From contig JAFWEJ010000004.1 in the NCBI GenBank assembly GCA_017512985.1, positions 1 to 64,000 of the forward strand: a stretch of 64,000 nt of DNA, given 5' to 3'. The position numbers and the translations under genes were made by a program. Source of the DNA: Clostridia bacterium (GTDB taxonomy: Bacteria; Bacillota; Clostridia; Christensenellales; Aristaeellaceae). How positions within the stretch are numbered: the stretch's first letter is position 1; each line of letters begins with the position of its first letter. Of this stretch, positions 1-64,000 are shown piece after piece. The notes under the pieces were generated by a model, which was given only the letters and a program-made list of their open reading frames with translations, was not told where the DNA came from and ran no database searches.

Positions 1-50
1 AGAGGAAGACAAGGACGACGGAGCGAACCTGCCTGAATATGTTCACCATT

Positions 51-166
51 TCCGGTGGTGATAACGAAGGGGTCACACCTGTTCCCATACCGAACACAGA
101 AGTTAAGCCCTTCAGTGCCGATGGTACTTGGCTGGTAACGGCCCGGGAGAGTAGGTCGCCGCCGGA
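51..166 (+). rRNA. rrf: 5S ribosomal RNA
   Basis: Structural RNA of the large ribosomal subunit. The sequence has the conserved 5S core (CCCATACCGAACACAGAAGT, then the loop E/helix IV segment ending GGGAGAGTAGGTCGCCGCC), and its ends TCCGGTGGTG and CGCCGCCGGA pair as helix I. The ends are set by that pairing and may be off by a few bases. Bases 1-50 are probably the spacer from an upstream 23S gene outside the window. A hairpin with a T run follows at 177-201, so this looks like the last gene of an rRNA operon. Confidence 0.95.
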
Positions 167-176
167 TTCCAATAGG

Positions 177-201
177 CCACCTGCTTAGGCGGGTGGTTTT
201 T
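177..201 (+). terminator. Intrinsic terminator of the rRNA operon
   Basis: An 8-bp stem CCACCTGC / GCGGGTGG (one G-T pair) with loop TTAG is followed directly by TTTTT. It lies 10 bases after the 5S end. Confidence 0.85.
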
Positions 202-228
202 CTATTGGGATCTCGGCGGCGCGCCCCC

Positions 229-331
229 GCAACCTCAATAGTCGTGACTCCCCACTGGGGAGATCACTCCATTTCGGTTGACCTCACCTCTGACGAGATT
301 TCCGCCACTGGCGGTCGTCAGAGGTTCGCCC
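229..331 (+). repeat. Structured palindromic repeat, copy 1
   Basis: A 103-base unit running from GCAACCTCAAT to AGAGGTTCGCCC. It folds into two hairpins: GTGA-CTCCCC / GGGGAG-a-TCAC, and CCTCTGACGA-(GATTT)-CCGCC / GGCGG-TCGTCAGAGG with an unpaired GATTT on one side. Further copies lie at 11378-11480 (plus) and 20276-20377 (minus). Between copies the stems change in pairs and stay closed, so the fold appears to be under selection or inherited as a mobile palindromic element. The type is not one I can name. Confidence 0.8.
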
Positions 332-384
332 GGATTCCACAAATAGCCGCTTGCAGAAATGCAAGCGGTCTTTTTGTGGAATCC
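332..384 (+). terminator. Nested hairpin with internal terminator
   Basis: An outer 12-bp perfect stem GGATTCCACAAA / TTTGTGGAATCC encloses an inner 9-bp stem CCGCTTGCA-GAAA-TGCAAGCGG followed by TCTTTTT. The inner hairpin has the form of an intrinsic terminator with a GAAA loop. It directly follows repeat copy 1 and ends 9 bases before the -35 box of the pullulanase promoter. Confidence 0.6.
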
Positions 385-393
385 GTAATGTCA

Positions 394-422
394 TTGAAGA
401 TCAGCAAAAGGAATGTTATAAT
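394..422 (+). promoter_or_regulatory. Sigma-A-type promoter of the pullulanase gene
   Basis: TTGAAG, 17-base spacer, TATAAT. The -10 box ends 49 bases before the ATG at 472. A GGGAGGA ribosome site lies at 460-466. Confidence 0.75.
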
Positions 423-471
423 CCGGTCAGAGAGCTGCTGACAAAAACATATACACCGGGAGGAACTGCAT

Positions 472-3063
472 ATGAAGAGGATCGGATGTTTACTGACCGT
501 ATTGCTGATGGTTGCGCTGTGCGGTATTCATTCCGCCTGCGCGGAAGAGGAGTATACGCTTCCCCGGGAGGAAGGCACCCGCCAGGTGACCTTCTACTGG
601 TACAGGGACGGCGTGAATTATGACAGCTGCGATATGTGGATCTGGTATCCCAACAAGGATGGATGCGGTTATCTGTTTCATCCCTGTGAATATGGGGTCA
701 AGGTCGTGCTGAACGTTCCGCTGAGCGAGAACAAAGTCGGTTTCATTGTGCGGCGGGACTGCTCCAGCCCCGGCGGCTCAAGCTGGGGCAGCGCAACAAA
801 GGATTATGACGGAGACCGCTATGTGGAGCTGACCGGGGACACGACAGAAGTGTACCTGAAACCCGGTGACGCGAATTTGTACCAGAGCGACGACGGCGGA
901 AAAACGCTCTATCAGGAGAAAAAGATGACGCTGGCGGGGATCGTCGGAATGGATCAGATTGAGTATTACCTGAGCCCCGCCGCGCGGATCGAATCCCTGG
1001 ACCAGGTGAAGGTGACGGAGCAGGGCACCGGGAGGCAGCTGGAGGTGACCGGCCTTACCAGCCTGAACAACAAGGTGATCACCGGAACGATCACCGTCGG
1101 AGAGGAACTGGACCTTGCAGGGCTCTACACGGTTGAGATCGAAGGCTATGAAAAGATCGCGGCCGTACCGACCAGGGTTTTTGACTCCGCGGCCTTTGAG
1201 GAAAGATACGTATACGACGGGGACGACCTGGGAGCGACACTGACCGGCAGCGGTACGCAGTTTAAAGTGTGGGCACCCACCGCGAGCCGGGTACGGGTGC
1301 TGCTGTATGAAACCGGCGGCGGCGGGGAACCGGTGGAAACCGTTGAGATGACCCGTGGAGAAAAGGGCGTCTGGACCGCGGACGCCGCCTGCGGCGCCAT
1401 GACATATTACACCTACCTGGTATCGACGGCTGTCGGTGAGCAGGAAGCGGTGGACCCCTACGCGAGGGCGGTGGGCGTGAACGGAAACCGCGGCGTGGTC
1501 ATGAACCTGCGCGAAACAGACCCGGAAGGTTTTGAGGAGGATACCTTCATCGACAATATCAACGCCTATAATGAGGCGGTCATCTGGGAGGTTCATGTAC
1601 GCGATTTTTCCAACAAGCTGGCTTCCTCAAAGTATCCGGGCAAGTACCTGGCCTTTACCGAGCACGGCTTGACCAACGCGGCGGGCGAGCCGGCGGGCAT
1701 CGACTACCTGACGGACCTGGGGATCACGCACGTCCATCTGCAGCCGGTATACGACTATGCCACGGTGGACGAGGAGTCGGATGAACCCCAGTTCAACTGG
1801 GGATACGACCCGAAAAACTATAATGCTCCGGAAGGAAGCTATGCCACGGACGCGCTGGACGGAAGGGTCCGGATCAACGAGTTCAAGCAGATGGTCCGGG
1901 CGCTGCACCAAAGCGGCCTGGGCGTGGTCATGGACGTTGTGTACAACCATACCTATGACGGGAACTCCTGCTTCAACCGGATCGTGCCGTATTACTACTA
2001 CCGCTTTGACAACAAGGGCGGCTGGTCCAACGGGTCCGGCTGCGGAAACGAGACGTCCTCCGACCGGGCAATGTTCCGGAAATACATGGTGGACTCTGTT
2101 CGCTATTGGGCGCAGGAATACCATGTGGACGGTTTCCGGTTTGACCTGATGGCGCTGCATGATGTGCAGACGATGCAGGCGGTGGAGGAAGCGGTACACG
2201 CCGTCAATCCCAGGGCGCTCCTGTACGGGGAGGGCTGGACCGGCGGAACAACGCCCCTGAACCAGACGGTCCAGGCGAGGCAGGCGAACATGTGGAAGAT
2301 TACGGCTTCCAAAGGCGCCATCGGCGCGGTAGCGGTGTTCAATGACAGTACCCGGGACGGCCTGAAGGGCAGCGTTTTTGATGCGAAGGAGAAAGGATAT
2401 ATCAGCGGAAACGTCAGCAAGGGAAGGGCATGGCAGGTAATCTTCGGCCTGACCGGAGGAATCAGAAACACCATGGTCTCCTGGGGCGTGGAAGGGAATG
2501 CCGTGATCAACTACATGGCCTGCCATGACAACCATACGCTGTATGACCGGCTCCTGGCTTCCAATCCGGAAGATCCGGAAGAGGAACGCCTGAAGATGAA
2601 CCGGTTCGGCGCGTCTATTATCATGATCGGCAGGGGCATTCCCTTCTTCCTGGCCGGGGAAGAGATGCTGCGCTCCAAGGGCGGGGATTCAAACAGCTAT
2701 AAATCCGGCGACGATGTGAACAACATCCGCTGGGACGACCTGACGCCGGGCAGCGCAGTGATGAACATGCGGGACTTTTACCGCGTGCTGATCGCGCTGA
2801 GAAAAGCGAACGGGTTCATTACTGCCGGAGAAGTGGAGTGTGAAATCCTGGAGGATAACGCGATTGAGGTCCGCTGGACGCGGGACGGAAAACCGGCAGC
2901 CTGGGCGCTGATCAATCCCGGCGCAGCGCGGAGCGTGGACCTGCCGGAAGGAAACTGGCATGCGCTGCTCCTGAACGAGGCGGTTGACCCGGAGGGCACG
3001 CAGACGGTCAGCGGAACAGTTGAGATCGAAGACAGGACGGTGCTCCTGGTCCGCGCGGAATAA
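472..3063 (+). CDS. pulA: Secreted type I pullulanase (GH13)
   Basis: Hydrolyses alpha-1,6 branches of pullulan, starch or glycogen outside the membrane. 863 aa. A signal peptide covers about residues 1-24. A CBM41/PUD-like starch-binding domain (about 28-135), an N-terminal pullulanase domain and a CBM48-like domain (about 250-350, GTQFKVWAPTA) come before the GH13 barrel. The type I pullulanase signature is present as FNWGYDP. The four GH13 regions are visible: DVVYNHT (488), GFRFD with nucleophile D558, YGEGW with acid/base E587, and CHDNH with D686. The start has a good GGGAGGA ribosome site. The gene stands alone between its own promoter and terminator. The family is clear; the exact polymer is inferred. 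Confidence 0.93.
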   Translation: MKRIGCLLTVLLMVALCGIHSACAEEEYTLPREEGTRQVTFYWYRDGVNYDSCDMWIWYPNKDGCGYLFHPCEYGVKVVLNVPLSENKVGFIVRRDCSSPGGSSWGSATKDYDGDRYVELTGDTTEVYLKPGDANLYQSDDGGKTLYQEKKMTLAGIVGMDQIEYYLSPAARIESLDQVKVTEQGTGRQLEVTGLTSLNNKVITGTITVGEELDLAGLYTVEIEGYEKIAAVPTRVFDSAAFEERYVYDGDDLGATLTGSGTQFKVWAPTASRVRVLLYETGGGGEPVETVEMTRGEKGVWTADAACGAMTYYTYLVSTAVGEQEAVDPYARAVGVNGNRGVVMNLRETDPEGFEEDTFIDNINAYNEAVIWEVHVRDFSNKLASSKYPGKYLAFTEHGLTNAAGEPAGIDYLTDLGITHVHLQPVYDYATVDEESDEPQFNWGYDPKNYNAPEGSYATDALDGRVRINEFKQMVRALHQSGLGVVMDVVYNHTYDGNSCFNRIVPYYYYRFDNKGGWSNGSGCGNETSSDRAMFRKYMVDSVRYWAQEYHVDGFRFDLMALHDVQTMQAVEEAVHAVNPRALLYGEGWTGGTTPLNQTVQARQANMWKITASKGAIGAVAVFNDSTRDGLKGSVFDAKEKGYISGNVSKGRAWQVIFGLTGGIRNTMVSWGVEGNAVINYMACHDNHTLYDRLLASNPEDPEEERLKMNRFGASIIMIGRGIPFFLAGEEMLRSKGGDSNSYKSGDDVNNIRWDDLTPGSAVMNMRDFYRVLIALRKANGFITAGEVECEILEDNAIEVRWTRDGKPAAWALINPGAARSVDLPEGNWHALLLNEAVDPEGTQTVSGTVEIEDRTVLLVRAE

Positions 3064-3090
3064 CCGGGCCTGCCATCCGGATACTGAAAA

Positions 3091-3125
3091 CCGGCGCCGC
3101 TGTAAAGGCGGCGCCGGCCTGTTTT
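3091..3125 (+). terminator. Terminator after pullulanase
   Basis: A 10-bp perfect stem CCGGCGCCGC / GCGGCGCCGG with loop TGTAAAG, then CCTGTTTT. It sits 28 bases after the pullulanase stop and 10 bases before the end of the convergent vWA gene. Confidence 0.75.
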
Positions 3126-3134
3126 ATCCGGGGC

Positions 3135-3779
3135 TTATTTTCTGGCGTTGTAGTCCGCTTCAATGTTTTCTTTCCATTTACGGGTGATCGGGGCACATTT
3201 GCGGACCGAGCGGACTGCTTCATTGACTCCGCTGTAGTTCAGCGCGGAACCGGCGCGGTCGTTGATGAAGTTGACGGCGCGGTCTTCGTCGATCCCGAAA
3301 CGCGCGGCGGTTTCCACGGCGTCGATATTCGCGCCAAGGAACAGGAACTCCCAGCCGTATTTTTCCTTCTGGCGGTTTACCATGGCCTTGACTTTATCGC
3401 TTGTGTAGCGGTGGCTGGCGTTCTCCATGCCGTCTGTCGTGATGACGAAGATCGTGTGTTCCGGCCGATCCTCGTCCCGGGCGTACTTGTGGACGTTGCC
3501 GATATGGTGGATTGCTCCGCCGATCGCGTCGATCAGCGCGGTGCAGCCGCCTACATAGTACTGTTTGTCTGTCATCGGCTCGATCTTCCGCAGATCCACC
3601 CGGTCGTGGATGACCGTGCTCTCGTTGGAGAACAGGACGGTGGAGACCAGCGCCTCGCCCTCTTCCTTTTTCTGCTTTTCGATCATGCTGTTGAAACCGC
3701 CGATGGTATCCGCCTCCATCCCGGACATTGAGCCGCTCTTGTCGAGGATGAAGACTATTTCCGTCAGATTCTTTTTCAT
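3135..3779 (-). CDS. von Willebrand factor A domain protein
   Basis: 214 aa, almost entirely a vWA fold, predicted cytosolic (no signal peptide). The metal-ion-dependent adhesion site is intact: DKSGS at residues 13-17, a Thr in GCTALIDAIG and an Asp in TTDGMEN. Such domains usually mediate metal-dependent protein contacts. The ATG follows AGGAGGG. The gene lies 105 bases downstream of the macro-domain gene on the same strand, and the pairing suggests they work together. The partner protein is unknown. It resembles TerY-type stand-alone vWA proteins of stress or defence loci, but a specific role cannot be assigned. Confidence 0.85.
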   Translation of the reverse strand: MKKNLTEIVFILDKSGSMSGMEADTIGGFNSMIEKQKKEEGEALVSTVLFSNESTVIHDRVDLRKIEPMTDKQYYVGGCTALIDAIGGAIHHIGNVHKYARDEDRPEHTIFVITTDGMENASHRYTSDKVKAMVNRQKEKYGWEFLFLGANIDAVETAARFGIDEDRAVNFINDRAGSALNYSGVNEAVRSVRKCAPITRKWKENIEADYNARK

Positions 3780-3884
3780 ATCAAGATCCCTCCTGTCGTG
3801 ATGCCGCGGGAGCTTCCTTTGCTCCCTGCATGCATATCATAGCGGATACAGGAGGGACTGCGGTCGCCTGCCAGGCGACAAATC

Positions 3885-4955
3885 TCAGTTCATTCCGGAA
3901 CCGAGGAGCGGCAGATCAAACCTGAACAGCACTTCGTTGATCTCATAGATATTATAGATTTTGTGGTTGATGCAGTATTCCAGCACAAGGTCAAACTTGC
4001 TGCTTTTTGTCAGGGAGAAACCGGCTTTCTTCAGCAGTTCTTTGGTTTCCCGCATGGAAAGCTCCAGCGCGACGGCAAAAGCGAGCGCGGTGGGTTTGCT
4101 TGGCCTGTAGTCCGGATTGGAGCGGATTTTGCTGAAGAGTTTCCGGTCCACATTGGCTTTCTTGTAACACTGGGCGTCCGTCCAGCCCCGTTCGTCGATC
4201 AGTCGAAGCAGCGCCTGGGAGAAACCCTCGTCCGTCTGCTTCAGGAGCTCCTTCCAGTCCGGCATGGAAGCGGCCTCTTTCGGAACGGCTGACGGTACGG
4301 GCGCGGCGCCATAGCACGCCTGATCGGCAATGCTCTTGCTGATCTCCATGTCCAGCTGCAGCGCGGATTCCTCATCCTCCTGCCAGCGCCTTCTCCGGCT
4401 GTGTTCAATGTTCGCGTGGAAATGCTTTTCCGCGTAGATATCGTCGATGTATTCCCGGATATCGCGGAAGAGTTTTTTGCCGGTGATGAGTTCATCGTGC
4501 CCGAAGATCACGAGATACACCGTCATCTCATGATCCAGCAGGAAAGCGGTGATCGCGTCCACCGCCACCGCCAGCGCCTGGTCTTTCGGATAGCCGTAGG
4601 CGCCGGCGGAGATCATCGGGAAAGCCACGCTCTCGCAGCCGTTTTCCGCGGCCAGCTCCAGGGAATGGCGGTAGCAGGCGGAAAGCAGTTCTTTTTCCCC
4701 GTTTGTTCCGCCGTGCCAGACTGGCCCGACCGTATGGATTACATACCGGGCGGGCAGGCGGTATCCTTTCGTGATCTTAGCCTCCCCGGTCTCACAGCCG
4801 CCGAGAGTGCGGCACTCCTCAAGCAGTTCCGGACCGGCGGCCCGGTGAATTGCGCCGTCAACGCCCCCGCCGCCCAGCAGGGAACGGTTGGCCGCGTTCA
4901 CGATTGCGTCCACGTTCATTCTGGTGATATCGTTGCGAACCATCTCAAAAGGCAT
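3885..4955 (-). CDS. Macro domain protein with C-terminal helical (HTH-like) domain
   Basis: 356 aa. Residues 1 to about 175 form a macro domain that binds or hydrolyses ADP-ribose compounds: [20 protein letters not shown] (19-38) is the typical ADP-ribose loop, and a second glycine-rich loop reads [10 protein letters not shown]. Residues about 235-356 form a separate helical domain ([20 protein letters not shown]) that I recall as a free-standing protein or as a fusion in many Clostridia; it looks helix-turn-helix-like. The start at 4955 follows CCGGGAGG; the reading frame stays open far upstream, but that part reads as non-coding. The vWA gene lies downstream. Possible roles are ADP-ribosylation signalling, stress or defence; none is proved by sequence. 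Confidence 0.88.
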
Positions 4956-5084
4956 GCAGGACCACCTCCCGGATATGATTGTATCAGAGCGGACGGGACG
5001 TACGCAAGACTGTCCGGAGCCCCTCGACAAGCAGCGGTTTTCATTGTATCGTATAGGCAGAAAGATGAAGGAGCAGAGGACTGT

Positions 5085-5777
5085 ATGAGGATTATCTTTG
5101 TCCGGCACGGGGAACCGGATTATGAACACGACTGCCTGACGGAACGCGGACGCGTCCAGGCAAAGGCCGCCGCGGAACGCCTCAGGGAGGAAGGGATTGA
5201 AGAAATATTTTCTTCCCCGCTGGGCCGCGCGGCGGAGACCGCGGCCGCGGCGGCGGAGGTCCTGGGGCTGCCGGTGAAAGCGCTGGACTATATGCGGGAA
5301 CTGCATTGGGGCAGCGTTGACGGGACGCCGCTTCCGGCAAACGGGCATCCCTGGGACCTGGCGGACCTGCTGGCTGCGGAGGGTTGGGACCTGACGGATC
5401 CGGCCTGGCGGGAGCATCCGTATTTCAGCAATAACAAGGTGACCGGGGAAGCTGACAATGTGGCCCGGAAAACGGACGAATGGCTGCTGTCCCTGGGTTA
5501 TGAGCGGCGCGGAGCCTATTACCGCTGCCTCCGGCCGGACAATACGCAGAAGACGGTCGCGCTCTTTTCCCACGGCGGGTCGTCTGCCGCGGCAATGGGG
5601 CATATCCTGAACCTGCCTTTCCCTTATGCCTGCGGACTGTTCCACCTGGAATTTACGGGTATCACGGTGATCCGGCTGGACCGGAACCCCGGAAGGCAGG
5701 CGCTGCCCTGCCTGGAGCTGGCCAACGACGGACGGCATATCCGGGGAATATGCTATCACCGGCTGGCAGAGATGTGA
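5085..5777 (+). CDS. Histidine phosphatase family protein
   Basis: 230 aa, cytosolic. The catalytic RHGE is at residues 7-10, the second His is at 163 (FSHGG), and an acidic residue follows the RELHWG segment. The branch includes phosphoglycerate-mutase-like phosphatases acting on small phosphorylated compounds; the substrate is not predictable. The start ATG has AAGGAG upstream. The CapA-like gene begins 22 bases downstream, so the two are probably co-transcribed. Confidence 0.88.
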
Positions 5778-5799
5778 GCCGGAAAGGAACAGGATAAAG

Positions 5800-6912
5800 A
5801 TGAAGATGCTTCGAAAACCCGGCATGCCGGCGGCCGTTCTTTTGGCCGCGGCGCTGCTGTTTTCCGGTTCCGCGCGGGCTTCCGGCTCGTGGATGACCTT
5901 TACGGCGGACAGTGTACCGGAGGAACAGGCCTGGGTGGTGCAGGAATACAGCGGTACGGTCCGCATCACATTTCTGGGGGACTGCACCCTCGGCGGAGAG
6001 GAGGAAGCACGGAGCCTTTACCGGGGATTTGACCGGACAATCGAACGGAACGGATACGCGTATCCGTTCCGGAACCTGACCGCGCTGACCGCGTCAGACG
6101 ATCTGACGGTGGCAAATCTTGAGGGCGTGCTTTCTGACAGGACAGACCTGAAAAAAGTGGATAAAACCTATAATTTCATGGGAACAGCGGCTTACACGGA
6201 GATCCTGAAGGAAGGCTCCGTGGAATGCGTCACGCTGGCAAACAATCATTCCCGCGACTACGGTCCGGCCGGATATATGGATACCGTGCAGGCGCTGGAA
6301 AATGCCGGCGTGGCATGGTTCGGCACGGACAGCATGGCGGTCTGGCGGAGCGACGAAGGCCTGATGATCGGTTTCCTGGGCGTTGCGGGGTCCCTGTCCG
6401 GCGACCGGTACAGGGAACATCAGAAGCAGGCGGAGGTTCTGCGGTCCATCGGCTGCGCGGCTGTGATCACGGTCATGCATGCCGGGCAGGAATATGTCAC
6501 GGAACCGGGCGACTACCAGCACCAGATCGTCCGCCGGACAATCGCGAGCGGGGTGGACCTGGTCATCGGGCACCATCCGCATATTGTGCAGGGCTATGAG
6601 ATCCGGGACGGGGTGCCGGTGGTTTACAGCCTGGGTAACTGTGTGTTCGGCGGCAACACGAATCCGCGGGACCACGACGCGCTTGCGGTGCAGGCAGATC
6701 TGGCTTTTGAGGACGGCGGGCTGGCCGGGATTACGCTGCATTTTTATCCGGTTTCGGTCTCCGGCGAAGAAGGATTCAACGACTATTCGCCTGTGCTGCT
6801 CGCCGGGGAGGATGCAGCGCGGGTACTGCTGAAAATGGAGAAAAGCACCGGTAATCCGCCCGGTGCTTTCAGGGAAGGACAGGGCGCGGCGGTTACCGTT
6901 CCCGCGCCGTGA
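5800..6912 (+). CDS. Secreted CapA-family protein
   Basis: 370 aa with a signal peptide (about 1-27). It carries the CapA/PgsA metallophosphoesterase-like fold: FLGDCTLGG near residue 60, [20 protein letters not shown], and the C-terminal [11 protein letters not shown] plus [10 protein letters not shown]. CapA proteins take part in poly-gamma-glutamate or capsule export; no pgsB or pgsC is nearby, so that role is doubtful here. It follows the histidine phosphatase gene closely. A perfect 10-bp inverted repeat (6842-6851 / 6860-6869) lies in the last codons, without a proper T run. Confidence 0.88.
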
Positions 6913-6917
6913 TTCCC

Positions 6918-6946
6918 TTGCGTATTCCACGGACTCCTCATATAAT
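6918..6946 (+). promoter_or_regulatory. Promoter of the metallophosphoesterase gene
   Basis: TTGCGT, 17-base spacer, TATAAT; the -10 box ends 26 bases before the GTG start at 6973. Confidence 0.6.
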
Positions 6947-6972
6947 ATGGACAGGAAAGAGGTGTATGGATC

Positions 6973-8055
6973 GTGCGGCGGGAGAAGAACCAGTATATAT
7001 TCGCTTCGGAACTGACAAAGCGCAGCCGGAGCCATCGCTTCCGCACCGTGGTCCTTATTTTTCTGCCTCTCCTGATTCTGTCCGCCTGTGTGATGAGCGC
7101 CGCAATGTCCGGCAGGGTACGGCTCGAAGAAATCCGGCTGACGGTGCTGAACCTTCCGGATGACCTGGAGGGCTTTTCAATCCTGCACCTGAGCGACCTG
7201 CACGGCGCCCGGTTCGGGAAAAACCAGAAGGGAATCGATAACGCGCTGGATACTGTAAGGTATTCCTGCGTGGTGATGACCGGCGATATGCTCGGCGATG
7301 GCAGGGATGTTGAGCCCTTGCTGGAACTGATTGAACTGATGCCGCATGATGTGCCGAAGTACCTGATTCCGGGGGATACAGACGGCCCTGTGATCGATGC
7401 AAATGCCCACAGCAGCCTGTCTGTCTATCCCGAATGGGTGGAAAGAGTGAAGGAAGCCGGCGTGGAGATCCTGGAGATGCCGGCGCTGATCACCCGGGGC
7501 AAGGGACGGATCTGGTTCGTTCCGGAAGACCTCTACGCGCGGGATCTGGACGGGATGCAGAAGACCTACCAAAAGCAGCTGGATTCCCTGAACAGCCGGA
7601 AGACTTCGCTCTCCGCGGACGATGCGGCGCATATCCGCGCGCTGGAATATGAGCTGCAGCGTATTGAATCGCTGCGGGCGGTCAGGAAGGAGTTCCAGCC
7701 CACCGATATCCAGGTGGTCCTGACCCATACGCCGCTGAGCGAAGAATATCTGTCGGACCTGATCTCCTGGACGTCAAAGGAGGACCTTTTCTCCCTGCGC
7801 TACGCGTCGCTGATTCTGGCGGGCCATTACAACGGCGGGCAGTGGCGCATTCCCGGCGTCGGCGCGGTCTATGTGCCGGAACTGGGCTGGTTCCCGAAGG
7901 ACGAGCAGGTCACAGGGCTCAGTTATGTGGAAAGCGTTCCGCAGTATATCAGTCCGGGCCTGGGATCGGATCCGCATTATGAGCACCAGCCTGGGCGGAT
8001 CTTCAACAGCCCGGTCGTCACGAAGATCGTGCTGACCAGGAAAGCGACAAAATAA
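6973..8055 (+). CDS. Membrane-anchored metallophosphoesterase-like protein, degenerate site
   Basis: 360 aa, GTG start with GAAAGAGG upstream. One membrane segment (about residues 22-41) is followed by a calcineurin-like phosphoesterase domain facing outside. HLSDLH (72-77) and TGDMLGD match metal motifs I and II. The later motifs are changed: the usual GNHD reads PGDTDG, and the usual GHTHGGQ reads GHYNGGQ (G284-H285-Y286-N287), so a metal-binding His is replaced by Asn. A region of about 60 residues (about 195-255, charged, helical) is inserted before the last motif. Activity may be reduced or altered. Confidence 0.8.
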   Translation: MRREKNQYIFASELTKRSRSHRFRTVVLIFLPLLILSACVMSAAMSGRVRLEEIRLTVLNLPDDLEGFSILHLSDLHGARFGKNQKGIDNALDTVRYSCVVMTGDMLGDGRDVEPLLELIELMPHDVPKYLIPGDTDGPVIDANAHSSLSVYPEWVERVKEAGVEILEMPALITRGKGRIWFVPEDLYARDLDGMQKTYQKQLDSLNSRKTSLSADDAAHIRALEYELQRIESLRAVRKEFQPTDIQVVLTHTPLSEEYLSDLISWTSKEDLFSLRYASLILAGHYNGGQWRIPGVGAVYVPELGWFPKDEQVTGLSYVESVPQYISPGLGSDPHYEHQPGRIFNSPVVTKIVLTRKATK

Positions 8056-8075
8056 AAGGCAGAAAGAAGTAAGTT

Positions 8076-9461
8076 ATGTTTCGGTTTGGATCGGGAAAGA
8101 GCGGACGCCATGAAATCAACATGACGGAAGGGCCGCTGCTCCCGAAGATCCTGGCTTTTTCGGGGCCGCTGATCCTGACAGGGATCCTGCAGCTCCTGTA
8201 TAACGCGGCGGACGTGATCGTGGTGGGCAACTATGCCGGTCATGAAGCCCTGGCCGCGGTCTCCTCCACGGGTTCGCTGATCAACCTGCTGGTGAATGTA
8301 TTCATGGGCCTGGGCGTCGGCGCCAGCGTGGTGATTGCGCGGAATTACGGCGCGCGGGACGTGGCGGCCATGCGAAAGGCGGAGCATACCGCCATGACGC
8401 TGGCGCTGTTCATGGGCGTCGGCGTAGGGATCTTCGGCTTCCTGGCGGCCAGGCCGCTCCTGCAGATGATGGATTCCCCGGAGGACGTGATCGACGGGGC
8501 TTCGCTCTATGTCCGGATCTACTTTCTGGGCATGCCCGCCAATATGCTGTACAATTTCGGCGCGGCGGCCATGCGCGCCGTGGGGGACACGAAGCGCCCC
8601 ATGGTCTACCTGATGATTTCAGGCCTGGTGAATGTGCTGCTGAACCTCCTGCTGGTGATCGTGTTCCATATGGATGTTGCCGGCGTGGCAATCGCGACGG
8701 TGGCCAGCCAGGTGGTCAGCATGGTGCTGGTCCTGCTGTGCCTGTTCCGTACCCGCGGGGCGATCCAGCTGAACCTGCATGAATGCAGGATTGACCGGCG
8801 GAGCCTGCGGGAGATCATCCGCATCGGCCTGCCTGCTGGCCTGCAGGGCAGCCTGTTTTCCGTTTCCAATGTGCTGATCCAGTCCTCGGTCAATTCCTTC
8901 GGTTCCCTCGTGGTGGCCGGGAACGGCGTAGCCTGCAACATTGAGGGCTTTGTCTATGTGGCTATGAACGCCCAGCACCAGGCGGACATGACCTTTGCCA
9001 GCCAGAATTACGGTGCCGGCAAGCCGGAACGCGTGAAGAAAACCCTCTGGTGCTGCCTGGGGGTGGTCACGGCCATCGGGCTGGGCATGGGCCTGCTGAT
9101 CCTGCTGTTCGGCAAAACGCTGCTGGGCCTGTACAATCCCGAGGAGCAGGTGATTGCCGACGGTATGGTCCGGATGGGCGTCATCATGCCGACTTATTTC
9201 CTCTGCGGCATGATGGACGTCATGGTCGGCCAGCTGCGGGGCGTCGGCTACTCGATCATGCCGATGATCGTTTCCCTGACCGGTGCGTGCCTGCTGCGGA
9301 TCGTCTGGATCCTGACGGTTTTCGCGCAGGTACATACGCTGACCGTGCTGTATATGTCCTATCCGGTGTCGTGGTTCGTAACCTTTGCGATTCACTTCTT
9401 CTGTTATCTTTTCGTGGCGCAGAGGAAGCTGAACAGAATGAAGCCGGTACAACAGTCCTGA
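8076..9461 (+). CDS. MATE family efflux transporter
   Basis: 461 aa, twelve predicted membrane helices, no signal peptide. The first half has PLILTGILQLLYNAADVIVVG and the MGLGVGASVVIARNYGARD segment typical of DinF/NorM-like multidrug and toxin extrusion proteins, which exchange cations for drugs or metabolites. The start lies 20 bases after the phosphoesterase stop, with AAAGAAG as a weak ribosome site, so it may be read from the promoter at 6918. The substrate is unknown. A second MATE gene lies at 49417-50796. Confidence 0.92.
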   Translation: MFRFGSGKSGRHEINMTEGPLLPKILAFSGPLILTGILQLLYNAADVIVVGNYAGHEALAAVSSTGSLINLLVNVFMGLGVGASVVIARNYGARDVAAMRKAEHTAMTLALFMGVGVGIFGFLAARPLLQMMDSPEDVIDGASLYVRIYFLGMPANMLYNFGAAAMRAVGDTKRPMVYLMISGLVNVLLNLLLVIVFHMDVAGVAIATVASQVVSMVLVLLCLFRTRGAIQLNLHECRIDRRSLREIIRIGLPAGLQGSLFSVSNVLIQSSVNSFGSLVVAGNGVACNIEGFVYVAMNAQHQADMTFASQNYGAGKPERVKKTLWCCLGVVTAIGLGMGLLILLFGKTLLGLYNPEEQVIADGMVRMGVIMPTYFLCGMMDVMVGQLRGVGYSIMPMIVSLTGACLLRIVWILTVFAQVHTLTVLYMSYPVSWFVTFAIHFFCYLFVAQRKLNRMKPVQQS

Positions 9462-9473
9462 GGAGGGCGGAAA

Positions 9474-9965
9474 ATGGACGCCGCAGTATCTGCTGCCCGG
9501 GAAAAACTGAATCAGGCGACCCCGCTGAAAAAAGACTGCGGCCGCGTCTGCGGCGCCCGCTGCTGCCGCCCCATGGAGGGAGAGGAAACGGGCATGCTGC
9601 TCTTTCCAGGCGAGGCGGAAGCCTATGCCGGCAAACCCGGCTGGAAGGTCCGGAAGACGGCGCACGGAGACCTGGTGGTCTGTCCCGGGAGCTGCAGGCG
9701 GGAGGAGCGTCCGCTTTCGTGCCGGCTGTTTCCGCTGCTGCCGGTGATCGATGACGGCGGCGCAATCCGCGTAGTAACGGATTTGCGGGCGAAGGCGGTC
9801 TGCCCGCTGGCCCGGCAGGGGAAAAGCGCCATGGACCCGGCGTTCATCGACGCGGTTCGGGAAGCCGGCGAACTCCTCGCCCGGTCAGACGAACAGGCCG
9901 TATTCCTTGACCTTCTGGCCGACGAACAGGAACAGCTGAAAGAACTGAGGAAAAAGTTTATATAG
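9474..9965 (+). CDS. Cysteine-cluster (YkgJ-like) protein
   Basis: 163 aa, cytosolic. Cysteines sit in CGRVCGARCCRP (about residues 20-31), VVCPGSC, LSCRLFP and VCPL, a pattern like the YkgJ/UPF0153 zinc- or iron-sulfur-binding proteins, whose function is unknown. AGGAGGG precedes the ATG. It lies between the MATE gene and the DNA methyltransferase gene (12 and 30 bases), so the three may form one operon. The metal and the reaction cannot be told from sequence. Confidence 0.75.
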   Translation: MDAAVSAAREKLNQATPLKKDCGRVCGARCCRPMEGEETGMLLFPGEAEAYAGKPGWKVRKTAHGDLVVCPGSCRREERPLSCRLFPLLPVIDDGGAIRVVTDLRAKAVCPLARQGKSAMDPAFIDAVREAGELLARSDEQAVFLDLLADEQEQLKELRKKFI

Positions 9966-9995
9966 ACTGTATTGTGCAGAAGGGGGATGAAATGA

Positions 9996-11201
9996 ATGGC
10001 GGAACAGGTGAAAGTGGACCGTGAAGTCTTCGGGAACGGAGAGAACCTGCTGATGTGCGGCAGCGTGATGAAACTGCCGGATGAGCTCCGCGCGCTGGCC
10101 GGCAAGGCGCAGTGCGTCTATGTGGATCCGCCGTTCATGACCGGCGAGAAGTTCATGCGCAGGCGCCCCTACGGTGAAAAGGGCTGGAAAACCGGTGCCC
10201 CGTGCCCGCGCTATCCGGCCTACGAGGACCGCTACACGAGTGAGAAGCAGTATCTGCGCCTGCTGCGGCGGGTGATCTCCGTCGGGAAGATGCTGCTGAG
10301 CGATACGGGTGTGTTCTATCTCCACCTGGACTGGCGGATGTCCGCCCAGGCGCGCATCATGTGCGACCGGGAATTCGGCAAGACCCGTTTCCTCAACGAA
10401 ATCATCTGGGCGTATGAGAGCGGCGGCAGAAGCAAAAAGACCTTTTCCCGCAAGCATGATACGATCCTCCTTTACGCGAAGGGAAAGGATTATTTCTTCG
10501 ACCTGACCCGGGTGCCCCTTGCCCGCGGCGACGGCAGGCGGAACCACATGGCCCGCGGCCGGGACGAGCAGGGAAGGATGTTCTCCCGTATCACCTCCAA
10601 CGGCAAGGAATACCGGTATTATGACGACGAGCCGGTCTATCCCAGCGACGTTTGGTCGGATATCAGCATCCTGCAGCAGCGGGATCCGGAACGTACAGGT
10701 TACGCGACCCAGAAACCCCTGAAGCTGCTGGAACGTCTTCTGCTTCCGGTGACGAACCCCGGGGATCTGGTGGTGGATCTGTGCTGCGGCAGCGGTACGG
10801 CACTGGAGGCCGCGCAGAAGCTGGACTGCCGGTTCGCCGGCCTGGACCTGAATCCGGAGGCCGTGGCCGTGGCGCTGTCCCGGCTGAAGGCTGACAACCT
10901 GACGGTTATCTGCCCCTGCGGCGGAAAAGCGGAACTGCTGGCGGAAAACGAGGAGGGCCGTTTCCGGATGGACGGACTGGACGTCACCCATCCGGCGTTT
11001 CCTGCGCGCGCGACGCCCTTTGACAGCCTTGAAGCCTGGGATACCGGCGTGATTGAGGACGGTGTTTTCCGGGCGGAGCAGAGTTTCCGCCGCAGCTTCC
11101 GCTATCCGGAACTGCAGCAGTCCCTGAAGACGGAAAAACCGGTCTCCGCGGTAATGACCACGGACGCGGCCGGAATCCGCCGGGCCTTTGAAATAAAATA
11201 G
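9996..11201 (+). CDS. Orphan site-specific DNA methyltransferase (beta class)
   Basis: 401 aa. The catalytic motif DPPF (residues 44-47) precedes the S-adenosylmethionine site DLCCGSGTA (from 261), the order of beta-class N6-adenine or N4-cytosine enzymes. The N-terminal GNGENLLMCGSV and the central IIWAYESGGR segment are typical of N4/N6 methylases and type III Mod-like proteins. No restriction subunit or specificity gene is adjacent, so it is probably a solitary modification enzyme. AAGGGGG lies before the ATG. The recognition site is not predictable. The base count resembles the surroundings. Confidence 0.88.
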   Translation: MAEQVKVDREVFGNGENLLMCGSVMKLPDELRALAGKAQCVYVDPPFMTGEKFMRRRPYGEKGWKTGAPCPRYPAYEDRYTSEKQYLRLLRRVISVGKMLLSDTGVFYLHLDWRMSAQARIMCDREFGKTRFLNEIIWAYESGGRSKKTFSRKHDTILLYAKGKDYFFDLTRVPLARGDGRRNHMARGRDEQGRMFSRITSNGKEYRYYDDEPVYPSDVWSDISILQQRDPERTGYATQKPLKLLERLLLPVTNPGDLVVDLCCGSGTALEAAQKLDCRFAGLDLNPEAVAVALSRLKADNLTVICPCGGKAELLAENEEGRFRMDGLDVTHPAFPARATPFDSLEAWDTGVIEDGVFRAEQSFRRSFRYPELQQSLKTEKPVSAVMTTDAAGIRRAFEIK

Positions 11202-11228
11202 TTGTGTGATCGTCGTTTCCGCTCTCCT

Positions 11229-11352
11229 CTGTATGTGATTCGTTCCAGCGCTAAAGCGCTGACTCATCATCATGCCTTCGCCTGCGGCTCGCCAATCGCG
11301 GACTCGTTGATGAATCGTCCGAAACTTGTTTCGGGTAACGATTCACATACAG
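11229..11352 (+). repeat. Hairpin-rich element with 16-bp terminal inverted repeats
   Basis: The ends CTGTATGTGATTCGTT (11229-11244) and AACGATTCACATACAG (11337-11352) are inverted copies matching at 15 of 16 positions. Inside are CAGCGC-TAAA-GCGCTG and GAATCGT-CCGAAA-CTTG-TTTCGG-GTA-ACGATTC; the second competes with the terminal repeat for the same bases. It encodes nothing. It may be a MITE-like element or a structured 3' region of the methyltransferase transcript. Only one copy is seen here. Confidence 0.6.
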
Positions 11353-11377
11353 TGTAGTAACAAAGGATTTGTATTCC

Positions 11378-11480
11378 GCATCCTCAATGGTCGTGACTCT
11401 CCACCGGAGAGCTCACTCCCTTTCGGATGACCTCAGCTTTGATGAGATTTCTGCCACTGGCAGTCATCAGAGCTTCGCCC
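11378..11480 (+). repeat. Structured palindromic repeat, copy 2
   Basis: 103 bases from GCATCCTCAAT to AGAGCTTCGCCC. Hairpins: GTGA-CTCTCC / GGAGAG-c-TCAC and AGCTTTGATGA-(GATTT)-CTGCC / GGCAG-TCATCAGAGCT (one G-T pair). Compared with copy 1, CTCCCC/GGGGAG became CTCTCC/GGAGAG, CCGCC/GGCGG became CTGCC/GGCAG, and GACGA/TCGTC became GATGA/TCATC, all paired changes. A short hairpin CCAAAT-TCAA-ATTTGG (11479-11494) and ACAAATCCGTTTGTTCCCC follow, ending at the recA -35 box. The rest of the 11202-11624 gap holds the element at 11229-11352 and the recA leader. Confidence 0.8.
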
Positions 11481-11513
11481 AAATTCAAATTTGGACAAAT
11501 CCGTTTGTTCCCC

Positions 11514-11542
11514 TTGTCTTTTGTATAATCGAATGATACGAT
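11514..11542 (+). promoter_or_regulatory. Promoter of recA
   Basis: TTGTCT, 17-base spacer, TACGAT. The spacer also contains TATAAT (11524-11529), which could serve as another -10 box. The repeat-derived segment TTGTTCCCC abuts the -35 box, as it does at rpsF. No clear LexA-type site (GAAC-N4-GTTC) is visible. Confidence 0.55.
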
Positions 11543-11624
11543 AGGTTCAGCTGAGGGTTGAACCCTTTGTTGCAGATAGAATTTTGAATTATGAATTGTG
11601 AATGATGAATTGGAGGATCTGCAA

Positions 11625-12758
11625 ATGGCACCGAAAAAAACCGCAAAACCTGAAAAGGCCCCCGCTGCCGCCAACAGCGTACAGGAAGAAAAACTCAAGG
11701 CGCTGGAACACGCGCTGGCTGACCTGGATAAACAGTTCGGCAAGGGTGCCGTCATGAAGATGGGATCTGACGCCGTGAACCGGGATATCCCCGTGATCCC
11801 CACGGGCTGCCTCACCCTGGACTATGCCCTGGGCGTGGGCGGCATTCCCCGCGGCCGCATTGTTGAGATATATGGTCCGGAATCCTCCGGCAAGACCACC
11901 GTCGCCCTGCATGTGGTGGCGGAGGCGCAGAAAGCCGGCGGAATCGCCGCCTTTGTCGACGCTGAGCACGCGCTTGACCCGCTCTACGCGAAGAAACTGG
12001 GCGTCAATATTGACGAGCTTTATGTTTCCCAGCCGGATACCGGCGAACAGGCGCTGGAGATCACCGAGGCGCTGGTGCGCAGCGGCGCGCTGGACGTTGT
12101 CGTGATCGACTCGGTCGCCGCCCTCGTGCCGAAGGCGGAAATCGACGGCGAGATGGGAGATTCCTTCGTCGGCCTGCAGGCCCGCCTGATGAGCCAGGCC
12201 CTGCGCAAGCTGACCGGCGTGATCAACAAGACCGGCTGCGTGGCGGTGTTCATCAACCAGCTGCGTGAAAAGGTCGGCGTCATGTACGGCAATCCGGAAA
12301 CAACCCCCGGCGGCCGCGCACTGAAGTTCTATTCCTCCGTCCGCCTCGACGTCCGCAAGGGAGAGGCGCTCAAGAACGGAGCGGAAATCATCGGCAACCA
12401 CACCAAGGTCAAAGTCGTCAAGAACAAGGTTGCGCCGCCTTTCCGCGTCGCGGAGTTCGATATCATCTACGGCGAGGGCATCAGCAAGGAAGGCACCCTG
12501 CTGGATATGGCTGTGGAATACGGCATCATCACCAAGAGCGGCGCATTCTTCTCCTACGGGGACCAGCGCATTGCCCAGGGCCGTGACAACGCCCGCGTCT
12601 ACCTGCGTGAGCATCCGGAACTGACCGAAGAGATCGATAAGCAGGTCCGCGCGATTCTCTTTGCCCCCAAGGCTATCACCCCGGACGAAGCCAAGGCGGT
12701 TGAGACCCAGAAGCAGGAAGAGGAAGACGATCTTGCCCTGCTGGAAGAGGATATCTGA
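11625..12758 (+). CDS. recA: RecA recombinase
   Basis: ATP-dependent strand-exchange protein of recombination and the SOS response. 377 aa from the ATG at 11625, chosen because GGAGG lies 8 bases upstream; an in-frame GTG at 11598 lacks a site and falls in an AT-rich repeat. Walker [10 protein letters not shown] (from residue 84), [18 protein letters not shown], the [21 protein letters not shown] loop region and an acidic C-terminal tail ([13 protein letters not shown]) are all present. Length is usual for Gram-positive RecA. The leader has an AT-rich TGAATT repeat just before the ribosome site. Confidence 0.98.
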
Positions 12759-12774
12759 CAGTAAATAAATCAAA

Positions 12775-12801
12775 TTAGCACTCTCGATGCGAGAGTGCTA
12801 A
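12775..12801 (+). promoter_or_regulatory. CIRCE operator (HrcA-binding site) of htpG
   Basis: TTAGCACTC, 9-base spacer, GAGTGCTAA: a perfect CIRCE inverted repeat, the site of the heat-shock repressor HrcA. It lies 7 bases upstream of the -35 box of the htpG promoter and 16 bases after the recA stop. Confidence 0.95.
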
Positions 12802-12808
12802 TTTTGTC

Positions 12809-12837
12809 TTGATTTTCGTTTTCGCGGGTGCTACAAT
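12809..12837 (+). promoter_or_regulatory. Promoter of htpG
   Basis: TTGATT, 17-base spacer, TACAAT, downstream of CIRCE. The leader to the ATG is about 60 bases and contains a GC-rich inverted repeat (CCCGGCA / TGCCGGG). Confidence 0.75.
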
Positions 12838-12902
12838 ACGTTTGCGAAAAGACCCGCCAGCCCGGCAAGGACTGCCGGGCAGTGCTTTTAGGAGATGATA
12901 TT

Positions 12903-14804
12903 ATGGCAATGAAAAAAGAAAAAGGTTCCGTATCCATTGATGCGCAGAACATTATGCCGGTCATCAAGCGCTGGCTGTATTCAGACAAGGATATCTTCCT
13001 GCGGGAGGCGGTTTCCAACGCCTGCGACGCGATCACCAAGTTCCGGATGCTCCATCCGGACAGCGAAGAGCAGATGGCTGTGACCGTCACCGTGGACAAG
13101 GAGAAGAAACTCATCAAAATCGCGGATACCGGTATCGGCATGACCGCGGACGAGGTCCGGAAGTACATCAACCAGGTAGCCTTCTCCGGCGCGAACGAGT
13201 TCATGAAGCAGTTCGAAGGCAAGAAGCCGGAAGAGCAGAACGATATCATCGGCCATTTCGGCCTGGGATTCTATTCCGTCTTCATGGTCAGCGACAAGGT
13301 GGAGATCCAGACCCTCAGCAGCGAAGGCGAGGCGAATCCGGTCCACTGGGTTTCCACGGACGGCATGGGTTTCGAGCTTTCCGGCGGAAAGCGCAAGGCG
13401 CACGGCACGGACGTTATCCTGCATATCTCGGATGAAGAAAAGGAATTCCTGGAGCTGTGGAAGGTCCGGGAGATCCTGAACCGTTACTGCGGCTACATGT
13501 CTTACCCCGTCATGCTCGAGGACGCGAATGCGAAGCCCGTGGAGAAGGACGTGCCTGTCGGGGATGAGAAGAACGAGGACGGCAGCCCGAAGACCGAAAA
13601 GGTGATCGAGGTTCCGAAGCCCCAGCAGGTCAACGATACCGCGCCTCTGTGGCTGAAGAAACCTGCGGACTGCACGGATGAAGAATACAAAGCTTTCTAC
13701 CGTAAGGTCTTCATGGACTATGAAGAGCCCCTGTTCTGGATTCACCTGAATGTGGATTATCCCTTCAACCTCAAGGGTATCCTGTATTTCCCGAAACTGA
13801 AGAACGACTTCGGCACCCATGAAGGCCAGATCAAGCTCTTCGCTGGCCAGGTCTTTGTGGCAGACAACATCAAGGAAGTCATTCCGGAATTCCTGATGCT
13901 CCTCAAGGGCGTCATCGACTGCCCGGACCTGCCCCTGAACGTCAGCCGCTCCTTCCTGCAGAATGACGGCTATGTGAAGAAGATCAGCGCGCATATCACC
14001 AAGAAGGTCGCGGACAAGCTGAACGGCCTGATGAACACCGAGCGCGAAACCTATGAAGGCTACTGGGACGACATCGCGCCCTTTGTGAAGTACGGCTGTA
14101 TTAAGGACAGCAAGTTCTTTGACATGGTGAAGGACGCCATCCTCATGAAAAAGACCGACGGGAAGTACGCGACCCTGGCGGAATACAAGGCGGCCAACTT
14201 CGACAAAACCGAAAAGAAGGTTTACTACACCAACGACGAGAAGCGCCAGGCGGCCTCCGTCAAGCTCTATACCGACCGTGGCATCGAGGTCGCGGTCATG
14301 AATACCCTGATCGACGGGAACTTCATGTCCTTCATGGAATACCAGGGCAAGGAAGAGGACCGGATCACCTTTGCCCGCGTGGACGCGGACATTGACGGCC
14401 TGAAGGAGGAATCCGAGGAAGGAAAGGACCTGGACGCGGAGAAGCTGCAGACCCTGTTCCGCGGCGCGCTTGGAAAAGAGAACCTGGAAGTGAAACTGGA
14501 GTCCCTGGGAGACGCGGATATGACCGCCATGGTGACCGAGGACGAGCAGATGCGCCGGTATAAGGAAATGAGCCGCCTCTATGGCGAGCGCTTCCCCCTG
14601 CCGGACAGCTTCACGCTGGTGCTCAACCGCCGGAACGCCACTGTGCAGGCCCTGGCGGAGCGGGATCCGGAGGACGAAACCACAAAGATGCTTTGCTGCC
14701 AGGTGTACGATCTTGCCCGTATGGCAGCCCAGCCGCTGGAGGCGGAGGAGATCACCGCCTTCCTGGACCGCAGCCGCAAACTGCTGGCGATGCTGGTGAA
14801 ATAA
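12903..14804 (+). CDS. htpG: Hsp90 chaperone HtpG
   Basis: ATP-dependent cytosolic chaperone. 633 aa from the ATG at 12903, which follows TAGGAGA; an open frame reaches back to 12828 across the promoter. The GHKL nucleotide-binding motifs are present: NACDA (39-43), DTGIGM, and IGHFGLGFYSVFMVSDKV. The middle domain has the catalytic-arginine region NVSRSFLQND. The C-terminal dimerisation domain is present, and the eukaryotic MEEVD tail is absent, as expected in bacteria. CIRCE upstream predicts repression by HrcA and induction by heat. A terminator follows. Confidence 0.97.
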   Translation: MAMKKEKGSVSIDAQNIMPVIKRWLYSDKDIFLREAVSNACDAITKFRMLHPDSEEQMAVTVTVDKEKKLIKIADTGIGMTADEVRKYINQVAFSGANEFMKQFEGKKPEEQNDIIGHFGLGFYSVFMVSDKVEIQTLSSEGEANPVHWVSTDGMGFELSGGKRKAHGTDVILHISDEEKEFLELWKVREILNRYCGYMSYPVMLEDANAKPVEKDVPVGDEKNEDGSPKTEKVIEVPKPQQVNDTAPLWLKKPADCTDEEYKAFYRKVFMDYEEPLFWIHLNVDYPFNLKGILYFPKLKNDFGTHEGQIKLFAGQVFVADNIKEVIPEFLMLLKGVIDCPDLPLNVSRSFLQNDGYVKKISAHITKKVADKLNGLMNTERETYEGYWDDIAPFVKYGCIKDSKFFDMVKDAILMKKTDGKYATLAEYKAANFDKTEKKVYYTNDEKRQAASVKLYTDRGIEVAVMNTLIDGNFMSFMEYQGKEEDRITFARVDADIDGLKEESEEGKDLDAEKLQTLFRGALGKENLEVKLESLGDADMTAMVTEDEQMRRYKEMSRLYGERFPLPDSFTLVLNRRNATVQALAERDPEDETTKMLCCQVYDLARMAAQPLEAEEITAFLDRSRKLLAMLVK

Positions 14805-14819
14805 GCTTTATCCTTTCAG

Positions 14820-14849
14820 CGCATACGCTTTCGGGCGTATGCGTTTTTT
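14820..14849 (+). terminator. Terminator after htpG
   Basis: A 9-bp perfect stem CGCATACGC / GCGTATGCG with loop TTTCGG, followed by TTTTTT. Confidence 0.9.
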
Positions 14850-14850
14850 A

Positions 14851-14879
14851 TTGAATACAGGCCCGATGAATGGTATCAT
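14851..14879 (+). promoter_or_regulatory. Promoter of the fused ABC transporter gene
   Basis: TTGAAT, 17-base spacer, TATCAT, starting right after the htpG terminator and 55 bases before the ATG at 14934. Confidence 0.55.
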
Positions 14880-14933
14880 AATAATGGATGGATATACGTC
14901 TTTTATCTCCACTCTGACATTCGGAGGGATTTT

Positions 14934-17573
14934 ATGCTGATATTAAAGAACATCACAAAGGATTACGCGTCGGGCGACATGACAGTCCAGGCGCTCCGCG
15001 GGATCGATCTCACCTTCGGAGAAAGCGAATTCGCGGCGGTGCTGGGGCCGTCCGGCTGCAGCAAGACCACGCTGCTGAACATCATCGGCGGCCTGGACCG
15101 TTACACCTCCGGCGACCTGGTCATTCGCGGAAAATCGACGAAGCAGTTTACGGAACGGGACTGGGATACTTACCGGAACCATTCCGTCGGTTTTGTGTTC
15201 CAGAGCTATAACCTGATCCCGCACCAGACCGTGCTGGCCAACGTCGAGCTGGCGCTGACCCTGTCCGGCGTCAGCCGGGAGGAGCGCCGCCGCCGGGCAG
15301 CGGAAGCCCTGGAGCAGGTCGGCCTCGGGGATCAGCTGAAAAAGAAGCCCAACCAGCTCAGCGGCGGCCAGATGCAGCGTGTGGCGATTGCACGTGCCCT
15401 GGTCAACGATCCGGAGGTGCTCCTGGCGGACGAGCCGACCGGCGCCCTGGACAGCGAGACCAGCATCCAGGTCATGGAGATCCTGCAGCGGGTTGCCCGG
15501 GAGCGGCTGGTCATCATGGTGACCCACAATCCGGAGCTTGCGGACCGGTACGCGAACCGGATCATCCGCCTGCTGGACGGAAAGATTGTCAGCGACAGCG
15601 CAGCCGAAGGTATCCGTTCCGCGGAGGAAACGGAGGCCGCGAAGCCGCAGCGGAAGACTTCCATGAGCTTTCTGACTGCGCTGAACCTGAGCCTGAACAA
15701 CCTCATGACCAAGAAAGGCCGCACGATCCTGACGGCCTTTGCCGGTTCCATCGGCATCATCGGCATCGCGCTGATCCTGAGCCTTTCCAACGGCGTGAAC
15801 CGGTATATTGAGCGGGTACAGCGGGACACGCTGTCCTCCTATCCCATCCAGATCGATGAGCGCACCGTGGATATGACGGACACGGTTGCCGGGCTCATGG
15901 ATATTGACACGGAAGGCAAGGAACGCGAGGACGGGAAGGTCTATTCCGGCAGCCGCATGACCAAGCTGATGAGCTCCTGGATGAGCGGCGTGACGGAAAA
16001 CAACCTGATTGCCTTCAAGGCCTGGCTGGAGGATTCCGCCAACGGGATCAGCCAGCTGGTTTCCGGCATCAGCTATGAATATAATACCCCGCTCCTGGTC
16101 TACCGGACTGACCTGGAAAAGACCATCCAGGTGAATCCATCCACTGTCATGGAAGCGACGGGCATGTCGGATATGATGAGCCTGATGGGCACCGGCACCG
16201 GCATCCAGGAGACGATGATGAGCACCACTGCCCGCAACCTGAATGTTTTCCAGCCCATGCTGGATAACGATGAGCTGCTTCGCTCCCAGTACGCCGTCCT
16301 GGCCGGGCGCATGCCGCAGAAGAAGGACGAGGTGGTCGTGATCCTGAACGACCGGAATGAGCTGAGCGACTATACGCTCTACTCCCTGGGCATCCGGGAC
16401 CAGAGTGAGCTGAAGGAACAGTTTGACCAGCTGATGCACGGCGTTGCCTTCGAGACGGAGGGCCTGGAGTTCTCCTATGAGGATCTCCTGGGTATGCAGT
16501 TCAGGCTTCTGCTGAATACGGACGTGTACGAACGCTACGGTTCCATCTGGTCGGACAAAAGCGCCGATGCGGACTACATGGCGAAGAAGCTGGAGAACGC
16601 CATGGAACTGAAGGTCGTGGGTATCCTGAAGCCGACCAAGAGCGGGTTCGGCTCCGAGTCCGGCGGCATCGGCTACCGGAACGAACTGGTGGACTGGCTG
16701 CTGGCGCAGCTGCAGGAAAGCGATATCGTTAAGGACCAGATGGCTTCGCCGGGGACGGACGTGTTTACCGGCCAGCCCTTCTCCGCGGTGGAGCAGGACG
16801 CGCTGGAACTGCTGGATTCCATGGAGGTCGGAGACTTCATGGAGATGCTCGAGGACAAGGGGCTGATTCCCGCGGGCATGATTCCGGAGGAATACCGCGT
16901 CTTCCTGACCAAGGACCTGCTCAAGGAGTTTGTGGGCGAAGGCGTTATGATGATCAGCGGCAACACGCTCCAGGCCAATCTGGAGAAGATGGGCGTCAGC
17001 GATCCGGACAAGCCCGCGGCCGTGCTGATCTATCCGAAGGATTTCGAGTCGAAGAATAAAATCACCGCGAAGATCGAGGCCTATAACGCACAGGCGGGCG
17101 AGGAGCGCGCCGTGCGCTATACGGACTATGTCGGCCTGCTGATGGATTCCGTGACCACCATTGTCAACGCGATCTCCTATGTGCTGGTGGCCTTCGTAGC
17201 GATCTCGCTGGTGGTTTCCTCGATCATGATCGGGATCATCACCTATATCAGCGTGCTGGAGCGCACCAAGGAGATCGGCATCCTGCGCTCCATCGGCGCA
17301 AGCCGCCGGGATGTTTCCCGGGTCTTCAACGCGGAGACGCTCATTGTGGGCTTTGCCGCCGGCGTAATCGGCATCCTTGTGACCCTGGGGCTGACGGTGA
17401 TTGCCAACATCATTCTGGGCAATCTCACCGGCATTCCGGACATCGCCGCGCTGCCGCCGGAGGCTGCGGTCATCCTGGTCTGCATCTCCATGCTGCTGAC
17501 CCTGATTGCAGGTATCATCCCGTCCCGCATCGCCAGCCGCAAGGATCCGGTCGTCGCGCTCCGCACAGAATAA
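14934..17573 (+). CDS. MacB/LolCDE-type ABC transporter, ATPase fused to FtsX-like permease
   Basis: 879 aa. Residues 1 to about 235 form an ABC ATPase: signature LSGGQMQRVAIARAL, Walker B LLADEPTGALD, H-loop MVTHN. Walker A reads GPSGCSKT (38-45), so the usual Gly before the Lys is Ser43. Then come one membrane helix (about 265), a large outside domain (about 290-730) and three C-terminal helices with the FtsX signature LERTKEIGILRSIGASRRDV. Such type VII transporters drive mechanical work or export of peptides, lipoproteins or drugs. The start follows TCGGAGGG. The gene is followed 43 bases later by an FMN-enzyme gene. Confidence 0.92.
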   Translation: MLILKNITKDYASGDMTVQALRGIDLTFGESEFAAVLGPSGCSKTTLLNIIGGLDRYTSGDLVIRGKSTKQFTERDWDTYRNHSVGFVFQSYNLIPHQTVLANVELALTLSGVSREERRRRAAEALEQVGLGDQLKKKPNQLSGGQMQRVAIARALVNDPEVLLADEPTGALDSETSIQVMEILQRVARERLVIMVTHNPELADRYANRIIRLLDGKIVSDSAAEGIRSAEETEAAKPQRKTSMSFLTALNLSLNNLMTKKGRTILTAFAGSIGIIGIALILSLSNGVNRYIERVQRDTLSSYPIQIDERTVDMTDTVAGLMDIDTEGKEREDGKVYSGSRMTKLMSSWMSGVTENNLIAFKAWLEDSANGISQLVSGISYEYNTPLLVYRTDLEKTIQVNPSTVMEATGMSDMMSLMGTGTGIQETMMSTTARNLNVFQPMLDNDELLRSQYAVLAGRMPQKKDEVVVILNDRNELSDYTLYSLGIRDQSELKEQFDQLMHGVAFETEGLEFSYEDLLGMQFRLLLNTDVYERYGSIWSDKSADADYMAKKLENAMELKVVGILKPTKSGFGSESGGIGYRNELVDWLLAQLQESDIVKDQMASPGTDVFTGQPFSAVEQDALELLDSMEVGDFMEMLEDKGLIPAGMIPEEYRVFLTKDLLKEFVGEGVMMISGNTLQANLEKMGVSDPDKPAAVLIYPKDFESKNKITAKIEAYNAQAGEERAVRYTDYVGLLMDSVTTIVNAISYVLVAFVAISLVVSSIMIGIITYISVLERTKEIGILRSIGASRRDVSRVFNAETLIVGFAAGVIGILVTLGLTVIANIILGNLTGIPDIAALPPEAAVILVCISMLLTLIAGIIPSRIASRKDPVVALRTE

Positions 17574-17616
17574 TTCATAATGACGGAACGCTGGTTTCCC
17601 GCAAGGAGGAAGAAGC

Positions 17617-18498
17617 ATGTTTTATGAAGCCAAAGGCGATTCCGTACAGATCGCCCGGATGTATATGGATTCGCTGCTCGTGGAGAGCCGGATCGTCGGC
17701 GCGGTCCGCCCGGATACGGCCTTCCGCTTCCTGGGTGAAACCTTCTCCATGCCGATCATGACCGCCGCGCTCAGCCACCTGGACCTGGCCGCCATGGCGG
17801 AAGGCGCGCGGCAGGCCGGAGCCTGCGTCAGTATCGGCATGGGCGGCAACGAAGAAATGGGAGCGGTTCTTGCCACCGGCGCGAAGGTGATGAAGATCAT
17901 CAAACCCTATGCGGACGAAAAGGAGATCATGAGCCGTATTGAATACGCGGAAGAGAACGGCGCCCTCGCGGTCGGAATGGATGTGGAGCATGCCGTGAAC
18001 GTGGACGACGCGGAGGATTCCGTGGTTGTCGGGCTGCAGATGAAACAGCCGTCCCTGGAAGAACTGGAGAAATATATCCGTTCCACGAAACTGCCGTTCT
18101 TCATCAAGGGCGCGCTCAGCGCGCAGGACGCGGTCCGCTGCCGGGACCTGGGAGCCGCGGGCGTGATCCTCAGCCATCATAACGGACTGATGCGCTACGC
18201 CGTACCGCCGGTCATGATCCTTCCGGAGGTCCGCAAGGCGGTCGGACGCGACCTGCTCCTGATTGCGGACGGCGGAATCGAATCCGGATTTGACGCCTTC
18301 AAGGCGCTGGCCCGCGGCGCGGACGCCGTGACCATGGGCAGGGCGCTCATGGGGCCGCTGAAGGAAAACGGCCCGGACGGCGTCCGGGAGGCACTGCGGA
18401 AGTCATGCGGCCAGCTGCAGGCGATGATGATCCGCACCGGCACAAAGGACCTGAAGCACATGGATCCGTCCGTGATCCACGAACCCCTGCGTTTCTGA
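17617..18498 (+). CDS. FMN-dependent alpha-hydroxy-acid oxidase-like protein
   Basis: 293 aa TIM barrel, cytosolic, shorter than the usual about 350-380 aa. The FMN/phosphate-binding end is clear: IADGGIESGFDAFKALARGA and VTMGRALMG. The catalytic segment, usually SNHGGRQLD, reads SHHNGLMRY (186-194): a His is kept but the substrate-binding Arg is not at its normal place. The N-terminal part is related to lactate oxidase and IPP isomerase type 2. GCAAGGAGGAAG precedes the ATG. The substrate may differ from alpha-hydroxy acids. It lies 23 bases before recO. Confidence 0.8.
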   Translation: MFYEAKGDSVQIARMYMDSLLVESRIVGAVRPDTAFRFLGETFSMPIMTAALSHLDLAAMAEGARQAGACVSIGMGGNEEMGAVLATGAKVMKIIKPYADEKEIMSRIEYAEENGALAVGMDVEHAVNVDDAEDSVVVGLQMKQPSLEELEKYIRSTKLPFFIKGALSAQDAVRCRDLGAAGVILSHHNGLMRYAVPPVMILPEVRKAVGRDLLLIADGGIESGFDAFKALARGADAVTMGRALMGPLKENGPDGVREALRKSCGQLQAMMIRTGTKDLKHMDPSVIHEPLRF

Positions 18499-18521
18499 CC
18501 GCCTGACAGGATGAGGAAACA

Positions 18522-19253
18522 ATGATCCAGACAGAGAACACAGCGATCGTGCTGCGGCATGTCAATTACCGGGACAACGACCGGATGGTCACCCTGCTGT
18601 CCCCGTCCCGGGGACGGATCGACGCGATCATCCGGAACTGCCGGAAACCAAAGTCCCATAACCTGAACGCGGGCGAGCTGTTCGCGCTGGGCGATTATAT
18701 GCTGCATGAAAACGGCGGGCACATCACCGTGACCTCCGTTAAACTGATCGAGACATTTTACCCGCTGCGGAACGACTATGACCGGCTGACCTGCGGTATC
18801 TGGCTGCTGAACCTGGCGGAGGCAGTGATTGAACCGGAGCAGGAACAGCAGGAACTGTTCATGCTCCTCCTGCACACCCTGTCCCGGCTGGCGTTCTCCG
18901 GCCAGGAATGGAAGCCGCTGCTGGCAGGTTTCCTGCTGCATTTCAGCGCCTGCCAGGGCTTCAAACCCCGGCTGAACCACTGCGTGTTCTGCGGGGAAAA
19001 GATGGACGGGGACGGCCCGTACTTCTTTGACGCGGAAGAGGGCGGCGTCTGCTGCGGCGCCTGCCGGACCCGGCGGGACCAGGTGTCCCTGCCGCCCGGG
19101 CAGGTCCGCTGGATGCGGAACGCGCTGGCAGCCGGCTCCGCCGGATGGGTCAATACCCCGGACGAAACGGCGCCCTTCAGCCTGCTGAAGGACTATATGG
19201 AGCGGCGCCTCGGCCGCCGCGTCAAAAGCGCCGCCATGCTTCCGAAAGACTGA
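18522..19253 (+). CDS. recO: DNA repair protein RecO
   Basis: 243 aa. RecO loads RecA onto SSB-coated single-stranded DNA together with RecR. The N-terminal OB fold begins ENTAIVLRHVNYRDNDRMVT; the C-terminal helical domain carries a zinc site CVFCGE...CCGACR near residues 158-185, the usual Gram-positive form. The ATG lies 23 bases after the FMN-enzyme stop with GATGAGGAAAC as ribosome site. recA lies 6 kb upstream. Confidence 0.93.
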   Translation: MIQTENTAIVLRHVNYRDNDRMVTLLSPSRGRIDAIIRNCRKPKSHNLNAGELFALGDYMLHENGGHITVTSVKLIETFYPLRNDYDRLTCGIWLLNLAEAVIEPEQEQQELFMLLLHTLSRLAFSGQEWKPLLAGFLLHFSACQGFKPRLNHCVFCGEKMDGDGPYFFDAEEGGVCCGACRTRRDQVSLPPGQVRWMRNALAAGSAGWVNTPDETAPFSLLKDYMERRLGRRVKSAAMLPKD

Positions 19254-19260
19254 CAGAGTA

Positions 19261-19295
19261 TTAATTGTTCTTTGTTCATTATTCATTATTCATTA
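19261..19295 (+). repeat. AT-rich ATTCATT repeat
   Basis: Short tandem ATTCATT units between recO and the sigma-factor gene, the reverse complement of the TTATGAATT units seen near recA, 49.4 kb, 60.7 kb and 62.7 kb. It stands out from the GC-rich surroundings. Confidence 0.6.
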
Positions 19296-19314
19296 GCCGA
19301 AAGGGGGGAGAGGC

Positions 19315-19911
19315 TTGGACGAACTGCTTCTGCGGCGGGCGCAGAACGGAGATCCCGATGCGTTCGGGCAGCTGATGGAACCGCTTGAGCAGCTGGTCTG
19401 GCGCGTCTGCTGGCACTATACCGGCAACCGGGAAGCCGCTGAGGACTGCGGCCAGGAAGCGATGATCCGCGTCTGGCGGAACCTGGCGAACTACCGCGGA
19501 GAATGCGCCCTGGAAAGCTGGGTTTACCGGATTGCGGCCAACTGCTGTATGGACTGGCTGAGAAAGAAGAAGCGGGATAAAAGCGTTTCGATGGAGCCCC
19601 TGCGGGAACAGGGTTTTGATCCGGCGGACACCTCTCCCGGCACTGAAGAGCAGGTGGCAGCGAAGGATGAGCGGCAGCGCCTGCGGGAGGCTATCGCGCA
19701 GCTGCCGGACGACCAGCGGGAGGCGCTGATCCTGACGCAGCTGGAAAAGATTCCATATGAAGAAGCTGCGCAGTCCCTCGGCATATCGGAGGGAACGGTC
19801 AAAAGCCGGGTAAACCGGGCGAAAGCCCGCCTGAAAGAGATTCTGTCGGAGGAACGGGAACTTTCTCCCCCGGGAAACGTCAAAAAAGATGAAAGGAGGC
19901 CGCGGTCATGA
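19315..19911 (+). CDS. ECF-family RNA polymerase sigma factor
   Basis: 198 aa, TTG start after AAGGGGGGAG. Region 2 (about 18-85) contains AAEDCGQEAMIRVWRNL and WVYRIAANCCMDWLRKK; region 4 (about 122-178) contains LPDDQREALILTQLEKIPYEEA and a helix-turn-helix GISEGTVKSRVNRAKARLKE. These are the two DNA- and core-binding parts of an extracytoplasmic-function sigma factor. Its stop overlaps the next ATG (ATGA), so the anti-sigma-like protein is translationally coupled. Target promoters are not known. Confidence 0.92.
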   Translation: MDELLLRRAQNGDPDAFGQLMEPLEQLVWRVCWHYTGNREAAEDCGQEAMIRVWRNLANYRGECALESWVYRIAANCCMDWLRKKKRDKSVSMEPLREQGFDPADTSPGTEEQVAAKDERQRLREAIAQLPDDQREALILTQLEKIPYEEAAQSLGISEGTVKSRVNRAKARLKEILSEERELSPPGNVKKDERRPRS

Positions 19912-20834
19912 AAGATGAAGAACTGAATGTGATCCTTGATCAGATGGCTGAAGAAGTTCCGCCCATGCCCGCGGACTTCCATGACCGGTGGATGAATGCT
20001 GTTCGCGCGGAAGCGCAGGATGCTGCGCCTGCCGCTGAAGATACAACCCAAAGGAAAACCGTTTCCCTTGTCCGCTGGGCCAGGATTCTCAGCGTGGCCG
20101 CGGCTTTTGTGTTCCTGATCGGCGGTACGCTGCTCTGGAGGAGCACAAAACAGTCCCTGTCCGCTTCCGATAAGGCTGAAAAACGTGAAACCGCCGCCAT
20201 GACTGTCGCGGAAGAGAACACTGCCGTGCCTGCGGCGGAAGAACCCGCTGTGCCGGCTGCCGGCGCCGCGGAAGCGGGCGAACCTTCGACGACCGCCGGT
20301 GGCGGAAATCTCGTCGAAGGTGAGGTCATCCGAAACGAGCAATCTTCACAGTGTGAAGTTGCGACGATTAAGGATGCGGAAGCCATGATGGCCGCGGGTA
20401 TGACGGAAGACACGGAAACGGATGCCAAAGCATCGGAAGAGGAAGCCGGGGACGCGGACCTGTCCTATGCGATGAAAGCGGCCGGATCTGTGCAGAATCT
20501 GTTCGAAGCCTCTTCTGATATGGAATCGGAGGAAGCCGATTACGCGATGGAGTCAGCCTGTGAAGCTGTGGCGGTTGAGGATGCGGAACTGCCCGTACCG
20601 ACAGCTGCCCGGACGGCTGCCCCGACTGCGGTGCCCACGGCCGCGCTGACCCCTGTCCCGACAGCCGCCCCGACTGAAGCGCCTGAACCGGAGGAACCCG
20701 GATTCCTGCAGAATGCCGGCGCGTTCTTTACGGACATGGGAGACTTCCTGCTTGCCGTCCTGCCATATCTGCTGGTGCTGGCGGTGCCCGCCGCGGCCGC
20801 GCTGGTGATCCGGCGGAAAAAAGCGCGGAAATAA
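19908..20834 (+). CDS. Probable membrane anti-sigma factor carrying an in-frame repeat
   Basis: 308 aa. A short cytosolic N-terminus (DEELNVILDQMAEEVPPMPA) that could bind the sigma factor, one membrane segment (about 60-77), a long low-complexity outer part rich in Ala, Glu, Pro and Thr (with PTA-type repeats near 225-260), and a second C-terminal membrane segment (about 280-300) with a basic end. ATGA overlap with the sigma gene supports the anti-sigma role; no known anti-sigma zinc motif is seen. Residues about 123-157 are encoded by palindromic repeat copy 3 (102 bases, a multiple of three), so the repeat was tolerated in the outer domain. Confidence 0.75.
   Translation: MKDEELNVILDQMAEEVPPMPADFHDRWMNAVRAEAQDAAPAAEDTTQRKTVSLVRWARILSVAAAFVFLIGGTLLWRSTKQSLSASDKAEKRETAAMTVAEENTAVPAAEEPAVPAAGAAEAGEPSTTAGGGNLVEGEVIRNEQSSQCEVATIKDAEAMMAAGMTEDTETDAKASEEEAGDADLSYAMKAAGSVQNLFEASSDMESEEADYAMESACEAVAVEDAELPVPTAARTAAPTAVPTAALTPVPTAAPTEAPEPEEPGFLQNAGAFFTDMGDFLLAVLPYLLVLAVPAAAALVIRRKKARK
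20276..20377 (-). repeat. Structured palindromic repeat, copy 3, inside a gene
   Basis: 102 bases on the minus strand, ending TTCGCCC like the other copies. Hairpins: GCAA-CTTCAC / GTGAAG-a-TTGC and CTTCGACGA-(GATTT)-CCGCC / GGCGG-TCGTCGAAG. Both stems differ from copies 1 and 2 by matched changes. It lies in the coding part of the anti-sigma-like gene, reads through without a stop, and is one base shorter than the other copies, which keeps the frame. Confidence 0.8.
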
Positions 20835-20905
20835 AGGAACACAAAAGACTGCGGTATCGTTAATTCTGACAGATCATACAGGAACAGGGAAGGGAGGGGA
20901 TTACG

Positions 20906-22555
20906 CTGGCTACATGGGAACCGCGCGGCGGCAGCCGCCCGGGAAACCAGGCGCCGGGTAATCCCCGGCCGTTGCAGGATCCTTACCGTTCCGTACCCGG
21001 AAGGGGCTTTGTACCGCCCGCGCCGGCGCGACAGCAAGCGCAGCGCGGGTTTCAGCCTGCTAACGGCGCGCCGGTCACGCGCCGGCCGAAGCGGAAGGGC
21101 CGCCTGCTCTGGCTGGTTCTTATTCCGCTGATCGCCCTGATGGCGGTGCTCGGCGTTTCCTCCTACCGGATGGAGCAGCAGCGCGCCGCGGATCAGCGCC
21201 ATACCGAAGAGATCCACGCGAAGGTCGATCCGTATGACGGGGTTTTCTGTCCCGGCGTGTATGTGGACGACATCCATCTGGGCGGCATGGCGCCGCAGGA
21301 GGCAAAGGCCGCCGTGGAGGCGCAGGTTCGGCAGCGCAGCGGCGAATGGCGCGTCCGGCTGACCTACGGCGAAAACTACAAGGATATCACCGCCGACATG
21401 CTCAATTTCACCACGGACGTAAACGGCGTGCTCCAGCAGGCCTGGAACCGGGGACACACCGGTGATACGGAGCAGCGTTACGCCGATATGCTGCAGCTGG
21501 AGCAGGAACCGTACAGGGCTTATACCGCGCAGCCCAGCGGCGATACCCGGGTCATTGACAGCGTGCTCGCGACGGTCAAGTCGCTGGTGGATAAACCCGC
21601 GAAGGACGCGAGCCTCGTGGGCGTGAATAAAGACAATATTTCAGACCCCTTCGTATACGAGGAGGAGGAATACGGGCTCAGCCTGAATACCGAACCGCTC
21701 CGGCAGGAGTTGTACCGGATGGTTTCCGTCATGGAAAGCGGGTCGCTGGAGATTGTTCCGGACCGGATCGAACCGGCGGTGCACAAGGCGGACCTGATGA
21801 AGAGAACCACGCTCCGCGCTTCCGCGTACACAAAGATCCATACCAGCTCCGATGAAAACCGCAACAACAATATCCGCCATGCCCTCCAGGACTTTATCAA
21901 CGGATACCGGCTGGAACCGGGAAAGACCTTCAGCTTCAACAAGGTCGTCGGGATGCGTACGGCGGAGAGGGGATTCTATCCCGCGGATGAGATCGTCTCC
22001 GGCGAGTTTGTGGAAGGCTACGGCGGCGGCGTCTGCCAGGCCAGCACGACGCTCTACCAGGCGGCTGTCTGCGCCGGGCTTCAGATTGTTACCCGGCAGC
22101 CGCACTCTGAAAAGGTGCGCTATACGGAGCTGGGGCTGGACGCCACGGTCTATCTGAGCAAAAACCGCAACAAGGATTTTGTCTTTAAAAACAATACAGA
22201 CAGCGACATTTGGATTTTTGCGGTCGTGGAAAAAGATCCGACGGAAAAGGGAAAGAACCGCATCCGGGCCCGGGTGGATATCTACGGGGCGGATATGGGC
22301 GACGTCTGGTATCAGATGGAGTCCGTCATCACCGAGACGATTGAGCCGCCCGCGCCGGAATACCGCAAGGATAAGAAGAGCCAGTATGTGACCTACCAGG
22401 ACGAGGCTCCCTATCTTTATTCGGAAGGCCGCCAGGGATACAAGGTGGACGTCTGGCTGGCGGATACGCGCAGCAAACAGAAGACCTGGCTGTATACGGA
22501 CGAATACGCCGCCAAGGGCGCCGTATACTATACGGGGGTCAAAACCCGCGAATAA
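20906..22555 (+). CDS. VanW family protein with peptidoglycan-binding-like domain
   Basis: About 549 aa if the start is the CTG at 20906, which has GGGAGGG about 8 bases upstream; the next usual start, TTG at 20972, has no ribosome site, so this start is uncertain. A Pro/Gly/Arg-rich cytosolic N-terminus, one membrane helix (LLWLVLIPLIALMAVLGV), a PG-binding-4-like region (VYVDDIHLGGMAPQEAKAAV), and a C-terminal VanW domain (GKTFSFNKVVG ... GYGGGVCQASTTLYQAA). VanW domains occur in cell-wall proteins and vancomycin clusters; function is unknown. No van genes are near, so resistance should not be inferred. Confidence 0.88.
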   Translation: MATWEPRGGSRPGNQAPGNPRPLQDPYRSVPGRGFVPPAPARQQAQRGFQPANGAPVTRRPKRKGRLLWLVLIPLIALMAVLGVSSYRMEQQRAADQRHTEEIHAKVDPYDGVFCPGVYVDDIHLGGMAPQEAKAAVEAQVRQRSGEWRVRLTYGENYKDITADMLNFTTDVNGVLQQAWNRGHTGDTEQRYADMLQLEQEPYRAYTAQPSGDTRVIDSVLATVKSLVDKPAKDASLVGVNKDNISDPFVYEEEEYGLSLNTEPLRQELYRMVSVMESGSLEIVPDRIEPAVHKADLMKRTTLRASAYTKIHTSSDENRNNNIRHALQDFINGYRLEPGKTFSFNKVVGMRTAERGFYPADEIVSGEFVEGYGGGVCQASTTLYQAAVCAGLQIVTRQPHSEKVRYTELGLDATVYLSKNRNKDFVFKNNTDSDIWIFAVVEKDPTEKGKNRIRARVDIYGADMGDVWYQMESVITETIEPPAPEYRKDKKSQYVTYQDEAPYLYSEGRQGYKVDVWLADTRSKQKTWLYTDEYAAKGAVYYTGVKTRE

Positions 22556-22610
22556 AACGTCTGCGGCAGGGATCATGAATATCAGCGCAACGGATAAGGA
22601 CGGTCAGATC

Positions 22611-23234
22611 ATGGACAGAAAAACGGCAGGACGGATTTTCGGCGCGTCTGTCTTCAGGGCGGCGCTGTGTGTTTGCTGCGCCCTGGTTATGCTGCTGGCG
22701 GCCGTGCATGCCGCCGGCGAAGGGCTTTCCTGGGAGGAACGCCTGGAAAAGGCGCGGGAAAAGTATAACGAAAAAACGGTGCACGTCTATATATACGGGC
22801 GCGGAAGCGCAATAAACGGCAGGATCAACGTCCGGTTCTACCGGTCATACTACAAGGGAGATATGGCGTATTACAGGACAGATATGAATATCGGCATCCG
22901 GGAATCCCTGCAGATCACCGACGAGGCCGAGATGCAGGCCGTGCTGGAGGTTGTGGCAAAGCACAAGCTTTTCAGCGAGGAGGAATACGGGACGATCTCC
23001 CTTCTCAAAGCCGAATGGATTACGCATAATCTCGCGTATGAAATGGCAAACGGCAGCGACAGCCAGAAATCGCTGGTCGCGATGGTCGCGGGGGAAAAGA
23101 TCTCCAAAATCATCCGGCAGTCGAAGGAACTGGATATCAGTACGCTCAGGAACACTTCGGAACAGGAGATGGCGGTGTATGAGTTTATCGAGTCGGTATA
23201 CTGCCATAAGGAAACCGGAGAGAGCGTGCCGTGA
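22611..23234 (+). CDS. Secreted protein of unknown function
   Basis: 207 aa from the ATG at 22611 (AAGGA ten bases upstream); an upstream ATG at 22575 would add 12 residues. A signal peptide or N-terminal anchor covers about residues 1-36 (AALCVCCALVMLLAAVHA). The rest is mixed alpha/beta with no family I recognise; it contains several charged helices (SWEERLEKAREKYNE). It follows the VanW gene by 55 bases and precedes another secreted protein by 49 bases, so all three may be one envelope-related unit. Confidence 0.65.
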   Translation: MDRKTAGRIFGASVFRAALCVCCALVMLLAAVHAAGEGLSWEERLEKAREKYNEKTVHVYIYGRGSAINGRINVRFYRSYYKGDMAYYRTDMNIGIRESLQITDEAEMQAVLEVVAKHKLFSEEEYGTISLLKAEWITHNLAYEMANGSDSQKSLVAMVAGEKISKIIRQSKELDISTLRNTSEQEMAVYEFIESVYCHKETGESVP

Positions 23235-23283
23235 AAACCGGATTGTTCTGTATTGATGATATCCTGAAGGAGGACATGAACCA

Positions 23284-24603
23284 ATGAAGAAACTGACAGC
23301 CCTGCTGCTTTGCCTGGTTCTGCTGGCGGGCCTGTGCACCGCGGGGAACGCGGAAGTCAGCGCGGAACGGACCGCGAAAGAGATGCAGGCTATTGAAGAA
23401 TGGGAAAAGGAATACGGGAAGAGCGCGCTGTGGGATTACCGGGTGAGCGCGGCGTTCGCCGCGGCGCATCCGGATTTCTTTGATGAACCGTCCATGATGC
23501 CGGTCCTGCCGGATGTGAACGATCCGGAGACGATCTCCGCTGAAAAGGCGAAGAAGCAGGCCTTCAGCCTGCTTCCCCGCTATAACCTCGGGATTACTGC
23601 CGATGAGCTGTTCAGCCTGGAATGCGTCGTGTCAAGCTACCGGAAACCGGAGTATGTGGGCAGCTTTTTTTCGATCAACGGAGCCTGGAACGTGACCTTC
23701 TGGAACACCGCCGGGGAAACCCCGGAAATGGTTTACAGCCTGTACCTGGACGCGGTCTGTGAGACGGCGGATGTGCTGGTGACCGCTTCCGGGGTCCGGT
23801 ATGAATGCTTCTACGAGGAGCCGGAGGACGCCGTCCGGGTGGATCCGTATGGGGAAAACGACGACGCGGGCCGCGCACGCCTGGAGGCCCGGAAGATCGC
23901 CGGGGAGAAGTTTGACGCCGGCTGCGGGATCAACGATTATTACGCCGGGCTGATCGACACCTTCGGCCCCTTCCTGTTCTGGACGCCGGAACAGAAGCAT
24001 GAATACTGCCCCATCCTGGATGAACTGTCGGTCTGGGAGAAGGACCGCCTGGAACTGTCCGGATGGAATCAGGCGTACAAAGGTTTCCAGGTTCCGGACA
24101 TGATCCTGCAGTGGAGCTACGGCGCGCCGGAATCAGCCGCGGTTACGGAAGAGGAAGCCCGGCAGAAGGCGCTGGATTTCCTGAAGGATGAATACGGCCT
24201 GGACTGCTCGGACTGCAACGCGGGAGCCGCCCTGTATACCGGCCACTGGCACAACAGCGACTTTCCGGATCCTTACTGGGTCTTCATCTTCTGCGAAGGG
24301 CCGGTGAACGAAGCCGTGCGGAAGGCGGAAGTATGGGTCAACGCCGCTACCGGCGTCCTGCCGAAGTACCGCGCGGACGATGTCCGGGCCGTCGTCATGG
24401 AGCAGTTTTCCGCCGCTGTGGAGGAAGGCCTTGAGATCAACGGCGAGCCGGCCTCGGCGGACATGATCGACGACGTGGCGGTCCTGTACCTGGAAGAGGC
24501 AAACGAATGGCTTGGCATCGTGACGACCGGAGATTCCTTCCTGGAGGTTGAAATTGACGCGGAAACGCTGGAGCCGACGGACGTTTCCCGCTCCAACGGA
24601 TAA
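23284..24603 (+). CDS. Secreted PepSY-like protein of unknown function
   Basis: 439 aa with a clear signal peptide (about 1-23, LTALLLCLVLLAGLCTAGNA). Two similar units, ISAEKAKKQAFSLL (about 85) and VTEEEARQKALDFLKDEYGL (about 282), each followed by beta strands ending in WVNAATG-type turns, resemble PepSY/YpeB-type domains found in peptidase inhibitors and propeptides. The ATG follows GAAGGAGGAC. No catalytic motif is visible. The assignment to PepSY is tentative. Confidence 0.65.
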   Translation: MKKLTALLLCLVLLAGLCTAGNAEVSAERTAKEMQAIEEWEKEYGKSALWDYRVSAAFAAAHPDFFDEPSMMPVLPDVNDPETISAEKAKKQAFSLLPRYNLGITADELFSLECVVSSYRKPEYVGSFFSINGAWNVTFWNTAGETPEMVYSLYLDAVCETADVLVTASGVRYECFYEEPEDAVRVDPYGENDDAGRARLEARKIAGEKFDAGCGINDYYAGLIDTFGPFLFWTPEQKHEYCPILDELSVWEKDRLELSGWNQAYKGFQVPDMILQWSYGAPESAAVTEEEARQKALDFLKDEYGLDCSDCNAGAALYTGHWHNSDFPDPYWVFIFCEGPVNEAVRKAEVWVNAATGVLPKYRADDVRAVVMEQFSAAVEEGLEINGEPASADMIDDVAVLYLEEANEWLGIVTTGDSFLEVEIDAETLEPTDVSRSNG

Positions 24604-24612
24604 CAGTTCCGC

Positions 24613-24641
24613 TTTCAAAAACCCGGGTCCTGTGGTATATT
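24613..24641 (+). promoter_or_regulatory. Promoter of the beta-galactosidase gene
   Basis: TTTCAA, 17-base spacer, TATATT; 40 bases before the ATG at 24682, with GAAAGGTG as ribosome site. Confidence 0.5.
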
Positions 24642-24681
24642 GTTTTCATCAGATAAAACAGACCGAAAGGTGTGCTGTTAA

Positions 24682-27600
24682 ATGGCCTTTGATGAAAGCA
24701 GACTGAAGGATCCGGGCTTTTTTCGTGAGAACAGGCTCGATCCGCATTCCGACCACGCGGTTCTGCCGGCGTACCGCCTGCCCCTGAACGGGCTGTGGAA
24801 GTTTTCGCATGCCGTTTGCCCCGCGCAGGTGATCCCGGGCTTTGAGCAGCCGGAATACGACTGCCGCGGCTGGAACGACATCCGTGTGCCCGCGCATATC
24901 CAGCTGGAGGGTTACGGCGCGCCGCAGTACTGCAATTCGGAATATCCCTGGGACGGGCTGGAGGAAATGCGTCCCGGCTGCCTGCCGGAGAAATACAATC
25001 CCGTCGCCTGCTATGTGAAATATTTCCGCCTGCCGGAGGATATGCGGGGCAAACGTGTGTTCATCTCCTTCCAGGGGGTGGAGAGCTGCGTCGCCCTGTG
25101 GCTGAACGGGGAATACGTCGGCTTCTCATCGGACAGCTTTACCCCGCACGAGTTTGAGCTGACGGAAGCCCTGCGGGAAGGAGAGAACAAGCTGGCCTGC
25201 CGGGTTTACCGCTGGTGCGCGGGCAGCTGGCTGGAGGATCAGGACTTCCTGCGTTTTTCCGGCATCTTCAGGGATGTGTATCTCTACGCGGTTCCCGCGG
25301 CGCATGTGTGGGACCTGAAGATCACGGCGGAGCCGGACGAAACCTTTACCAAAGGCGCGCTGCGGTGGCGGGCAAAAACGGAAACGCCGGCAGGCACGCG
25401 CCTCACGGTCCGCCTGAAGGACGGAAAAAAGACCCTCGCAGAGGGTGAAGACGCCGTGTCCGGCATACAGGAAACCGCCGGCATACTGGCTATGGACCAT
25501 CCGCGCCTCTGGTCTGCGGAGGATCCTTATCTGTATGATCTGGAGGTCACGCTTGCCTCCCCGGATGGGACGGAAGAGAAAGCGTTCCAGAAGGTCGGCT
25601 TCCGGAAAATAGAGATCCGGGACAGCGTCATCCGGATCAACGGGGTGCGCGTGGTCTTCAAGGGCGTAAACCGTCACGACTTCTGCGGCGAAACCGGCCG
25701 CGCCGTGACGGAGGAAAAGATCCGCCGAGACCTGCTCCTGATGAAGCGGAACAACATTAACGCGGTCCGTACCAGCCATTATCCGAATTCAAGCGCCCTT
25801 TACCGCCTCTGCGACGAACTGGGCCTGTATGTGATCGATGAGAACAATATGGAAAGCCACGGCATGTGGGATATGCTCTGGCAGGGATATATCGGGAAGG
25901 ATGAAATGTTCCCCGGCGCGCAGACGGCATGGCAGCCGCTGCTCCTGGACCGCGTCCGCTCCATGGTGGGACGGGACAGGAACCATCCCTGCGTCGTCAT
26001 CTGGTCCTGCGGCAACGAGAGCCTGACCGGTCCGGTCATTCTGGAGATGAGCCGGGAGATGAAGCGCCTGGATCCCACCCGTCCCGTGCATTATGAGGGC
26101 GACCACCAGGTGGACGCCATTGATCCCTCCCTTCGCCTGCGGGAGATCACCGATATCGAGACGGAGATGTATACTCCCGCGGACCGGGTCCGGGAATACC
26201 TGAAGGGGCACCGGGAGAAGCCCTTCATCCTCTGCGAGTATACCCACTCCATGGGCAACTCCAACGGCGCCATGCACAAGTATACGGAGCTGGCGTATGA
26301 GGAGGAGCTGTACCAGGGCGGGTTCATCTGGGATTTTATCGACCAGGCGCTGGTCAGCCGGGACCGTTCCGGAAAGGAATGCCTTTTCTACGGAGGCGAC
26401 TGGGACGACCGGCCGACCGACGGCATTTTCTGCGGCAACGGCATTGTCTTTGCGGACGGCCGGGAAACCCCGAAACTGCAGGAAGTGAAATACAATTATC
26501 AGAATATCGTGGTGAAGCCGTCGGCGGACCAGGTGGAGATTGTCAACCGCCATATGTTCACGTCCACCGCGGCGTTCCGCTGCGTGGCGGTGCTGGAGCG
26601 GGACGGGCAGGAGATTGCCCGGGAGGAGATCATCACGGACGTGGCGCCGCTTTCTTCCGCGGTGTATCCGCTGCCTTTCGGAAAACAGGCGGAACCGGGC
26701 GAATACGCGGTGACCGTTTCCTTCCTCCTGCGGGAGGATACCTCCTGGGCGCCCGCGGGTTATGAGATCGCCTTCGGCCAGGGTGTATGGTCCGTGGAAG
26801 GAAAGCAGCATTCCGGCGCCCGGCAGCATGGGGAGCTCTTCTTCATGAACAGCCCCTGGAACATCTCCGTGCGCGGGGACCACTTCAGCGTTCAGTTCTC
26901 AAAACTTACCGGAGCGCTGACTTCCTACCGGTACGGCGGCACGGAATACCTGAAGGCGCCCCTGCTGCCGAATTTCTGGCGCGCGCCGACCAATAACGAC
27001 TGCGGGAACCGCATGCCCCAGCGTTACGCGCAGTGGAAGATCGCGTCTCAGTACTGCATGGCCGGCTTTAACCCGGAAACCGGGAAAAAGAACTTTGCCG
27101 TGAAGCCGGAAAAGGACGAAAAGGGCAGGGTGTCCTTCACCATGACCTACGACCTGCCGACGACGCCTGCCGCAGCCTGCGCGGTAACCTACCGCGTCTG
27201 TCCCTGCGGCAAGGTGACGGTGCGCCTTGTGTATGATCCCGTGAAGGAACTCGGGGATATGCCGGAGTTCGGCATGGTCACAAAGCTCAGCGCGGACTTT
27301 GACCGGGTGCGGTTCTTCGGCCTCGGGCCGCTGGAAAACTACATTGACCGCCGGGAAGGCGCGCGCCTCGGCGTCTGGCGGTACCGCGCCGCGGAGAACC
27401 TCACGCCCTACCTGCTCCCGCAGGAATGCGGCAACCGCACCGGCGTCCGCTGGGCGGAGATCACGGACGCGAAGGGACAGGGCCTGAAGGTCTGGCTGAA
27501 CGGCGGGGAGTTTTCCGCCCTGCCCTGGACGCCGCATGAGATTGAGAACGCGGCCCATGGATATGAGCTGCCGCCGGTGAATTATACCGTGCTGAAGATG

Positions 27601-27717
27601 AGCGTGCGGCAGATGGGCATTGCCGGCGACGACAGCTGGGGTGCCCGCACCCATCCGGAATACCTGCTGGATGTCTCAAAGCCCCTGGTGTTCGAGTTCT
27701 CGTTCAGATACATTTGA
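24682..27717 (+). CDS. lacZ: GH2 beta-galactosidase, LacZ type
   Basis: 1011 aa, about the length of E. coli LacZ, cytosolic (no signal peptide). Order: sugar-binding jelly roll (GVESCVALWLNGEYVGFS), immunoglobulin-like domain, TIM barrel with GVNRHDF, RTSHYPNS, acid/base E446 in CGNES and nucleophile E519 in LCEYTHSMGN, a linker, and the C-terminal beta-galactosidase small-chain domain (WRAPTNND, GLGPLENYIDR). It should cleave lactose or other beta-galactosides after uptake. No transporter or regulator is adjacent; it has its own promoter and terminator. Confidence 0.95.
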   Translation: MAFDESRLKDPGFFRENRLDPHSDHAVLPAYRLPLNGLWKFSHAVCPAQVIPGFEQPEYDCRGWNDIRVPAHIQLEGYGAPQYCNSEYPWDGLEEMRPGCLPEKYNPVACYVKYFRLPEDMRGKRVFISFQGVESCVALWLNGEYVGFSSDSFTPHEFELTEALREGENKLACRVYRWCAGSWLEDQDFLRFSGIFRDVYLYAVPAAHVWDLKITAEPDETFTKGALRWRAKTETPAGTRLTVRLKDGKKTLAEGEDAVSGIQETAGILAMDHPRLWSAEDPYLYDLEVTLASPDGTEEKAFQKVGFRKIEIRDSVIRINGVRVVFKGVNRHDFCGETGRAVTEEKIRRDLLLMKRNNINAVRTSHYPNSSALYRLCDELGLYVIDENNMESHGMWDMLWQGYIGKDEMFPGAQTAWQPLLLDRVRSMVGRDRNHPCVVIWSCGNESLTGPVILEMSREMKRLDPTRPVHYEGDHQVDAIDPSLRLREITDIETEMYTPADRVREYLKGHREKPFILCEYTHSMGNSNGAMHKYTELAYEEELYQGGFIWDFIDQALVSRDRSGKECLFYGGDWDDRPTDGIFCGNGIVFADGRETPKLQEVKYNYQNIVVKPSADQVEIVNRHMFTSTAAFRCVAVLERDGQEIAREEIITDVAPLSSAVYPLPFGKQAEPGEYAVTVSFLLREDTSWAPAGYEIAFGQGVWSVEGKQHSGARQHGELFFMNSPWNISVRGDHFSVQFSKLTGALTSYRYGGTEYLKAPLLPNFWRAPTNNDCGNRMPQRYAQWKIASQYCMAGFNPETGKKNFAVKPEKDEKGRVSFTMTYDLPTTPAAACAVTYRVCPCGKVTVRLVYDPVKELGDMPEFGMVTKLSADFDRVRFFGLGPLENYIDRREGARLGVWRYRAAENLTPYLLPQECGNRTGVRWAEITDAKGQGLKVWLNGGEFSALPWTPHEIENAAHGYELPPVNYTVLKMSVRQMGIAGDDSWGARTHPEYLLDVSKPLVFEFSFRYI

Positions 27718-27738
27718 TCATCCGACGGAAAACAAAAT

Positions 27739-27765
27739 GGCGCGGTTCGAAGGAACCGCGCCTTT
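27739..27765 (+). terminator. Bidirectional terminator between lacZ and a convergent gene
   Basis: A 10-bp perfect stem GGCGCGGTTC / GAACCGCGCC with loop GAAG. It ends in TTT on the plus strand, and the AAAACAAAAT on the other side gives a T-rich end for the minus-strand gene. Confidence 0.8.
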
Positions 27766-27784
27766 GCATTTGAAATGTATCGGA

Positions 27785-28291
27785 TTATTCAGCCTGGATG
27801 GAAGCAAACACTAAAGCGACCACTTCAGGAGTTTCATCTCCGATGGGGCCGTAGCTGATCTCCAGGATGTAGCCCATCTGGGTGGCGAAGGCCATAGAGC
27901 CGGTTCCGTTGCTTTTGTAGGTCAGGCAGGGCAGGCCGTTGACGGTGCCGGGTTCAAGATCGGAAACCTCCGCGTCTTCGCTCAGTTTGGCCTGGTATTC
28001 ATCCAGCGTCATGCCTTCAGCATCGATGTACACGATGGCGAAAGCGCCTTCTTCACCCTTGGCAAAGTAGCCGATATATCCGCTGGCCTTGTCGTCGTCG
28101 CTCAGTTCAACAGCCTGGAAGTCAACGGGCATCCAGACCTTGACAGCAATCTCGTCGAAAGCGACGAACTGACCTTCGTACTTAGCGTTGGCGGCGGCTT
28201 CCACATCGCCTTCCCAGACCAGGTCATCCGCCATGGCGGACGCGCCCAGCATCAGACACAGGGCCAGCATCAAAGCAAACAGTTTCTTCAT
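27785..28291 (-). CDS. Small secreted protein of unknown function
   Basis: 168 aa with a signal peptide (about 1-21, LFALMLALCLMLGASAMA). The mature part is mainly beta strands with a stretch like AFAIVYIDAEGMTLDEYQAKL; it resembles small lipoprotein-like proteins of the PsbP/DUF1795 kind and is loosely similar in build to the protein at 30774-31325. Own promoter (28370-28397) and a shared terminator. The substrate or partner is unknown. Confidence 0.7.
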   Translation of the reverse strand: MKKLFALMLALCLMLGASAMADDLVWEGDVEAAANAKYEGQFVAFDEIAVKVWMPVDFQAVELSDDDKASGYIGYFAKGEEGAFAIVYIDAEGMTLDEYQAKLSEDAEVSDLEPGTVNGLPCLTYKSNGTGSMAFATQMGYILEISYGPIGDETPEVVALVFASIQAE

Positions 28292-28369
28292 GATTCTTAC
28301 CTCTTCTCTCGGGGACGCCTCCCCGATTTTTATTGGGAAGCTGCCGTCGGGCAGCTTGAGCCGCAGACT

Positions 28370-28397
28370 ATTATACAGAAAAAAGGGATGATTGCAA
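28370..28397 (-). promoter_or_regulatory. Promoter of the small secreted protein gene
   Basis: On the minus strand TTGCAA, 16-base spacer, TATAAT. The leader of about 70 bases holds two inverted repeats, AAGCTGCC / GGCAGCTT and GGGGA / TCCCC. Confidence 0.6.
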
Positions 28398-28420
28398 GCA
28401 GAAAATGAAACAGCTCCCGG

Positions 28421-30733
28421 TCAGAAGGTGAGGGGTACGCTGTCCGTATAATGCACGGCTCCGGACAGGTCTGCCAGGCCGAAGCAATACTCGTAGCTGC
28501 CGCCCGGAATCCTGCTCCAGGTCAGCTCCAGCCCGTTTTCCGGAACGGTGACAGCGCTGCCTTCATATTCCCGCTCGGTTCCGTCGGAAGCGACGGCTGT
28601 GAAGAGGGGATAAATGGTCATGCCCGTATCCAGCGGAATCCATCCGCGGATCGCGAATCCGTTTTCGTCATAACCCTGGGTTGCGCCCAGAAGGGTGGTT
28701 TTTCCGTCTGCGGCAAGGCTGCCGAGGAGGTACATCTTCAGGCCGTTGATTTTTGCGGGAATGACAAAACGCGTGTTTCCGGCTTCATCGGAATAGAGGA
28801 ATTCGGCGCGGACCATCTGTCCTCCCAGCATCGGCCAGGATCCGTCAAACATCGAGAAAACCAGGCCGGTGGACCAGTCGATGGTCGTTATGCCCAGATT
28901 GCCCAATCGGATCACTTCGTTCCCGTCCCGGATGCTGAGCACGCCGGAGGCGGAAGACAGATGATCCAGGTCTGTTTTACTGAGCTGGATCGAATAGATC
29001 ATCTGCGAGGAAAGGGCCGAGGAGGAGAAGTATGTGTTTGCCGTATCCAGCACCGTATCTGCCGTTACGGCTTCGCTGATGCCGGCCTGCACGTTCTGGT
29101 TCTCCTCTCCGGGCTGATAGTAGTTGCTGCCGGAGTTAAGCAGTCCGGACCAGATATTGCTGATTCCTGAGGAGGCGGTGGCCGGAGCGGGCGTTTCCGC
29201 AGCAGGCGCCGTGGTTTCTCCGGTCAGCCCGCTCCAGATTCCGCCGGAAACGGGTGTTCCGGAAGGGGAACTGCTTCCGTTGGCCTGGTATCCGCTCCAG
29301 ATGCCGGATGAAGAGGAGAATCCGTCCCAGATGGATCCGGAACCGGATCCGGAAGAGGAGCAGAGCCCGTCCCAGATGTTTCCTCCGCACATATCATACG
29401 CGTCGTCAAAGCTGCAGTAATCCCCGTAGTACCCGTTCCAGATATCACAGAAGGAACCGGAGCAGGAACCGCCGCCGTAATAGTCGTCATATGAATAGAA
29501 ATTGGAAGGCGTGTAGGAGGAAGCGGTTATGGAATAGCCCGAGGTTGCTGTCTGGTTGGTCATGGCGACAGCCAGGCCCGCGTATGAGCCTGATTCGCTG
29601 CTGTAATGCTCCAGGATTTCCTGCTTGTCATTGCGGACGGTGGCCTGGGGCATGAAGAAGGACATTCCGTGGGCATAGGAAGCGATATCGCTGGTGGTGA
29701 CATTGTAACTGACCGCCTGTCTGGCGGCCTGTTTCAGGGCTTCGCTCTCCTGCGGGAGCAGGGCGGAGAAGGCGGTGCACATATCCTCCACGTCCACAAG
29801 ATCCGACGCGTCATAGTCCAGGAACTCTCCGAAGGAGGTCAGCTGGCTGCGAAGACGGATGACGCCGGAAAGGTTATCTTTCATTACGGAGGCCAGGGAG
29901 GCGCTGAACGTGTTGGCGGCGTCCATGACCGCCGGCATCTTGTCCATGGAGATCACGGACATGGTGGCGGTGGAAGCGTTGCGGCCTTTTGAGTTTTCCG
30001 CGATGTAGGTATCAGCCATGGAAATGGCGATGTCCCGGGTGGAGATCGCCGGGTTCTCCACGATCGGCCGCATCCATTCATCGTAATTCAGGCCGGTGCC
30101 GCTGACGAGTTCCTGGCTGACAAGGGCGTGATCCGCAATGCCGTACATGTCGGCGCAGAGATCCACACAGTTCATCAGGCAGCAGTCAAACCCGATGAGA
30201 TCCAGCTTTGTTCCCTTCAGGCCGTTTTTCAGCGCTGTGCGCAGTTCAGACAGGGAAAGGCTGTCGTCCTTGAAGTTCGCGTCATTGCATACGCCGAACA
30301 CCGGACCGCCGCCGTGATCCCAGATGATCAGGATATAGCGTTTTGCCGGCGCTGCAGAAATCCCGAAACTCAGGAAATCGCTGAGTGTGCCGGTATCGCC
30401 CATGTTCCGCCTGCCGGCGTCTTTCAGCAGTTCGAGTCCGCTGCTGCCCAGGCGGTAATACTGCACGCTTCGTGAAGAGATGCTGAAGCGCTGCCATTGG
30501 GTGCAGCCGCCGGTCGCGATGATGGCGGATACCTGGCCGGAACTGCCGACTCCGGAGGCGAGCATCTCACTTATATCGCTGCTCGCTTCCCCGTCCTGGC
30601 TTTCCAGGTCTGTGCCGCAGATATAGGCCAGGATGGTCAGTTCACTGACATCGGCCCGGGCAGACAGGAATAAGCCGGTCATCACAGGGATGACCAGCAT
30701 GACCGCTGCCAGCAGGGATATGAATCTTTTCAA
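28421..30733 (-). CDS. Secreted clostripain-family (C11) cysteine peptidase with IWxG repeats
   Basis: 770 aa, TTG start after AAGGAGGG, signal peptide about 1-27. The C11 catalytic pair is visible: His140 in WDHGGG and Cys185 in FDCCLMN (matching the usual DACLM). Clostripain-like enzymes cut after Arg or Lys and are often Ca-dependent. A Ser/Gly/Tyr-rich section at about 428-531 holds six units of the form IW(D/S/N)G(L/F/Y), which are not part of the peptidase fold; C-terminal beta domains follow. It lies 40 bases after the small secreted protein gene at 30774, probably one operon. The role of the repeats is unknown. Confidence 0.85.
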   Translation of the reverse strand: MKRFISLLAAVMLVIPVMTGLFLSARADVSELTILAYICGTDLESQDGEASSDISEMLASGVGSSGQVSAIIATGGCTQWQRFSISSRSVQYYRLGSSGLELLKDAGRRNMGDTGTLSDFLSFGISAAPAKRYILIIWDHGGGPVFGVCNDANFKDDSLSLSELRTALKNGLKGTKLDLIGFDCCLMNCVDLCADMYGIADHALVSQELVSGTGLNYDEWMRPIVENPAISTRDIAISMADTYIAENSKGRNASTATMSVISMDKMPAVMDAANTFSASLASVMKDNLSGVIRLRSQLTSFGEFLDYDASDLVDVEDMCTAFSALLPQESEALKQAARQAVSYNVTTSDIASYAHGMSFFMPQATVRNDKQEILEHYSSESGSYAGLAVAMTNQTATSGYSITASSYTPSNFYSYDDYYGGGSCSGSFCDIWNGYYGDYCSFDDAYDMCGGNIWDGLCSSSGSGSGSIWDGFSSSSGIWSGYQANGSSSPSGTPVSGGIWSGLTGETTAPAAETPAPATASSGISNIWSGLLNSGSNYYQPGEENQNVQAGISEAVTADTVLDTANTYFSSSALSSQMIYSIQLSKTDLDHLSSASGVLSIRDGNEVIRLGNLGITTIDWSTGLVFSMFDGSWPMLGGQMVRAEFLYSDEAGNTRFVIPAKINGLKMYLLGSLAADGKTTLLGATQGYDENGFAIRGWIPLDTGMTIYPLFTAVASDGTEREYEGSAVTVPENGLELTWSRIPGGSYEYCFGLADLSGAVHYTDSVPLTF

Positions 30734-30773
30734 AGCGGGACCCTCCTTATCACACCCTCCCGGGGCGGCAGTA

Positions 30774-31325
30774 TCAGGCGGCGGGCTTGAAGGTGCTCAG
30801 AATTGTTTTGAACTGTTCGATATACGCGTCGGTCATCGGAAGGATGGTTTCTCCGTCCGCGTCAACGGCGGAGACATAGAAGACAACGGCATATCCGTTG
30901 GTGATTGTGTCGGCATACAGGTATTCCCCGTCTTCATCTGCTGCTTTGACCAGGATAAAGGGAACGCTGCCGGCTTTTTCAAAGCCCAGGTATTCCGGAT
31001 TCTCGTCTTCAAAATCTTCCAGGATGAGTTCGGCGTATTCCTTCAGCATATCTTCGTCGGCATCCCACAGCTTCATATCCTTCAGGTCTTCATAATAGAC
31101 CAGGTAGGCTTCAGCAACCAGTCCTTTGCCTTCTGCCTGGCCGAAGAATCCCAGGGCTTCCAGGTTTTCTTCGGACTCGCTTTCCAGATCCGAGGTATCG
31201 ATATCCCAGCCTTCCGGCAGTTCCATCGTGAAGTATTTGGTGGTAAAGGTCAGGCCGCCGGCCATGGCGGAGACGATGCTGAGCGTAAGCAGGAGAGCCA
31301 GTGCGGTCGCAAGCAGTTTTTTCAT
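30774..31325 (-). CDS. Small secreted protein of unknown function
   Basis: 183 aa, signal peptide about 1-22 (LLATALALLLTLSIVSAMA). The mature part starts with TFTTKYFTMELPEGWDID, a pattern like PsbP/DUF1795 domains that bind lipids or membrane proteins. It is upstream of the C11 peptidase gene in the same probable operon and could be its partner. The ATG follows AAGGAAGG. Family assignment is tentative. Confidence 0.7.
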   Translation of the reverse strand: MKKLLATALALLLTLSIVSAMAGGLTFTTKYFTMELPEGWDIDTSDLESESEENLEALGFFGQAEGKGLVAEAYLVYYEDLKDMKLWDADEDMLKEYAELILEDFEDENPEYLGFEKAGSVPFILVKAADEDGEYLYADTITNGYAVVFYVSAVDADGETILPMTDAYIEQFKTILSTFKPAA

Positions 31326-31400
31326 AATGGTTTTCCTTCCTTTCCGTTTTCTGCCGTTATTCCGGCAGCTTTTTCAGAACAAATGTTGCTGTTCGCCAGT

Positions 31401-31410
31401 ATTGTACCAC
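31401..31410 (-). promoter_or_regulatory. Extended -10 promoter of the secreted protein/C11 operon
   Basis: On the minus strand TGG-TACAAT; no good -35 box 17 bases upstream. The leader of about 70 bases contains the hairpin CTGCCG / CGGCAG. Confidence 0.4.
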
Positions 31411-31437
31411 ATCCCGGCGCAAAAAACGAGGGTAAAC

Positions 31438-33204
31438 TTATTCAAACTGCGCTGCGTAGAGCCGGTGGTAGAAGCCTTTTTTGTCCATCAGTTCCCGATG
31501 GGTGCCCTGCTCGACCACGTCGCCGTCCCGCAGGACCAGGATCCGGTCCGCGTTCTCAATGGTGGAAAGGCGGTGGGCGATCACGAAGCAGGTCTTCTGC
31601 TTCATCAGCTCGCGCATGGCTTTCTGGATCTCCCGCTCCGTGGCGGTATCCACGTTCGAGGTTGCCTCGTCCAGGATCAGCATCGGCGCATCGTACAGCA
31701 TGGCCCGGGCGATCGTCAGCAGCTGCTTCTGGCCCTTGGAGATGTTTCCGCCGTCCTCGCTGATCACCGTGTCGTAGCCAAGGGGCAGCCGCATGATGAA
31801 CGGATGGATCCGCGCGGCCTTCGCCGCGGCGACAACCTCTTCCATGGTCGCGTCCGCCTTGCCGTAGGCGATGTTCTCGAAGATCGTGCCCTGGAACACC
31901 CAGGTATCCTGCAGCACCATGGCGTAGGCGCTGCGGACGCTGCGGCGGACCGCGGTGCGGATTTCATGCCCGTCGATACGGATCACGCCGCTGTCCGGGT
32001 CGTAGAAGCGCATCAGCAGGTTGATGATCGTCGTTTTGCCCGCGCCGGTGGGGCCGACAATGGCGGTGAGCTCCCCGGCCGGGGCTTCCAGGTTCAGGTC
32101 GTGCAGGATCGTTTTCCCGGGTTCGTAGCCGAAGGCTACGTGTTCCGCGCTGACGTTACCCCGGACGTTTTCCAGCAGGAAGGCGCCCTGCGCGTCCGCG
32201 CTTTCCTCTTCCTCGTCCAGAAGCGAGAATACCCGCTCCGAGGCGGCAAGGGCGGAGAACAGCTCGTTGAACACTTCCGCCACGGCGTTGATCGGGCCGG
32301 CGAACTTCCGGCTGTACAGCACAAAGGAGGAGATCCGCCCCAGGTCGATCCGCCCGTTCAGGAACAGCACGCCGCCCAGCAGGGCGATCAGGCTCAGCCC
32401 CAGGTTATTGATCGCGGTCATCGTCGGGCCGATGGTTACGCCGTAATACTCCGCGTCTGAGAAGGCGTCTGCGGCGTCTTTGTTGATCGCGTCAAAGCGT
32501 TCGTCCACGCGGTTTTCATACGCGTAGGCGAGGATTGTCTTCTGGCCGGAAAGCATTTCCTCCACAAAGCCGTTCATCACGCCGTAGCTCTTTGACCGTT
32601 TCGCGTAGCGGGGCTGGGTCTTCCGGCGCATGGTTACCGTATAGATAACGGATACCGGCACGGTTACCAGTGTCAGGGCGGAAAGCGGCAGCGAGATGGA
32701 GACCATCATCACCAGCGAGCCGACGACCGTCACCACGCTGGAGAGGATCTGCACGATATCCGTCGCCATGCTGGTGGAGATCACGTCGATGTCGTAGCTG
32801 ACCCGACTGATGATGTCGCCGGCCTGGTGCCGGTCAAAATAGCCCACGGGCAGCCGCATCAGCTTGTCAAACACGTCCTGCCGCATCCGGCGGGCCACGC
32901 GCTTGCTGACCACAGTCATGATCAGGCTGATGCCGAAGCCCAGCAGGGCGCTGCTCAGATAGCACAGGAGCATCAGGCCGGCGTCGTGCCGCACCGCGTC
33001 AAAATTCACTTTTCCGGGTCCGGCGGCCGCTTCGCGGATCGCGGATCCGGCGAGGCTCGGTCCCCACAGGTTCAGGAGGTTGCTCAGCAGGCTCAGCGCC
33101 GCGACCGCGGCGATCACATACTTCCACGGGCCCAGGTAGCGCAGCATCCGGCGCAGCGCGCCGCGGGTATCCTTCGGTTTCTTCATCACGGTATCGCGCG
33201 CCAT
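31438..33204 (-). CDS. ABC exporter half-transporter, canonical-site subunit
   Basis: 588 aa. Six membrane helices (about 30-330) then an ATPase domain: Walker A GPTGAGKTT, signature ISKGQKQLLTIARAM, Walker B MLILDEATSNVD with the catalytic Glu, and H-loop AHRLS. It overlaps the preceding subunit's stop by one base (TGATG), so the two are translated together and likely form a heterodimer such as BmrCD or TM287/288. The signature starts with SKGQ rather than SGGQ. The substrate (drug, lipid or peptide) is unknown. Confidence 0.93.
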   Translation of the reverse strand: MARDTVMKKPKDTRGALRRMLRYLGPWKYVIAAVAALSLLSNLLNLWGPSLAGSAIREAAAGPGKVNFDAVRHDAGLMLLCYLSSALLGFGISLIMTVVSKRVARRMRQDVFDKLMRLPVGYFDRHQAGDIISRVSYDIDVISTSMATDIVQILSSVVTVVGSLVMMVSISLPLSALTLVTVPVSVIYTVTMRRKTQPRYAKRSKSYGVMNGFVEEMLSGQKTILAYAYENRVDERFDAINKDAADAFSDAEYYGVTIGPTMTAINNLGLSLIALLGGVLFLNGRIDLGRISSFVLYSRKFAGPINAVAEVFNELFSALAASERVFSLLDEEEESADAQGAFLLENVRGNVSAEHVAFGYEPGKTILHDLNLEAPAGELTAIVGPTGAGKTTIINLLMRFYDPDSGVIRIDGHEIRTAVRRSVRSAYAMVLQDTWVFQGTIFENIAYGKADATMEEVVAAAKAARIHPFIMRLPLGYDTVISEDGGNISKGQKQLLTIARAMLYDAPMLILDEATSNVDTATEREIQKAMRELMKQKTCFVIAHRLSTIENADRILVLRDGDVVEQGTHRELMDKKGFYHRLYAAQFE

Positions 33205-34973
33205 CAGCCCACCTCCCCTTCGCTGAGCTGCACACGGCAGATTTCCCGGTATTCCGGACAGGAGGCCAGCAGCTCCTCATGGGTACCCTTGCCGATCATT
33301 TTGCCTTCGTGCAGCACAATGATCTCGTCCAGGGACATGAGGGAGGAGACCCGCTGGGCGATGACAATGGAGGTGGCGCCGGCATGGTGCGCGCGCAGCG
33401 CCTTGCGAAGCTCCGCGTCCGTGCGGTAGTCCAGCGCGGAGGACGCGTCGTCCAGGACCAGGATTTCCGGATCTGCTGCCAGCGCGCGGGCAATGAGCAG
33501 CCGCTGCTTCTGGCCGCCGGAGAAGTTCGCGCCGCGGATCGCGGCTTTGTGCTCATATCCGTCTTCGTACGCTTCGATAAACTGCCGGGCCATGGCGTCT
33601 TCCGCCGCCCGGGTGAGTTTCTCCCGGTCCGTTTCCCGGCCGAAGGAGATGTTCTCGCTGACCGTGTCGGCAAAGATCACGTCGTTCTGGAACACGACGC
33701 CGAACTTCCGGTGCAGGTCGTCCTTCTCATATCCGCGGACATCCTTCCCGTCCACAAAGACGCGGCCCTCCTGCGGGTCGTAGAAACGCATCAGCAGGTT
33801 CACAACCGTGGTCTTGCCGCTGCCGGTCGCGCCGATGATGCCCAGGCTGCCGCCCTTCCGGATCCGGAAGGAGATATCCTTCAGGCACTGCTGCCGCTGC
33901 TCGCCCAGGAACTGCCCGCGGGCTTCGCCCGGGTCGTCCGCGTCATAGTTGAAGGAAACATGGTCAAAGATGATGTATTCTTCGCCGGGGGCTTTCGCCA
34001 GCTGCTCTTCCGGCACCGGCGTGAGGTCTTCCGGCAGGTCGATAACCTCTTTGATCCGGTTGGCGGAGGCGTTGGCTTTGGACATCATCATGAAGATCCG
34101 GTTCAGGCCCATCACGCCCATCAGGATCATGTTGAAATAAGTCAGGAAGGCCAGGATCACGCCCGGCGCGGTATGCCCGTCGTTCACGCGCTGCGCGCCG
34201 ATCAGCACCACCAGCGTCAGGCCGACGTTCAGAAACAGAGTCACGATCGGTCCGGGCAGGCTCATGATCACGCTCGCCTTGACTTCCTGTTTCATCACGC
34301 GGGTGTTTGCCTCGCCGTAGCGCTCCTGCTCATACGGTTCCTTGCCCAGCGCCTTCACGACCCGGATGCCGGTGATGCTTTCCCGCATCCGCCGCACGAT
34401 CACGTCCATGCGCCGCTGCACTTCGTTGTACAGCGGAATGCCCTTCCAGGAGACAAAGCAGACCAGTACGATCATGACGGGCGCCATCACGCACAGGATC
34501 GCCGCCAGGCCTGTGTCCATCGTCAGCGTGATGATTGTGCCGCCGATCAGCATGATCGGCGCGCGGATGCCCATCGTCTGGATCATCCGCACAAAGCTCT
34601 GCACGTTGTAGGTATCGCTTGTCATCCGGGAAATCAGGGACGGCAGGCCGACAGCGTCCATCTGGCTGCCGGAAAGGTTCAGGGCAGTATGAAAAAGATC
34701 CCGCCGCACGGAGAAGGTACTGTTCCGGGCGACCCGGACGCTCATTCGGTTGGCACAGATATTCAGGATCCGTGTAATCAGGGTCAGCAGCAGCATCACG
34801 CAGCCCCAGGCGATCACCGGCCAGGCGTTTTCCGCCGCCGGGATCACATGATCAAGCAGATGCTCCAGCACGTAGGGCATCAGCAGGTCGGTTCCCGTGC
34901 CGAGCAGCTTGATCAGCATCACGGCCAGGATAAACCACCGGTAGGGGCGGATGTACCGCAGGATCAGTTTCAT
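33204..34973 (-). CDS. ABC exporter half-transporter, degenerate-site subunit
   Basis: 589 aa. Six membrane helices then an ATPase: Walker A GATGSGKTT, signature FSGGQKQRLLIARAL, Walker B ILVLDDASSALD, where the catalytic Glu is replaced by Asp, and switch AQRVS, where the usual H-loop His is Gln. Thus this subunit supplies the degenerate half of the ATP sites. It is the first gene of the pair, with a strong promoter at 35025-35053. Heterodimeric exporters of this form are common in Bacillota. Confidence 0.93.
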   Translation of the reverse strand: MKLILRYIRPYRWFILAVMLIKLLGTGTDLLMPYVLEHLLDHVIPAAENAWPVIAWGCVMLLLTLITRILNICANRMSVRVARNSTFSVRRDLFHTALNLSGSQMDAVGLPSLISRMTSDTYNVQSFVRMIQTMGIRAPIMLIGGTIITLTMDTGLAAILCVMAPVMIVLVCFVSWKGIPLYNEVQRRMDVIVRRMRESITGIRVVKALGKEPYEQERYGEANTRVMKQEVKASVIMSLPGPIVTLFLNVGLTLVVLIGAQRVNDGHTAPGVILAFLTYFNMILMGVMGLNRIFMMMSKANASANRIKEVIDLPEDLTPVPEEQLAKAPGEEYIIFDHVSFNYDADDPGEARGQFLGEQRQQCLKDISFRIRKGGSLGIIGATGSGKTTVVNLLMRFYDPQEGRVFVDGKDVRGYEKDDLHRKFGVVFQNDVIFADTVSENISFGRETDREKLTRAAEDAMARQFIEAYEDGYEHKAAIRGANFSGGQKQRLLIARALAADPEILVLDDASSALDYRTDAELRKALRAHHAGATSIVIAQRVSSLMSLDEIIVLHEGKMIGKGTHEELLASCPEYREICRVQLSEGEVG

Positions 34974-35024
34974 GAACGGGGCAGGGCTCCTTCAGGCTTC
35001 TTTCTCTTTCACGTTTTCCCGGTT

Positions 35025-35053
35025 ATTGTACCTTGCATCATACCGCATTTCAA
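35025..35053 (-). promoter_or_regulatory. Promoter of the ABC exporter operon
   Basis: On the minus strand TTGAAA, 17-base spacer, TACAAT, about 50 bases before the ATG at 34973. Confidence 0.75.
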
Positions 35054-35093
35054 GAAACATATATTGGAAAAACGGCGGAAGGCAAACCCTGCA

Positions 35094-35123
35094 TTGACGC
35101 GGGGCGCGGACGTATGGTAGAAT
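35094..35123 (+). promoter_or_regulatory. Promoter of the SCIFF peptide gene
   Basis: TTGACG, 18-base spacer, TAGAAT with TGG directly before it (extended -10). It ends 34 bases before the ATG at 35158. Confidence 0.65.
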
Positions 35124-35157
35124 ACGGGTTGAAATCTGTGGGACGGAGGAAATGACT

Positions 35158-35316
35158 ATGAAACATATTAAGACCCTGAATACCCGTAATCTTTGCGAGA
35201 GCGCCAAAAAGGGCGGCTGCGGCGAATGCCAGACCTCCTGCCAGTCTGCCTGCAAGACCAGCTGCGGCATTGCCAACCAGCAGTGCGAGAACAAAAAGCA
35301 GGAAAGCGCGAAGTAA
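35158..35316 (+). CDS. scfA: SCIFF ranthipeptide precursor
   Basis: 52 aa. It has the MKHIKTLNT start and the six-cysteine core CGECQTSCQSACKTSC of the 'six cysteines in forty-five residues' family, nearly universal in Clostridia. The paired radical SAM enzyme forms thioether links from the cysteines to other residues. There are three in-frame ATGs; the one at 35158 is chosen because GGAGG lies 8 bases upstream and the family starts MKHI. The Lys/Gln-rich tail after the last Cys is slightly longer than usual. The biological role is unsettled; quorum sensing and carbon control have been proposed. Confidence 0.95.
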   Translation: MKHIKTLNTRNLCESAKKGGCGECQTSCQSACKTSCGIANQQCENKKQESAK

Positions 35317-35335
35317 TTATTCCGGTATCAGCAAT

Positions 35336-35357
35336 TGCCGCCGCTTGGCGGCATTTA
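35336..35357 (+). terminator. Attenuator-like hairpin between scfA and scfB
   Basis: A 7-bp stem TGCCGCC / GGCGGCA with loop GCTT, then TTTATTATTT. It could cut read-through so that much more peptide than enzyme is made. The remaining gap to 35531 holds another hairpin, GGGGGGC-GAA-GCCCCCC at 35400-35416, and no other gene. Confidence 0.6.
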
Positions 35358-35531
35358 TTATTTCCGAACGTCGATACCCGTTTTTCCTGACGGGGGTATG
35401 GGGGGCGAAGCCCCCCAAAACCTTATAAGCCCCGTCCCCGCGCAAACCGGGCAGCAATACCGGATTGCATATGCGCGGGGAAGGGGCAGGGGGAAGAGGT
35501 TCGACGAGCCGGGATTTATGAGGAATGCCTT

Positions 35532-36911
35532 ATGATTCATCGTTATCACCTGGACGACTGGTATATCGTGATCGACACCTGCTCCGGCAGCGTGCATGTG
35601 GTGGATGAGATCGCCTATGAGATCATCGGCTGCTATGAAGGGAAATCCCGGGAGGAGATCATCCCGGAGATGGCTGCGCGCTTCGGGGAGGATCCCGCGG
35701 AGATCGCGGAATGTTATGATCAGGTCACCGCGCTGAAGGAGCAGGGAACGCTCTTTTCCCCGGACGTGTTCGAACCCATGGCCGGCGAGCTCAAGCAGAA
35801 AACCGCCGGCGTGGTCAAGGCGCTGTGCCTGCACGTCGCCCACACCTGCAACCTGAACTGCGCCTACTGCTTTGCCAGCCAGGGCCGGTTTCACGGGGAA
35901 CGCGCGGTCATGTCCTATGAGGTCGGAAAGCAGGCGCTGGACTTCCTCGTCGCGCATTCCGGCACCCGGCGCAACCTGGAGGTGGATTTCTTCGGCGGCG
36001 AGCCGCTGATGAACTTCGATGTCGTGAAGCGGCTGGTTGCCTATGCCCGGAGCATTGAGAAGGAAAAGGGCAAGAACTTCCGGTTCACCCTGACCACCAA
36101 CGGTATGCTGATCGACGACGACGTGATCGATTTCGCCAACCGGGAGATGAGCAACGTTGTGCTCAGCCTGGACGGACGGAAGGAGATCCACGACCGCTGC
36201 CGGGTGGACTATGCCGGCAACGGCAGCTGGGACCGGATCGTGCCGAAGTTCCAGCAGCTCGTGCAGGCCCGGGGAGGAAAGAATTACTATATGCGGGGCA
36301 CCTTCACCCATGCGAACCCGGACTTTCTGGAGGATATCAGGACCATGCTGGACCTGGGCTTCACGGAGCTGAGCATGGAGCCCGTGGTCTGCGCGGCGGA
36401 CGATCCCGCCGCCTTGACGCAGGAGGACCTGCCCGTCGTCCTGAAGCAGTATGAGGACCTGGCCCGCCTGATGCTTGCCCGGAAACGGGAAGGCCGGCCC
36501 TTCACCTTCTATCATTATATGCTGGACCTCTCCGGCGGACCCTGCATCTACAAGCGGATCTCCGGCTGCGGGTCCGGAACGGAATACATGGCGGTTACCC
36601 CCTGGGGCGACCTGTATCCCTGCCATCAGTTTGTGGGCGAGGAAGCCTTTAAACTGGGAGACATCCGGAATGGCGTCACGAACACGGCTGTGCAGGAGGA
36701 ATTTGCTTCCTGCAACGTCTATGCCCGGGAAGAATGCCGGGACTGCTGGGCGAAACTCTACTGCTCCGGAGGCTGCGCCGCTAACGCGTATCATGCGACC
36801 GGTTCCGTCCGGGGCGTGTACAAATACGGCTGCGAACTGTTCCGCAAGCGCATGGAATGCGCCATTATGCTGCAGGCAGCGTTCCAGGCAGATGATGAGG
36901 AAAACGCATGA
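35532..36911 (+). CDS. scfB: SCIFF maturase, radical SAM/SPASM protein
   Basis: 459 aa. An N-terminal peptide-binding (RRE-like) region covers about 1-95. The radical SAM cluster is C106-C110-C113 in CNLNCAYC, followed by FFGGEPLMNF. The SPASM domain binds further clusters via CGSGTEYMAVTPWGDLYPC and CRDCWAKLYCSGGC. It makes thioether bridges in the scfA product. The ATG at 35532 has GAGGAATGCC upstream. The next gene overlaps it by ATGA. Confidence 0.95.
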   Translation: MIHRYHLDDWYIVIDTCSGSVHVVDEIAYEIIGCYEGKSREEIIPEMAARFGEDPAEIAECYDQVTALKEQGTLFSPDVFEPMAGELKQKTAGVVKALCLHVAHTCNLNCAYCFASQGRFHGERAVMSYEVGKQALDFLVAHSGTRRNLEVDFFGGEPLMNFDVVKRLVAYARSIEKEKGKNFRFTLTTNGMLIDDDVIDFANREMSNVVLSLDGRKEIHDRCRVDYAGNGSWDRIVPKFQQLVQARGGKNYYMRGTFTHANPDFLEDIRTMLDLGFTELSMEPVVCAADDPAALTQEDLPVVLKQYEDLARLMLARKREGRPFTFYHYMLDLSGGPCIYKRISGCGSGTEYMAVTPWGDLYPCHQFVGEEAFKLGDIRNGVTNTAVQEEFASCNVYAREECRDCWAKLYCSGGCAANAYHATGSVRGVYKYGCELFRKRMECAIMLQAAFQADDEENA

Positions 36912-38248
36912 ACACGCCGATCTGTGACTTTGTCAGGGCATACGCGGAGGGGGATCCCGTCCGCATGCACATGCCCGGCCACAAGGGCAGACCGCTCACC
37001 GGCCCGGAGCCCCTGGACCTGACGGAGATCGAGGGGGCGGACGTGCTGTACCGCTCCCGGGGCGTCATCCGGGAGAGCGAGGAAAACGCCGCCTCCCTCT
37101 TCGGCGCCGCCCGCACGGTCTATTCCGCGGAGGGTTCCTCTCTCTGCATCCGAGCGATGCTGTACCTGGCGCTGCTCACGGCAAGGGAGAAGGGGCTGCC
37201 CGCCCGGCTGCTGGCCGGACGCAACGCCCATCGCACCCTGATGACCGCCGCGGCCCTGCTGGACATTGAGGTGGACTGGCTCCTGCCTGCGTCCGGGGAG
37301 GATTTGCTCTCCTGCGCCGTATCCGCGGAAACGCTGGAAGAAAAACTGAAACAGAATGAATATATGGCGGTTTACCTGACCTCGCCGGATTATCTGGGCC
37401 GCCGGGCGGACCTGTGCGCCGCTGCGGCTGCCTGCCGCCGGCACGGCGTGCCGCTGCTGGTGGACAACGCCCATGGGGCCTACCTGAAGTTCCTGCCGGC
37501 GGACGAACACCCGGTCACCCTCGGCGCGGCCGCCTGCTGCGATTCTGCCCACAAGACGCTCTCCTGCCTGACCGGTGCGGCGTACCTGCATTTGTCAAAG
37601 GACGCCCCGGAAGACTGGACGAAACAGGCGGAACAGGCTATGTCCCTGTTTGCCTCCACCAGCCCCTCCTACCTGATCCTGCAGTCCCTGGACCGGATGA
37701 ACGCGGAGCTCGCCGGGGACTATCCGGAATGGATCTGCCGGGCAGCGGACCGGGCGGCTGAAATCAAGAAACGCCTGTCACAGGAAGGCTGGTCTTTTGT
37801 CGGGGACGAACCGATGAAGCTTACCGTGGACGCCGCTGCCCGCGGGTATACGGGCATGGAACTGCAGGAGATCCTGCGCCGCGCCGGCATTGAATGTGAG
37901 TTCGCGGACAGGAAACACCTGGTCCTGATGCCTTCCGCGGAAACGCCGGAGGGGAGCTGGCAGCGCCTGCTTTCCGCCCTGCGTGGAATCCCGCAGCGGG
38001 AGCCTCTGAATGAAAAAGCCCCGGCGCTGCCCGCGCCGGAACGGGTCATGTCCGTCCGGGAGGCGATGCTTTCCCCGCGGGAGACCCTGCCTGCGGACAA
38101 GGTCGTCGGCTGCGTTCTTGCGGATGCCTGTATCAGCTGCCCGCCGGCTGTGCCGGTCATCATCGCCGGCGAGCGGATCACCGAAGCCGCCGCGGCCTGC
38201 ATGGCGTACTATGGTATCACCGAATGTGAAGTTGTGAAACATATTTGA
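36908..38248 (+). CDS. Orn/Lys/Arg decarboxylase-like PLP enzyme
   Basis: 446 aa, fold type I PLP enzyme. PGHKGR near the N-terminus, VDNAHGAYL, and the PLP-lysine K216 in DSAHKTL match the small Bacillus SpeA/YaaO group, which lacks the wing domain of large decarboxylases. The C-terminal small domain has VPVIIAGERIT. It probably makes agmatine or cadaverine for polyamine synthesis. The start overlaps scfB (ATGA), so it is in the SCIFF transcript. Its last 32 bases overlap the convergent TraX-like gene. Confidence 0.88.
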   Translation: MNTPICDFVRAYAEGDPVRMHMPGHKGRPLTGPEPLDLTEIEGADVLYRSRGVIRESEENAASLFGAARTVYSAEGSSLCIRAMLYLALLTAREKGLPARLLAGRNAHRTLMTAAALLDIEVDWLLPASGEDLLSCAVSAETLEEKLKQNEYMAVYLTSPDYLGRRADLCAAAAACRRHGVPLLVDNAHGAYLKFLPADEHPVTLGAAACCDSAHKTLSCLTGAAYLHLSKDAPEDWTKQAEQAMSLFASTSPSYLILQSLDRMNAELAGDYPEWICRAADRAAEIKKRLSQEGWSFVGDEPMKLTVDAAARGYTGMELQEILRRAGIECEFADRKHLVLMPSAETPEGSWQRLLSALRGIPQREPLNEKAPALPAPERVMSVREAMLSPRETLPADKVVGCVLADACISCPPAVPVIIAGERITEAAAACMAYYGITECEVVKHI

Positions 38249-38999
38249 AGATCAGTTCCAGGACGTAAAGCAGTACCAGGTGCGCCGGATAGACTGCGTA
38301 GCCCACCCAGCGGGGAAGCTTCAGATCCTTCCTGAAGCGGACCAGGATAAAGGGCAGGGACAGCAGCGCGTAGGTTTCCGTCCGCAGCAGGGAGGCCAGC
38401 GGCAGGTACAGTGAATTATCCAGCGCTTTCAAATCAAAAGGAATGTTGAAAAAACTCTTTGTCACGCTGTAGAAGGAACCCCAGAACAGGAAATAGGCGA
38501 CCATAACCGCGGCGATGCCCCGGCGGCTGTCCCGTACCGCGTAGAGCAGGACGAACAGCAGGACGCCTTTCCAGCCATAGTCCGCGTTCAGCAGCGTGGC
38601 AAGGACAATTGCCGCTGCGGGCGCCCAGATGTGGCTCAGGTATTTCTTCTCCCGGATGCCCCACAGCGCGCACAGGCCGAGGAACAGGCACAGGAAGACG
38701 TTGGGCTGCCGCCAGGTATGGTTGAGCGCAAGGATGTACAGCGGTTGGGAGATGAGGCCGACGCCCAGTACGCGCAGCAGGTATTTCGGTACGCTGCGGG
38801 TATAATGGAATCCGACGATCATGCACCACACATAGATCGGGAAAGCGATCCGCCCGATGAGCCGCATCTCCGGAATGTTCGGAAGGAGCATCTTGCCCGC
38901 GTGGTCGCAGAACATAAAGACCAGCGCGATGATCTTCAGCCACGCGGTGGCGGTGTTGCCGGCCGGCTTGCCGGTCCGGGCCAGATCATTTGCTTCCAT
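38217..38999 (-). CDS. TraX-like integral membrane protein
   Basis: 260 aa with about eight membrane helices. The TraX pattern is present: FMFCDHAGKML, RLIGRIAFPIYVW, a central DYGWKGVLL and a C-terminal YPAHLVLLY. TraX acetylates F pilin in E. coli; chromosomal homologs in Bacillota have unknown acceptors. The ATG at 38999 follows CAGGAGGAAC; the open frame reaches further upstream without a good site. Its 3' end overlaps the decarboxylase by 32 bases. Confidence 0.85.
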   Translation of the reverse strand: MEANDLARTGKPAGNTATAWLKIIALVFMFCDHAGKMLLPNIPEMRLIGRIAFPIYVWCMIVGFHYTRSVPKYLLRVLGVGLISQPLYILALNHTWRQPNVFLCLFLGLCALWGIREKKYLSHIWAPAAAIVLATLLNADYGWKGVLLFVLLYAVRDSRRGIAAVMVAYFLFWGSFYSVTKSFFNIPFDLKALDNSLYLPLASLLRTETYALLSLPFILVRFRKDLKLPRWVGYAVYPAHLVLLYVLELIFKYVSQLHIR

Positions 39000-39107
39000 C
39001 GGTATGTTCCTCCTGTACGGGATCCGGGATACAACCACAAAATCTGTGACGGTTTACAGGGATTATACCACATCTTGAACCGGTTTTTCTTTTTTTCAAA
39101 AAAGTGT

Positions 39108-39309
39108 TTATGATCGCCGTTACCCATCCCTTCTTCGCTTCGCTTGAAGGAATGGACGGCTGTAATAAGGGATTTGTTACCCAAATAAAATTATTTGGAC
39201 AAATCCGCTTATGATCGCCGTTACCCATCCCTTCTTCGCTTCGCTTGAAGGAATGGACGGCTGTAATAAGGGATTTGTTACCCAAATAAAATTATTTGGA
39301 CAAATCCGC
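39108..39309 (+). repeat. Perfect tandem duplication of a 101-base unit
   Basis: Two copies, 39108-39208 and 39209-39309, identical as far as I can read. Each unit holds CCTTC...GAAGG and ends in CCAAATA-AAAT-TATTTGG then ACAAATCCGC. The end matches the tail of repeat copy 2 before recA (CCAAAT-TCAA-ATTTGG, ACAAATCCGT). The second copy continues TTGTTCCCC and abuts the rpsF -35 box. The 39000-39410 gap holds this repeat and the rpsF promoter; no gene is seen. Confidence 0.95.
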
Positions 39310-39318
39310 TTGTTCCCC

Positions 39319-39347
39319 TTGAAAACAAACGGTTACTCTGTTATAAT
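39319..39347 (+). promoter_or_regulatory. Promoter of rpsF-ssb-rpsR
   Basis: TTGAAA, 17-base spacer, TATAAT, close to the consensus. It ends 63 bases before the rpsF ATG. Confidence 0.85.
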
Positions 39348-39410
39348 TCCTAATCGGCACATCCTTGCGCTGCAGGCAGCAGCGCCAAAAGTCCGTGAGG
39401 AGGTGAAAGA

Positions 39411-39890
39411 ATGATGAACAGGTATGAAATGATCTACATCATCGACGCCGATCTGGAGGAAGCCGCCCGTAAGGAACTGATCGAGAAGGTTTCCGCACTG
39501 ATCACAAACAACGGTGGTGAGATCGAAAAGGTCGATGAAACATGGGGAAAGCGCAAGCTGGCCTATGCGATCGACTACAAGACCGAAGGCTGGTACGTAC
39601 TGGTGAACTTCAAGGCACCGGTCGAACTGCCCCGCGAGCTCGAGCGTAACCTGCAGATCAACGAGAACGTGCTCCGTTATCTCGTGATCAAGCTGGTCGA
39701 GAAGAAAGCCTCTGTGAAGCCCCGTCCCGAACGGCCGGCTCCCGTGGCTGCTCCCGTTGAAGAAGCTCCCGCCGCTGAGGAAGCCGCTCCTGCCGAGGCT
39801 GCTCCTGTTGCCAAGGAGGCTCCCGCTGAAGCCGCTGAAGAAGCTGCTCCCGCTGAAGCTCCCGCCGCAGAAGAGACCCCCGCTGAATGA
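39411..39890 (+). CDS. rpsF: Ribosomal protein S6 with Ala/Glu/Pro tail
   Basis: 159 aa. The first about 97 residues are the S6 fold (MNRYEMIYIIDADLEEAARK, WGKRKLAYAIDYKTEGWYVL), which binds S18 and 16S rRNA. The remaining about 60 residues are an Ala/Glu/Pro-rich tail with no fold, longer than in most species. AGGAGGTGAAAG precedes the ATG. It is the first gene of the standard rpsF-ssb-rpsR operon. Confidence 0.97.
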   Translation: MMNRYEMIYIIDADLEEAARKELIEKVSALITNNGGEIEKVDETWGKRKLAYAIDYKTEGWYVLVNFKAPVELPRELERNLQINENVLRYLVIKLVEKKASVKPRPERPAPVAAPVEEAPAAEEAAPAEAAPVAKEAPAEAAEEAAPAEAPAAEETPAE

Positions 39891-39905
39891 TGAAGGAGAA
39901 GAAGA

Positions 39906-40340
39906 ATGAACAAGCTGACCATCATCGGAAATCTGACCCGTGATCCCGAGCTGCGCACCACCAACACCGGCGTGAACGTATGCGACTTTACCGTTGCGGT
40001 AAACCGCAGGCAGCGCCGCGACGCCCAGAACAACGGCCAGCCTGAGGCGGATTTCTTCCGCGTCACCGCCTGGCGTGAGCGCGGAGAACTCTGCGCGAAG
40101 TATCTGGCGAAGGGCCGCAAGGTCTGCGTGATCGGACCGGTCAGCGTAAGAACTTTTACAGGCAACGACGGTACGACCCGCGCCAGCCTGGAAGTGACCG
40201 CTGATGAAGTGGAATTCCTTTCTTCCCGGAATGACGGAGAAGCCGGCGGATACTCCGCTCCCGCTGCTCCCGAAGCTCCCTCTGCAGATTCCCAGGCAGC
40301 CGTTTTCACTGCTGTGGAAACTGATGAGCTGCCGTTCTAA
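39906..40340 (+). CDS. ssb: Single-stranded DNA-binding protein
   Basis: 144 aa. An OB fold covers about 1-108 (MNKLTIIGNLTRDPELRTT, FFRVTAWRERGELCAKYLAKG), followed by a short flexible linker and the acidic protein-docking tip ETDELPF, a variant of the usual DDDIPF. The linker is short. It lies between rpsF and rpsR as in most Bacillota, with GGAGAAGAAGA before the ATG. Confidence 0.96.
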   Translation: MNKLTIIGNLTRDPELRTTNTGVNVCDFTVAVNRRQRRDAQNNGQPEADFFRVTAWRERGELCAKYLAKGRKVCVIGPVSVRTFTGNDGTTRASLEVTADEVEFLSSRNDGEAGGYSAPAAPEAPSADSQAAVFTAVETDELPF

Positions 40341-40364
40341 CGCTCGAAAAGGAGGAAATGACCA

Positions 40365-40622
40365 ATGTCTGAAGATCGTGGCGAAAGAAGGCCGCGGCCC
40401 CGCGGAGGACGCCGTCCCCGCCGGAAGGTTTGCAGCTTCTGCGTAGATAAGATCGAGTACATCGATTACAAGGATATCAATCGCCTGCGCCGCTTTACCA
40501 ACGAACGCGGCAAGATCCTGCCCCGCCGGATGAGCGGCAACTGCGCCAAGCATCAGCGCCAGCTGAGCGAGGCCATCAAGCGCGCCCGTGCCATCGCGCT
40601 GATGCCCTACACGGTGGAATAA
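40365..40622 (+). CDS. rpsR: Ribosomal protein S18
   Basis: 85 aa. A basic N-terminus is followed by the S18 core [20 protein letters not shown] and [16 protein letters not shown], which pairs with S6 on the platform of the small subunit. A Cys-x2-Cys-type start (VCSFC) suggests one half of a zinc site only. AAAGGAGG precedes the ATG, and a strong terminator follows at 40634. Confidence 0.97.
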
Positions 40623-40633
40623 GATCAAACATA

Positions 40634-40661
40634 AAGGAGACAGGAAACTGTCTCCTTTTTT
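40634..40661 (+). terminator. Terminator of rpsF-ssb-rpsR
   Basis: An 8-bp stem GGAGACAG / CTGTCTCC with loop GAAA, followed by a T run. Confidence 0.92.
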
Positions 40662-40675
40662 GTTGCCCGATGATA

Positions 40676-40704
40676 TTGACATTCTATCAGAATAACGATA
40701 GAAT
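40676..40704 (+). promoter_or_regulatory. Promoter with overlapping operator of a toxin-antitoxin operon
   Basis: TTGACA, 17-base spacer, TAGAAT. The perfect inverted repeat ATTCTATC-N8-GATAGAAT (40681-40704) covers the spacer and both box edges, as expected for autorepression by an antitoxin or the toxin-antitoxin complex. Confidence 0.75.
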
Positions 40705-40746
40705 TAATTTATCAAAGAACATTGTATGCAGGGAGTGAATGAGTCT

Positions 40747-41001
40747 GTGAACATCAAATCATCTTCGGCTTTACGGAACAGTTATAATGCGATTTCCGCC
40801 TATGCCAAAGAGACGCAGGAGCCTGTGTTTATTACAGTCAACGGAGAAGGGGATGGCGTCTTCATGAGTATGGATGCTTATGAAAGAAGAGAAGAAGTGC
40901 TCAAACTCAGGGAACAGATTCTGCTGGCAGAGGAACAGCGTATCTACGGTGCGAAAACCATGAGTATTGCCGAGGCCAGGGAGGCTTTGAAAAAAGGATG
41001 A
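40747..41001 (+). CDS. Phd/YefM-family antitoxin
   Basis: 84 aa from the GTG at 40747 (MNIKSSSALRNSYNAISAYA), which matches the family start and has AGGGAG upstream; an ATG at 40726 would add 7 residues. The fold is the Phd/YefM DNA-binding N-terminus (VFITVNGEGDGVFMSMDAYE) with a C-terminal helix that should wrap the toxin. It overlaps the toxin gene by ATGA. The pair is more AT-rich than its neighbours, suggesting transfer. Confidence 0.88.
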   Translation: MNIKSSSALRNSYNAISAYAKETQEPVFITVNGEGDGVFMSMDAYERREEVLKLREQILLAEEQRIYGAKTMSIAEAREALKKG

Positions 41002-41360
41002 TCATATCAGTTGAGATTTTGCCTGCCGCCTGGGGCGGACTGCTGAAGATCAAACATCATGTGACGGATATGTTTGGTGAAAAGACAGCGGAAGAGGTTA
41101 CAGAAGGAATTCTCAGTTCTCTGGAACGGCTTCAGGAGTTTCCCGATTCCGGATCATTGATGCCCGATCCATGGCTGAACAGCCTTGGGTACAGGATGGT
41201 GGTTACGGATCGGCGGAATGTTTCTGTATATAAACGAATAGGGGATATAATTTATGTTTATCTGATCGCGGATACAAGGACAGAATATACCAAGGCATTT
41301 CGGGATTTGATAATAGATAATCCGGGAATGCTTCTGCAGGAAGAATCCAATATGAAATAA
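40998..41360 (+). CDS. RelE/ParE-family toxin
   Basis: 120 aa. It has the RelE/ParE barrel: an N-terminal helix pair, YRMVVTDRRNVSVYKRIGDIIYVYLIADTRTEY with the usual strand-turn-strand close, and basic residues in the central sheet. Members either cut mRNA at the ribosome or poison gyrase; the final residues do not tell which. Coupled to the antitoxin by ATGA overlap, and followed by a strong two-way terminator. Confidence 0.85.
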   Translation: MIISVEILPAAWGGLLKIKHHVTDMFGEKTAEEVTEGILSSLERLQEFPDSGSLMPDPWLNSLGYRMVVTDRRNVSVYKRIGDIIYVYLIADTRTEYTKAFRDLIIDNPGMLLQEESNMK

Positions 41361-41361
41361 T

Positions 41362-41395
41362 AAAACTGCTCCGATCAATCGCCCGGAGCAGTTTT
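41362..41395 (+). terminator. Bidirectional terminator after the toxin gene
   Basis: A 12-bp perfect stem AAAACTGCTCCG / CGGAGCAGTTTT with a 10-base loop; it serves the toxin gene and the convergent Dabb gene. Confidence 0.9.
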
Positions 41396-41411
41396 TGTTA
41401 TGGATGAAGAT

Positions 41412-41708
41412 TTACAGTTCCGGGATCTCGTAGTCGCAGGCGACGGAGGAGATCCGGACCTCGCCCATGCGCTTCTTTACCGGCAGGTGAACCGGATGCG
41501 TCTGGTAGGCCTCGAGCGCCTCGCGGCTCTCAAACTCGGTGATCAGGGCCACGTCATAGCTGCGCTCGCTGTGCAGGAAATCCGCGCCGGCCTCCAGGCT
41601 CACCATGCCCTCGATTTTTCCCTTCATGCCGTAGAAGTTCTTCACCAGCTGGGGAATTTCGTCCTTGTATTCATCCTTGATTTTGAAAACGACAATGTGG
41701 CGGATCAT
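41412..41708 (-). CDS. Dabb-family (stress-responsive A/B barrel) protein
   Basis: 98 aa from the ATG at 41708 (MIRHIVVFKIKDEYK), which follows AGGAGGAAGAAA. The ferredoxin-like dimeric barrel pattern is clear: a first strand with His, a helix QLVKNFYGMKGKIEGM and a last half DYDVALITEFESREALEAYQTHPVH-type segment. Function of the family is mostly unknown; some members break down small organic compounds. It overlaps the upstream gene by 4 bases (ATGA). Confidence 0.88.
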   Translation of the reverse strand: MIRHIVVFKIKDEYKDEIPQLVKNFYGMKGKIEGMVSLEAGADFLHSERSYDVALITEFESREALEAYQTHPVHLPVKKRMGEVRISSVACDYEIPEL

Positions 41709-42301
41709 TTTTCTTCCTCCTGTGAATGGATTCTTTTCCACGCTTCCACGGCGATCTCCGGCAGCAGGTGATACAGGATCATCAGGTCGCCGTTCTTGCG
41801 GCGGAGCGTTTTTTCATTAATAGGAATATACGTCAGGTCGTTCTGGTTTTCCTTCTTCGGCGCTTCGGAAAGAAAAATATCCCAGGCCGATTCCTCCAGC
41901 GCTTCCGTTTCGGGCATTGCGCGGAGGGCGCGGTTCTTTTCCTTTGCCTTCTTCACCGCATCCCAGATCCCCAGTGCACCGCAGATCAGCGCGGCGAGCC
42001 CGAACAGGATGAACACCTGCCTGCTCTGCCGGATGAACAGGAACGCGCCTGCTTCAATCAGGATTCCGGCGGCAAATACGGCCGCAAACGGAATGATCTG
42101 CGGTTTCGCGGCCTGAGGCGGGTTCGTGGCCAGACTCAGCTGTGCACGGGCGCAGGCTTTGCAAACGCCGGAGGCGACTTCGTTGCCCAGCGCCTGTATG
42201 CTTTTTTCCCCGCTGAGGCTGCGAATATGAAGTGTGCGAACCTCAAGGGCCCGGACCGGGTATGTGGCCGGGTTGCCGCACCGGATGCAACTGTCGTCCA
42301 T
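41705..42301 (-). CDS. Zinc-ribbon membrane protein of unknown function
   Basis: 198 aa. An N-terminal zinc-ribbon-like CIRCGNP ... CKACARA (residues 5-52), two membrane helices (about 70-90 and 97-115) and a charged cytosolic C-terminal part. I recognise no family. It is coupled to the Dabb gene by a 4-base overlap. A terminator lies upstream at 42328, so it probably has its own weak promoter. Confidence 0.7.
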   Translation of the reverse strand: MDDSCIRCGNPATYPVRALEVRTLHIRSLSGEKSIQALGNEVASGVCKACARAQLSLATNPPQAAKPQIIPFAAVFAAGILIEAGAFLFIRQSRQVFILFGLAALICGALGIWDAVKKAKEKNRALRAMPETEALEESAWDIFLSEAPKKENQNDLTYIPINEKTLRRKNGDLMILYHLLPEIAVEAWKRIHSQEEEK

Positions 42302-42327
42302 GATGGGTCTGCCTCCTGATATGAAAA

Positions 42328-42362
42328 TAAAGGCGGCGGAGAAGCGTCCGCTTCCCCGCCGT
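42328..42362 (-). terminator. Terminator of the malic enzyme/transporter operon
   Basis: On the minus strand CGGCGG-GGAAGCG / CGCTTCT-CCGCCG around GAC, followed by CCTTTATTTT. Confidence 0.75.
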
Positions 42363-42378
42363 CCGGTTTACAGGGTGA

Positions 42379-43821
42379 TTATCCTACCGGCAGGGTTCTG
42401 ATCAGCTGGGCAATTCCTTCCGCGGCCTCTTCTGCTGCAGGAGGATCCACTACGAGGAACTGGGACAGGACGGAAAGCATCAGGCTGGCCAGCAGCAGGA
42501 TGATCGCGCCGCCCAGGCGGGAGGAAATCTGCGCGAAGGGCATCAGCTCCATCCGGTTCGCGGCGGACAGTACCGCCACGTCGCCTGTGCCGCCCATGTT
42601 GGACATGCACAGGCCCGCTGTAATGCCGGACTCGAAGGGATAGAAGCCGACCAGTTTGCCGATCAGCGCCGCACCGGTGAAGGCACCGATACAGGTGGCC
42701 AGGCAAAGTACGAAGTACTGGACGTTCATGCTTTCTATGACCTTCCCGATATCCAGGTAGCAGATACCGATGCCGATCAGCAGCATGGGGGTCAGGTTCT
42801 TCATGATGAACTGGAACCACTGGTAGCATGCGATCTCAATCCGCTCGGGAACGATGTTCGTGATCTTGCAGATGGCCACGGTGATGATCATCCAGGCATA
42901 AGCGTGGATCGTAATGCTCGGAACAAGCGCCTTCCAGATGCCGGCCAGGATGAAGCCCCAGGCGAAGAACGCGCCGGAGGTCAGCAGGCCGATGCCCATG
43001 TTCGGAAGGCTCAGCGCGTTGCGTTTGGCTTGCATCTCGGGACTGATCTCCAGTTCCTTGGGATCGACGGATCCGGCCTGCATCAGCTGACCGTTGCCGT
43101 TCATCTTTCCCCGGATGAGCTTGACCAGCAGGCCGGCCATCACGATGGAAATCGCATTGCCGATGGCCACGGCGGGAGTCATTGTGGAAAGAGCTGCTTC
43201 AGCAGACATCGGACTGGCTTCACCGAAGATCTTGGAAAGCGGGGTCGCGCCGGCGCCCATGCCGCCGCCCATGATCGGCAGGGCAATCAGCAGGAGGGCG
43301 TTCATGACCGGGTAGCCCATAATTGCGGCTGCGCCGCAGCACAGGGCGAAGGCAAGGATCAGGCCGCCGAAGATTGCGGGGAAGTACCGGGCGGCTGCTT
43401 TCATCAGCAGTTTCCGATTCATGCCCAGGATGGAGCCGGTGATCAGGGCGGCGATATACCAGTCGAGGAATCCGCCGTCACCCTTAAAGAAACTGTTGAT
43501 TCCGCTGACGAGGTTAAAATCTTTCTTCAGCGGAAGGGCAAAAGTGCCGTCGGGAATCAGGTGGAAGTATACCAGCAGGCCGGCACCGAAAATACAGACG
43601 ATGGCACCGCCGCCAAGATAGCTCTTGATGATCGGGGTATGGTCGCCGATCCAGTTGAATATGGTACCCAGTACGATCATGAACGCGAAGCAGCCGGTCA
43701 TGCCTGTCGGCAGCACACCCAGGTATGTGGCGCCGAAGACGATGACGGCAATGATCAGGAAAACGTACCAGGGCATGTTAAACAGCGTGAACGGTTTTTT
43801 CTCCTTGGGTACGGTAGTCAT
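42379..43821 (-). CDS. 2-hydroxycarboxylate transporter (CitS/CimH family)
   Basis: 480 aa, about 11-13 membrane helices. The ATG at 43821 is chosen because GGAGG lies 8 bases away; another ATG two codons upstream is too close. The family's GGxG loop is visible as MGGGMGAGATPLSK, as is the second near MSNMGGTGDVAVL. These proteins take up citrate, malate or other 2-hydroxy acids with Na or H ions or in exchange with lactate. The malic enzyme gene 33 bases upstream points to malate or citrate. Confidence 0.92.
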   Translation of the reverse strand: MTTVPKEKKPFTLFNMPWYVFLIIAVIVFGATYLGVLPTGMTGCFAFMIVLGTIFNWIGDHTPIIKSYLGGGAIVCIFGAGLLVYFHLIPDGTFALPLKKDFNLVSGINSFFKGDGGFLDWYIAALITGSILGMNRKLLMKAAARYFPAIFGGLILAFALCCGAAAIMGYPVMNALLLIALPIMGGGMGAGATPLSKIFGEASPMSAEAALSTMTPAVAIGNAISIVMAGLLVKLIRGKMNGNGQLMQAGSVDPKELEISPEMQAKRNALSLPNMGIGLLTSGAFFAWGFILAGIWKALVPSITIHAYAWMIITVAICKITNIVPERIEIACYQWFQFIMKNLTPMLLIGIGICYLDIGKVIESMNVQYFVLCLATCIGAFTGAALIGKLVGFYPFESGITAGLCMSNMGGTGDVAVLSAANRMELMPFAQISSRLGGAIILLLASLMLSVLSQFLVVDPPAAEEAAEGIAQLIRTLPVG

Positions 43822-43854
43822 AAACATATCCTCCTTTTGTTTATGGTTCCGGGA

Positions 43855-45024
43855 TCAGAGCCGGGCCACGCCGCTGTCGCGGGCAGCCTTCGCGACGGCC
43901 GCCGCCACGGCGGGGCCGATGCGCTTGTCAAAGGCCAGAGGCAGGATATAATCGCTCTTCAGTTCCTCGTCGGAGACCAGGTCTGCCAGCGCGTGGGAGG
44001 CGGCCTGCTTCATTTCCTCGTTAATGTCCTTTGCCCGCACGTCCAGCGCGCCGCGGAACAGGCCGGGGAAGCACATCACGTTGTTGATCTGGTTCGGATG
44101 GTCGCTGCGGCCTGTGCCGACAACCGCAGCGCCGGCGGCCAGCGCCTCGTCCGGCTCGATTTCCGGGGTCGGGTTGGCCATCGGGAAGATGATCGGGCCA
44201 GGGGCCATGGAACGGACCATGTCCTGGGAGACGATGTGCGGCGCGCTCACGCCGATGAATACATCCGCGCCCTTCATCGCGTCCGCCAGCTTGCCGGAGA
44301 ACTTCTCCGGGTTGGTGATCCGGGCCATCTCCTCCTGGGCGGGGTTCATCTGTTCGCCCTCGCACAGGATGCCGAAGCGGTCCACCATCTTCAGGTGTTT
44401 CACGCCCAGGTTCAGCAGGTGCTTGCCGATCGCGATGCCCGCGCTGCCGGCGCCGTTGATGACGCATTTTGCCTCGCCGATGTCCTTTTTGACCACCTTC
44501 AGGGCGTTGATCAGTGCCGCGCCGACGACCACGGCGGTGCCGTGCTGGTCGTCATGGAACACGGGGATGTCGCACAGTTCCTTCAGCTTCCGCTCAATCT
44601 CGAAACAGCGGGGCGCGGCGATGTCCTCCAGGTTGATGCCGCCGAAGCTGCCGGAGATCAGGTAGATCGTGCGGACGATCTCGTCCACGTCCTTGCTGCG
44701 GATGCACAGCGGGAAGGCGTCCACGTCGCCGAAGGTCTTGAACAGCGCGCATTTGCCTTCCATGACCGGCATGCCGGCTTCAGGGCCGATGTCGCCCAGG
44801 CCGAGTACCGCGGTGCCGTCCGTGATGACGGCCACCAGGTTGTGCCGGCGGGTCAGGGTAAAGGATTTGTCATAGTCTTTCTGGATTTCCAGACAGGGCT
44901 GGGCGACGCCCGGCGTGTAGGCCAGGGACAGATCATCCTTGGTCTGTACGGGAACGCGGGAAACGACCTCGATCTTTCCCTGCCATTCTCCGTGCAGCCG
45001 AAGGGATTCTTCCGCATAGTTCAA
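43855..45024 (-). CDS. NAD(P)-dependent malic enzyme (oxaloacetate-decarboxylating)
   Basis: 389 aa, TTG start after AAAGGAGG. Converts malate to pyruvate and CO2. The N-terminal half has [12 protein letters not shown] and [16 protein letters not shown], metal-binding residues sit in FHDDQHGTA, and the dinucleotide-binding motif is [12 protein letters not shown]. Short bacterial form without phosphotransacetylase domain. First gene of a two-gene operon with the transporter, after its own promoter region (TTGTTT, 16 bases, TATAAT near 45066-45093 on the minus strand). Confidence 0.95.
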
Positions 45025-45081
45025 AAGGGACCCCTCCTTTAATGTAAAGTTTTGGTTAATCTCATTATAATGGAAAATCCG

Positions 45082-45115
45082 GAAAAAACAAGACCAAAAC
45101 GGGCATGATTGGTCT
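45082..45115 (-). terminator. Terminator of the aconitase-family dehydratase operon
   Basis: On the minus strand AGACCAA / TTGGTCT with an 11-base loop, followed by TGTTTTTT. The T run overlaps the -35 region of the malic enzyme promoter. Confidence 0.7.
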
Positions 45116-45134
45116 GATTTTGCCGGATCGTGTT

Positions 45135-45635
45135 TTATTTTCCGAACCGTGCCCGCATCAGCGGTTTGATGCCGCCGGCTTCCAGGATCAGCATAGCCTG
45201 TTCGCCGAGCTGTTCACAGGACAGGACTTCTCCGGTTTCCGCCACGGTTACGGTTCCCTTGTCAAGGTCCAGCGTGACCGTCTGGCCTGCGCTCACATGC
45301 CGGCTGATGCCTTTGCAGATGACCGGCAGCAGGCCAAGATTCACCGCGTTGCGGAAGAAGATTCGGGCGAAGGAGTCCGCCAGAACGGCTTTCGCGCCCA
45401 TGGCAAGCAGTGCGATCGGCGCATGCTCACGGCTGGAACCGCAGCCGAAGTTGCGTCCCGCGACCACAATGCCGCCCTGCGGGAAAGAAGGGGCAATTTC
45501 CCTGCTCACGCCTTCCAGACAGTGGCTGCCGATCTCCTTCGGATCTGTCAGCGCCAGGTAGCAGCCGGGATAGATCTGGTCCGTGTCGATATTGTCGCCC
45601 ACAACGATAACTTTGCCTGTTACTTTCGTTTCCAT
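45135..45635 (-). CDS. Aconitase-family dehydratase, small subunit
   Basis: 166 aa swivel domain (VVGDNIDTDQIYPGCYL, GRNFGCGSSREHAPIALL, FARIFFRNAVNLGLLP). The family includes isopropylmalate dehydratase (LeuD), homoaconitase, citramalate, maleate and 2,3-dimethylmalate hydratases. It lies 17 bases after the large subunit gene. No leuA, leuB or leuC-type neighbours are seen; the position beside organic-acid transport, malic enzyme and a GntR regulator favours catabolism. Calling it leuD would be unsafe. Confidence 0.88.
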   Translation of the reverse strand: METKVTGKVIVVGDNIDTDQIYPGCYLALTDPKEIGSHCLEGVSREIAPSFPQGGIVVAGRNFGCGSSREHAPIALLAMGAKAVLADSFARIFFRNAVNLGLLPVICKGISRHVSAGQTVTLDLDKGTVTVAETGEVLSCEQLGEQAMLILEAGGIKPLMRARFGK

Positions 45636-45652
45636 GGATCATATCCTCCTTC

Positions 45653-46912
45653 TCACAGATAGGGTCTCGGGTCGGTGATCTTCCCGTTCAGAAGGCTCGC
45701 TGCCACCGTGGCGGGGGATGCCAGCCAGAGGCTGGCTTCCTTCGATCCCATGCGTCCGGGGAAGTTGCGGTTGGTGCTGGTAATGCAGTTTTCGCCGGGA
45801 GCCAGGATGCCTTCATGCACTCCCAGGCAGGCTGCGCAGCCCGGCGCGGTAACCGTGGCGCCGGCTTTCATCAGGTCCTGGATATATCCCTTTTTGATGC
45901 ATTCTTCCAGAACCTCATTGGAGGCAGGTACGATGATCAGCCGGGTATACGGGGCAATATGCTTTCCTCTCAGGATTCCGGCCGCGACGGCGATGTCCTC
46001 CTCACGCCCGCCGGTGCAGGAACCGATATAACCCTGGTCCAGTTTCACTTCTTTTTCAGAAATCACTTCGTGCAACGGATACACGTTTTCCACGCTGTGG
46101 GGGCAGGCCAGTTCCGGTTCCAACACGGAAACATCGAATACATGGGTTTCAGCGTATTCATATCCGGGATCAGTATACTGCACCTCAAAAGGACGGACCG
46201 ACCGGAGGGAAACATAATCCAGCACATCCTGATTGGGCTGCATATAGGCGGTTTTGGCGCCCATTTCCACTGCCATATTGCAGATGGTCATGCGGCCGGC
46301 AACATTCAGGCTTTCCACATAGCTGCCGGTGAAGTCGACGGCCTTGTAGACAGCGCCGTCCGCCCGGATCTTTCCGAGTACGGCCAGGATTACGTCCTTG
46401 GGATAGACTCCCTTCGGCGCCCTGCCTTCCAGCCGGACCTCAATGATCTCCGGTACCCGAAACCAGAGTTCGCCGGTCATCAGGATGGTGGCCATGTCTG
46501 TGGCGCCGCAGCCTGTGCCCATCGCGCCGAAGGCTCCGTGGGTCGTGGTATGGGAGTCTGTCGCAACCACGATCATCCCCGGATAGATCACACCCGCTTC
46601 CGGCATCACCTGGTGGCAGACGCCGCAGTTGGTATCAAAGTGGAAACGCAGGTTGTTCTTTTTCGCGAATTCCCGCATCTCTTTGTGGTTGGAAGCGCTT
46701 TTCACGTCCGGACAGGGGGCGTAGTGGTCGAAGACGAAAGCGCAGCGTTCCCGGTCCCAGACCTTTTCCCCGCCCATCTCATAAAATGAATAGACAGTCT
46801 GAAGATACAGATCGTTGATTTCGGCAAAGTCCACCTTTGCAGTGACGATCTCGCCTGTACGGACGCTTTCCCGTCCGCTGTTCCTGGCCAGGATCTTTTC
46901 AATAGCGTGCAT
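45653..46912 (-). CDS. Aconitase-family dehydratase, large subunit
   Basis: 419 aa from the ATG at 46912 (MHAIEKILARNSG); an upstream TTG is less likely. A 4Fe-4S enzyme: cysteines in CHQVMP-type, IGSCTGGREED and PGCAACLG segments hold the cluster, and ATDSHTTTHGAFGAMGTG is the family signature. Isomerises or hydrates a di- or tricarboxylic acid. First gene of the operon; the promoter (46979-47008) is followed by a palindrome at 46954-46965 that matches one in front of gntR. LeuC is the nearest well-known relative, but context suggests maleate, citramalate or a related acid. Confidence 0.9.
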   Translation of the reverse strand: MHAIEKILARNSGRESVRTGEIVTAKVDFAEINDLYLQTVYSFYEMGGEKVWDRERCAFVFDHYAPCPDVKSASNHKEMREFAKKNNLRFHFDTNCGVCHQVMPEAGVIYPGMIVVATDSHTTTHGAFGAMGTGCGATDMATILMTGELWFRVPEIIEVRLEGRAPKGVYPKDVILAVLGKIRADGAVYKAVDFTGSYVESLNVAGRMTICNMAVEMGAKTAYMQPNQDVLDYVSLRSVRPFEVQYTDPGYEYAETHVFDVSVLEPELACPHSVENVYPLHEVISEKEVKLDQGYIGSCTGGREEDIAVAAGILRGKHIAPYTRLIIVPASNEVLEECIKKGYIQDLMKAGATVTAPGCAACLGVHEGILAPGENCITSTNRNFPGRMGSKEASLWLASPATVAASLLNGKITDPRPYL

Positions 46913-46953
46913 GGCTTCTTCTTCCTTGCGCTGCAATTGGATGTATATCGTAT

Positions 46954-46965
46954 ATCGTATACGAT
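46954..46965 (-). promoter_or_regulatory. Putative GntR operator of the dehydratase operon
   Basis: Perfect palindrome ATCGTATACGAT, just downstream of the minus-strand promoter. An identical one lies at 47098-47109. A partial extra copy (TATATCGTAT) overlaps it. Confidence 0.8.
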
Positions 46966-46978
46966 TTAGTTCGAGATG

Positions 46979-47008
46979 AGCTTAACACAGGATTGAGATG
47001 AATGTCAA
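46979..47008 (-). promoter_or_regulatory. Promoter of the dehydratase operon
   Basis: On the minus strand TTGACA, 18-base spacer, TAAGCT, with the operator 14 bases past the -10 box. Confidence 0.6.
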
Positions 47009-47057
47009 CAATTTTATAAGAAATTTATAAAAATAAAGGAATGCATTGCTTTTTTAC

Positions 47058-47086
47058 TTGCGCCGGAGGCGGAAACGCGATATAAT
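47058..47086 (+). promoter_or_regulatory. Promoter of the gntR gene
   Basis: TTGCGC, 17-base spacer, TATAAT. The operator copy begins 12 bases downstream, close to the expected transcription start. Confidence 0.65.
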
Positions 47087-47097
47087 CTTACTGAAAT

Positions 47098-47109
47098 ATC
47101 GTATACGAT
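47098..47109 (+). promoter_or_regulatory. Putative GntR operator, autoregulatory
   Basis: Perfect palindrome ATCGTATACGAT between the gntR promoter and its ATG, identical to 46954-46965. Confidence 0.8.
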
Positions 47110-47124
47110 TTTGCGGGAGGATGT

Positions 47125-47784
47125 ATGAATCAGCTGTCATTGATGCCTATCCGGGTGCGGATCGCGTCAGAGCTGCGCAAGGCAATCTATGCCGGAGAGT
47201 ATAAAAACGGGGATGAACTGAGCCTCACGGATGTGGCGGCCCAGCTTGGCGTCAGCCGTACGCCGGTCCGCGAGGCATTCCAGGAACTGGAATCGGAAGG
47301 GCTGATCACCCTGCGGATGAACCGCGGCGCGGTGGTTAACACGATCGACCGTAAGTTTGTCCGGGATATTTTTGAGATGCGGCGCCTGCTGGAGGCTGAC
47401 GCAGTGGAACGGGCTGCGAAAAACGGCATGGAAACGGAGTGCCTGCTGGAACGCCTGTATGATCTCCGGGATCATATTGCCGAGGTGAGCCGTTCTGCCT
47501 ATGAAATGCTGAACCAGGATATCCACACTGCCATCTGGACGGCTGCGGATAATCACCAGCTGCAGAAATACCTGATGGAGATCTGGAACGGGCCGAGCGT
47601 GGCAGGGGCGCCGGAGGACATTCTGGAGCATTACCGGAATTCCACTTTTGAGCATATCTCGATCCTGCAGTTTATCCGGGATGGCATGGCGGCTGAGGCG
47701 CGCCAGGCGATGGAACTGCATATCACACGGAGCATGGCAAATATGCTGGCCTTCTATCCGGATACGGAAGAAAGAAAGGAGTGA
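47125..47784 (+). CDS. GntR/FadR-subfamily transcription regulator
   Basis: 219 aa. Winged helix-turn-helix at about 10-75 (LSLTDVAAQLGVSRTPVREAFQELESEGLI) and an FCD ligand domain (about 80-210) whose metal/acid-binding pattern includes a conserved Asp in NQDIHTAIW and His residues in FEHISILQF and MELHITRS. FCD-type GntR proteins sense organic acids such as citrate, pyruvate or malonate. It is divergent from the dehydratase operon and 6 bases upstream of the AEC transporter gene. Likely represses both by binding the two palindromes and is released by the acid. Confidence 0.92.
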   Translation: MNQLSLMPIRVRIASELRKAIYAGEYKNGDELSLTDVAAQLGVSRTPVREAFQELESEGLITLRMNRGAVVNTIDRKFVRDIFEMRRLLEADAVERAAKNGMETECLLERLYDLRDHIAEVSRSAYEMLNQDIHTAIWTAADNHQLQKYLMEIWNGPSVAGAPEDILEHYRNSTFEHISILQFIRDGMAAEARQAMELHITRSMANMLAFYPDTEERKE

Positions 47785-47790
47785 CTGCGG

Positions 47791-48738
47791 ATGCTGGAGA
47801 GCTTCCTGGTTGCCTTCAACGCGGTGGCGCCGTTCCTGATCCTGCTGGGGATCGGTTTCGCGGCGGTGCGGCTGAAGCTGACCGACCGGCCTTTCATGGA
47901 CCGGCTGAACGCATTGAATTACAAACTCTTCTTTCCCTTCCTCATGTTCAACAACGTCTATTCCGCCAAACCGGAAAACATGCCGTCCCTGAAGCTTATC
48001 CTGACGGGCGTGTTTTCCGTTACCCTGCTGATTGTGCTGCTGGTGATTATTGTGCCGCGGATTGAAAAGGAAAACCCCCGCCGGGGCGTGATCATCCAGG
48101 CCATCTTCCGCAGCAATTTCATCATTTACGGTATTCCGCTGACCACCTACGTCTTCGGCGCGGAGCGGTCCTCGGTCTGCGGCATGATGATCCTGGTCAT
48201 GGTGTCCCTGTTCAATATCGCGGCGGTCGTCGTGCTGGAGATGTTCCGGGAGGGCGGGCAGGTCAGCGCGAAAAAGCTGCTGCTCGGTATCATCCGGAAC
48301 CCGATCCTGCAGGGTTGCCTGGTCGGCCTTGCCTTCTATCTGCTGCAGATTAAACTCCCTGCCTTTATAGCGTCTCCGGTGTCGTCCCTGGCAGGCATCG
48401 CCTCCAACCTGGCCCTGGTGATCCTGGGCGCCAGCCTGAAGTTTGAGGAATTGAAAAAGAACAGCCGGACAGTCAGCGCCGTGCTGCTTGTCCGGCTGAT
48501 CCTGCTGCCGGTCGTGATGGTTGCCTTCGCGTATTTCATCGGCCTGCGGGGCGTGGAGCTGTTCCTGATCCTGATGATCTTCGGCACGCCCGTGGCCACC
48601 TCTTCCTATCCGATGGCCCAGAACATGGGCGGGGACGGCCAGCTTGCCGGCCAGCTGGTTTTTGTCAGCACCGTGGCCTCCCTGGCGACGATCTTTGCGT
48701 TCATCTTTACGCTTTCCCGCCTGGGACTCCTGGCGTGA
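47791..48738 (+). CDS. AEC family transporter (auxin efflux carrier/malate permease-like)
   Basis: 315 aa, ten predicted membrane helices (VAPFLILLGIGFAAVRLKL; IFGTPVATSSYPMAQNMGGD at the conserved C-terminal bundle). Bacterial members such as MleP-like and MdcF proteins carry malate or malonate. Co-transcribed with gntR (6-base gap, AAAGGAGTG as ribosome site), so it is likely part of the same organic-acid regulon and could move the substrate or product of the dehydratase. Confidence 0.9.
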   Translation: MLESFLVAFNAVAPFLILLGIGFAAVRLKLTDRPFMDRLNALNYKLFFPFLMFNNVYSAKPENMPSLKLILTGVFSVTLLIVLLVIIVPRIEKENPRRGVIIQAIFRSNFIIYGIPLTTYVFGAERSSVCGMMILVMVSLFNIAAVVVLEMFREGGQVSAKKLLLGIIRNPILQGCLVGLAFYLLQIKLPAFIASPVSSLAGIASNLALVILGASLKFEELKKNSRTVSAVLLVRLILLPVVMVAFAYFIGLRGVELFLILMIFGTPVATSSYPMAQNMGGDGQLAGQLVFVSTVASLATIFAFIFTLSRLGLLA

Positions 48739-48756
48739 GGCGCCGCACAGAAATGA

Positions 48757-48790
48757 ACAGCCCCCGCGGTTTGCGGGAGCTGGTTTTTTT
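48757..48790 (+). terminator. Terminator after the AEC transporter gene
   Basis: CAGC-c-CCCGC / GCGGG-a-GCTG with loop GGTTT, then a run of seven T. The T run overlaps the stop region of the convergent gene. Confidence 0.75.
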
Positions 48791-49241
48791 ATGGTTCGGG
48801 AGCGGGGGACAGGACCACAACGCGTTCCGGTTCCTCATCGGCCTGCAGGCGGGCGAGCGCGCCGCCCCCGGTCCGGGAGATTTCCTGCCGGAGCAGGGAA
48901 TTGCTTTCCTCCAGGGATGAGATGCCGGCGGACAGCCGGCCAATCCGGCTGCCGCCTGCGTGTACGGCCGCCAGGTCTGCCAGCAGGATGATAACCAGCA
49001 GGATCAGTACGGCGGCCAGGACGCCGCGCAGGAGGCTTTCCGCGGAGAAAGCGGGCAGCCCGATCCGCTTTTCCGCGATGACGCTGCGCCGCCGGCCGGT
49101 ATGGTTTTCCAGGCCCCTGGTCCAGTCCTGGACCTGCCGGCGCGGGATGTAATACACCGCCCGCCGGCCGGGAACTGCTGACGCGCTCCGCCGGCGGGAA
49201 GATATATGTTTGTCCGTGGCATTCACATGCAGGACAGTCAA
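48789..49241 (-). CDS. Small single-pass membrane protein, FtsL/DivIC-like in build
   Basis: 150 aa, TTG start with GGGGAAG upstream. A basic cytosolic N-terminus (about 1-68), one membrane helix (LLRGVLAAVLILLVIILLADL) and a short outer coiled-coil part (RIGRLSAGISSLEESNSLLRQ) ending in a Pro/Ala tail. This is the layout of FtsL/DivIC cell-division proteins, but no division or mur gene is next to it and no sequence signature is seen, so it is left as unknown. Upstream AT-rich region has an extended -10 (TGG-TATAAT). Confidence 0.6.
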   Translation of the reverse strand: MTVLHVNATDKHISSRRRSASAVPGRRAVYYIPRRQVQDWTRGLENHTGRRRSVIAEKRIGLPAFSAESLLRGVLAAVLILLVIILLADLAAVHAGGSRIGRLSAGISSLEESNSLLRQEISRTGGGALARLQADEEPERVVVLSPAPEP

Positions 49242-49383
49242 GGCTGCTTCCCCATTTCTTGATATAACTGTGTGCGTATTATACCATATATAGTATGTAA
49301 CCGTGTTTCTGTTTTGTTACAATTTGTATACAATATACCGGAATCTGCCTTTGCTGCCCTTGTTTTTCCGGATAACCACCTGA

Positions 49384-49421
49384 TTTAATTATGAATTATG
49401 AACTGTAAATTATGAATTAAT
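49384..49421 (+). repeat. AT-rich TTATGAATT repeat
   Basis: TTATGAATT-like units (AATTATGAATTATG, AAATTATGAATTAA) between two genes; its end includes the stop codon of the MATE gene on the minus strand. Confidence 0.65.
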
Positions 49422-50796
49422 CGTTGACCACGTTCCGGGCCCAGAAATCGGACCGGAGCATGATCAGGCCGATCACTACTTTCACAATGTCGATGAACTG
49501 AACGCACATGTAGACAAGGACGATATCCCAGTCAGTAAACCGCGTCAGGCAGAAGGCCAGCAGGACCGTGATTGTCCAGGTATAGACTGCGTCAAAGAAG
49601 AAGGTGATGACCGTCCGGCCGCCGGAGCGGATCGTGAAATAGGTCACATGCGCGAAGGAATGGATCGGCAGGGCGCACCCGGCGATGATCAGCAGCCGCC
49701 GGGTCAGCTCGCGGACGTCCTCTCCCACGTTGTACAGCTGCGGAACCAGCGGGGAGGCCAGGATCATGCCCAGGCCGATAACCACATGGATTACCTCGGT
49801 CAGGAAGATCAGCTTCCGGTCCACGTCCCGGGCCTCGGCCATCTTGCCCGCGCCCAGGCGCTGGCCTACCATGATGGAGACCGCGCTGCCCATGGCGAAC
49901 ATGATTACGCAGAACAGGTTCCACGCGGTGCCGGTGATGTTCAGCGCCGCCACGGCGTTCAGTCCGCGGGAGGAATAGAACTGGTTGATAAAGGTCATGC
50001 CCAGGGACCACAGGATCTCGTTTACCAGCAGCGGCGCCGCCGTGCGGCTGATCCGGGCAATCAGCTTACCCGGTACATAAAGGCTTTTGTAGGCGCCGGC
50101 CAGGAAGGTGTATTTTTCCGTGTGCCGGTGCGCGTGCACCGTGACGATGGCCAGCTCCACATACCGGGAGATGACCGTCGCGATCGCGGCGCCCTCCACG
50201 CCCAGCTCCGGAGCGCCGAGGTTGCCGAAGATCAGCACCCAGTTGCCGAAGAGGTTCGTCAGGATCGCGCAGATCCCCGCGAACATCGGTGCCCGGGTCT
50301 CACCGGATTCCCGCAGGGTACCGGCGTAAACCTGTACCAGCGCGAAGGGCGGCAGGCCCCACAGCATGATATACAGGTAATTGCATCCGCTCCGCAGCGT
50401 CAGGTCCAGGTCGCCGCCGTTGCTCTCGCCCTTCAGGAAGGACGCGATGAAGCTCTCCCCGAAGACGAGGTAGATCAGGACCGCCGCCAGGCTGACCAGC
50501 ACGCCGAAATACATCTTCACCCGGAAGGTGTGGCGCATGCCGTCCATGTCGCCCTTGCCGTAGAACTGCGCGCCGAAAATGCTCGCGCCGCTCAGGCCGC
50601 CGAACACCGCCAGGGCAAAGACCATCATCACCTGGTTGGCGATGGACGCGGCGGAGATCGCCTCGGTGCCGAGGCTGCCGACCATGATGTTGTCCAGCAG
50701 GGACACAAAGGATGTAATGAACTGCTGGATGATGATCGGGATCAGCAGCACCAGGACGCTTTTATAGAAGGCTTTGTCGCCGATAAACCTGCGCAT
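49417..50796 (-). CDS. MATE family efflux transporter
   Basis: 459 aa from the ATG at 50796 (MRRFIGDKAFYKSVLVLLIP) with AGAGG upstream. Twelve membrane helices; VSLLDNIMVGSLGTEAISA and NLFGNWVLIFGNLGAPELGVEGAAIATV match the NorM/DinF family. Exports drugs or metabolites against Na or H ions. The leader of about 40 bases consists of a terminator-like hairpin (50811-50839). A head-to-head promoter for smc lies 60-80 bases away. The substrate is unknown. Confidence 0.92.
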   Translation of the reverse strand: MRRFIGDKAFYKSVLVLLIPIIIQQFITSFVSLLDNIMVGSLGTEAISAASIANQVMMVFALAVFGGLSGASIFGAQFYGKGDMDGMRHTFRVKMYFGVLVSLAAVLIYLVFGESFIASFLKGESNGGDLDLTLRSGCNYLYIMLWGLPPFALVQVYAGTLRESGETRAPMFAGICAILTNLFGNWVLIFGNLGAPELGVEGAAIATVISRYVELAIVTVHAHRHTEKYTFLAGAYKSLYVPGKLIARISRTAAPLLVNEILWSLGMTFINQFYSSRGLNAVAALNITGTAWNLFCVIMFAMGSAVSIMVGQRLGAGKMAEARDVDRKLIFLTEVIHVVIGLGMILASPLVPQLYNVGEDVRELTRRLLIIAGCALPIHSFAHVTYFTIRSGGRTVITFFFDAVYTWTITVLLAFCLTRFTDWDIVLVYMCVQFIDIVKVVIGLIMLRSDFWARNVVND

Positions 50797-50810
50797 GGGA
50801 GACCTCTGAA

Positions 50811-50839
50811 AAACAATACTCCTCCGGAAACCGGAGTAT
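50811..50839 (-). promoter_or_regulatory. Terminator-like leader hairpin of the MATE gene
   Basis: On the minus strand ATACTCCGG-TTT-CCGG-(AG)-GAGTAT followed by TGTTTTT, right at the expected transcript start and before the ribosome site. Could be an attenuator or a 5' stabilising stem. Confidence 0.5.
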
Positions 50840-50844
50840 GGCAT

Positions 50845-50873
50845 ATTGTACCCGCTTCGCACAGACAGGTCAA
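50845..50873 (-). promoter_or_regulatory. Promoter of the MATE gene
   Basis: On the minus strand TTGACC, 17-base spacer, TACAAT. Confidence 0.75.
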
Positions 50874-50900
50874 CAGCTTTGTATTTCTTCTGTCAAAACC

Positions 50901-50929
50901 TTTTACGCCCATGGGGATCATGGTATAAT
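50901..50929 (+). promoter_or_regulatory. Extended -10 promoter of smc
   Basis: TGG-TATAAT with a weak TTTTAC at 17 bases; 50 bases before the smc ATG, which follows GGAGGAAAGC. Confidence 0.65.
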
Positions 50930-50979
50930 CAAGTGTTGTTGCAATTGGCGGGAAGAAGCCCGCCGGGCCGGAGGAAAGC

Positions 50980-53900
50980 ATGCGCTTAAAGAAGCTGGAG
51001 CTCTACGGATTCAAGTCGTTCCCGGAGCGGACAGAGATCGTCTTCAAAGAAGGCATCACCGCGATCGTGGGACCGAACGGATCCGGAAAAAGCAATATTG
51101 CCGACGCGGTGCGCTGGGTGCTCGGGGAACAGAGCGCCAAAACGCTCCGCGGCGCCAGCATGCAGGACGTGATCTTCGGCGGCACCCAGCGGCGCAAGCC
51201 CCTGAGCTACTGCGAAGTTTCCCTGGTCTTTGACAATGAGGACAAGAGCCTCCCCCTGGATTATTCCGAGATCCTGGTCACGCGCCGGGTTTACCGCAGC
51301 GGGGAGAGCGAATATTTCCTGAACCGCGCTTCCTGCCGCCTGAAGGACGTTGTGGACCTGTTCCGCGATACCGGTATCGGCAAGGAGGGCTATTCCATCA
51401 TCGGCCAGGGCCGCATCGACGAGATCCTGTCCCGCAAGGGAGAGGACCGCCGCCAGGTCTTTGAGGAGGCCGCCGGCATCGTCAAGTTCCGTGCCCGCAA
51501 GGAGGAAGCGGACCGGAAACTCGTCCGCACCCAGGAGAACATCGCCCGGGTGGACGACCTGCTGGAGGAGCTGAAGAGCCGCCTCGGCCCGCTGGAAGAG
51601 GACGCGAAGAATGCCCGGGTCTACCTCGATTATTCCGCGCGCCTGAAGGTCCTGGACCTGAATCTCTTTCTTGTCCGCTCCGATAAGATGGAAGCGAAGC
51701 TGCGCGAGGCGGACCTGGACCTGCAGAACATGCAGATGGTGCTGGACCAGGGGGAGAAGACCCTGAAGGAAAAGACGGAAGAGAGCGACGCCCGACAGGC
51801 GGAGATCCGGGACCTGGATGAGAAGATCACCCTGGCCCATGCCGCGCAGATGGAGGGCATGGAGGCGGTTCACCGGGCGGAGAACGCCGCCCGCGAGGTG
51901 CAGGAACGCAGGGACCGGCGGCAGGAGGACAGGGAGCGCATCAGCGCGGAACTGAACGAGGCGGAGGAGCGCATCGCCGAACTGGACGCTTTGGCGGCGC
52001 AGAGCGGTGACGGCAGCGAGACCCGCAGCGCGACCCTGGAAAAATACACGGCCCAGCTGGACGCCGCGAAGGCGACCGAGGAAGCCGCCCGCGCGGAGGA
52101 AGCGCAGAAAGAGGAAACCCTCGAAAACCATAAAAATGAGATGCTTGAGGCGGTCAACCGCCGCGCCGCCGCGCTGAGCAACCAGACCCGGCTGAACACG
52201 ATGCTCACCACCATGGAAAGCCGCTTGGAGGAGCTGACCGTTTCCTGCGAAGAGATGCGCAGGGAGGGCGCCGGCCTGGAGGCCGCCGTTGCGGACGCAC
52301 GGGCGAGGCTGGAAAAGGAGACCGCGGAGCAGGACCGCCTTTCCGCCTCCCTGCAGGAGGCGCGCGCCGGCCTGGAAGCCGCGGACGCGGAGGTCATTGA
52401 CGCGCGTGCCGCGTATGACCGGAAGCTCGCGGAGATGCGGGACATGGAATCCCGCCAGCAGATCCTCGACGAGATGTCCCGGGAGATGGAGGGCTATTCC
52501 AATTCCGTGCGCCGTGTGGTGCACCGCGCCCGGGAAAAGGGCGACAGCCGCGTGCGCGGACCGGTCAGCCGGCTGATCTCCGTGCCGCGAGAATATGAAA
52601 CGGCCATCGACATGGTCCTTGGCGCGACCCAGCAGCATGTGGTCACCGAGGATGAAGAGACGGCCAAGGAAATGATCGAATACCTGCGGGAGAACGGGCT
52701 GGGCCGGGCGACCTTCCTGCCGCTGACGACGGTGAAGCCGCGCCTGCTGACCCTGGACGAACAGGAAGCCCTGAAACTGCCCGGCTGCGTCGGCGTGGCC
52801 TCCGACCTGGTCTCCTGCGATGAGGAATACCGCGGCATTGTGGAAAACCTGCTCGGCCGCACCGTCATTGCCAGGGACCTGGCTTCCGGCATTCCGATCA
52901 TGCGCAAAGGCGATCACGCCTTCCGCCTGGTCACCCTCCAGGGCGACGTCATGCACTCCGGCGGATCCATGACCGGCGGCTCCGTTTCCTCCCGGAATGT
53001 GAACCTGTTCACGCGGGAGCGGGAACTGAAGGAACTGACGGAAAAACTGTCCGCGGGACAGGACGAGCTGGAGCGCCTGCTGAAGCAGATGCGGGACGGC
53101 CAGCAGCGCAAGGATGAACTCAAGGAACGATCCGCCGGCGCGCTGGAAGAACTGCACCAGCAGGAGATTGCCGTTGCCCGGGAGACCGAGCGCGTGCAGA
53201 ACGCGGAATCGGACGCGAACACCCACAGCCTGCGGCTGCACGAGTCCGAAGCGGCCCGGGAGCAGCTCATGGAATCCATGATGCAGATCCGGGAGCAGCT
53301 GTCCATGGCGACGGACAGCACCGAGGCGACCGACAGGAGCCGGGAGGAGATGGAAGCGCAGGCGGCCGTGCTGCAGCAGGCGCTGACGGAAGCCCGGAAA
53401 CAGACCGAGGAGAAGGCGGAGGAGACCCTGCGCCTGACCCTGGAGGTCAACGACCTGAAGCACGAACTGGAAACCCTGCAGCGGGATCGCGCGCGCTATG
53501 AACAGGACCGGAAGCGCATGGCGGCCGACCAGGAGCGCCGCCGCAGGCAGCTTGCGGAGATGGAGACGGCGGAAGCCGCCGATCTGGAAACGGCCGCGAA
53601 GGCGGAAAAGGACCTGGAGCAGAACAGGCTCGAACAGGCCAGGCGGGAGCAGGCTGCCCGCACGCTGGAAGAAGACCGCGCCGGAAAGCAGGAACTGCTC
53701 ACCGGGATCCTCGCGGATATCGAAGGCCTGCATCAGTCCCGCCAGCGGGATACCGACCGGATGCACCGGCTGGAGCTGGGCCGCACCAGGACCGAGGGCG
53801 ATCTCAAAGCCCTGCGGGACCGCATCTGGAATACCTATGAGATCACCTACGCCGGCGCGGAGGAGTTCCGCATGAAGGAAGGCTTCAGCCTGACCGAAGC

Positions 53901-54546
53901 GGACCGCGAGGCGGCGCAGCTTTCCGCGGAAATCCGCGCCCTGGGCCCGGTCAACGTCCGGGCGGTGGAGGAATACGCGGATACCAAAGCCCGCGTGGAT
54001 GAGATCACCGCGCAGCGGGAGGACCTGGAGAAGGCGGAAAAGGACCTCAAGGACCTGATCACCCGCCTGCTCTCCAGCATGAAAGAGACCTTTGTGGAGC
54101 AGTTCACGCGCCTGCAGGGTTTCTTCTCCGAGACGTTTGTCCGCCTCTTCGGCGGCGGCCACGCGGAGCTGATCCTCATGGACCCGAACGATCCGCTGAA
54201 CTGCGGCATCGAGATCAACGCCCAGCCCCCGGGCAAGAAGCTGCAGCTGCTGTCGCTCCTTTCCGGCGGCGAGCGGACGCTCACCGCGATCGCGATCCTC
54301 TTCGCGACCCTCATGCTCAAGCCCACGCCCTTCTGCATCCTTGACGAGATCGAGGCGGCGCTGGACGACGCGAACATCGGTTATTTCGCGGATTACCTGG
54401 AGGAATTCTCAAAATCGACCCAGTTCGTGGTCATCACCCACCGCAAGGGGACCATGGAGCGGGCAAACGGCCTCTACGGCGTAGCCATGGAGGAGCAGGG
54501 CGTCAGCCGGATGGTTTCCGTGTCCCTGCAGGACTATCGTGAATAA
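50980..54546 (+). CDS. smc: Chromosome segregation ATPase SMC
   Basis: 1188 aa, normal length. N-terminal Walker A GPNGSGKSN (from residue 31), about 300 residues of coiled coil, a hinge (about 500-670, GPVSRLISVPREYETAI and SGGSMTGGS), a second coiled coil, and the C-terminal signature LLSGGERTLTAIAILFA with Walker B ILDEIEAALDD. Works with ScpA and ScpB to organise and segregate the chromosome. Translation of the next gene starts 11 bases after the stop. No ftsY or rnc in the usual position, which differs from B. subtilis. Confidence 0.97.
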   Translation: MRLKKLELYGFKSFPERTEIVFKEGITAIVGPNGSGKSNIADAVRWVLGEQSAKTLRGASMQDVIFGGTQRRKPLSYCEVSLVFDNEDKSLPLDYSEILVTRRVYRSGESEYFLNRASCRLKDVVDLFRDTGIGKEGYSIIGQGRIDEILSRKGEDRRQVFEEAAGIVKFRARKEEADRKLVRTQENIARVDDLLEELKSRLGPLEEDAKNARVYLDYSARLKVLDLNLFLVRSDKMEAKLREADLDLQNMQMVLDQGEKTLKEKTEESDARQAEIRDLDEKITLAHAAQMEGMEAVHRAENAAREVQERRDRRQEDRERISAELNEAEERIAELDALAAQSGDGSETRSATLEKYTAQLDAAKATEEAARAEEAQKEETLENHKNEMLEAVNRRAAALSNQTRLNTMLTTMESRLEELTVSCEEMRREGAGLEAAVADARARLEKETAEQDRLSASLQEARAGLEAADAEVIDARAAYDRKLAEMRDMESRQQILDEMSREMEGYSNSVRRVVHRAREKGDSRVRGPVSRLISVPREYETAIDMVLGATQQHVVTEDEETAKEMIEYLRENGLGRATFLPLTTVKPRLLTLDEQEALKLPGCVGVASDLVSCDEEYRGIVENLLGRTVIARDLASGIPIMRKGDHAFRLVTLQGDVMHSGGSMTGGSVSSRNVNLFTRERELKELTEKLSAGQDELERLLKQMRDGQQRKDELKERSAGALEELHQQEIAVARETERVQNAESDANTHSLRLHESEAAREQLMESMMQIREQLSMATDSTEATDRSREEMEAQAAVLQQALTEARKQTEEKAEETLRLTLEVNDLKHELETLQRDRARYEQDRKRMAADQERRRRQLAEMETAEAADLETAAKAEKDLEQNRLEQARREQAARTLEEDRAGKQELLTGILADIEGLHQSRQRDTDRMHRLELGRTRTEGDLKALRDRIWNTYEITYAGAEEFRMKEGFSLTEADREAAQLSAEIRALGPVNVRAVEEYADTKARVDEITAQREDLEKAEKDLKDLITRLLSSMKETFVEQFTRLQGFFSETFVRLFGGGHAELILMDPNDPLNCGIEINAQPPGKKLQLLSLLSGGERTLTAIAILFATLMLKPTPFCILDEIEAALDDANIGYFADYLEEFSKSTQFVVITHRKGTMERANGLYGVAMEEQGVSRMVSVSLQDYRE

Positions 54547-54556
54547 GGAGGATCCC

Positions 54557-55915
54557 ATGAAAAAAGGCCTGATCCTGATCCTTTCCCTGGCCATGCTCTT
54601 TTCATCCGTTTCTTTCGCTTTGGCGGAGGAAACAGCGGAAGAGACCGCGGCGCAGGAATTGCCGGCGGATCTGTTTGATGTATGGAACGGTGACGGTGAG
54701 AGCGCAACCTGGCTGGGGAACGCGGTTCCGGTAGCCGAGGGCATCCTCATCGCTCCGCTTTCCGTAAAGGATGTTCCGGTGGACCGGCTGGCCGTATCGG
54801 ACGGGCAGTCCGCCTGGGAAGCGAAGGCGGTCATTCCGGACGGGCTCGACCGTTTTGCCCTGGTTTTCTACGATGCCGGCACGGTGCATCCGCGCCTGGG
54901 CGCCTGGTCGCTGCTGCCCTGGGGAGAGAGCCGGCCTGATCACGACTGTACGGTTGTCTTTGGCGACCGGATGGGTTCCCGCATTATCCGCGGAGTGACG
55001 GAAGCGGAGGAGATTGAGAACCGGGGTCAGCGCTGCTACCTGCTTACCCTGACGGATCCGGCGCCTGCGGGCAGCCCGGTGCTGACATCGGACGGCCTGC
55101 TGGCCGGCATTGTTGTCGCCCAATGGGCGGAAGGCGGGAACCGGGTGGTTGTTCTGCCGGCGGATGGCATTGCTGTGGCTGTGACCGGCGTGGCCGGGCT
55201 GCTGGTCGGCCTGCCGGACTGGTGTGAGCCGCCGCAGGGGCTGATCCTGACAACGGATAAAAACGCTGTCACGATCGACTGGTCAGAAATGGCGCTGCCG
55301 GAGAAGGCGGAAGGCGAGCAGATCTACATTGTCATTCTGGACACGGCGAACAACTACCTGAACTGGTTTCCCGCGGAGGAGGGAGAGCGGAAGGGAGCCA
55401 TGCTGCTCACTCCCGGCCGGTTCTATATCGTCGGGCCGGTCGTCTCGGCCGACGTTCCGTCCGCCGCGCCGTCCTCCTACGCGTCGGTCTTTATTCCGAA
55501 TGCGGAAAAGCTGACGGACCACCATTTCACGCCGGTGCAGACCGCCATCGCGGAAATGCCGGAGGGCGGCCTGAAGGAAGGCGAGCTTCCCGTGCCGGTC
55601 ACGGAGGTGACCGAGGCACTGCTGCGCAGCGGCCGTGCCTGCTTCTATTCCCATTCCACCTATGAAGTCACAGAGACGATAGAGGGCCTGTCCCTGCTGA
55701 TCACCCTGACCGATCCGCTGGGCAACAACTACCGCCATGTAAGCGCCTGGGTCTACGGGCCGGAATACATGGAGTCGGATATCTGGTATACAACGCTGAA
55801 AGATATGGGGCTGACGAATTATTTGGACGCGGAAGGCTATCCGAAGGGCGTCTATGAAATCGCTTACTACATTGATGGCGCCCTGGCCGATTCTTTCACT
55901 TTTGAATTGAAATAA
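54557..55915 (+). CDS. Secreted trypsin-like protein with lost catalytic Ser
   Basis: 452 aa from the ATG at 54557 (AAGGAGG upstream), signal peptide about 1-24. Residues about 45-225 have the strand pattern of a chymotrypsin-fold protease (ILIAPLSVKDVPVDRLAVSD, GSPVLTSDGLLAGIVVAQ). In the usual GNSGSP motif the Ser is Ala171 (PAPAGSP), and no catalytic His/Asp pattern is obvious, so it is probably inactive. C-terminal Ig-like regions follow. It sits between smc and lysA; a functional link is not evident. The fold call is moderate. Confidence 0.6.
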   Translation: MKKGLILILSLAMLFSSVSFALAEETAEETAAQELPADLFDVWNGDGESATWLGNAVPVAEGILIAPLSVKDVPVDRLAVSDGQSAWEAKAVIPDGLDRFALVFYDAGTVHPRLGAWSLLPWGESRPDHDCTVVFGDRMGSRIIRGVTEAEEIENRGQRCYLLTLTDPAPAGSPVLTSDGLLAGIVVAQWAEGGNRVVVLPADGIAVAVTGVAGLLVGLPDWCEPPQGLILTTDKNAVTIDWSEMALPEKAEGEQIYIVILDTANNYLNWFPAEEGERKGAMLLTPGRFYIVGPVVSADVPSAAPSSYASVFIPNAEKLTDHHFTPVQTAIAEMPEGGLKEGELPVPVTEVTEALLRSGRACFYSHSTYEVTETIEGLSLLITLTDPLGNNYRHVSAWVYGPEYMESDIWYTTLKDMGLTNYLDAEGYPKGVYEIAYYIDGALADSFTFELK

Positions 55916-55929
55916 AAGGAGTCTCAAAC

Positions 55930-57192
55930 ATGCCGAATTTCACACTGAGCGACGAAGTTTTTGTACGGGCCGCGGAGCAGTATCTGACGCCCTTCCACCT
56001 GTATGACGAGCAGGGTATCCGTGCCCGGGCGCGCCGGCTGAAGGCGGCCTTTTCCTGGTGCGCGGATTTCCGGGAATATTTCGCGGTCAAGGCGCTGCCG
56101 AACCCGGCGATCCTGCGGATCATGAAGGAAGAGGGCTGCGGGCTGGACTGCTCGTCCGCCACGGAGCTGGCGCTGGCCGCGGCCTGCGGTTTCAGCGGGG
56201 ACGGGATCATCCTTTCCGCCAATGCCATGCCGCCGGAGGAGTTTGACCAGGCGCGCGCCCTCGGCGCGTTCATTAACCTGGACGACCTGTCGGATATCGA
56301 TCTGCTGCGGGAGCACGGCGGTTTCCCGTCCACGGTCTGCCTGCGCTACAACCCCGGCGGATCCTTCTCCATCGGCAACACAATCATGGGCAACCCGGGC
56401 GAGGCCAAATACGGCATGACCCTGCCCCAGCTGAAGGAAGCCCTCGCGATCCTGAAGCGGGAAGGCGTCACGGCCTTCGGCCTGCACGCGTTTCTGGTCT
56501 CCAACACAATTGACCCGGCTTATTACCCGGGCCTGGCCGAGGTGCTTCTGGCCCTCGGACGCGACCTGGCGGCGGAGTCCGGCATGAAGTTCGACTTTGT
56601 GGACCTGTCCGGCGGCATCAGCATCCCGTACCGGCCGGAGGAACAGGAGACGGATATCGAGGCCGTCGGCGAGGGTGTGCGGAAGGTTTATGAGAAGATC
56701 TTCCCGGAGGGCGGCGTCGCCATCAAGACCGAGCTGGGCCGCTGGATGACCGGCCCCTGCGGCTGGCTTGTGACCCATGCCGTGCATGAAAAAAAGATCT
56801 ACCGGGATTACATCGGCGTGGACGCCTGCGCGGTCAACCTGATGCGCCCGGCCATGTACGGGGCCTATCACCATGTTTCCGTCTGCGGCAAGCGGGACTT
56901 GCCCGCGGACCACGTCTATGACATCACCGGCAGCCTTTGTGAGAACAACGATAAGTTTGCCTGGGAGCGGCCCCTTCCGGAAATTAAAATCGGGGATCTC
57001 CTGCTGATTCACGACACGGGCGCCCACGGCTCCGCCATGGGTTACAACTACAACGGCCGCCTGCGCGGGGCCGAGATCCTCTACACCGCGGACGGCGGAT
57101 ATAAAATGATCCGCCGCGCAGAAACGGCAGCGGATTATTTTGCCACGCTGGATATCGATCCGGCTTACAGCACGATTTCTCCCGGGCGGTAA
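55930..57192 (+). CDS. lysA: Diaminopimelate decarboxylase-like PLP enzyme
   Basis: 420 aa, fold type III (alanine-racemase-like barrel). PLP-lysine K54 in YFAVKALPNP, glycine-rich LSGGISIPYRP, and the C-terminal active-site Cys in SLCENNDKF (usually CESGD). Produces lysine from meso-diaminopimelate. The clostridial CENND variant is common, but substrate change (for example towards other diamino acids) cannot be excluded. Starts 14 bases after the previous gene with AAAAGGAG; its 3' end overlaps the convergent radical SAM gene by 28 bases. Confidence 0.88.
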   Translation: MPNFTLSDEVFVRAAEQYLTPFHLYDEQGIRARARRLKAAFSWCADFREYFAVKALPNPAILRIMKEEGCGLDCSSATELALAAACGFSGDGIILSANAMPPEEFDQARALGAFINLDDLSDIDLLREHGGFPSTVCLRYNPGGSFSIGNTIMGNPGEAKYGMTLPQLKEALAILKREGVTAFGLHAFLVSNTIDPAYYPGLAEVLLALGRDLAAESGMKFDFVDLSGGISIPYRPEEQETDIEAVGEGVRKVYEKIFPEGGVAIKTELGRWMTGPCGWLVTHAVHEKKIYRDYIGVDACAVNLMRPAMYGAYHHVSVCGKRDLPADHVYDITGSLCENNDKFAWERPLPEIKIGDLLLIHDTGAHGSAMGYNYNGRLRGAEILYTADGGYKMIRRAETAADYFATLDIDPAYSTISPGR

Positions 57193-58334
57193 CCCGGGGG
57201 CAGTTCCTCTTCTTCCGCGAAGACGAGGGTCTCATCTTCCAGCGTCGGCAGGAACGCCGCGTAGGGGATGGTTTCCGTTTCACGTCCGTAATCGCTCCGG
57301 CCGAACCAGCCGCCTTCCCGGGCGGCGAGGTTCAGGTCGCGGGCGAATTTTGTTTTGTTGCTGCAGTCGTGCACCACAATGGGCCAGCTTTCTTCCGCCG
57401 CGGCCTTCATGACCCGGATGGTCAGGTCCCGGCTGATGATCGGGCTCAGATAGCCCATCCGGCAGTAATACATCGGTTCGCCGGCATAGTTGCCCAGGTT
57501 GTTGTCGTTCAGGTGCAGTTCCGCGCAGTTCATGAAGTCAATCCCCGTGGCGAGGATCTTTTCTTTTTTCTCCATCAGGGCCTTATAGAACTCCCGGGTC
57601 ATCGGCGTTTCGATGCCGACGCGCGGGATAAACTGCTTTGCCGCGGCCATCGCGGCGATCACCTTGTCAGAGGCGCCGCTCGCGCCCAGGTTGAACCGCA
57701 GCTCGTCCAGGCCGGCCTCGGCCAGCGCCTGCAGGTTTTCAGCGTTCGCGTTCACGCCGTTGGTATACATGTGCTGGTGGATTCCCGCCTGGTGGAAGCG
57801 GCGGATGATGCCGTAATACTTCTCAATCTCCATGAAGGGTTCCAGATAGACGTAGGAGATGCCCGTGGGCTTTTTCTGCAGGGCGAACAGCAGGGGAAGA
57901 TCCTCTTCCCGGTACCGGCTGCCGCCGATTTCCCACAGGTCCTCCCCGATGGGCTCAATGCAGTCCAGCTGGCCGCAGTCGTAGCAGAACGGGCAGGCGA
58001 GATTGCAGCGGTTTGTTTTGCGCACCGCGCTCAGTCCCGTGCCCAGCAGGCAGCTGCGGCAGCCTTCGGGGAACCGTACATCCGGCCCGACGAAAAGTGT
58101 GCAGGCCGGTGTTTCCGGCGACCAGGGGAAGGTATTATAGTCCGTGCCCGGGACGACGGCCTTCAGCCCGGGAATTTCGAGCAGAGCCGCTTCCCTGCGC
58201 GCCTCCACCGCCTTTTCGATCTGGCTGAACACAGCCAGCGCGATCTCCTGCTGCCGGCATCCGAGGGGTTCCTCCGCGGGCAGTTCCGCAAAGAAACGGA
58301 ACCAGGTCAGCGCGTCTTTCCGGGAGATTTTCAT
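57165..58334 (-). CDS. Radical SAM protein of unknown substrate
   Basis: 389 aa. The cluster is C110-C114-C117 in CNLACPFC, preceded by CRSCLLGTG and followed by DCGQLDC, so extra cysteines flank the core and may bind another cluster. Then LEPFMEIEKYYGIIRRFHQAG and MYTNGVNANAEN match radical SAM barrels. No peptide substrate or partner is adjacent, except lysA, which it overlaps tail to tail. The ATG follows AAAGGACGG. The nearest relatives I recall are annotated only as radical SAM proteins. Confidence 0.85.
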   Translation of the reverse strand: MKISRKDALTWFRFFAELPAEEPLGCRQQEIALAVFSQIEKAVEARREAALLEIPGLKAVVPGTDYNTFPWSPETPACTLFVGPDVRFPEGCRSCLLGTGLSAVRKTNRCNLACPFCYDCGQLDCIEPIGEDLWEIGGSRYREEDLPLLFALQKKPTGISYVYLEPFMEIEKYYGIIRRFHQAGIHQHMYTNGVNANAENLQALAEAGLDELRFNLGASGASDKVIAAMAAAKQFIPRVGIETPMTREFYKALMEKKEKILATGIDFMNCAELHLNDNNLGNYAGEPMYYCRMGYLSPIISRDLTIRVMKAAAEESWPIVVHDCSNKTKFARDLNLAAREGGWFGRSDYGRETETIPYAAFLPTLEDETLVFAEEEELPPGYRPGEIVL

Positions 58335-58379
58335 GGAGCCACCGTCCTTTCCAATCTGTTACAGAATCGTTTCACTTTC

Positions 58380-58408
58380 TTGACAAACCATCCGTTTTCC
58401 GGTATCAT
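58380..58408 (+). promoter_or_regulatory. Promoter of the SH3-like lipoprotein gene
   Basis: TTGACA, 17-base spacer, TATCAT. The leader has the inverted repeat TCTCCG / CGGAGA and an AT-rich repeat before the ribosome site. Confidence 0.75.
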
Positions 58409-58462
58409 CAACATGTTGTGGTGATCTCCGTTCCGGAGAACCATTTGGGGGATTTCATCACT

Positions 58463-58480
58463 GCAATTCACAGTTCATAA
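58463..58480 (-). repeat. AT-rich TTATGAACTGTGAATTGC repeat unit
   Basis: Single unit of the TTATGAATT family (minus strand), just upstream of the ribosome site of the next gene. Confidence 0.5.
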
Positions 58481-58496
58481 AGAGGAGGCGCAGGCG

Positions 58497-59474
58497 GTGA
58501 AAAACGGTAAAATCCTTATTCTGGCGCTGCTGGCCGTATGCCTGTGTTTTCTCTGCGCGTGCGCCGCGGCTTCCGGCATCGAGACGGATGAGGACGGCGG
58601 CACCTGGGACTACAACAAGGGCGTCTATACGGACCCCTCCGGTAAAAAGCACCAGATAGAAAGCACGGGGGACGGTTCGTCCTCCTCGGGCAGCAGCCCC
58701 ATGGTGATCAACAGCGGCGAGACGGATCCCGTGGCCGGCGTGAAAAAGAATCAGGACGGCAGCGTTGAGATCGAGTCCGGTACGGGCGGCGTGGATATCC
58801 AGGTCAAACCCACCGCCGCGCCTATGACAGACGAGGAATGGCAGGCGGCGCTGGCTGCCGCGGCCGCCAAGAACGGAAAGGATACGCCCGCGGTCTGGAA
58901 GGATCCGGCGACCGGCGATTCGTTCACGGTGAAGGTGGTCTATATGGGCATTGGCCGCTCCATGGTCGAGGTGAACGGGGAGAAAAAGCTCGTGAACACC
59001 GCCGACATGACCTGGAAAACCGAGGCGCCGGAAAACAAGGTCCTTGCGGTGGTTACTTCACGCCAGGTATTCCTGCACAAAAGCCCGGACAGGAAGTCGC
59101 TGAACATCAAACAGATCTACCGGGATTCAGTTGTCCGCGTGCTTGCCACCGGGAAAAACTGGACCTTTGTGGACCACGCCGGCGACTGCGGTTACGTGCT
59201 CACGGGCACGCTGGATTTCTATACCAATGACCATACGGAGTTTGAGGGCGGCTGGCTTTCCCTGAACGGAAAGATCACGGGCAAGGGCAGGATCCAGGTC
59301 CGTGATATCGATACGAACAAGATCCTGGAAGGCTACAAACCCGGAACGCCTGTCACGGTCTTCGATATCCTGGTGGATTACGGCTACGCGGAAATTGACG
59401 TCGAAGGCCTTCACTGCTATGTAAAGCTCGACTGCCTGACGCTGGAACGTTCGCAGGCGGCCGACGCCGGCTGA
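58497..59474 (+). CDS. Secreted lipoprotein-like protein with SH3-like domain
   Basis: 325 aa, GTG start after GAGGAGGCG. The N-terminus has a lipobox-like LCFLCAC (about 16-22), so it is probably a lipoprotein. A low-complexity Ser/Gly stretch and a Lys/Asn region follow, then a bacterial SH3-like part (about 180-250, VTSRQVFLHKSPDRKSLNIK, GKNWTFVDHAGDCGYV) and a C-terminal beta domain. SH3-like domains bind cell-wall peptides. The exact ligand is unknown. Confidence 0.72.
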   Translation: MKNGKILILALLAVCLCFLCACAAASGIETDEDGGTWDYNKGVYTDPSGKKHQIESTGDGSSSSGSSPMVINSGETDPVAGVKKNQDGSVEIESGTGGVDIQVKPTAAPMTDEEWQAALAAAAAKNGKDTPAVWKDPATGDSFTVKVVYMGIGRSMVEVNGEKKLVNTADMTWKTEAPENKVLAVVTSRQVFLHKSPDRKSLNIKQIYRDSVVRVLATGKNWTFVDHAGDCGYVLTGTLDFYTNDHTEFEGGWLSLNGKITGKGRIQVRDIDTNKILEGYKPGTPVTVFDILVDYGYAEIDVEGLHCYVKLDCLTLERSQAADAG

Positions 59475-59478
59475 CGGT

Positions 59479-60684
59479 TCAGTTCAGGTTTTCAAAAAAG
59501 TCGTCTTTGTCCTCATCCGGCCCGACCGTAGTCCGGTAAAGGCCGAAAAGGCTGTTGTCCCACGGCCCCCAGTCTTCCACATGATAGTCGGTCTGCTGCT
59601 GGCTGACATGGCAGCGAAACCCTTCGGCGGCCACGTCAAAACCGGTCTTTCCGCCGAAAGCTTCCAGCGGCTGCCGCCAGTCCATGTCGATTACGTTTTC
59701 CTTCCACAGGTGGATATAGGTTTTGGGTGTGTCCCAGGTCCCGTACTTTTTCGCGGACGTGGGATATTTTTCTGCGTCCGCGGCGTATTTCACGCAGTGC
59801 ATCACCGCGTCCGCGCAGACCCTGTGCGCGCCGTGGCCGTATTCGCCCTGCAGGTCGTGCGTCAGCAGCACGTCCGGCTGGAAGCGCCGGATCCATTCGG
59901 TCACGACGCTGTATACCCGGTTTTTGTTCCAGTGCTTGTACTGCTTGGCCAGCGAAAAGGAGAACGCGTCCTTGAAATTGCTGTAGGCAGGGTAGTTCCT
60001 GACGCCGCAGGTCCACAGGCAGTCCAGCAGCTCCAGGCGGCGGTAGGGCATGGAAGGCACCACCATGCAGACCTGGCAGGTCTTTCCCTCTTCGCCGGCG
60101 TATCGGGGCAGCGTGCCGCCGAACCACAGCACCTCGTCGTCCTGGTGCGCCACGACCAGCATCAGGTCCGCCTTGCCGGCGCAGGGCTGCCACTGCTGGA
60201 CCTCCGGGGGTGTTTCACCCTCGCCGTAGATCCGCAGTTCCGCCATGTTGAAATGGCGGCTTTCACCGGGAGCGTTGGCGACCCGGAACAGGGCCGTTCC
60301 TTCCGGCAGCGGCAGGTATTCCGCCAGGTATTCGCCCTCCGTGTGGCCGGCGTCCGTCCAGTGCCCTTCCGCGTCCTTTACCTGCACGCCCCAGGCATGG
60401 GGATGTTCATAGAACTGGACCATCACGCCGGAAGCGGCCTGCCCGGCCGGCACGGTCACTTCCACATAACATCTGGCGCCGTTGTCCGTCCGCCAGTAGG
60501 TTTTATAATCCCGGTCTTTGCAGCGGGAAAAGGTTTTCCGTCCGGAGCCGGCGTTAAACCTGCATTTTGACGTAATATCCGCCGCGGTTTCCGCCCCTGC
60601 CAGCGCGCAGCAAAATACCGCCGCGATGAAAACCACCGCGGCGACGATCATTCTGAAACAGGTTTTTCTCTTTGCAGTATTCAA
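59479..60684 (-). CDS. Secreted PIG-L family deacetylase with discoidin-like domain
   Basis: 401 aa, TTG start, signal peptide about 1-33. Residues about 38-155 look like an F5/8-type carbohydrate-binding domain (TSKCRFNAGSGRKTFSRCKD, WRTDNGARCYVEV). The PIG-L domain (about 165-380) keeps the metal motif AHQDDE (usual AHPDDE) and HGAHR near residue 285. Such enzymes remove acetyl groups from GlcNAc-containing compounds. Substrate unknown; its 3' end faces the lipoprotein gene with a 4-base gap. Confidence 0.85.
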   Translation of the reverse strand: MNTAKRKTCFRMIVAAVVFIAAVFCCALAGAETAADITSKCRFNAGSGRKTFSRCKDRDYKTYWRTDNGARCYVEVTVPAGQAASGVMVQFYEHPHAWGVQVKDAEGHWTDAGHTEGEYLAEYLPLPEGTALFRVANAPGESRHFNMAELRIYGEGETPPEVQQWQPCAGKADLMLVVAHQDDEVLWFGGTLPRYAGEEGKTCQVCMVVPSMPYRRLELLDCLWTCGVRNYPAYSNFKDAFSFSLAKQYKHWNKNRVYSVVTEWIRRFQPDVLLTHDLQGEYGHGAHRVCADAVMHCVKYAADAEKYPTSAKKYGTWDTPKTYIHLWKENVIDMDWRQPLEAFGGKTGFDVAAEGFRCHVSQQQTDYHVEDWGPWDNSLFGLYRTTVGPDEDKDDFFENLN

Positions 60685-60710
60685 CGCAATGCCCTCAGGA
60701 TACCAGCTGA

Positions 60711-60733
60711 AATAATTATGAATTCTGAATTAT
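60711..60733 (+). repeat. AT-rich TTATGAATT repeat
   Basis: AATAATTATG-AATTCTGAATTATC between the PIG-L gene and the J-domain gene; it includes the stop codon of the J-domain gene. Confidence 0.55.
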
Positions 60734-61254
60734 CTTTTTACCAGGCCCTTGAACACTTTTTTCACCCTTCCGGGCAGCTTCTTTTCTTTCTGCTGCGCCA
60801 CGGCGGCGGCCAGGGCGCCGGCGCGGTACACGTTGTTTTCCGGGTCCATGCGGACTGCCTGGCGGAAGGACTGGTGGGCGCTGTCGTATTCTTCCAGGGC
60901 CATGAGTACCTTACCCTGCATATAGTACCAGTCGCCGTCCCGTTCCTCACAGCGGATCAGGCTCCGCAGGGCGCCTTCGGGATTGTCCCGGGCCATCGCG
61001 CGCTGGGCCATCAGGATGGCTTCCGCGCTGGACAGCTCCGGCGTCACCGGGTTGTTTGCCCGGGGAGAGGCGAGCCGCAGGGCTTCCTCATACGCCAGGT
61101 TCAGCGCGACCATGCGCGTCTGGGCGGCTTCCTTCTCTGACGGGTCCTGGATCATGTCCGGGTGGCACTGCCTTGCCAGCGCCCGGTAGGCGGTACGGAT
61201 CTCTTCCGGCGTTGCCATGCCTTTCAGGCCCAGGACCTCAAAGGGATTGTTCAT
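60730..61254 (-). CDS. J-domain and TPR protein
   Basis: 174 aa. Residues 1 to about 65 form a J domain with HPD at 31-33, which stimulates Hsp70 ATPase; residues about 85-165 form two TPR-like helix pairs (WYYMQGKVLMALEEYDSAHQ). A basic C-terminus (KKVFKGLVKR) follows. It is a small co-chaperone, not DnaJ itself, since the zinc and G/F regions are missing. It follows murA by 18 bases and is likely co-transcribed. Confidence 0.88.
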   Translation of the reverse strand: MNNPFEVLGLKGMATPEEIRTAYRALARQCHPDMIQDPSEKEAAQTRMVALNLAYEEALRLASPRANNPVTPELSSAEAILMAQRAMARDNPEGALRSLIRCEERDGDWYYMQGKVLMALEEYDSAHQSFRQAVRMDPENNVYRAGALAAAVAQQKEKKLPGRVKKVFKGLVKR

Positions 61255-61272
61255 TCACTGGCACCTCTCAGG

Positions 61273-62535
61273 TCACTCAATGGCTTCGCGCCGGATCTCC
61301 GCGCCGAGGGAGCGGAGCTTGTCTTCAATATGTTCATATCCGCGGTCGATATAACCGGGTTCATAGATCTCAGAAGTTCCCCGGGCCATCAGGGCAGCCA
61401 CAATCAGCGCGGCGCCGGCCCGCAGGTCGGAGGCGGTCATCGGCGCGCCGTAGAGTTCCGGGACGCCCTCAATGATGGCGGTCCGGTCCATCACGCGCAC
61501 ATGCGCGCCCATGCGCCGGATTTCGTCCAGGTGGCGGAAACGCTGTTCAAAGATGGTTTCCGTGACCAGGCTCGTTCCCCTGGCTGTGGTCAGCAGCGCG
61601 CTCATCGGCTGCTGCAGGTCGGTGGGGAAGCCGGGATATACCTGGGTCTTGACGTTGATCGCCCGCCGGGGACCGACCACATGCACGCGGATCGCTTCGT
61701 CGCCGTCCGTTACCTTCACGCCCATTTCCAGCAGCTTCGCGCTCAATGCGTCCATATGGGTGGGAATGCAGCCGTCGATGATTACGTCTCCGCCCGTGGC
61801 GGCCGCCGCGATCATCAGCGTGCCGGTCTCGATCTGGTCCGGGATGACTGCGTAGGTGCTGCCGTGCAGGCGCTGCACCCCGCGGATACGAATGATATCC
61901 GTACCGGCGCCCTTGATCTTCGCGCCCATACTGTTCAGGAAGTTGGCAAGGTCAACGATGTGCGGCTCTTTTGCCGCGTTGTAGATATAGGTCTGGCCTT
62001 TGGCCTTTACGGCGGCCAGCATCACGTTCACCGTCGCGCCGACGGTTACCATGTCGAAGAATACGTCGCCGCCGGTCAGCGGGCCTTTGGCGATCAGCAT
62101 GCCGGCCAGCTCCTCCGCTTCCGCCCCGATGGAGCGGAAACCCTTCAGGTGCTGGTCCACCGGGCGGGAGCCGATTTCGCATCCGCCGGGGGTGGGCACG
62201 CGGGCGCTGCCGCAGCGGCCCAGCAGGGCGCCCAGCAGGTAATAGCTGGCCCGCAGGCGCTGCGCGTTGCGGTAGGAGACCTCTGTGCCTTCCGCAGGCC
62301 GGGGGTCCACGTGCATGCACTTGCCGGGCTCATAGTCCACCTTCGCGCCCAGTTCGACCAGGATGTCCGCCAGGGCGTGGACGTCTTCTATGTCGGGAAG
62401 GTTCTCGATCGTGCAGGGCTCGTCGCTCAGCAGCGTGGCAGGGATTACGGCCACCGCGGTGTTCTTGCCGCCGCTGACCCTGACCTGTCCCTCCAGCGCA
62501 TGCCCGCCGGTGATCAGCATCCGCTCCTTGCCCAT
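61273..62535 (-). CDS. murA: UDP-N-acetylglucosamine 1-carboxyvinyltransferase (MurA)
   Basis: 420 aa. First committed step of peptidoglycan synthesis: transfers enolpyruvate from PEP to UDP-GlcNAc. The catalytic Cys is C119 in PGGCEIGSRPVD, the PEP-binding GGKNTAVAVIPA is near the N-terminus, and the usual closing QQPMSALLTTARG region is present. The Cys means the enzyme should be sensitive to fosfomycin, as most are. The ATG follows GGGGGTGAG. Confidence 0.96.
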   Translation of the reverse strand: MGKERMLITGGHALEGQVRVSGGKNTAVAVIPATLLSDEPCTIENLPDIEDVHALADILVELGAKVDYEPGKCMHVDPRPAEGTEVSYRNAQRLRASYYLLGALLGRCGSARVPTPGGCEIGSRPVDQHLKGFRSIGAEAEELAGMLIAKGPLTGGDVFFDMVTVGATVNVMLAAVKAKGQTYIYNAAKEPHIVDLANFLNSMGAKIKGAGTDIIRIRGVQRLHGSTYAVIPDQIETGTLMIAAAATGGDVIIDGCIPTHMDALSAKLLEMGVKVTDGDEAIRVHVVGPRRAINVKTQVYPGFPTDLQQPMSALLTTARGTSLVTETIFEQRFRHLDEIRRMGAHVRVMDRTAIIEGVPELYGAPMTASDLRAGAALIVAALMARGTSEIYEPGYIDRGYEHIEDKLRSLGAEIRREAIE

Positions 62536-62581
62536 CCGGTCTCACCCCCGTGTTTTGTGGCGATACTTCTCAGTATGATTC

Positions 62582-62610
62582 ATTATACTCTTTTTATGGT
62601 AACGTGACAA
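62582..62610 (-). promoter_or_regulatory. Promoter of murA
   Basis: On the minus strand TTGTCA, 17-base spacer, TATAAT, about 47 bases before the ATG. Confidence 0.8.
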
Positions 62611-62625
62611 GCAGACAGCGTTCCG

Positions 62626-62654
62626 TTGCCGAACCATAACCCTTGTGGTATAAT
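62626..62654 (+). promoter_or_regulatory. Promoter of the solute-binding protein gene
   Basis: TTGCCG, 17-base spacer, TATAAT, preceded by TGG (extended -10). Confidence 0.65.
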
Positions 62655-62676
62655 ATCCCGGTCCGATACAATCTAT

Positions 62677-62690
62677 ACTGACTGGTCAGT
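62677..62690 (+). promoter_or_regulatory. TetR-like operator palindrome
   Basis: ACTGAC-TG-GTCAGT, a perfect inverted repeat 22 bases past the -10 box, similar to sites bound by TetR-family repressors. No such regulator is in the window. Confidence 0.45.
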
Positions 62691-62708
62691 CAATCAGGAT
62701 TCAACATA

Positions 62709-62757
62709 TTCATTATGAATTATGAATTGTGAATTATGAATTATGAATATGAATTGG
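62709..62757 (+). repeat. AT-rich TTATGAATT repeat array
   Basis: Five or so TTATGAATT/TTGTGAATT units in a row, running into the GAATTGGAGG ribosome site of the next gene, just as before recA. Confidence 0.75.
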
Positions 62758-62767
62758 AGGAGTCGCC

Positions 62768-63862
62768 GTGAAAAAGATCGCCGCCCTGCTGCTTGCGCTC
62801 TGCCTGCTTCTTTCCGCTTCCGGAAACGCGCTGGCTGCGGATGAGTCTGTTGAGGGAACGCTGGTCATCTATTCCTCCATGTACCAGTTCGTGCTGGACA
62901 TGCTGGACGACGCCATCCGCGCGGAGTTCCCGAACCTCAAACCCGGAAACGGCGAAAGTTTCTTCGTTTACGGCGGCACCTCCCGGCTTATCAACCGGAT
63001 TTACGGGGAGATGGAGGATGACGTCCTCGGGTGCGATATGCTGCTGGTGGCGGAACCCGCGCTGAGCCTGGAGCTGAAGGAAGCGGGTTACCTGGAGCCG
63101 GTGGCAGTGCCCGGCGCGGCGGAGCTGCTCCGCTTCCCCTATGACGAAGAGGGATACTGGTATCCCGTCCGCGTCTGCAACATGGTCCTCGCTTACAATC
63201 CGGAGCTGGAAGCGCAGTGGGCGGAGCAGGGCGTCACGGTCCCGAAGACCTTCCGCGACTTTGCGATGGATCACAGCCTGAAGGGCCATATCGCCATGGG
63301 TGATCCGATGAGCAGCGGCACCACCTTCGCGGCCGTCGCCTCCCTGACCCAGAGCAACCATTACGGCCGGCAGTACCTGAAGGGCCTGGCGGAGAACCGG
63401 ATCCAGATCATTACCGGTTCCGAGTCCATCAAAAAGCTCCGTTCCGGAGAAATCGCCGCCGCCATGATCCTGGAGGAATCCGTCCTTAAGGCGCTCCGGG
63501 ACGCGGAGGACAGCGGGGATTCCGTAACGAACCTTGCCTGTATCTACCCGGAGGACGGGGTTATCCTGATCCCCTCCACCGTCATGACCGTCTGTGACGA
63601 GCACAGCGCGAACAGGAACGCGGAGGCCTGCAGGGCTGTGGAACAGTGGTTCCTGAGCGAAAAGGCCCAGAAACTGATCCTGGAGGGTTTCATGCATTCC
63701 GTTTTCAGGACCATGGACCAGGTTCCGGCCGGCTCCATCGACACAAACGAGCTGATCAAAAAAACCATGGACGTCAACTGGGAAAATGTCTACCGCAGCC
63801 GGGAAGAGATCAATGACGCCTGGACGGACATCGTGGCGAACCACCTGATCACGGATGAGTGA
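62768..63862 (+). CDS. ABC transporter substrate-binding protein
   Basis: 364 aa, GTG start after TTGGAGGAG, signal peptide about 1-24 (LLLALCLLLSASGNALA). The periplasmic-binding-protein class II fold of the iron(III)/2-aminoethylphosphonate/polyamine group is visible: TLVIYSSMYQFVLDML, GGTSRLINRIYGEMEDD, LKGHIAMGDPMSSGTTF. The ligand cannot be told; the known group takes iron or phosphonates. Membrane and ATPase subunits are not in the window and may follow beyond it, although a terminator follows at 63890. Confidence 0.88.
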   Translation: MKKIAALLLALCLLLSASGNALAADESVEGTLVIYSSMYQFVLDMLDDAIRAEFPNLKPGNGESFFVYGGTSRLINRIYGEMEDDVLGCDMLLVAEPALSLELKEAGYLEPVAVPGAAELLRFPYDEEGYWYPVRVCNMVLAYNPELEAQWAEQGVTVPKTFRDFAMDHSLKGHIAMGDPMSSGTTFAAVASLTQSNHYGRQYLKGLAENRIQIITGSESIKKLRSGEIAAAMILEESVLKALRDAEDSGDSVTNLACIYPEDGVILIPSTVMTVCDEHSANRNAEACRAVEQWFLSEKAQKLILEGFMHSVFRTMDQVPAGSIDTNELIKKTMDVNWENVYRSREEINDAWTDIVANHLITDE

Positions 63863-63889
63863 CAAAACGGTTACATATCAACGGAAAAG

Positions 63890-63920
63890 GAGCCCGGACT
63901 GCGGTCCGGCTTCTTTTTTT
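63890..63920 (+). terminator. Terminator after the solute-binding protein gene
   Basis: GAGCC-CGGAC / GTCCG-GCTTC around TGCG, then a run of T. The last 80 bases hold one more hairpin (CCGGCTG-AGTA-CAGCCGG at 63945-63962) and no gene. Confidence 0.75.
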
Positions 63921-64000
63921 GCCCGAAAAAGTTACATAAAAAAACCGGCTGAGTACAGCCGGGGGACTTGCCTTTTTTCACAAGATGCGGTAGACTTGCT

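Follow-up and report, generated by a model that had tools for sequence, protein, structure and literature searches.

The palindromic repeats present in three copies in the stretch of DNA analysed here (64,000 nt, hereafter the window) belong to a dispersed family whose unit of 102-103 nt is probably a non-autonomous mobile hairpin element of single-stranded DNA, REP- or IS200/IS605-like in its working and inserted 3' to CC. The element looks like an apparently new relative of the known jumping hairpin repeats, and a literature search that took in few subscription journals and no preprints turned up no publication describing an element of this sort in the group.

Read in the orientation GCA...TTCGCCC, which we call F, the unit consists of two abutting hairpins, H1 and H2, followed by the tail TTCGCCC. 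H1 has an outer stem CAWCC/GGWTG, an internal loop TCAAT/TTTC, more short stems and an ACT loop; H2, five letters after H1, has a stem of 11 bp and one of 5 bp, separated by a 5-nt bulge in the 5' strand, and again an ACT loop. Aligned copies have the ends GCA.../...TTCGCCC or variants of these. Copy 1 (229-331, plus strand, 103 nt; H1 230-280, H2 286-325, right end TTCGCCC 325-331) has CC at 227-228 as its left flank and a 5S rRNA gene 61 nt upstream, and scores 122.8 bits with a covariance model, R1, built from 13 copies of the same genome. Copy 2 (11378-11480, plus strand, 103 nt; H1 11379-11429, H2 11435-11474; 120.5 bits) is followed by recA (11598-12758), and copy 3 (20276-20377, minus strand, 102 nt; H1 20327-20376, H2 20282-20321; 125.3 bits) lies within a gene. 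The initial annotation had described these three copies with their positions, lengths of 103, 103 and 102 nt, ends and two hairpins, all of which are borne out, and the stem pairs quoted in it are correct. It had also called the unpaired GATTT bulge fixed in all three, which holds for these copies but not for the family, where AATTT, AATAT, GACTT, TACTT and others occur. The surroundings of copy 1 just past the 5S rRNA gene (150-415) contain two terminator-like palindromes with common outer letters GGATTCCA, and weak H1-like matches adjoin several 5S genes in genomes G036 and G023.

Each of the six strands tested folds with a z-score between -4.2 and -6.7, and 0 of 200 shuffles folded equally well. 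Across the 13 copies used for R1, 99.1% of 427 stem cells pair and 21 of 33 pairs have changed on both sides; none of 500 shuffles reached any of five covariation measures and sliding the partners abolished the signal. Among 139 distinct full-length copies (of 152), aligned by fitting to the model and so with a lean towards pairing, 4411 of 4583 stem cells are Watson-Crick (96%), and the remaining 172 include 78 G-U (36 from one pair) and 30 A-C. The initial annotation had said that unpaired changes in the stems genome-wide, or a total of three copies with no empty sites, would refute it. This is not what is observed: changes of the first kind amount to those 172 cells, and empty sites exist (see below). 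A set of 45 copies, chosen from 88 diverse ones (out of 145), shows pairing in 99.0% of the H1 cells and in 98.4% and 100% of those of the two H2 stems. Unpaired letters are conserved as well (TCAAT/TTTC, TGACCTCA and the ACT loops). The element displays the features by which REP sequences are judged, namely complementarity kept while the stem letters vary, together with a conserved irregularity or loop.

Covariation this strong, combined with conserved unpaired letters, is what favours a structured RNA under selection (a 3' UTR element, attenuator or small RNA) that is multicopy by chance, a reading offered by the initial annotation. Selected RNA pairing leads one to expect G-U departures far above A-C departures. 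The stem departures in the element number 36 G-U to 26 A-C without one pair and 71 to 28 with it; that pair, G17-T46, is rich in G-U (35 versus 2 A-C) and speaks for an RNA, but outside it there is no wobble excess when measured against 5S rRNA of the same genus, in which the ratio is 118:4 (Fisher p 7e-11 and 1e-7 versus the element). The 5S set comprised the window and 25 of 30 loci (26 sequences, 19 distinct) with 37 pairs of a structure predicted by RNAalifold, and the structures of element and 5S alike were obtained with RNA folding programs, in which G-U pairs are allowed. Recent changes agree: in 26 disjoint pairs of near-identical copies (at most 8 differences), one-sided changes from Watson-Crick gave 8 G-U, 9 A-C and 3 others, with 3 more among mismatches. 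Changes in copies from corresponding spacers (about 78% flank identity; 6-10 both-sided, a few ending in mismatches, and at most 2 one-sided) were not counted because unequal flank distances mean that these may be different insertions.

Orientation relative to neighbouring genes points the same way. Among intergenic copies, 31 are antisense to both neighbours, 9 of them copies at stop codons (discussed below), and 20 are sense, leaving a balanced 22 to 20 once the stop-codon copies are set aside; 16 copies lie between divergent and 13 between convergent neighbours, 21 within called ORFs and 8 were incomplete. These counts are rough, the crude ORF caller having put the genic window copy 3 and a further genic copy, L052, between genes. 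Furthermore, copies lie within coding frames on both strands, and no Rfam family covers a copy: the window gave 5S rRNA only, and four more loci gave one sub-threshold Thr_leader match (E 0.5) off the copy. Because G-U and A-C departures are similar and the intergenic orientation is balanced, the RNA reading of the initial annotation is disfavoured and we regard it as rather improbable; the signs point to a DNA fold, rather than an RNA, as the thing preserved.

With R1, the 2.6-Mb genome to which the window belongs yields 20 strong copies (E<1e-9), all three window copies included, and 29 matches at E<=1, so that the genome-wide count proposed at the outset reveals a dispersed family; plain BLAST finds 15 copies there and misses copy 2. 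Every one of 37 same-genus genomes has matches (1 to 47 each at E<=0.01) and none of 24 genomes from other families of the order. A wider search over the order (396 genomes), run with strict filters and nine candidates scored per genome, gave 12 with matches at E<=1e-4, eight of them listed members of the genus and four from other genera of the same family. These four sister-genus genomes contain weak relatives only (best 42-52 bits), and in the two loci inspected the H1 core is retained and the remainder is different. Viral contigs gave 41 pattern loci, of which the model accepted three as true copies, two of identical sequence; plasmid and phage collections had no blastn match to the element.

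Comparison of filled and empty sites supports mobility. In genome G024 a 102-nt copy sits in frame within a GH3 gene (L172), just before an Fn3-like domain, and close homologues in G005 and G004 (L225 and L226; 75 and 76% identical in the left part) are without it. Once the copy is set aside the sites are equal in length, CCGCCGCC^GGGAAAG against CAGCCCCGGGGAAAA, and there is no duplication beyond CC/CCC, a duplication of which is indistinguishable from a shared target CC. Two DUF2213 genes, L025 in the own genome and L166:12663 in G013, carry in-frame copies at different places, each gene being uninterrupted where the other has its copy. Copy 3 of the window is likewise read through in frame by its host gene (19908-20834, plus strand, 308 aa, no Pfam match), a putative anti-sigma factor to judge from its position downstream of an ECF sigma-factor gene (19315-19911). 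The inserted peptide is absent in all ten genus homologues aligned, in a low-complexity region where the exact join is unreadable. A further in-frame copy, L052, interrupts a gene that is prophage-like by reading, with no Pfam match over the 120 residues past the copy. In-frame insertion in several unrelated protein genes, the hallmark of Rickettsia palindromic elements (RPEs), is accordingly seen in copy 3, GH3, DUF2213 and L052. L052 and L166:9492-9597 (G013) lie in similar genes, both prophage-like by reading, with an identical element at the same codon and left flanks that differ at 90 of 304 positions. In-frame copies show no significant preference for a length of 102 nt (11/53 versus 8/44, p 0.80, with a crude gene call).

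Closely similar copies also occur in different surroundings. L044 and L045, from G004 and G036, differ at 4 of 103 positions and have unrelated flanks; an identical copy occurs at three places in G023 and also in G001 and G036, within a common larger repeat, and several further near-identical pairs share pieces of adjoining repeats. Head-to-tail arrays with a 103-nt period are found in G024, G020 and G217. Two other arrangements were observed on contig C5 of the own genome. At L032 (109402) a 104-nt copy lies between frames resembling an ABC permease and an ATPase, and one open frame spans all three. At L029:1472-1529 a copy abuts a fragment like a tmRNA 3' end (Rfam tmRNA 27 bits, gathering score 47), and about 5 kb away L030 has an identical copy whose left flank is similar, an arrangement suggestive of an integrated element between the two.

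Another pair of filled and empty sites lies within the window itself, where copy 2 interrupts another repeat, hereafter the host repeat. The left arm and bulge of this host repeat (GGATTTGT ATTCC) occupy 11365-11377 and its right part, made of an inner hairpin, ACAAATCC and a common tail to CCCCTTG, occupies 11481-11516 (both plus strand), the outer stem being formed by GGATTTGT at 11365-11372 and ACAAATCC at 11495-11502. Two tandem 101-nt units of the same repeat without the element are found at 39108-39311 (plus strand), with the empty site GGGATTTGTTACC^CAAAT and insertion points 39282^39283 and 39181^39182. When the flanks of copy 2 are joined and aligned to an empty unit, 49 of 59 columns match with a score of 77 (300 shuffles reached at most 30), and both have the same CCCCTTG tail. 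The initial annotation had proposed to look for empty sites in close strains; the empty sites found are those of the GH3 homologues and of the window. The tandem units have 100% matches in TRF, each host repeat is composed of two stem-bulge-hairpin units, and elsewhere in the genus similar sequence lies beside many copies of the element.

By simple motifs, this kind of host repeat is recognisable in the left flank of 23 copies among the 151 full-length ones, which were not de-duplicated; 8 of the 23 lie in the first unit of the repeat and 15 in the second. A seeming long form of the element with an outer stem and a third hairpin (11/150; control mean 0.7, maximum 3) proved to be this host repeat. 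Nesting takes other forms too: L125 and L127 are cases of copies nested within H2 of other copies, and a different, 66-nt module is present in the H1 loops of L034, L147 and L167. This module, itself a hairpin (CCGGGGCTGCC...GAACCC), was observed in H1 loops or between H1 and H2 (L034, L147, L167, L125 and L150), giving rise to multi-level nested palindromes. Insertion into hairpin apices occurs and is not the rule, since in the 53 sites left by strict de-duplication of the 151 the flanks pair over at least 7 bases in 4, against an expectation of 0.74 and at most 3 in any of 400 shuffles.

The dinucleotide CC precedes GCA in 45/45 aligned copies and at 50 of the 53 de-duplicated sites (all but L032, L083:1837 and L129), and inspection of the right flank revealed no common letter. 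At the foot of H2, column 2 pairs with column 47 in 45/45 copies and covaries (CG 32, UA 10, AU 2, GC 1), and column 1 pairs with 48 in only 11/45. The right end varies in step with the two letters 5' of H2, CC occurring with TTCGCCC, CT with TTCACCC and AT with TTCATCC, a co-change that resembles the guide/cleavage-site pairing of the IS200/IS605 family. In IS608, as described in passages of PMC5934647, insertion takes place 3' to a tetranucleotide that is kept in the left flank and involves such guide/cleavage pairing. Unlike IS608, which has a guide 5' to each hairpin, the element has no room for a left guide, because H1 begins one base past CC.

The CC at the left flank and right end would also fit the 2-bp core of a dinucleotide-core recombinase (IS110-like DEDD or serine type), the element then being its passenger and CC a core duplicated at both ends. 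Element ends and a target CC explain the core matching equally well, and the chemistry of such recombinases is not known to need a conserved fold of the whole unit. We consider a passenger of this kind very improbable.

A sub-family of the element is associated with the ends of genes. Of 120 copies with distinct flanks, 13 start exactly at a host stop codon. Twelve of the 120 end in TTCATCC, and 11 of these lie at the end of an opposite-strand ORF of at least 100 codons, with TGA at element bases 4-6 (GGA TGA), the twelfth being a tandem unit; two copies ending in CACCC also supply the stop (GGG TGA), but the TTCACCC copy L017 does not. Eleven is not a number of independent events, since one gene can recur among them from several genomes (L055, L084 and L085 look alike), and the difference from other tails is to some extent inherent, as a tail without TGA cannot supply a stop; the point is that all 11 have the gene in frame. 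Pfam searches of 9 of the 13 genes identified RuvA, adenylosuccinate synthetase and five binding-protein-dependent permeases ending in ...KG*, with matches that reach within about eleven residues of the end, and a seryl-tRNA synthetase whose match stops 24 residues short of it; L024 gave no Pfam match. Among 22 permease ends in G036 and G002, 4 carry the element. Presumed permease orthologues, judged from the last residues only, are filled (GGA TGA) and empty (GGA TAA, GGT TAA) in opposite directions in L291/L292 and L298/L299, a pattern that favours separate insertions at one and the same codon.

Copies at host stops would also suit a structured RNA, with H2 as the first hairpin of the 3' UTR. 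For the DNA element that we prefer, the same copies raise a bolder idea, in which the right end and the two letters 5' of H2 of a transposase-less double hairpin would coevolve as a DNA guide and cleavage site, so that reset sub-families would be re-aimed; the ATTC...TTCATCC form would have been redirected to host TGA codons, becoming the last codons of the gene together with its first 3' hairpin. We think this specific scheme unlikely, albeit worth stating.

What enzyme could move the element was addressed by searching for Y1 transposases (PF01797). The own genome (90% complete, 20 copies) has no match to this family, which is present in 25 of 41 genus genomes and missing from the other 16, including G032 (91% complete, 19 copies). 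At the two Y1 loci inspected, L221 and L223, whose genes we read as RAYT-like from their length and sequence, the element flanks neither gene. Both the distribution of PF01797 and these loci are against a link to a Y1/RAYT enzyme, which is not supported. At L223:2230-2280 (reverse-complement coordinates, G036) the Y1 gene is followed by a 21-22 bp perfect palindrome (GGGACAGACCAACTGTCACG...), which is possibly the repeat handled by this enzyme, RAYT-like by our reading; downstream of the palindrome is a stretch that reads as tandem peptide repeats. A search for an autonomous copy with models of the two halves (R2 and R3) gave no H1...H2 pair with a gene-sized gap among the matches listed for G036 and G023, which were read by eye with up to 150 candidates scored per genome. 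The suggestion of an IS200-like or REP-type palindrome in the initial annotation therefore stands in kind, with mobility, a DNA-level hairpin and the left CC, and fails in two particulars, the recognising enzyme not having been found and the known REP tag being absent.

Copies that remain in place change slowly. In seven same-site pairs, six between genomes and one between two G013 loci, the element differs at 2 of 717 positions and the flanks at 278 of 4185; without two pairs that have mosaic flanks the figures are 1/512 versus 91/2977 (p 1.5e-5). This conservation suggests constraint, homogenisation or recent origin in place. It pulls towards a function in the host, as a dead insertion would not predict it, and it is a further observation in favour of a structured RNA.

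The same conservation, together with the failure to find a mobilising enzyme, lends weight to an enzyme-free palindrome, spread and kept perfect by replication accidents, namely template switching between its arms, CC microhomology and gene conversion between copies. The 26 near-identical pairs contain 14 two-sided changes from one Watson-Crick pair to another, set against 20 that are one-sided (and the 3 among mismatches), a proportion that is by our own reckoning above that of independent hits, and nesting within other palindromes has a precedent in the organelles of Volvox, as passages of PMC2670323 describe. Arm correction alone, however, leaves the conserved unpaired letters unexplained, and the exact ends and unit length, the 103-nt head-to-tail arrays and the confinement of matches to one family in the order sample also count against such a process, to which we assign a small though real likelihood. 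The enzyme-moved hairpin element is our preferred reading.

In order to place this element among known systems, we compared it with four of them. REP sequences (TnpA-REP/RAYT), to go by passages of PMC3733652 and PMC8266576, are likewise dispersed palindromes in which the letters of bulge and loop matter along with the complementarity of the stem, and PMC3733652 describes termini that can supply stop codons and some copies inside ORFs. REPs differ in being 20-40 nt long, where the element has 103 nt, two hairpins and CC at the left flank; in the GTAG/CGTC tag at their terminus, which we tested for and found absent from the element, CGTC occurring only inside H1 and some stems; and in having the Y1/RAYT gene flanked by the repeat, which is not so for the element at L221 and L223. 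Experiments described in passages of PMC8266576 offer parallels: one REP system tolerated the exchange of whole blocks of stem letters without drastic effect, whereas a mismatch affected or almost abolished cleavage; in the E. coli system the bulge was required; and in a third, altering the tetranucleotide at the foot changed which dinucleotide was cut, in one case to CC. The miniatures of the IS200/IS605 family share with the element a hairpin per end and, it seems, a short target kept in the left flank, and the co-change at the right end of the element is reminiscent of their guide and cleavage site (passages of PMC5934647); unlike in these, the element copies looked at have no tnpA inside or beside them and their stems covary across copies.

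The other two resemble the element in what they do to their surroundings. RPEs are palindromic, lie in frame in unrelated genes and are readable as peptide (passages of PMC10969869); by their description they are about 150 bp long and are set apart from a 103-nt, two-hairpin unit with a CC target and nested or tandem copies. The Volvox palindromes, in which hairpins nest in other hairpins and so build up larger composites (passages of PMC2670323), are single hairpins of algal organelles. The steps of the movement that we propose have parallels in REP and IS608 biochemistry; we do not claim membership in either.

We hypothesise that the element would move in single-stranded, folded form. A HUH/Y1-type transposase, of the sort that serves REP sequences and IS200/IS605, may act on it in trans, recognise the hairpin shape together with the unpaired letters, cut after the left CC and at the ...CC of the right end, and join the element 3' to a CC in exposed single-stranded DNA. 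Badly landed copies would be lost, and the survivors would be those lying between genes, in frame within them, or at their ends, where the TGA comes from the TTCATCC form.

In this natural family, DNA hairpins seem to be the source of covariation that equals in strength what a classic RNA shows. The wobble test, in which G-U is weighed against A-C departures with 5S rRNA as yardstick, separates DNA from RNA here and warns against calling multicopy palindromes RNAs by covariation alone. Finally, the filled and empty sites, the in-frame insertions in enzymes and the stop-supplying copies make the spread of transposase-less palindromes directly testable.
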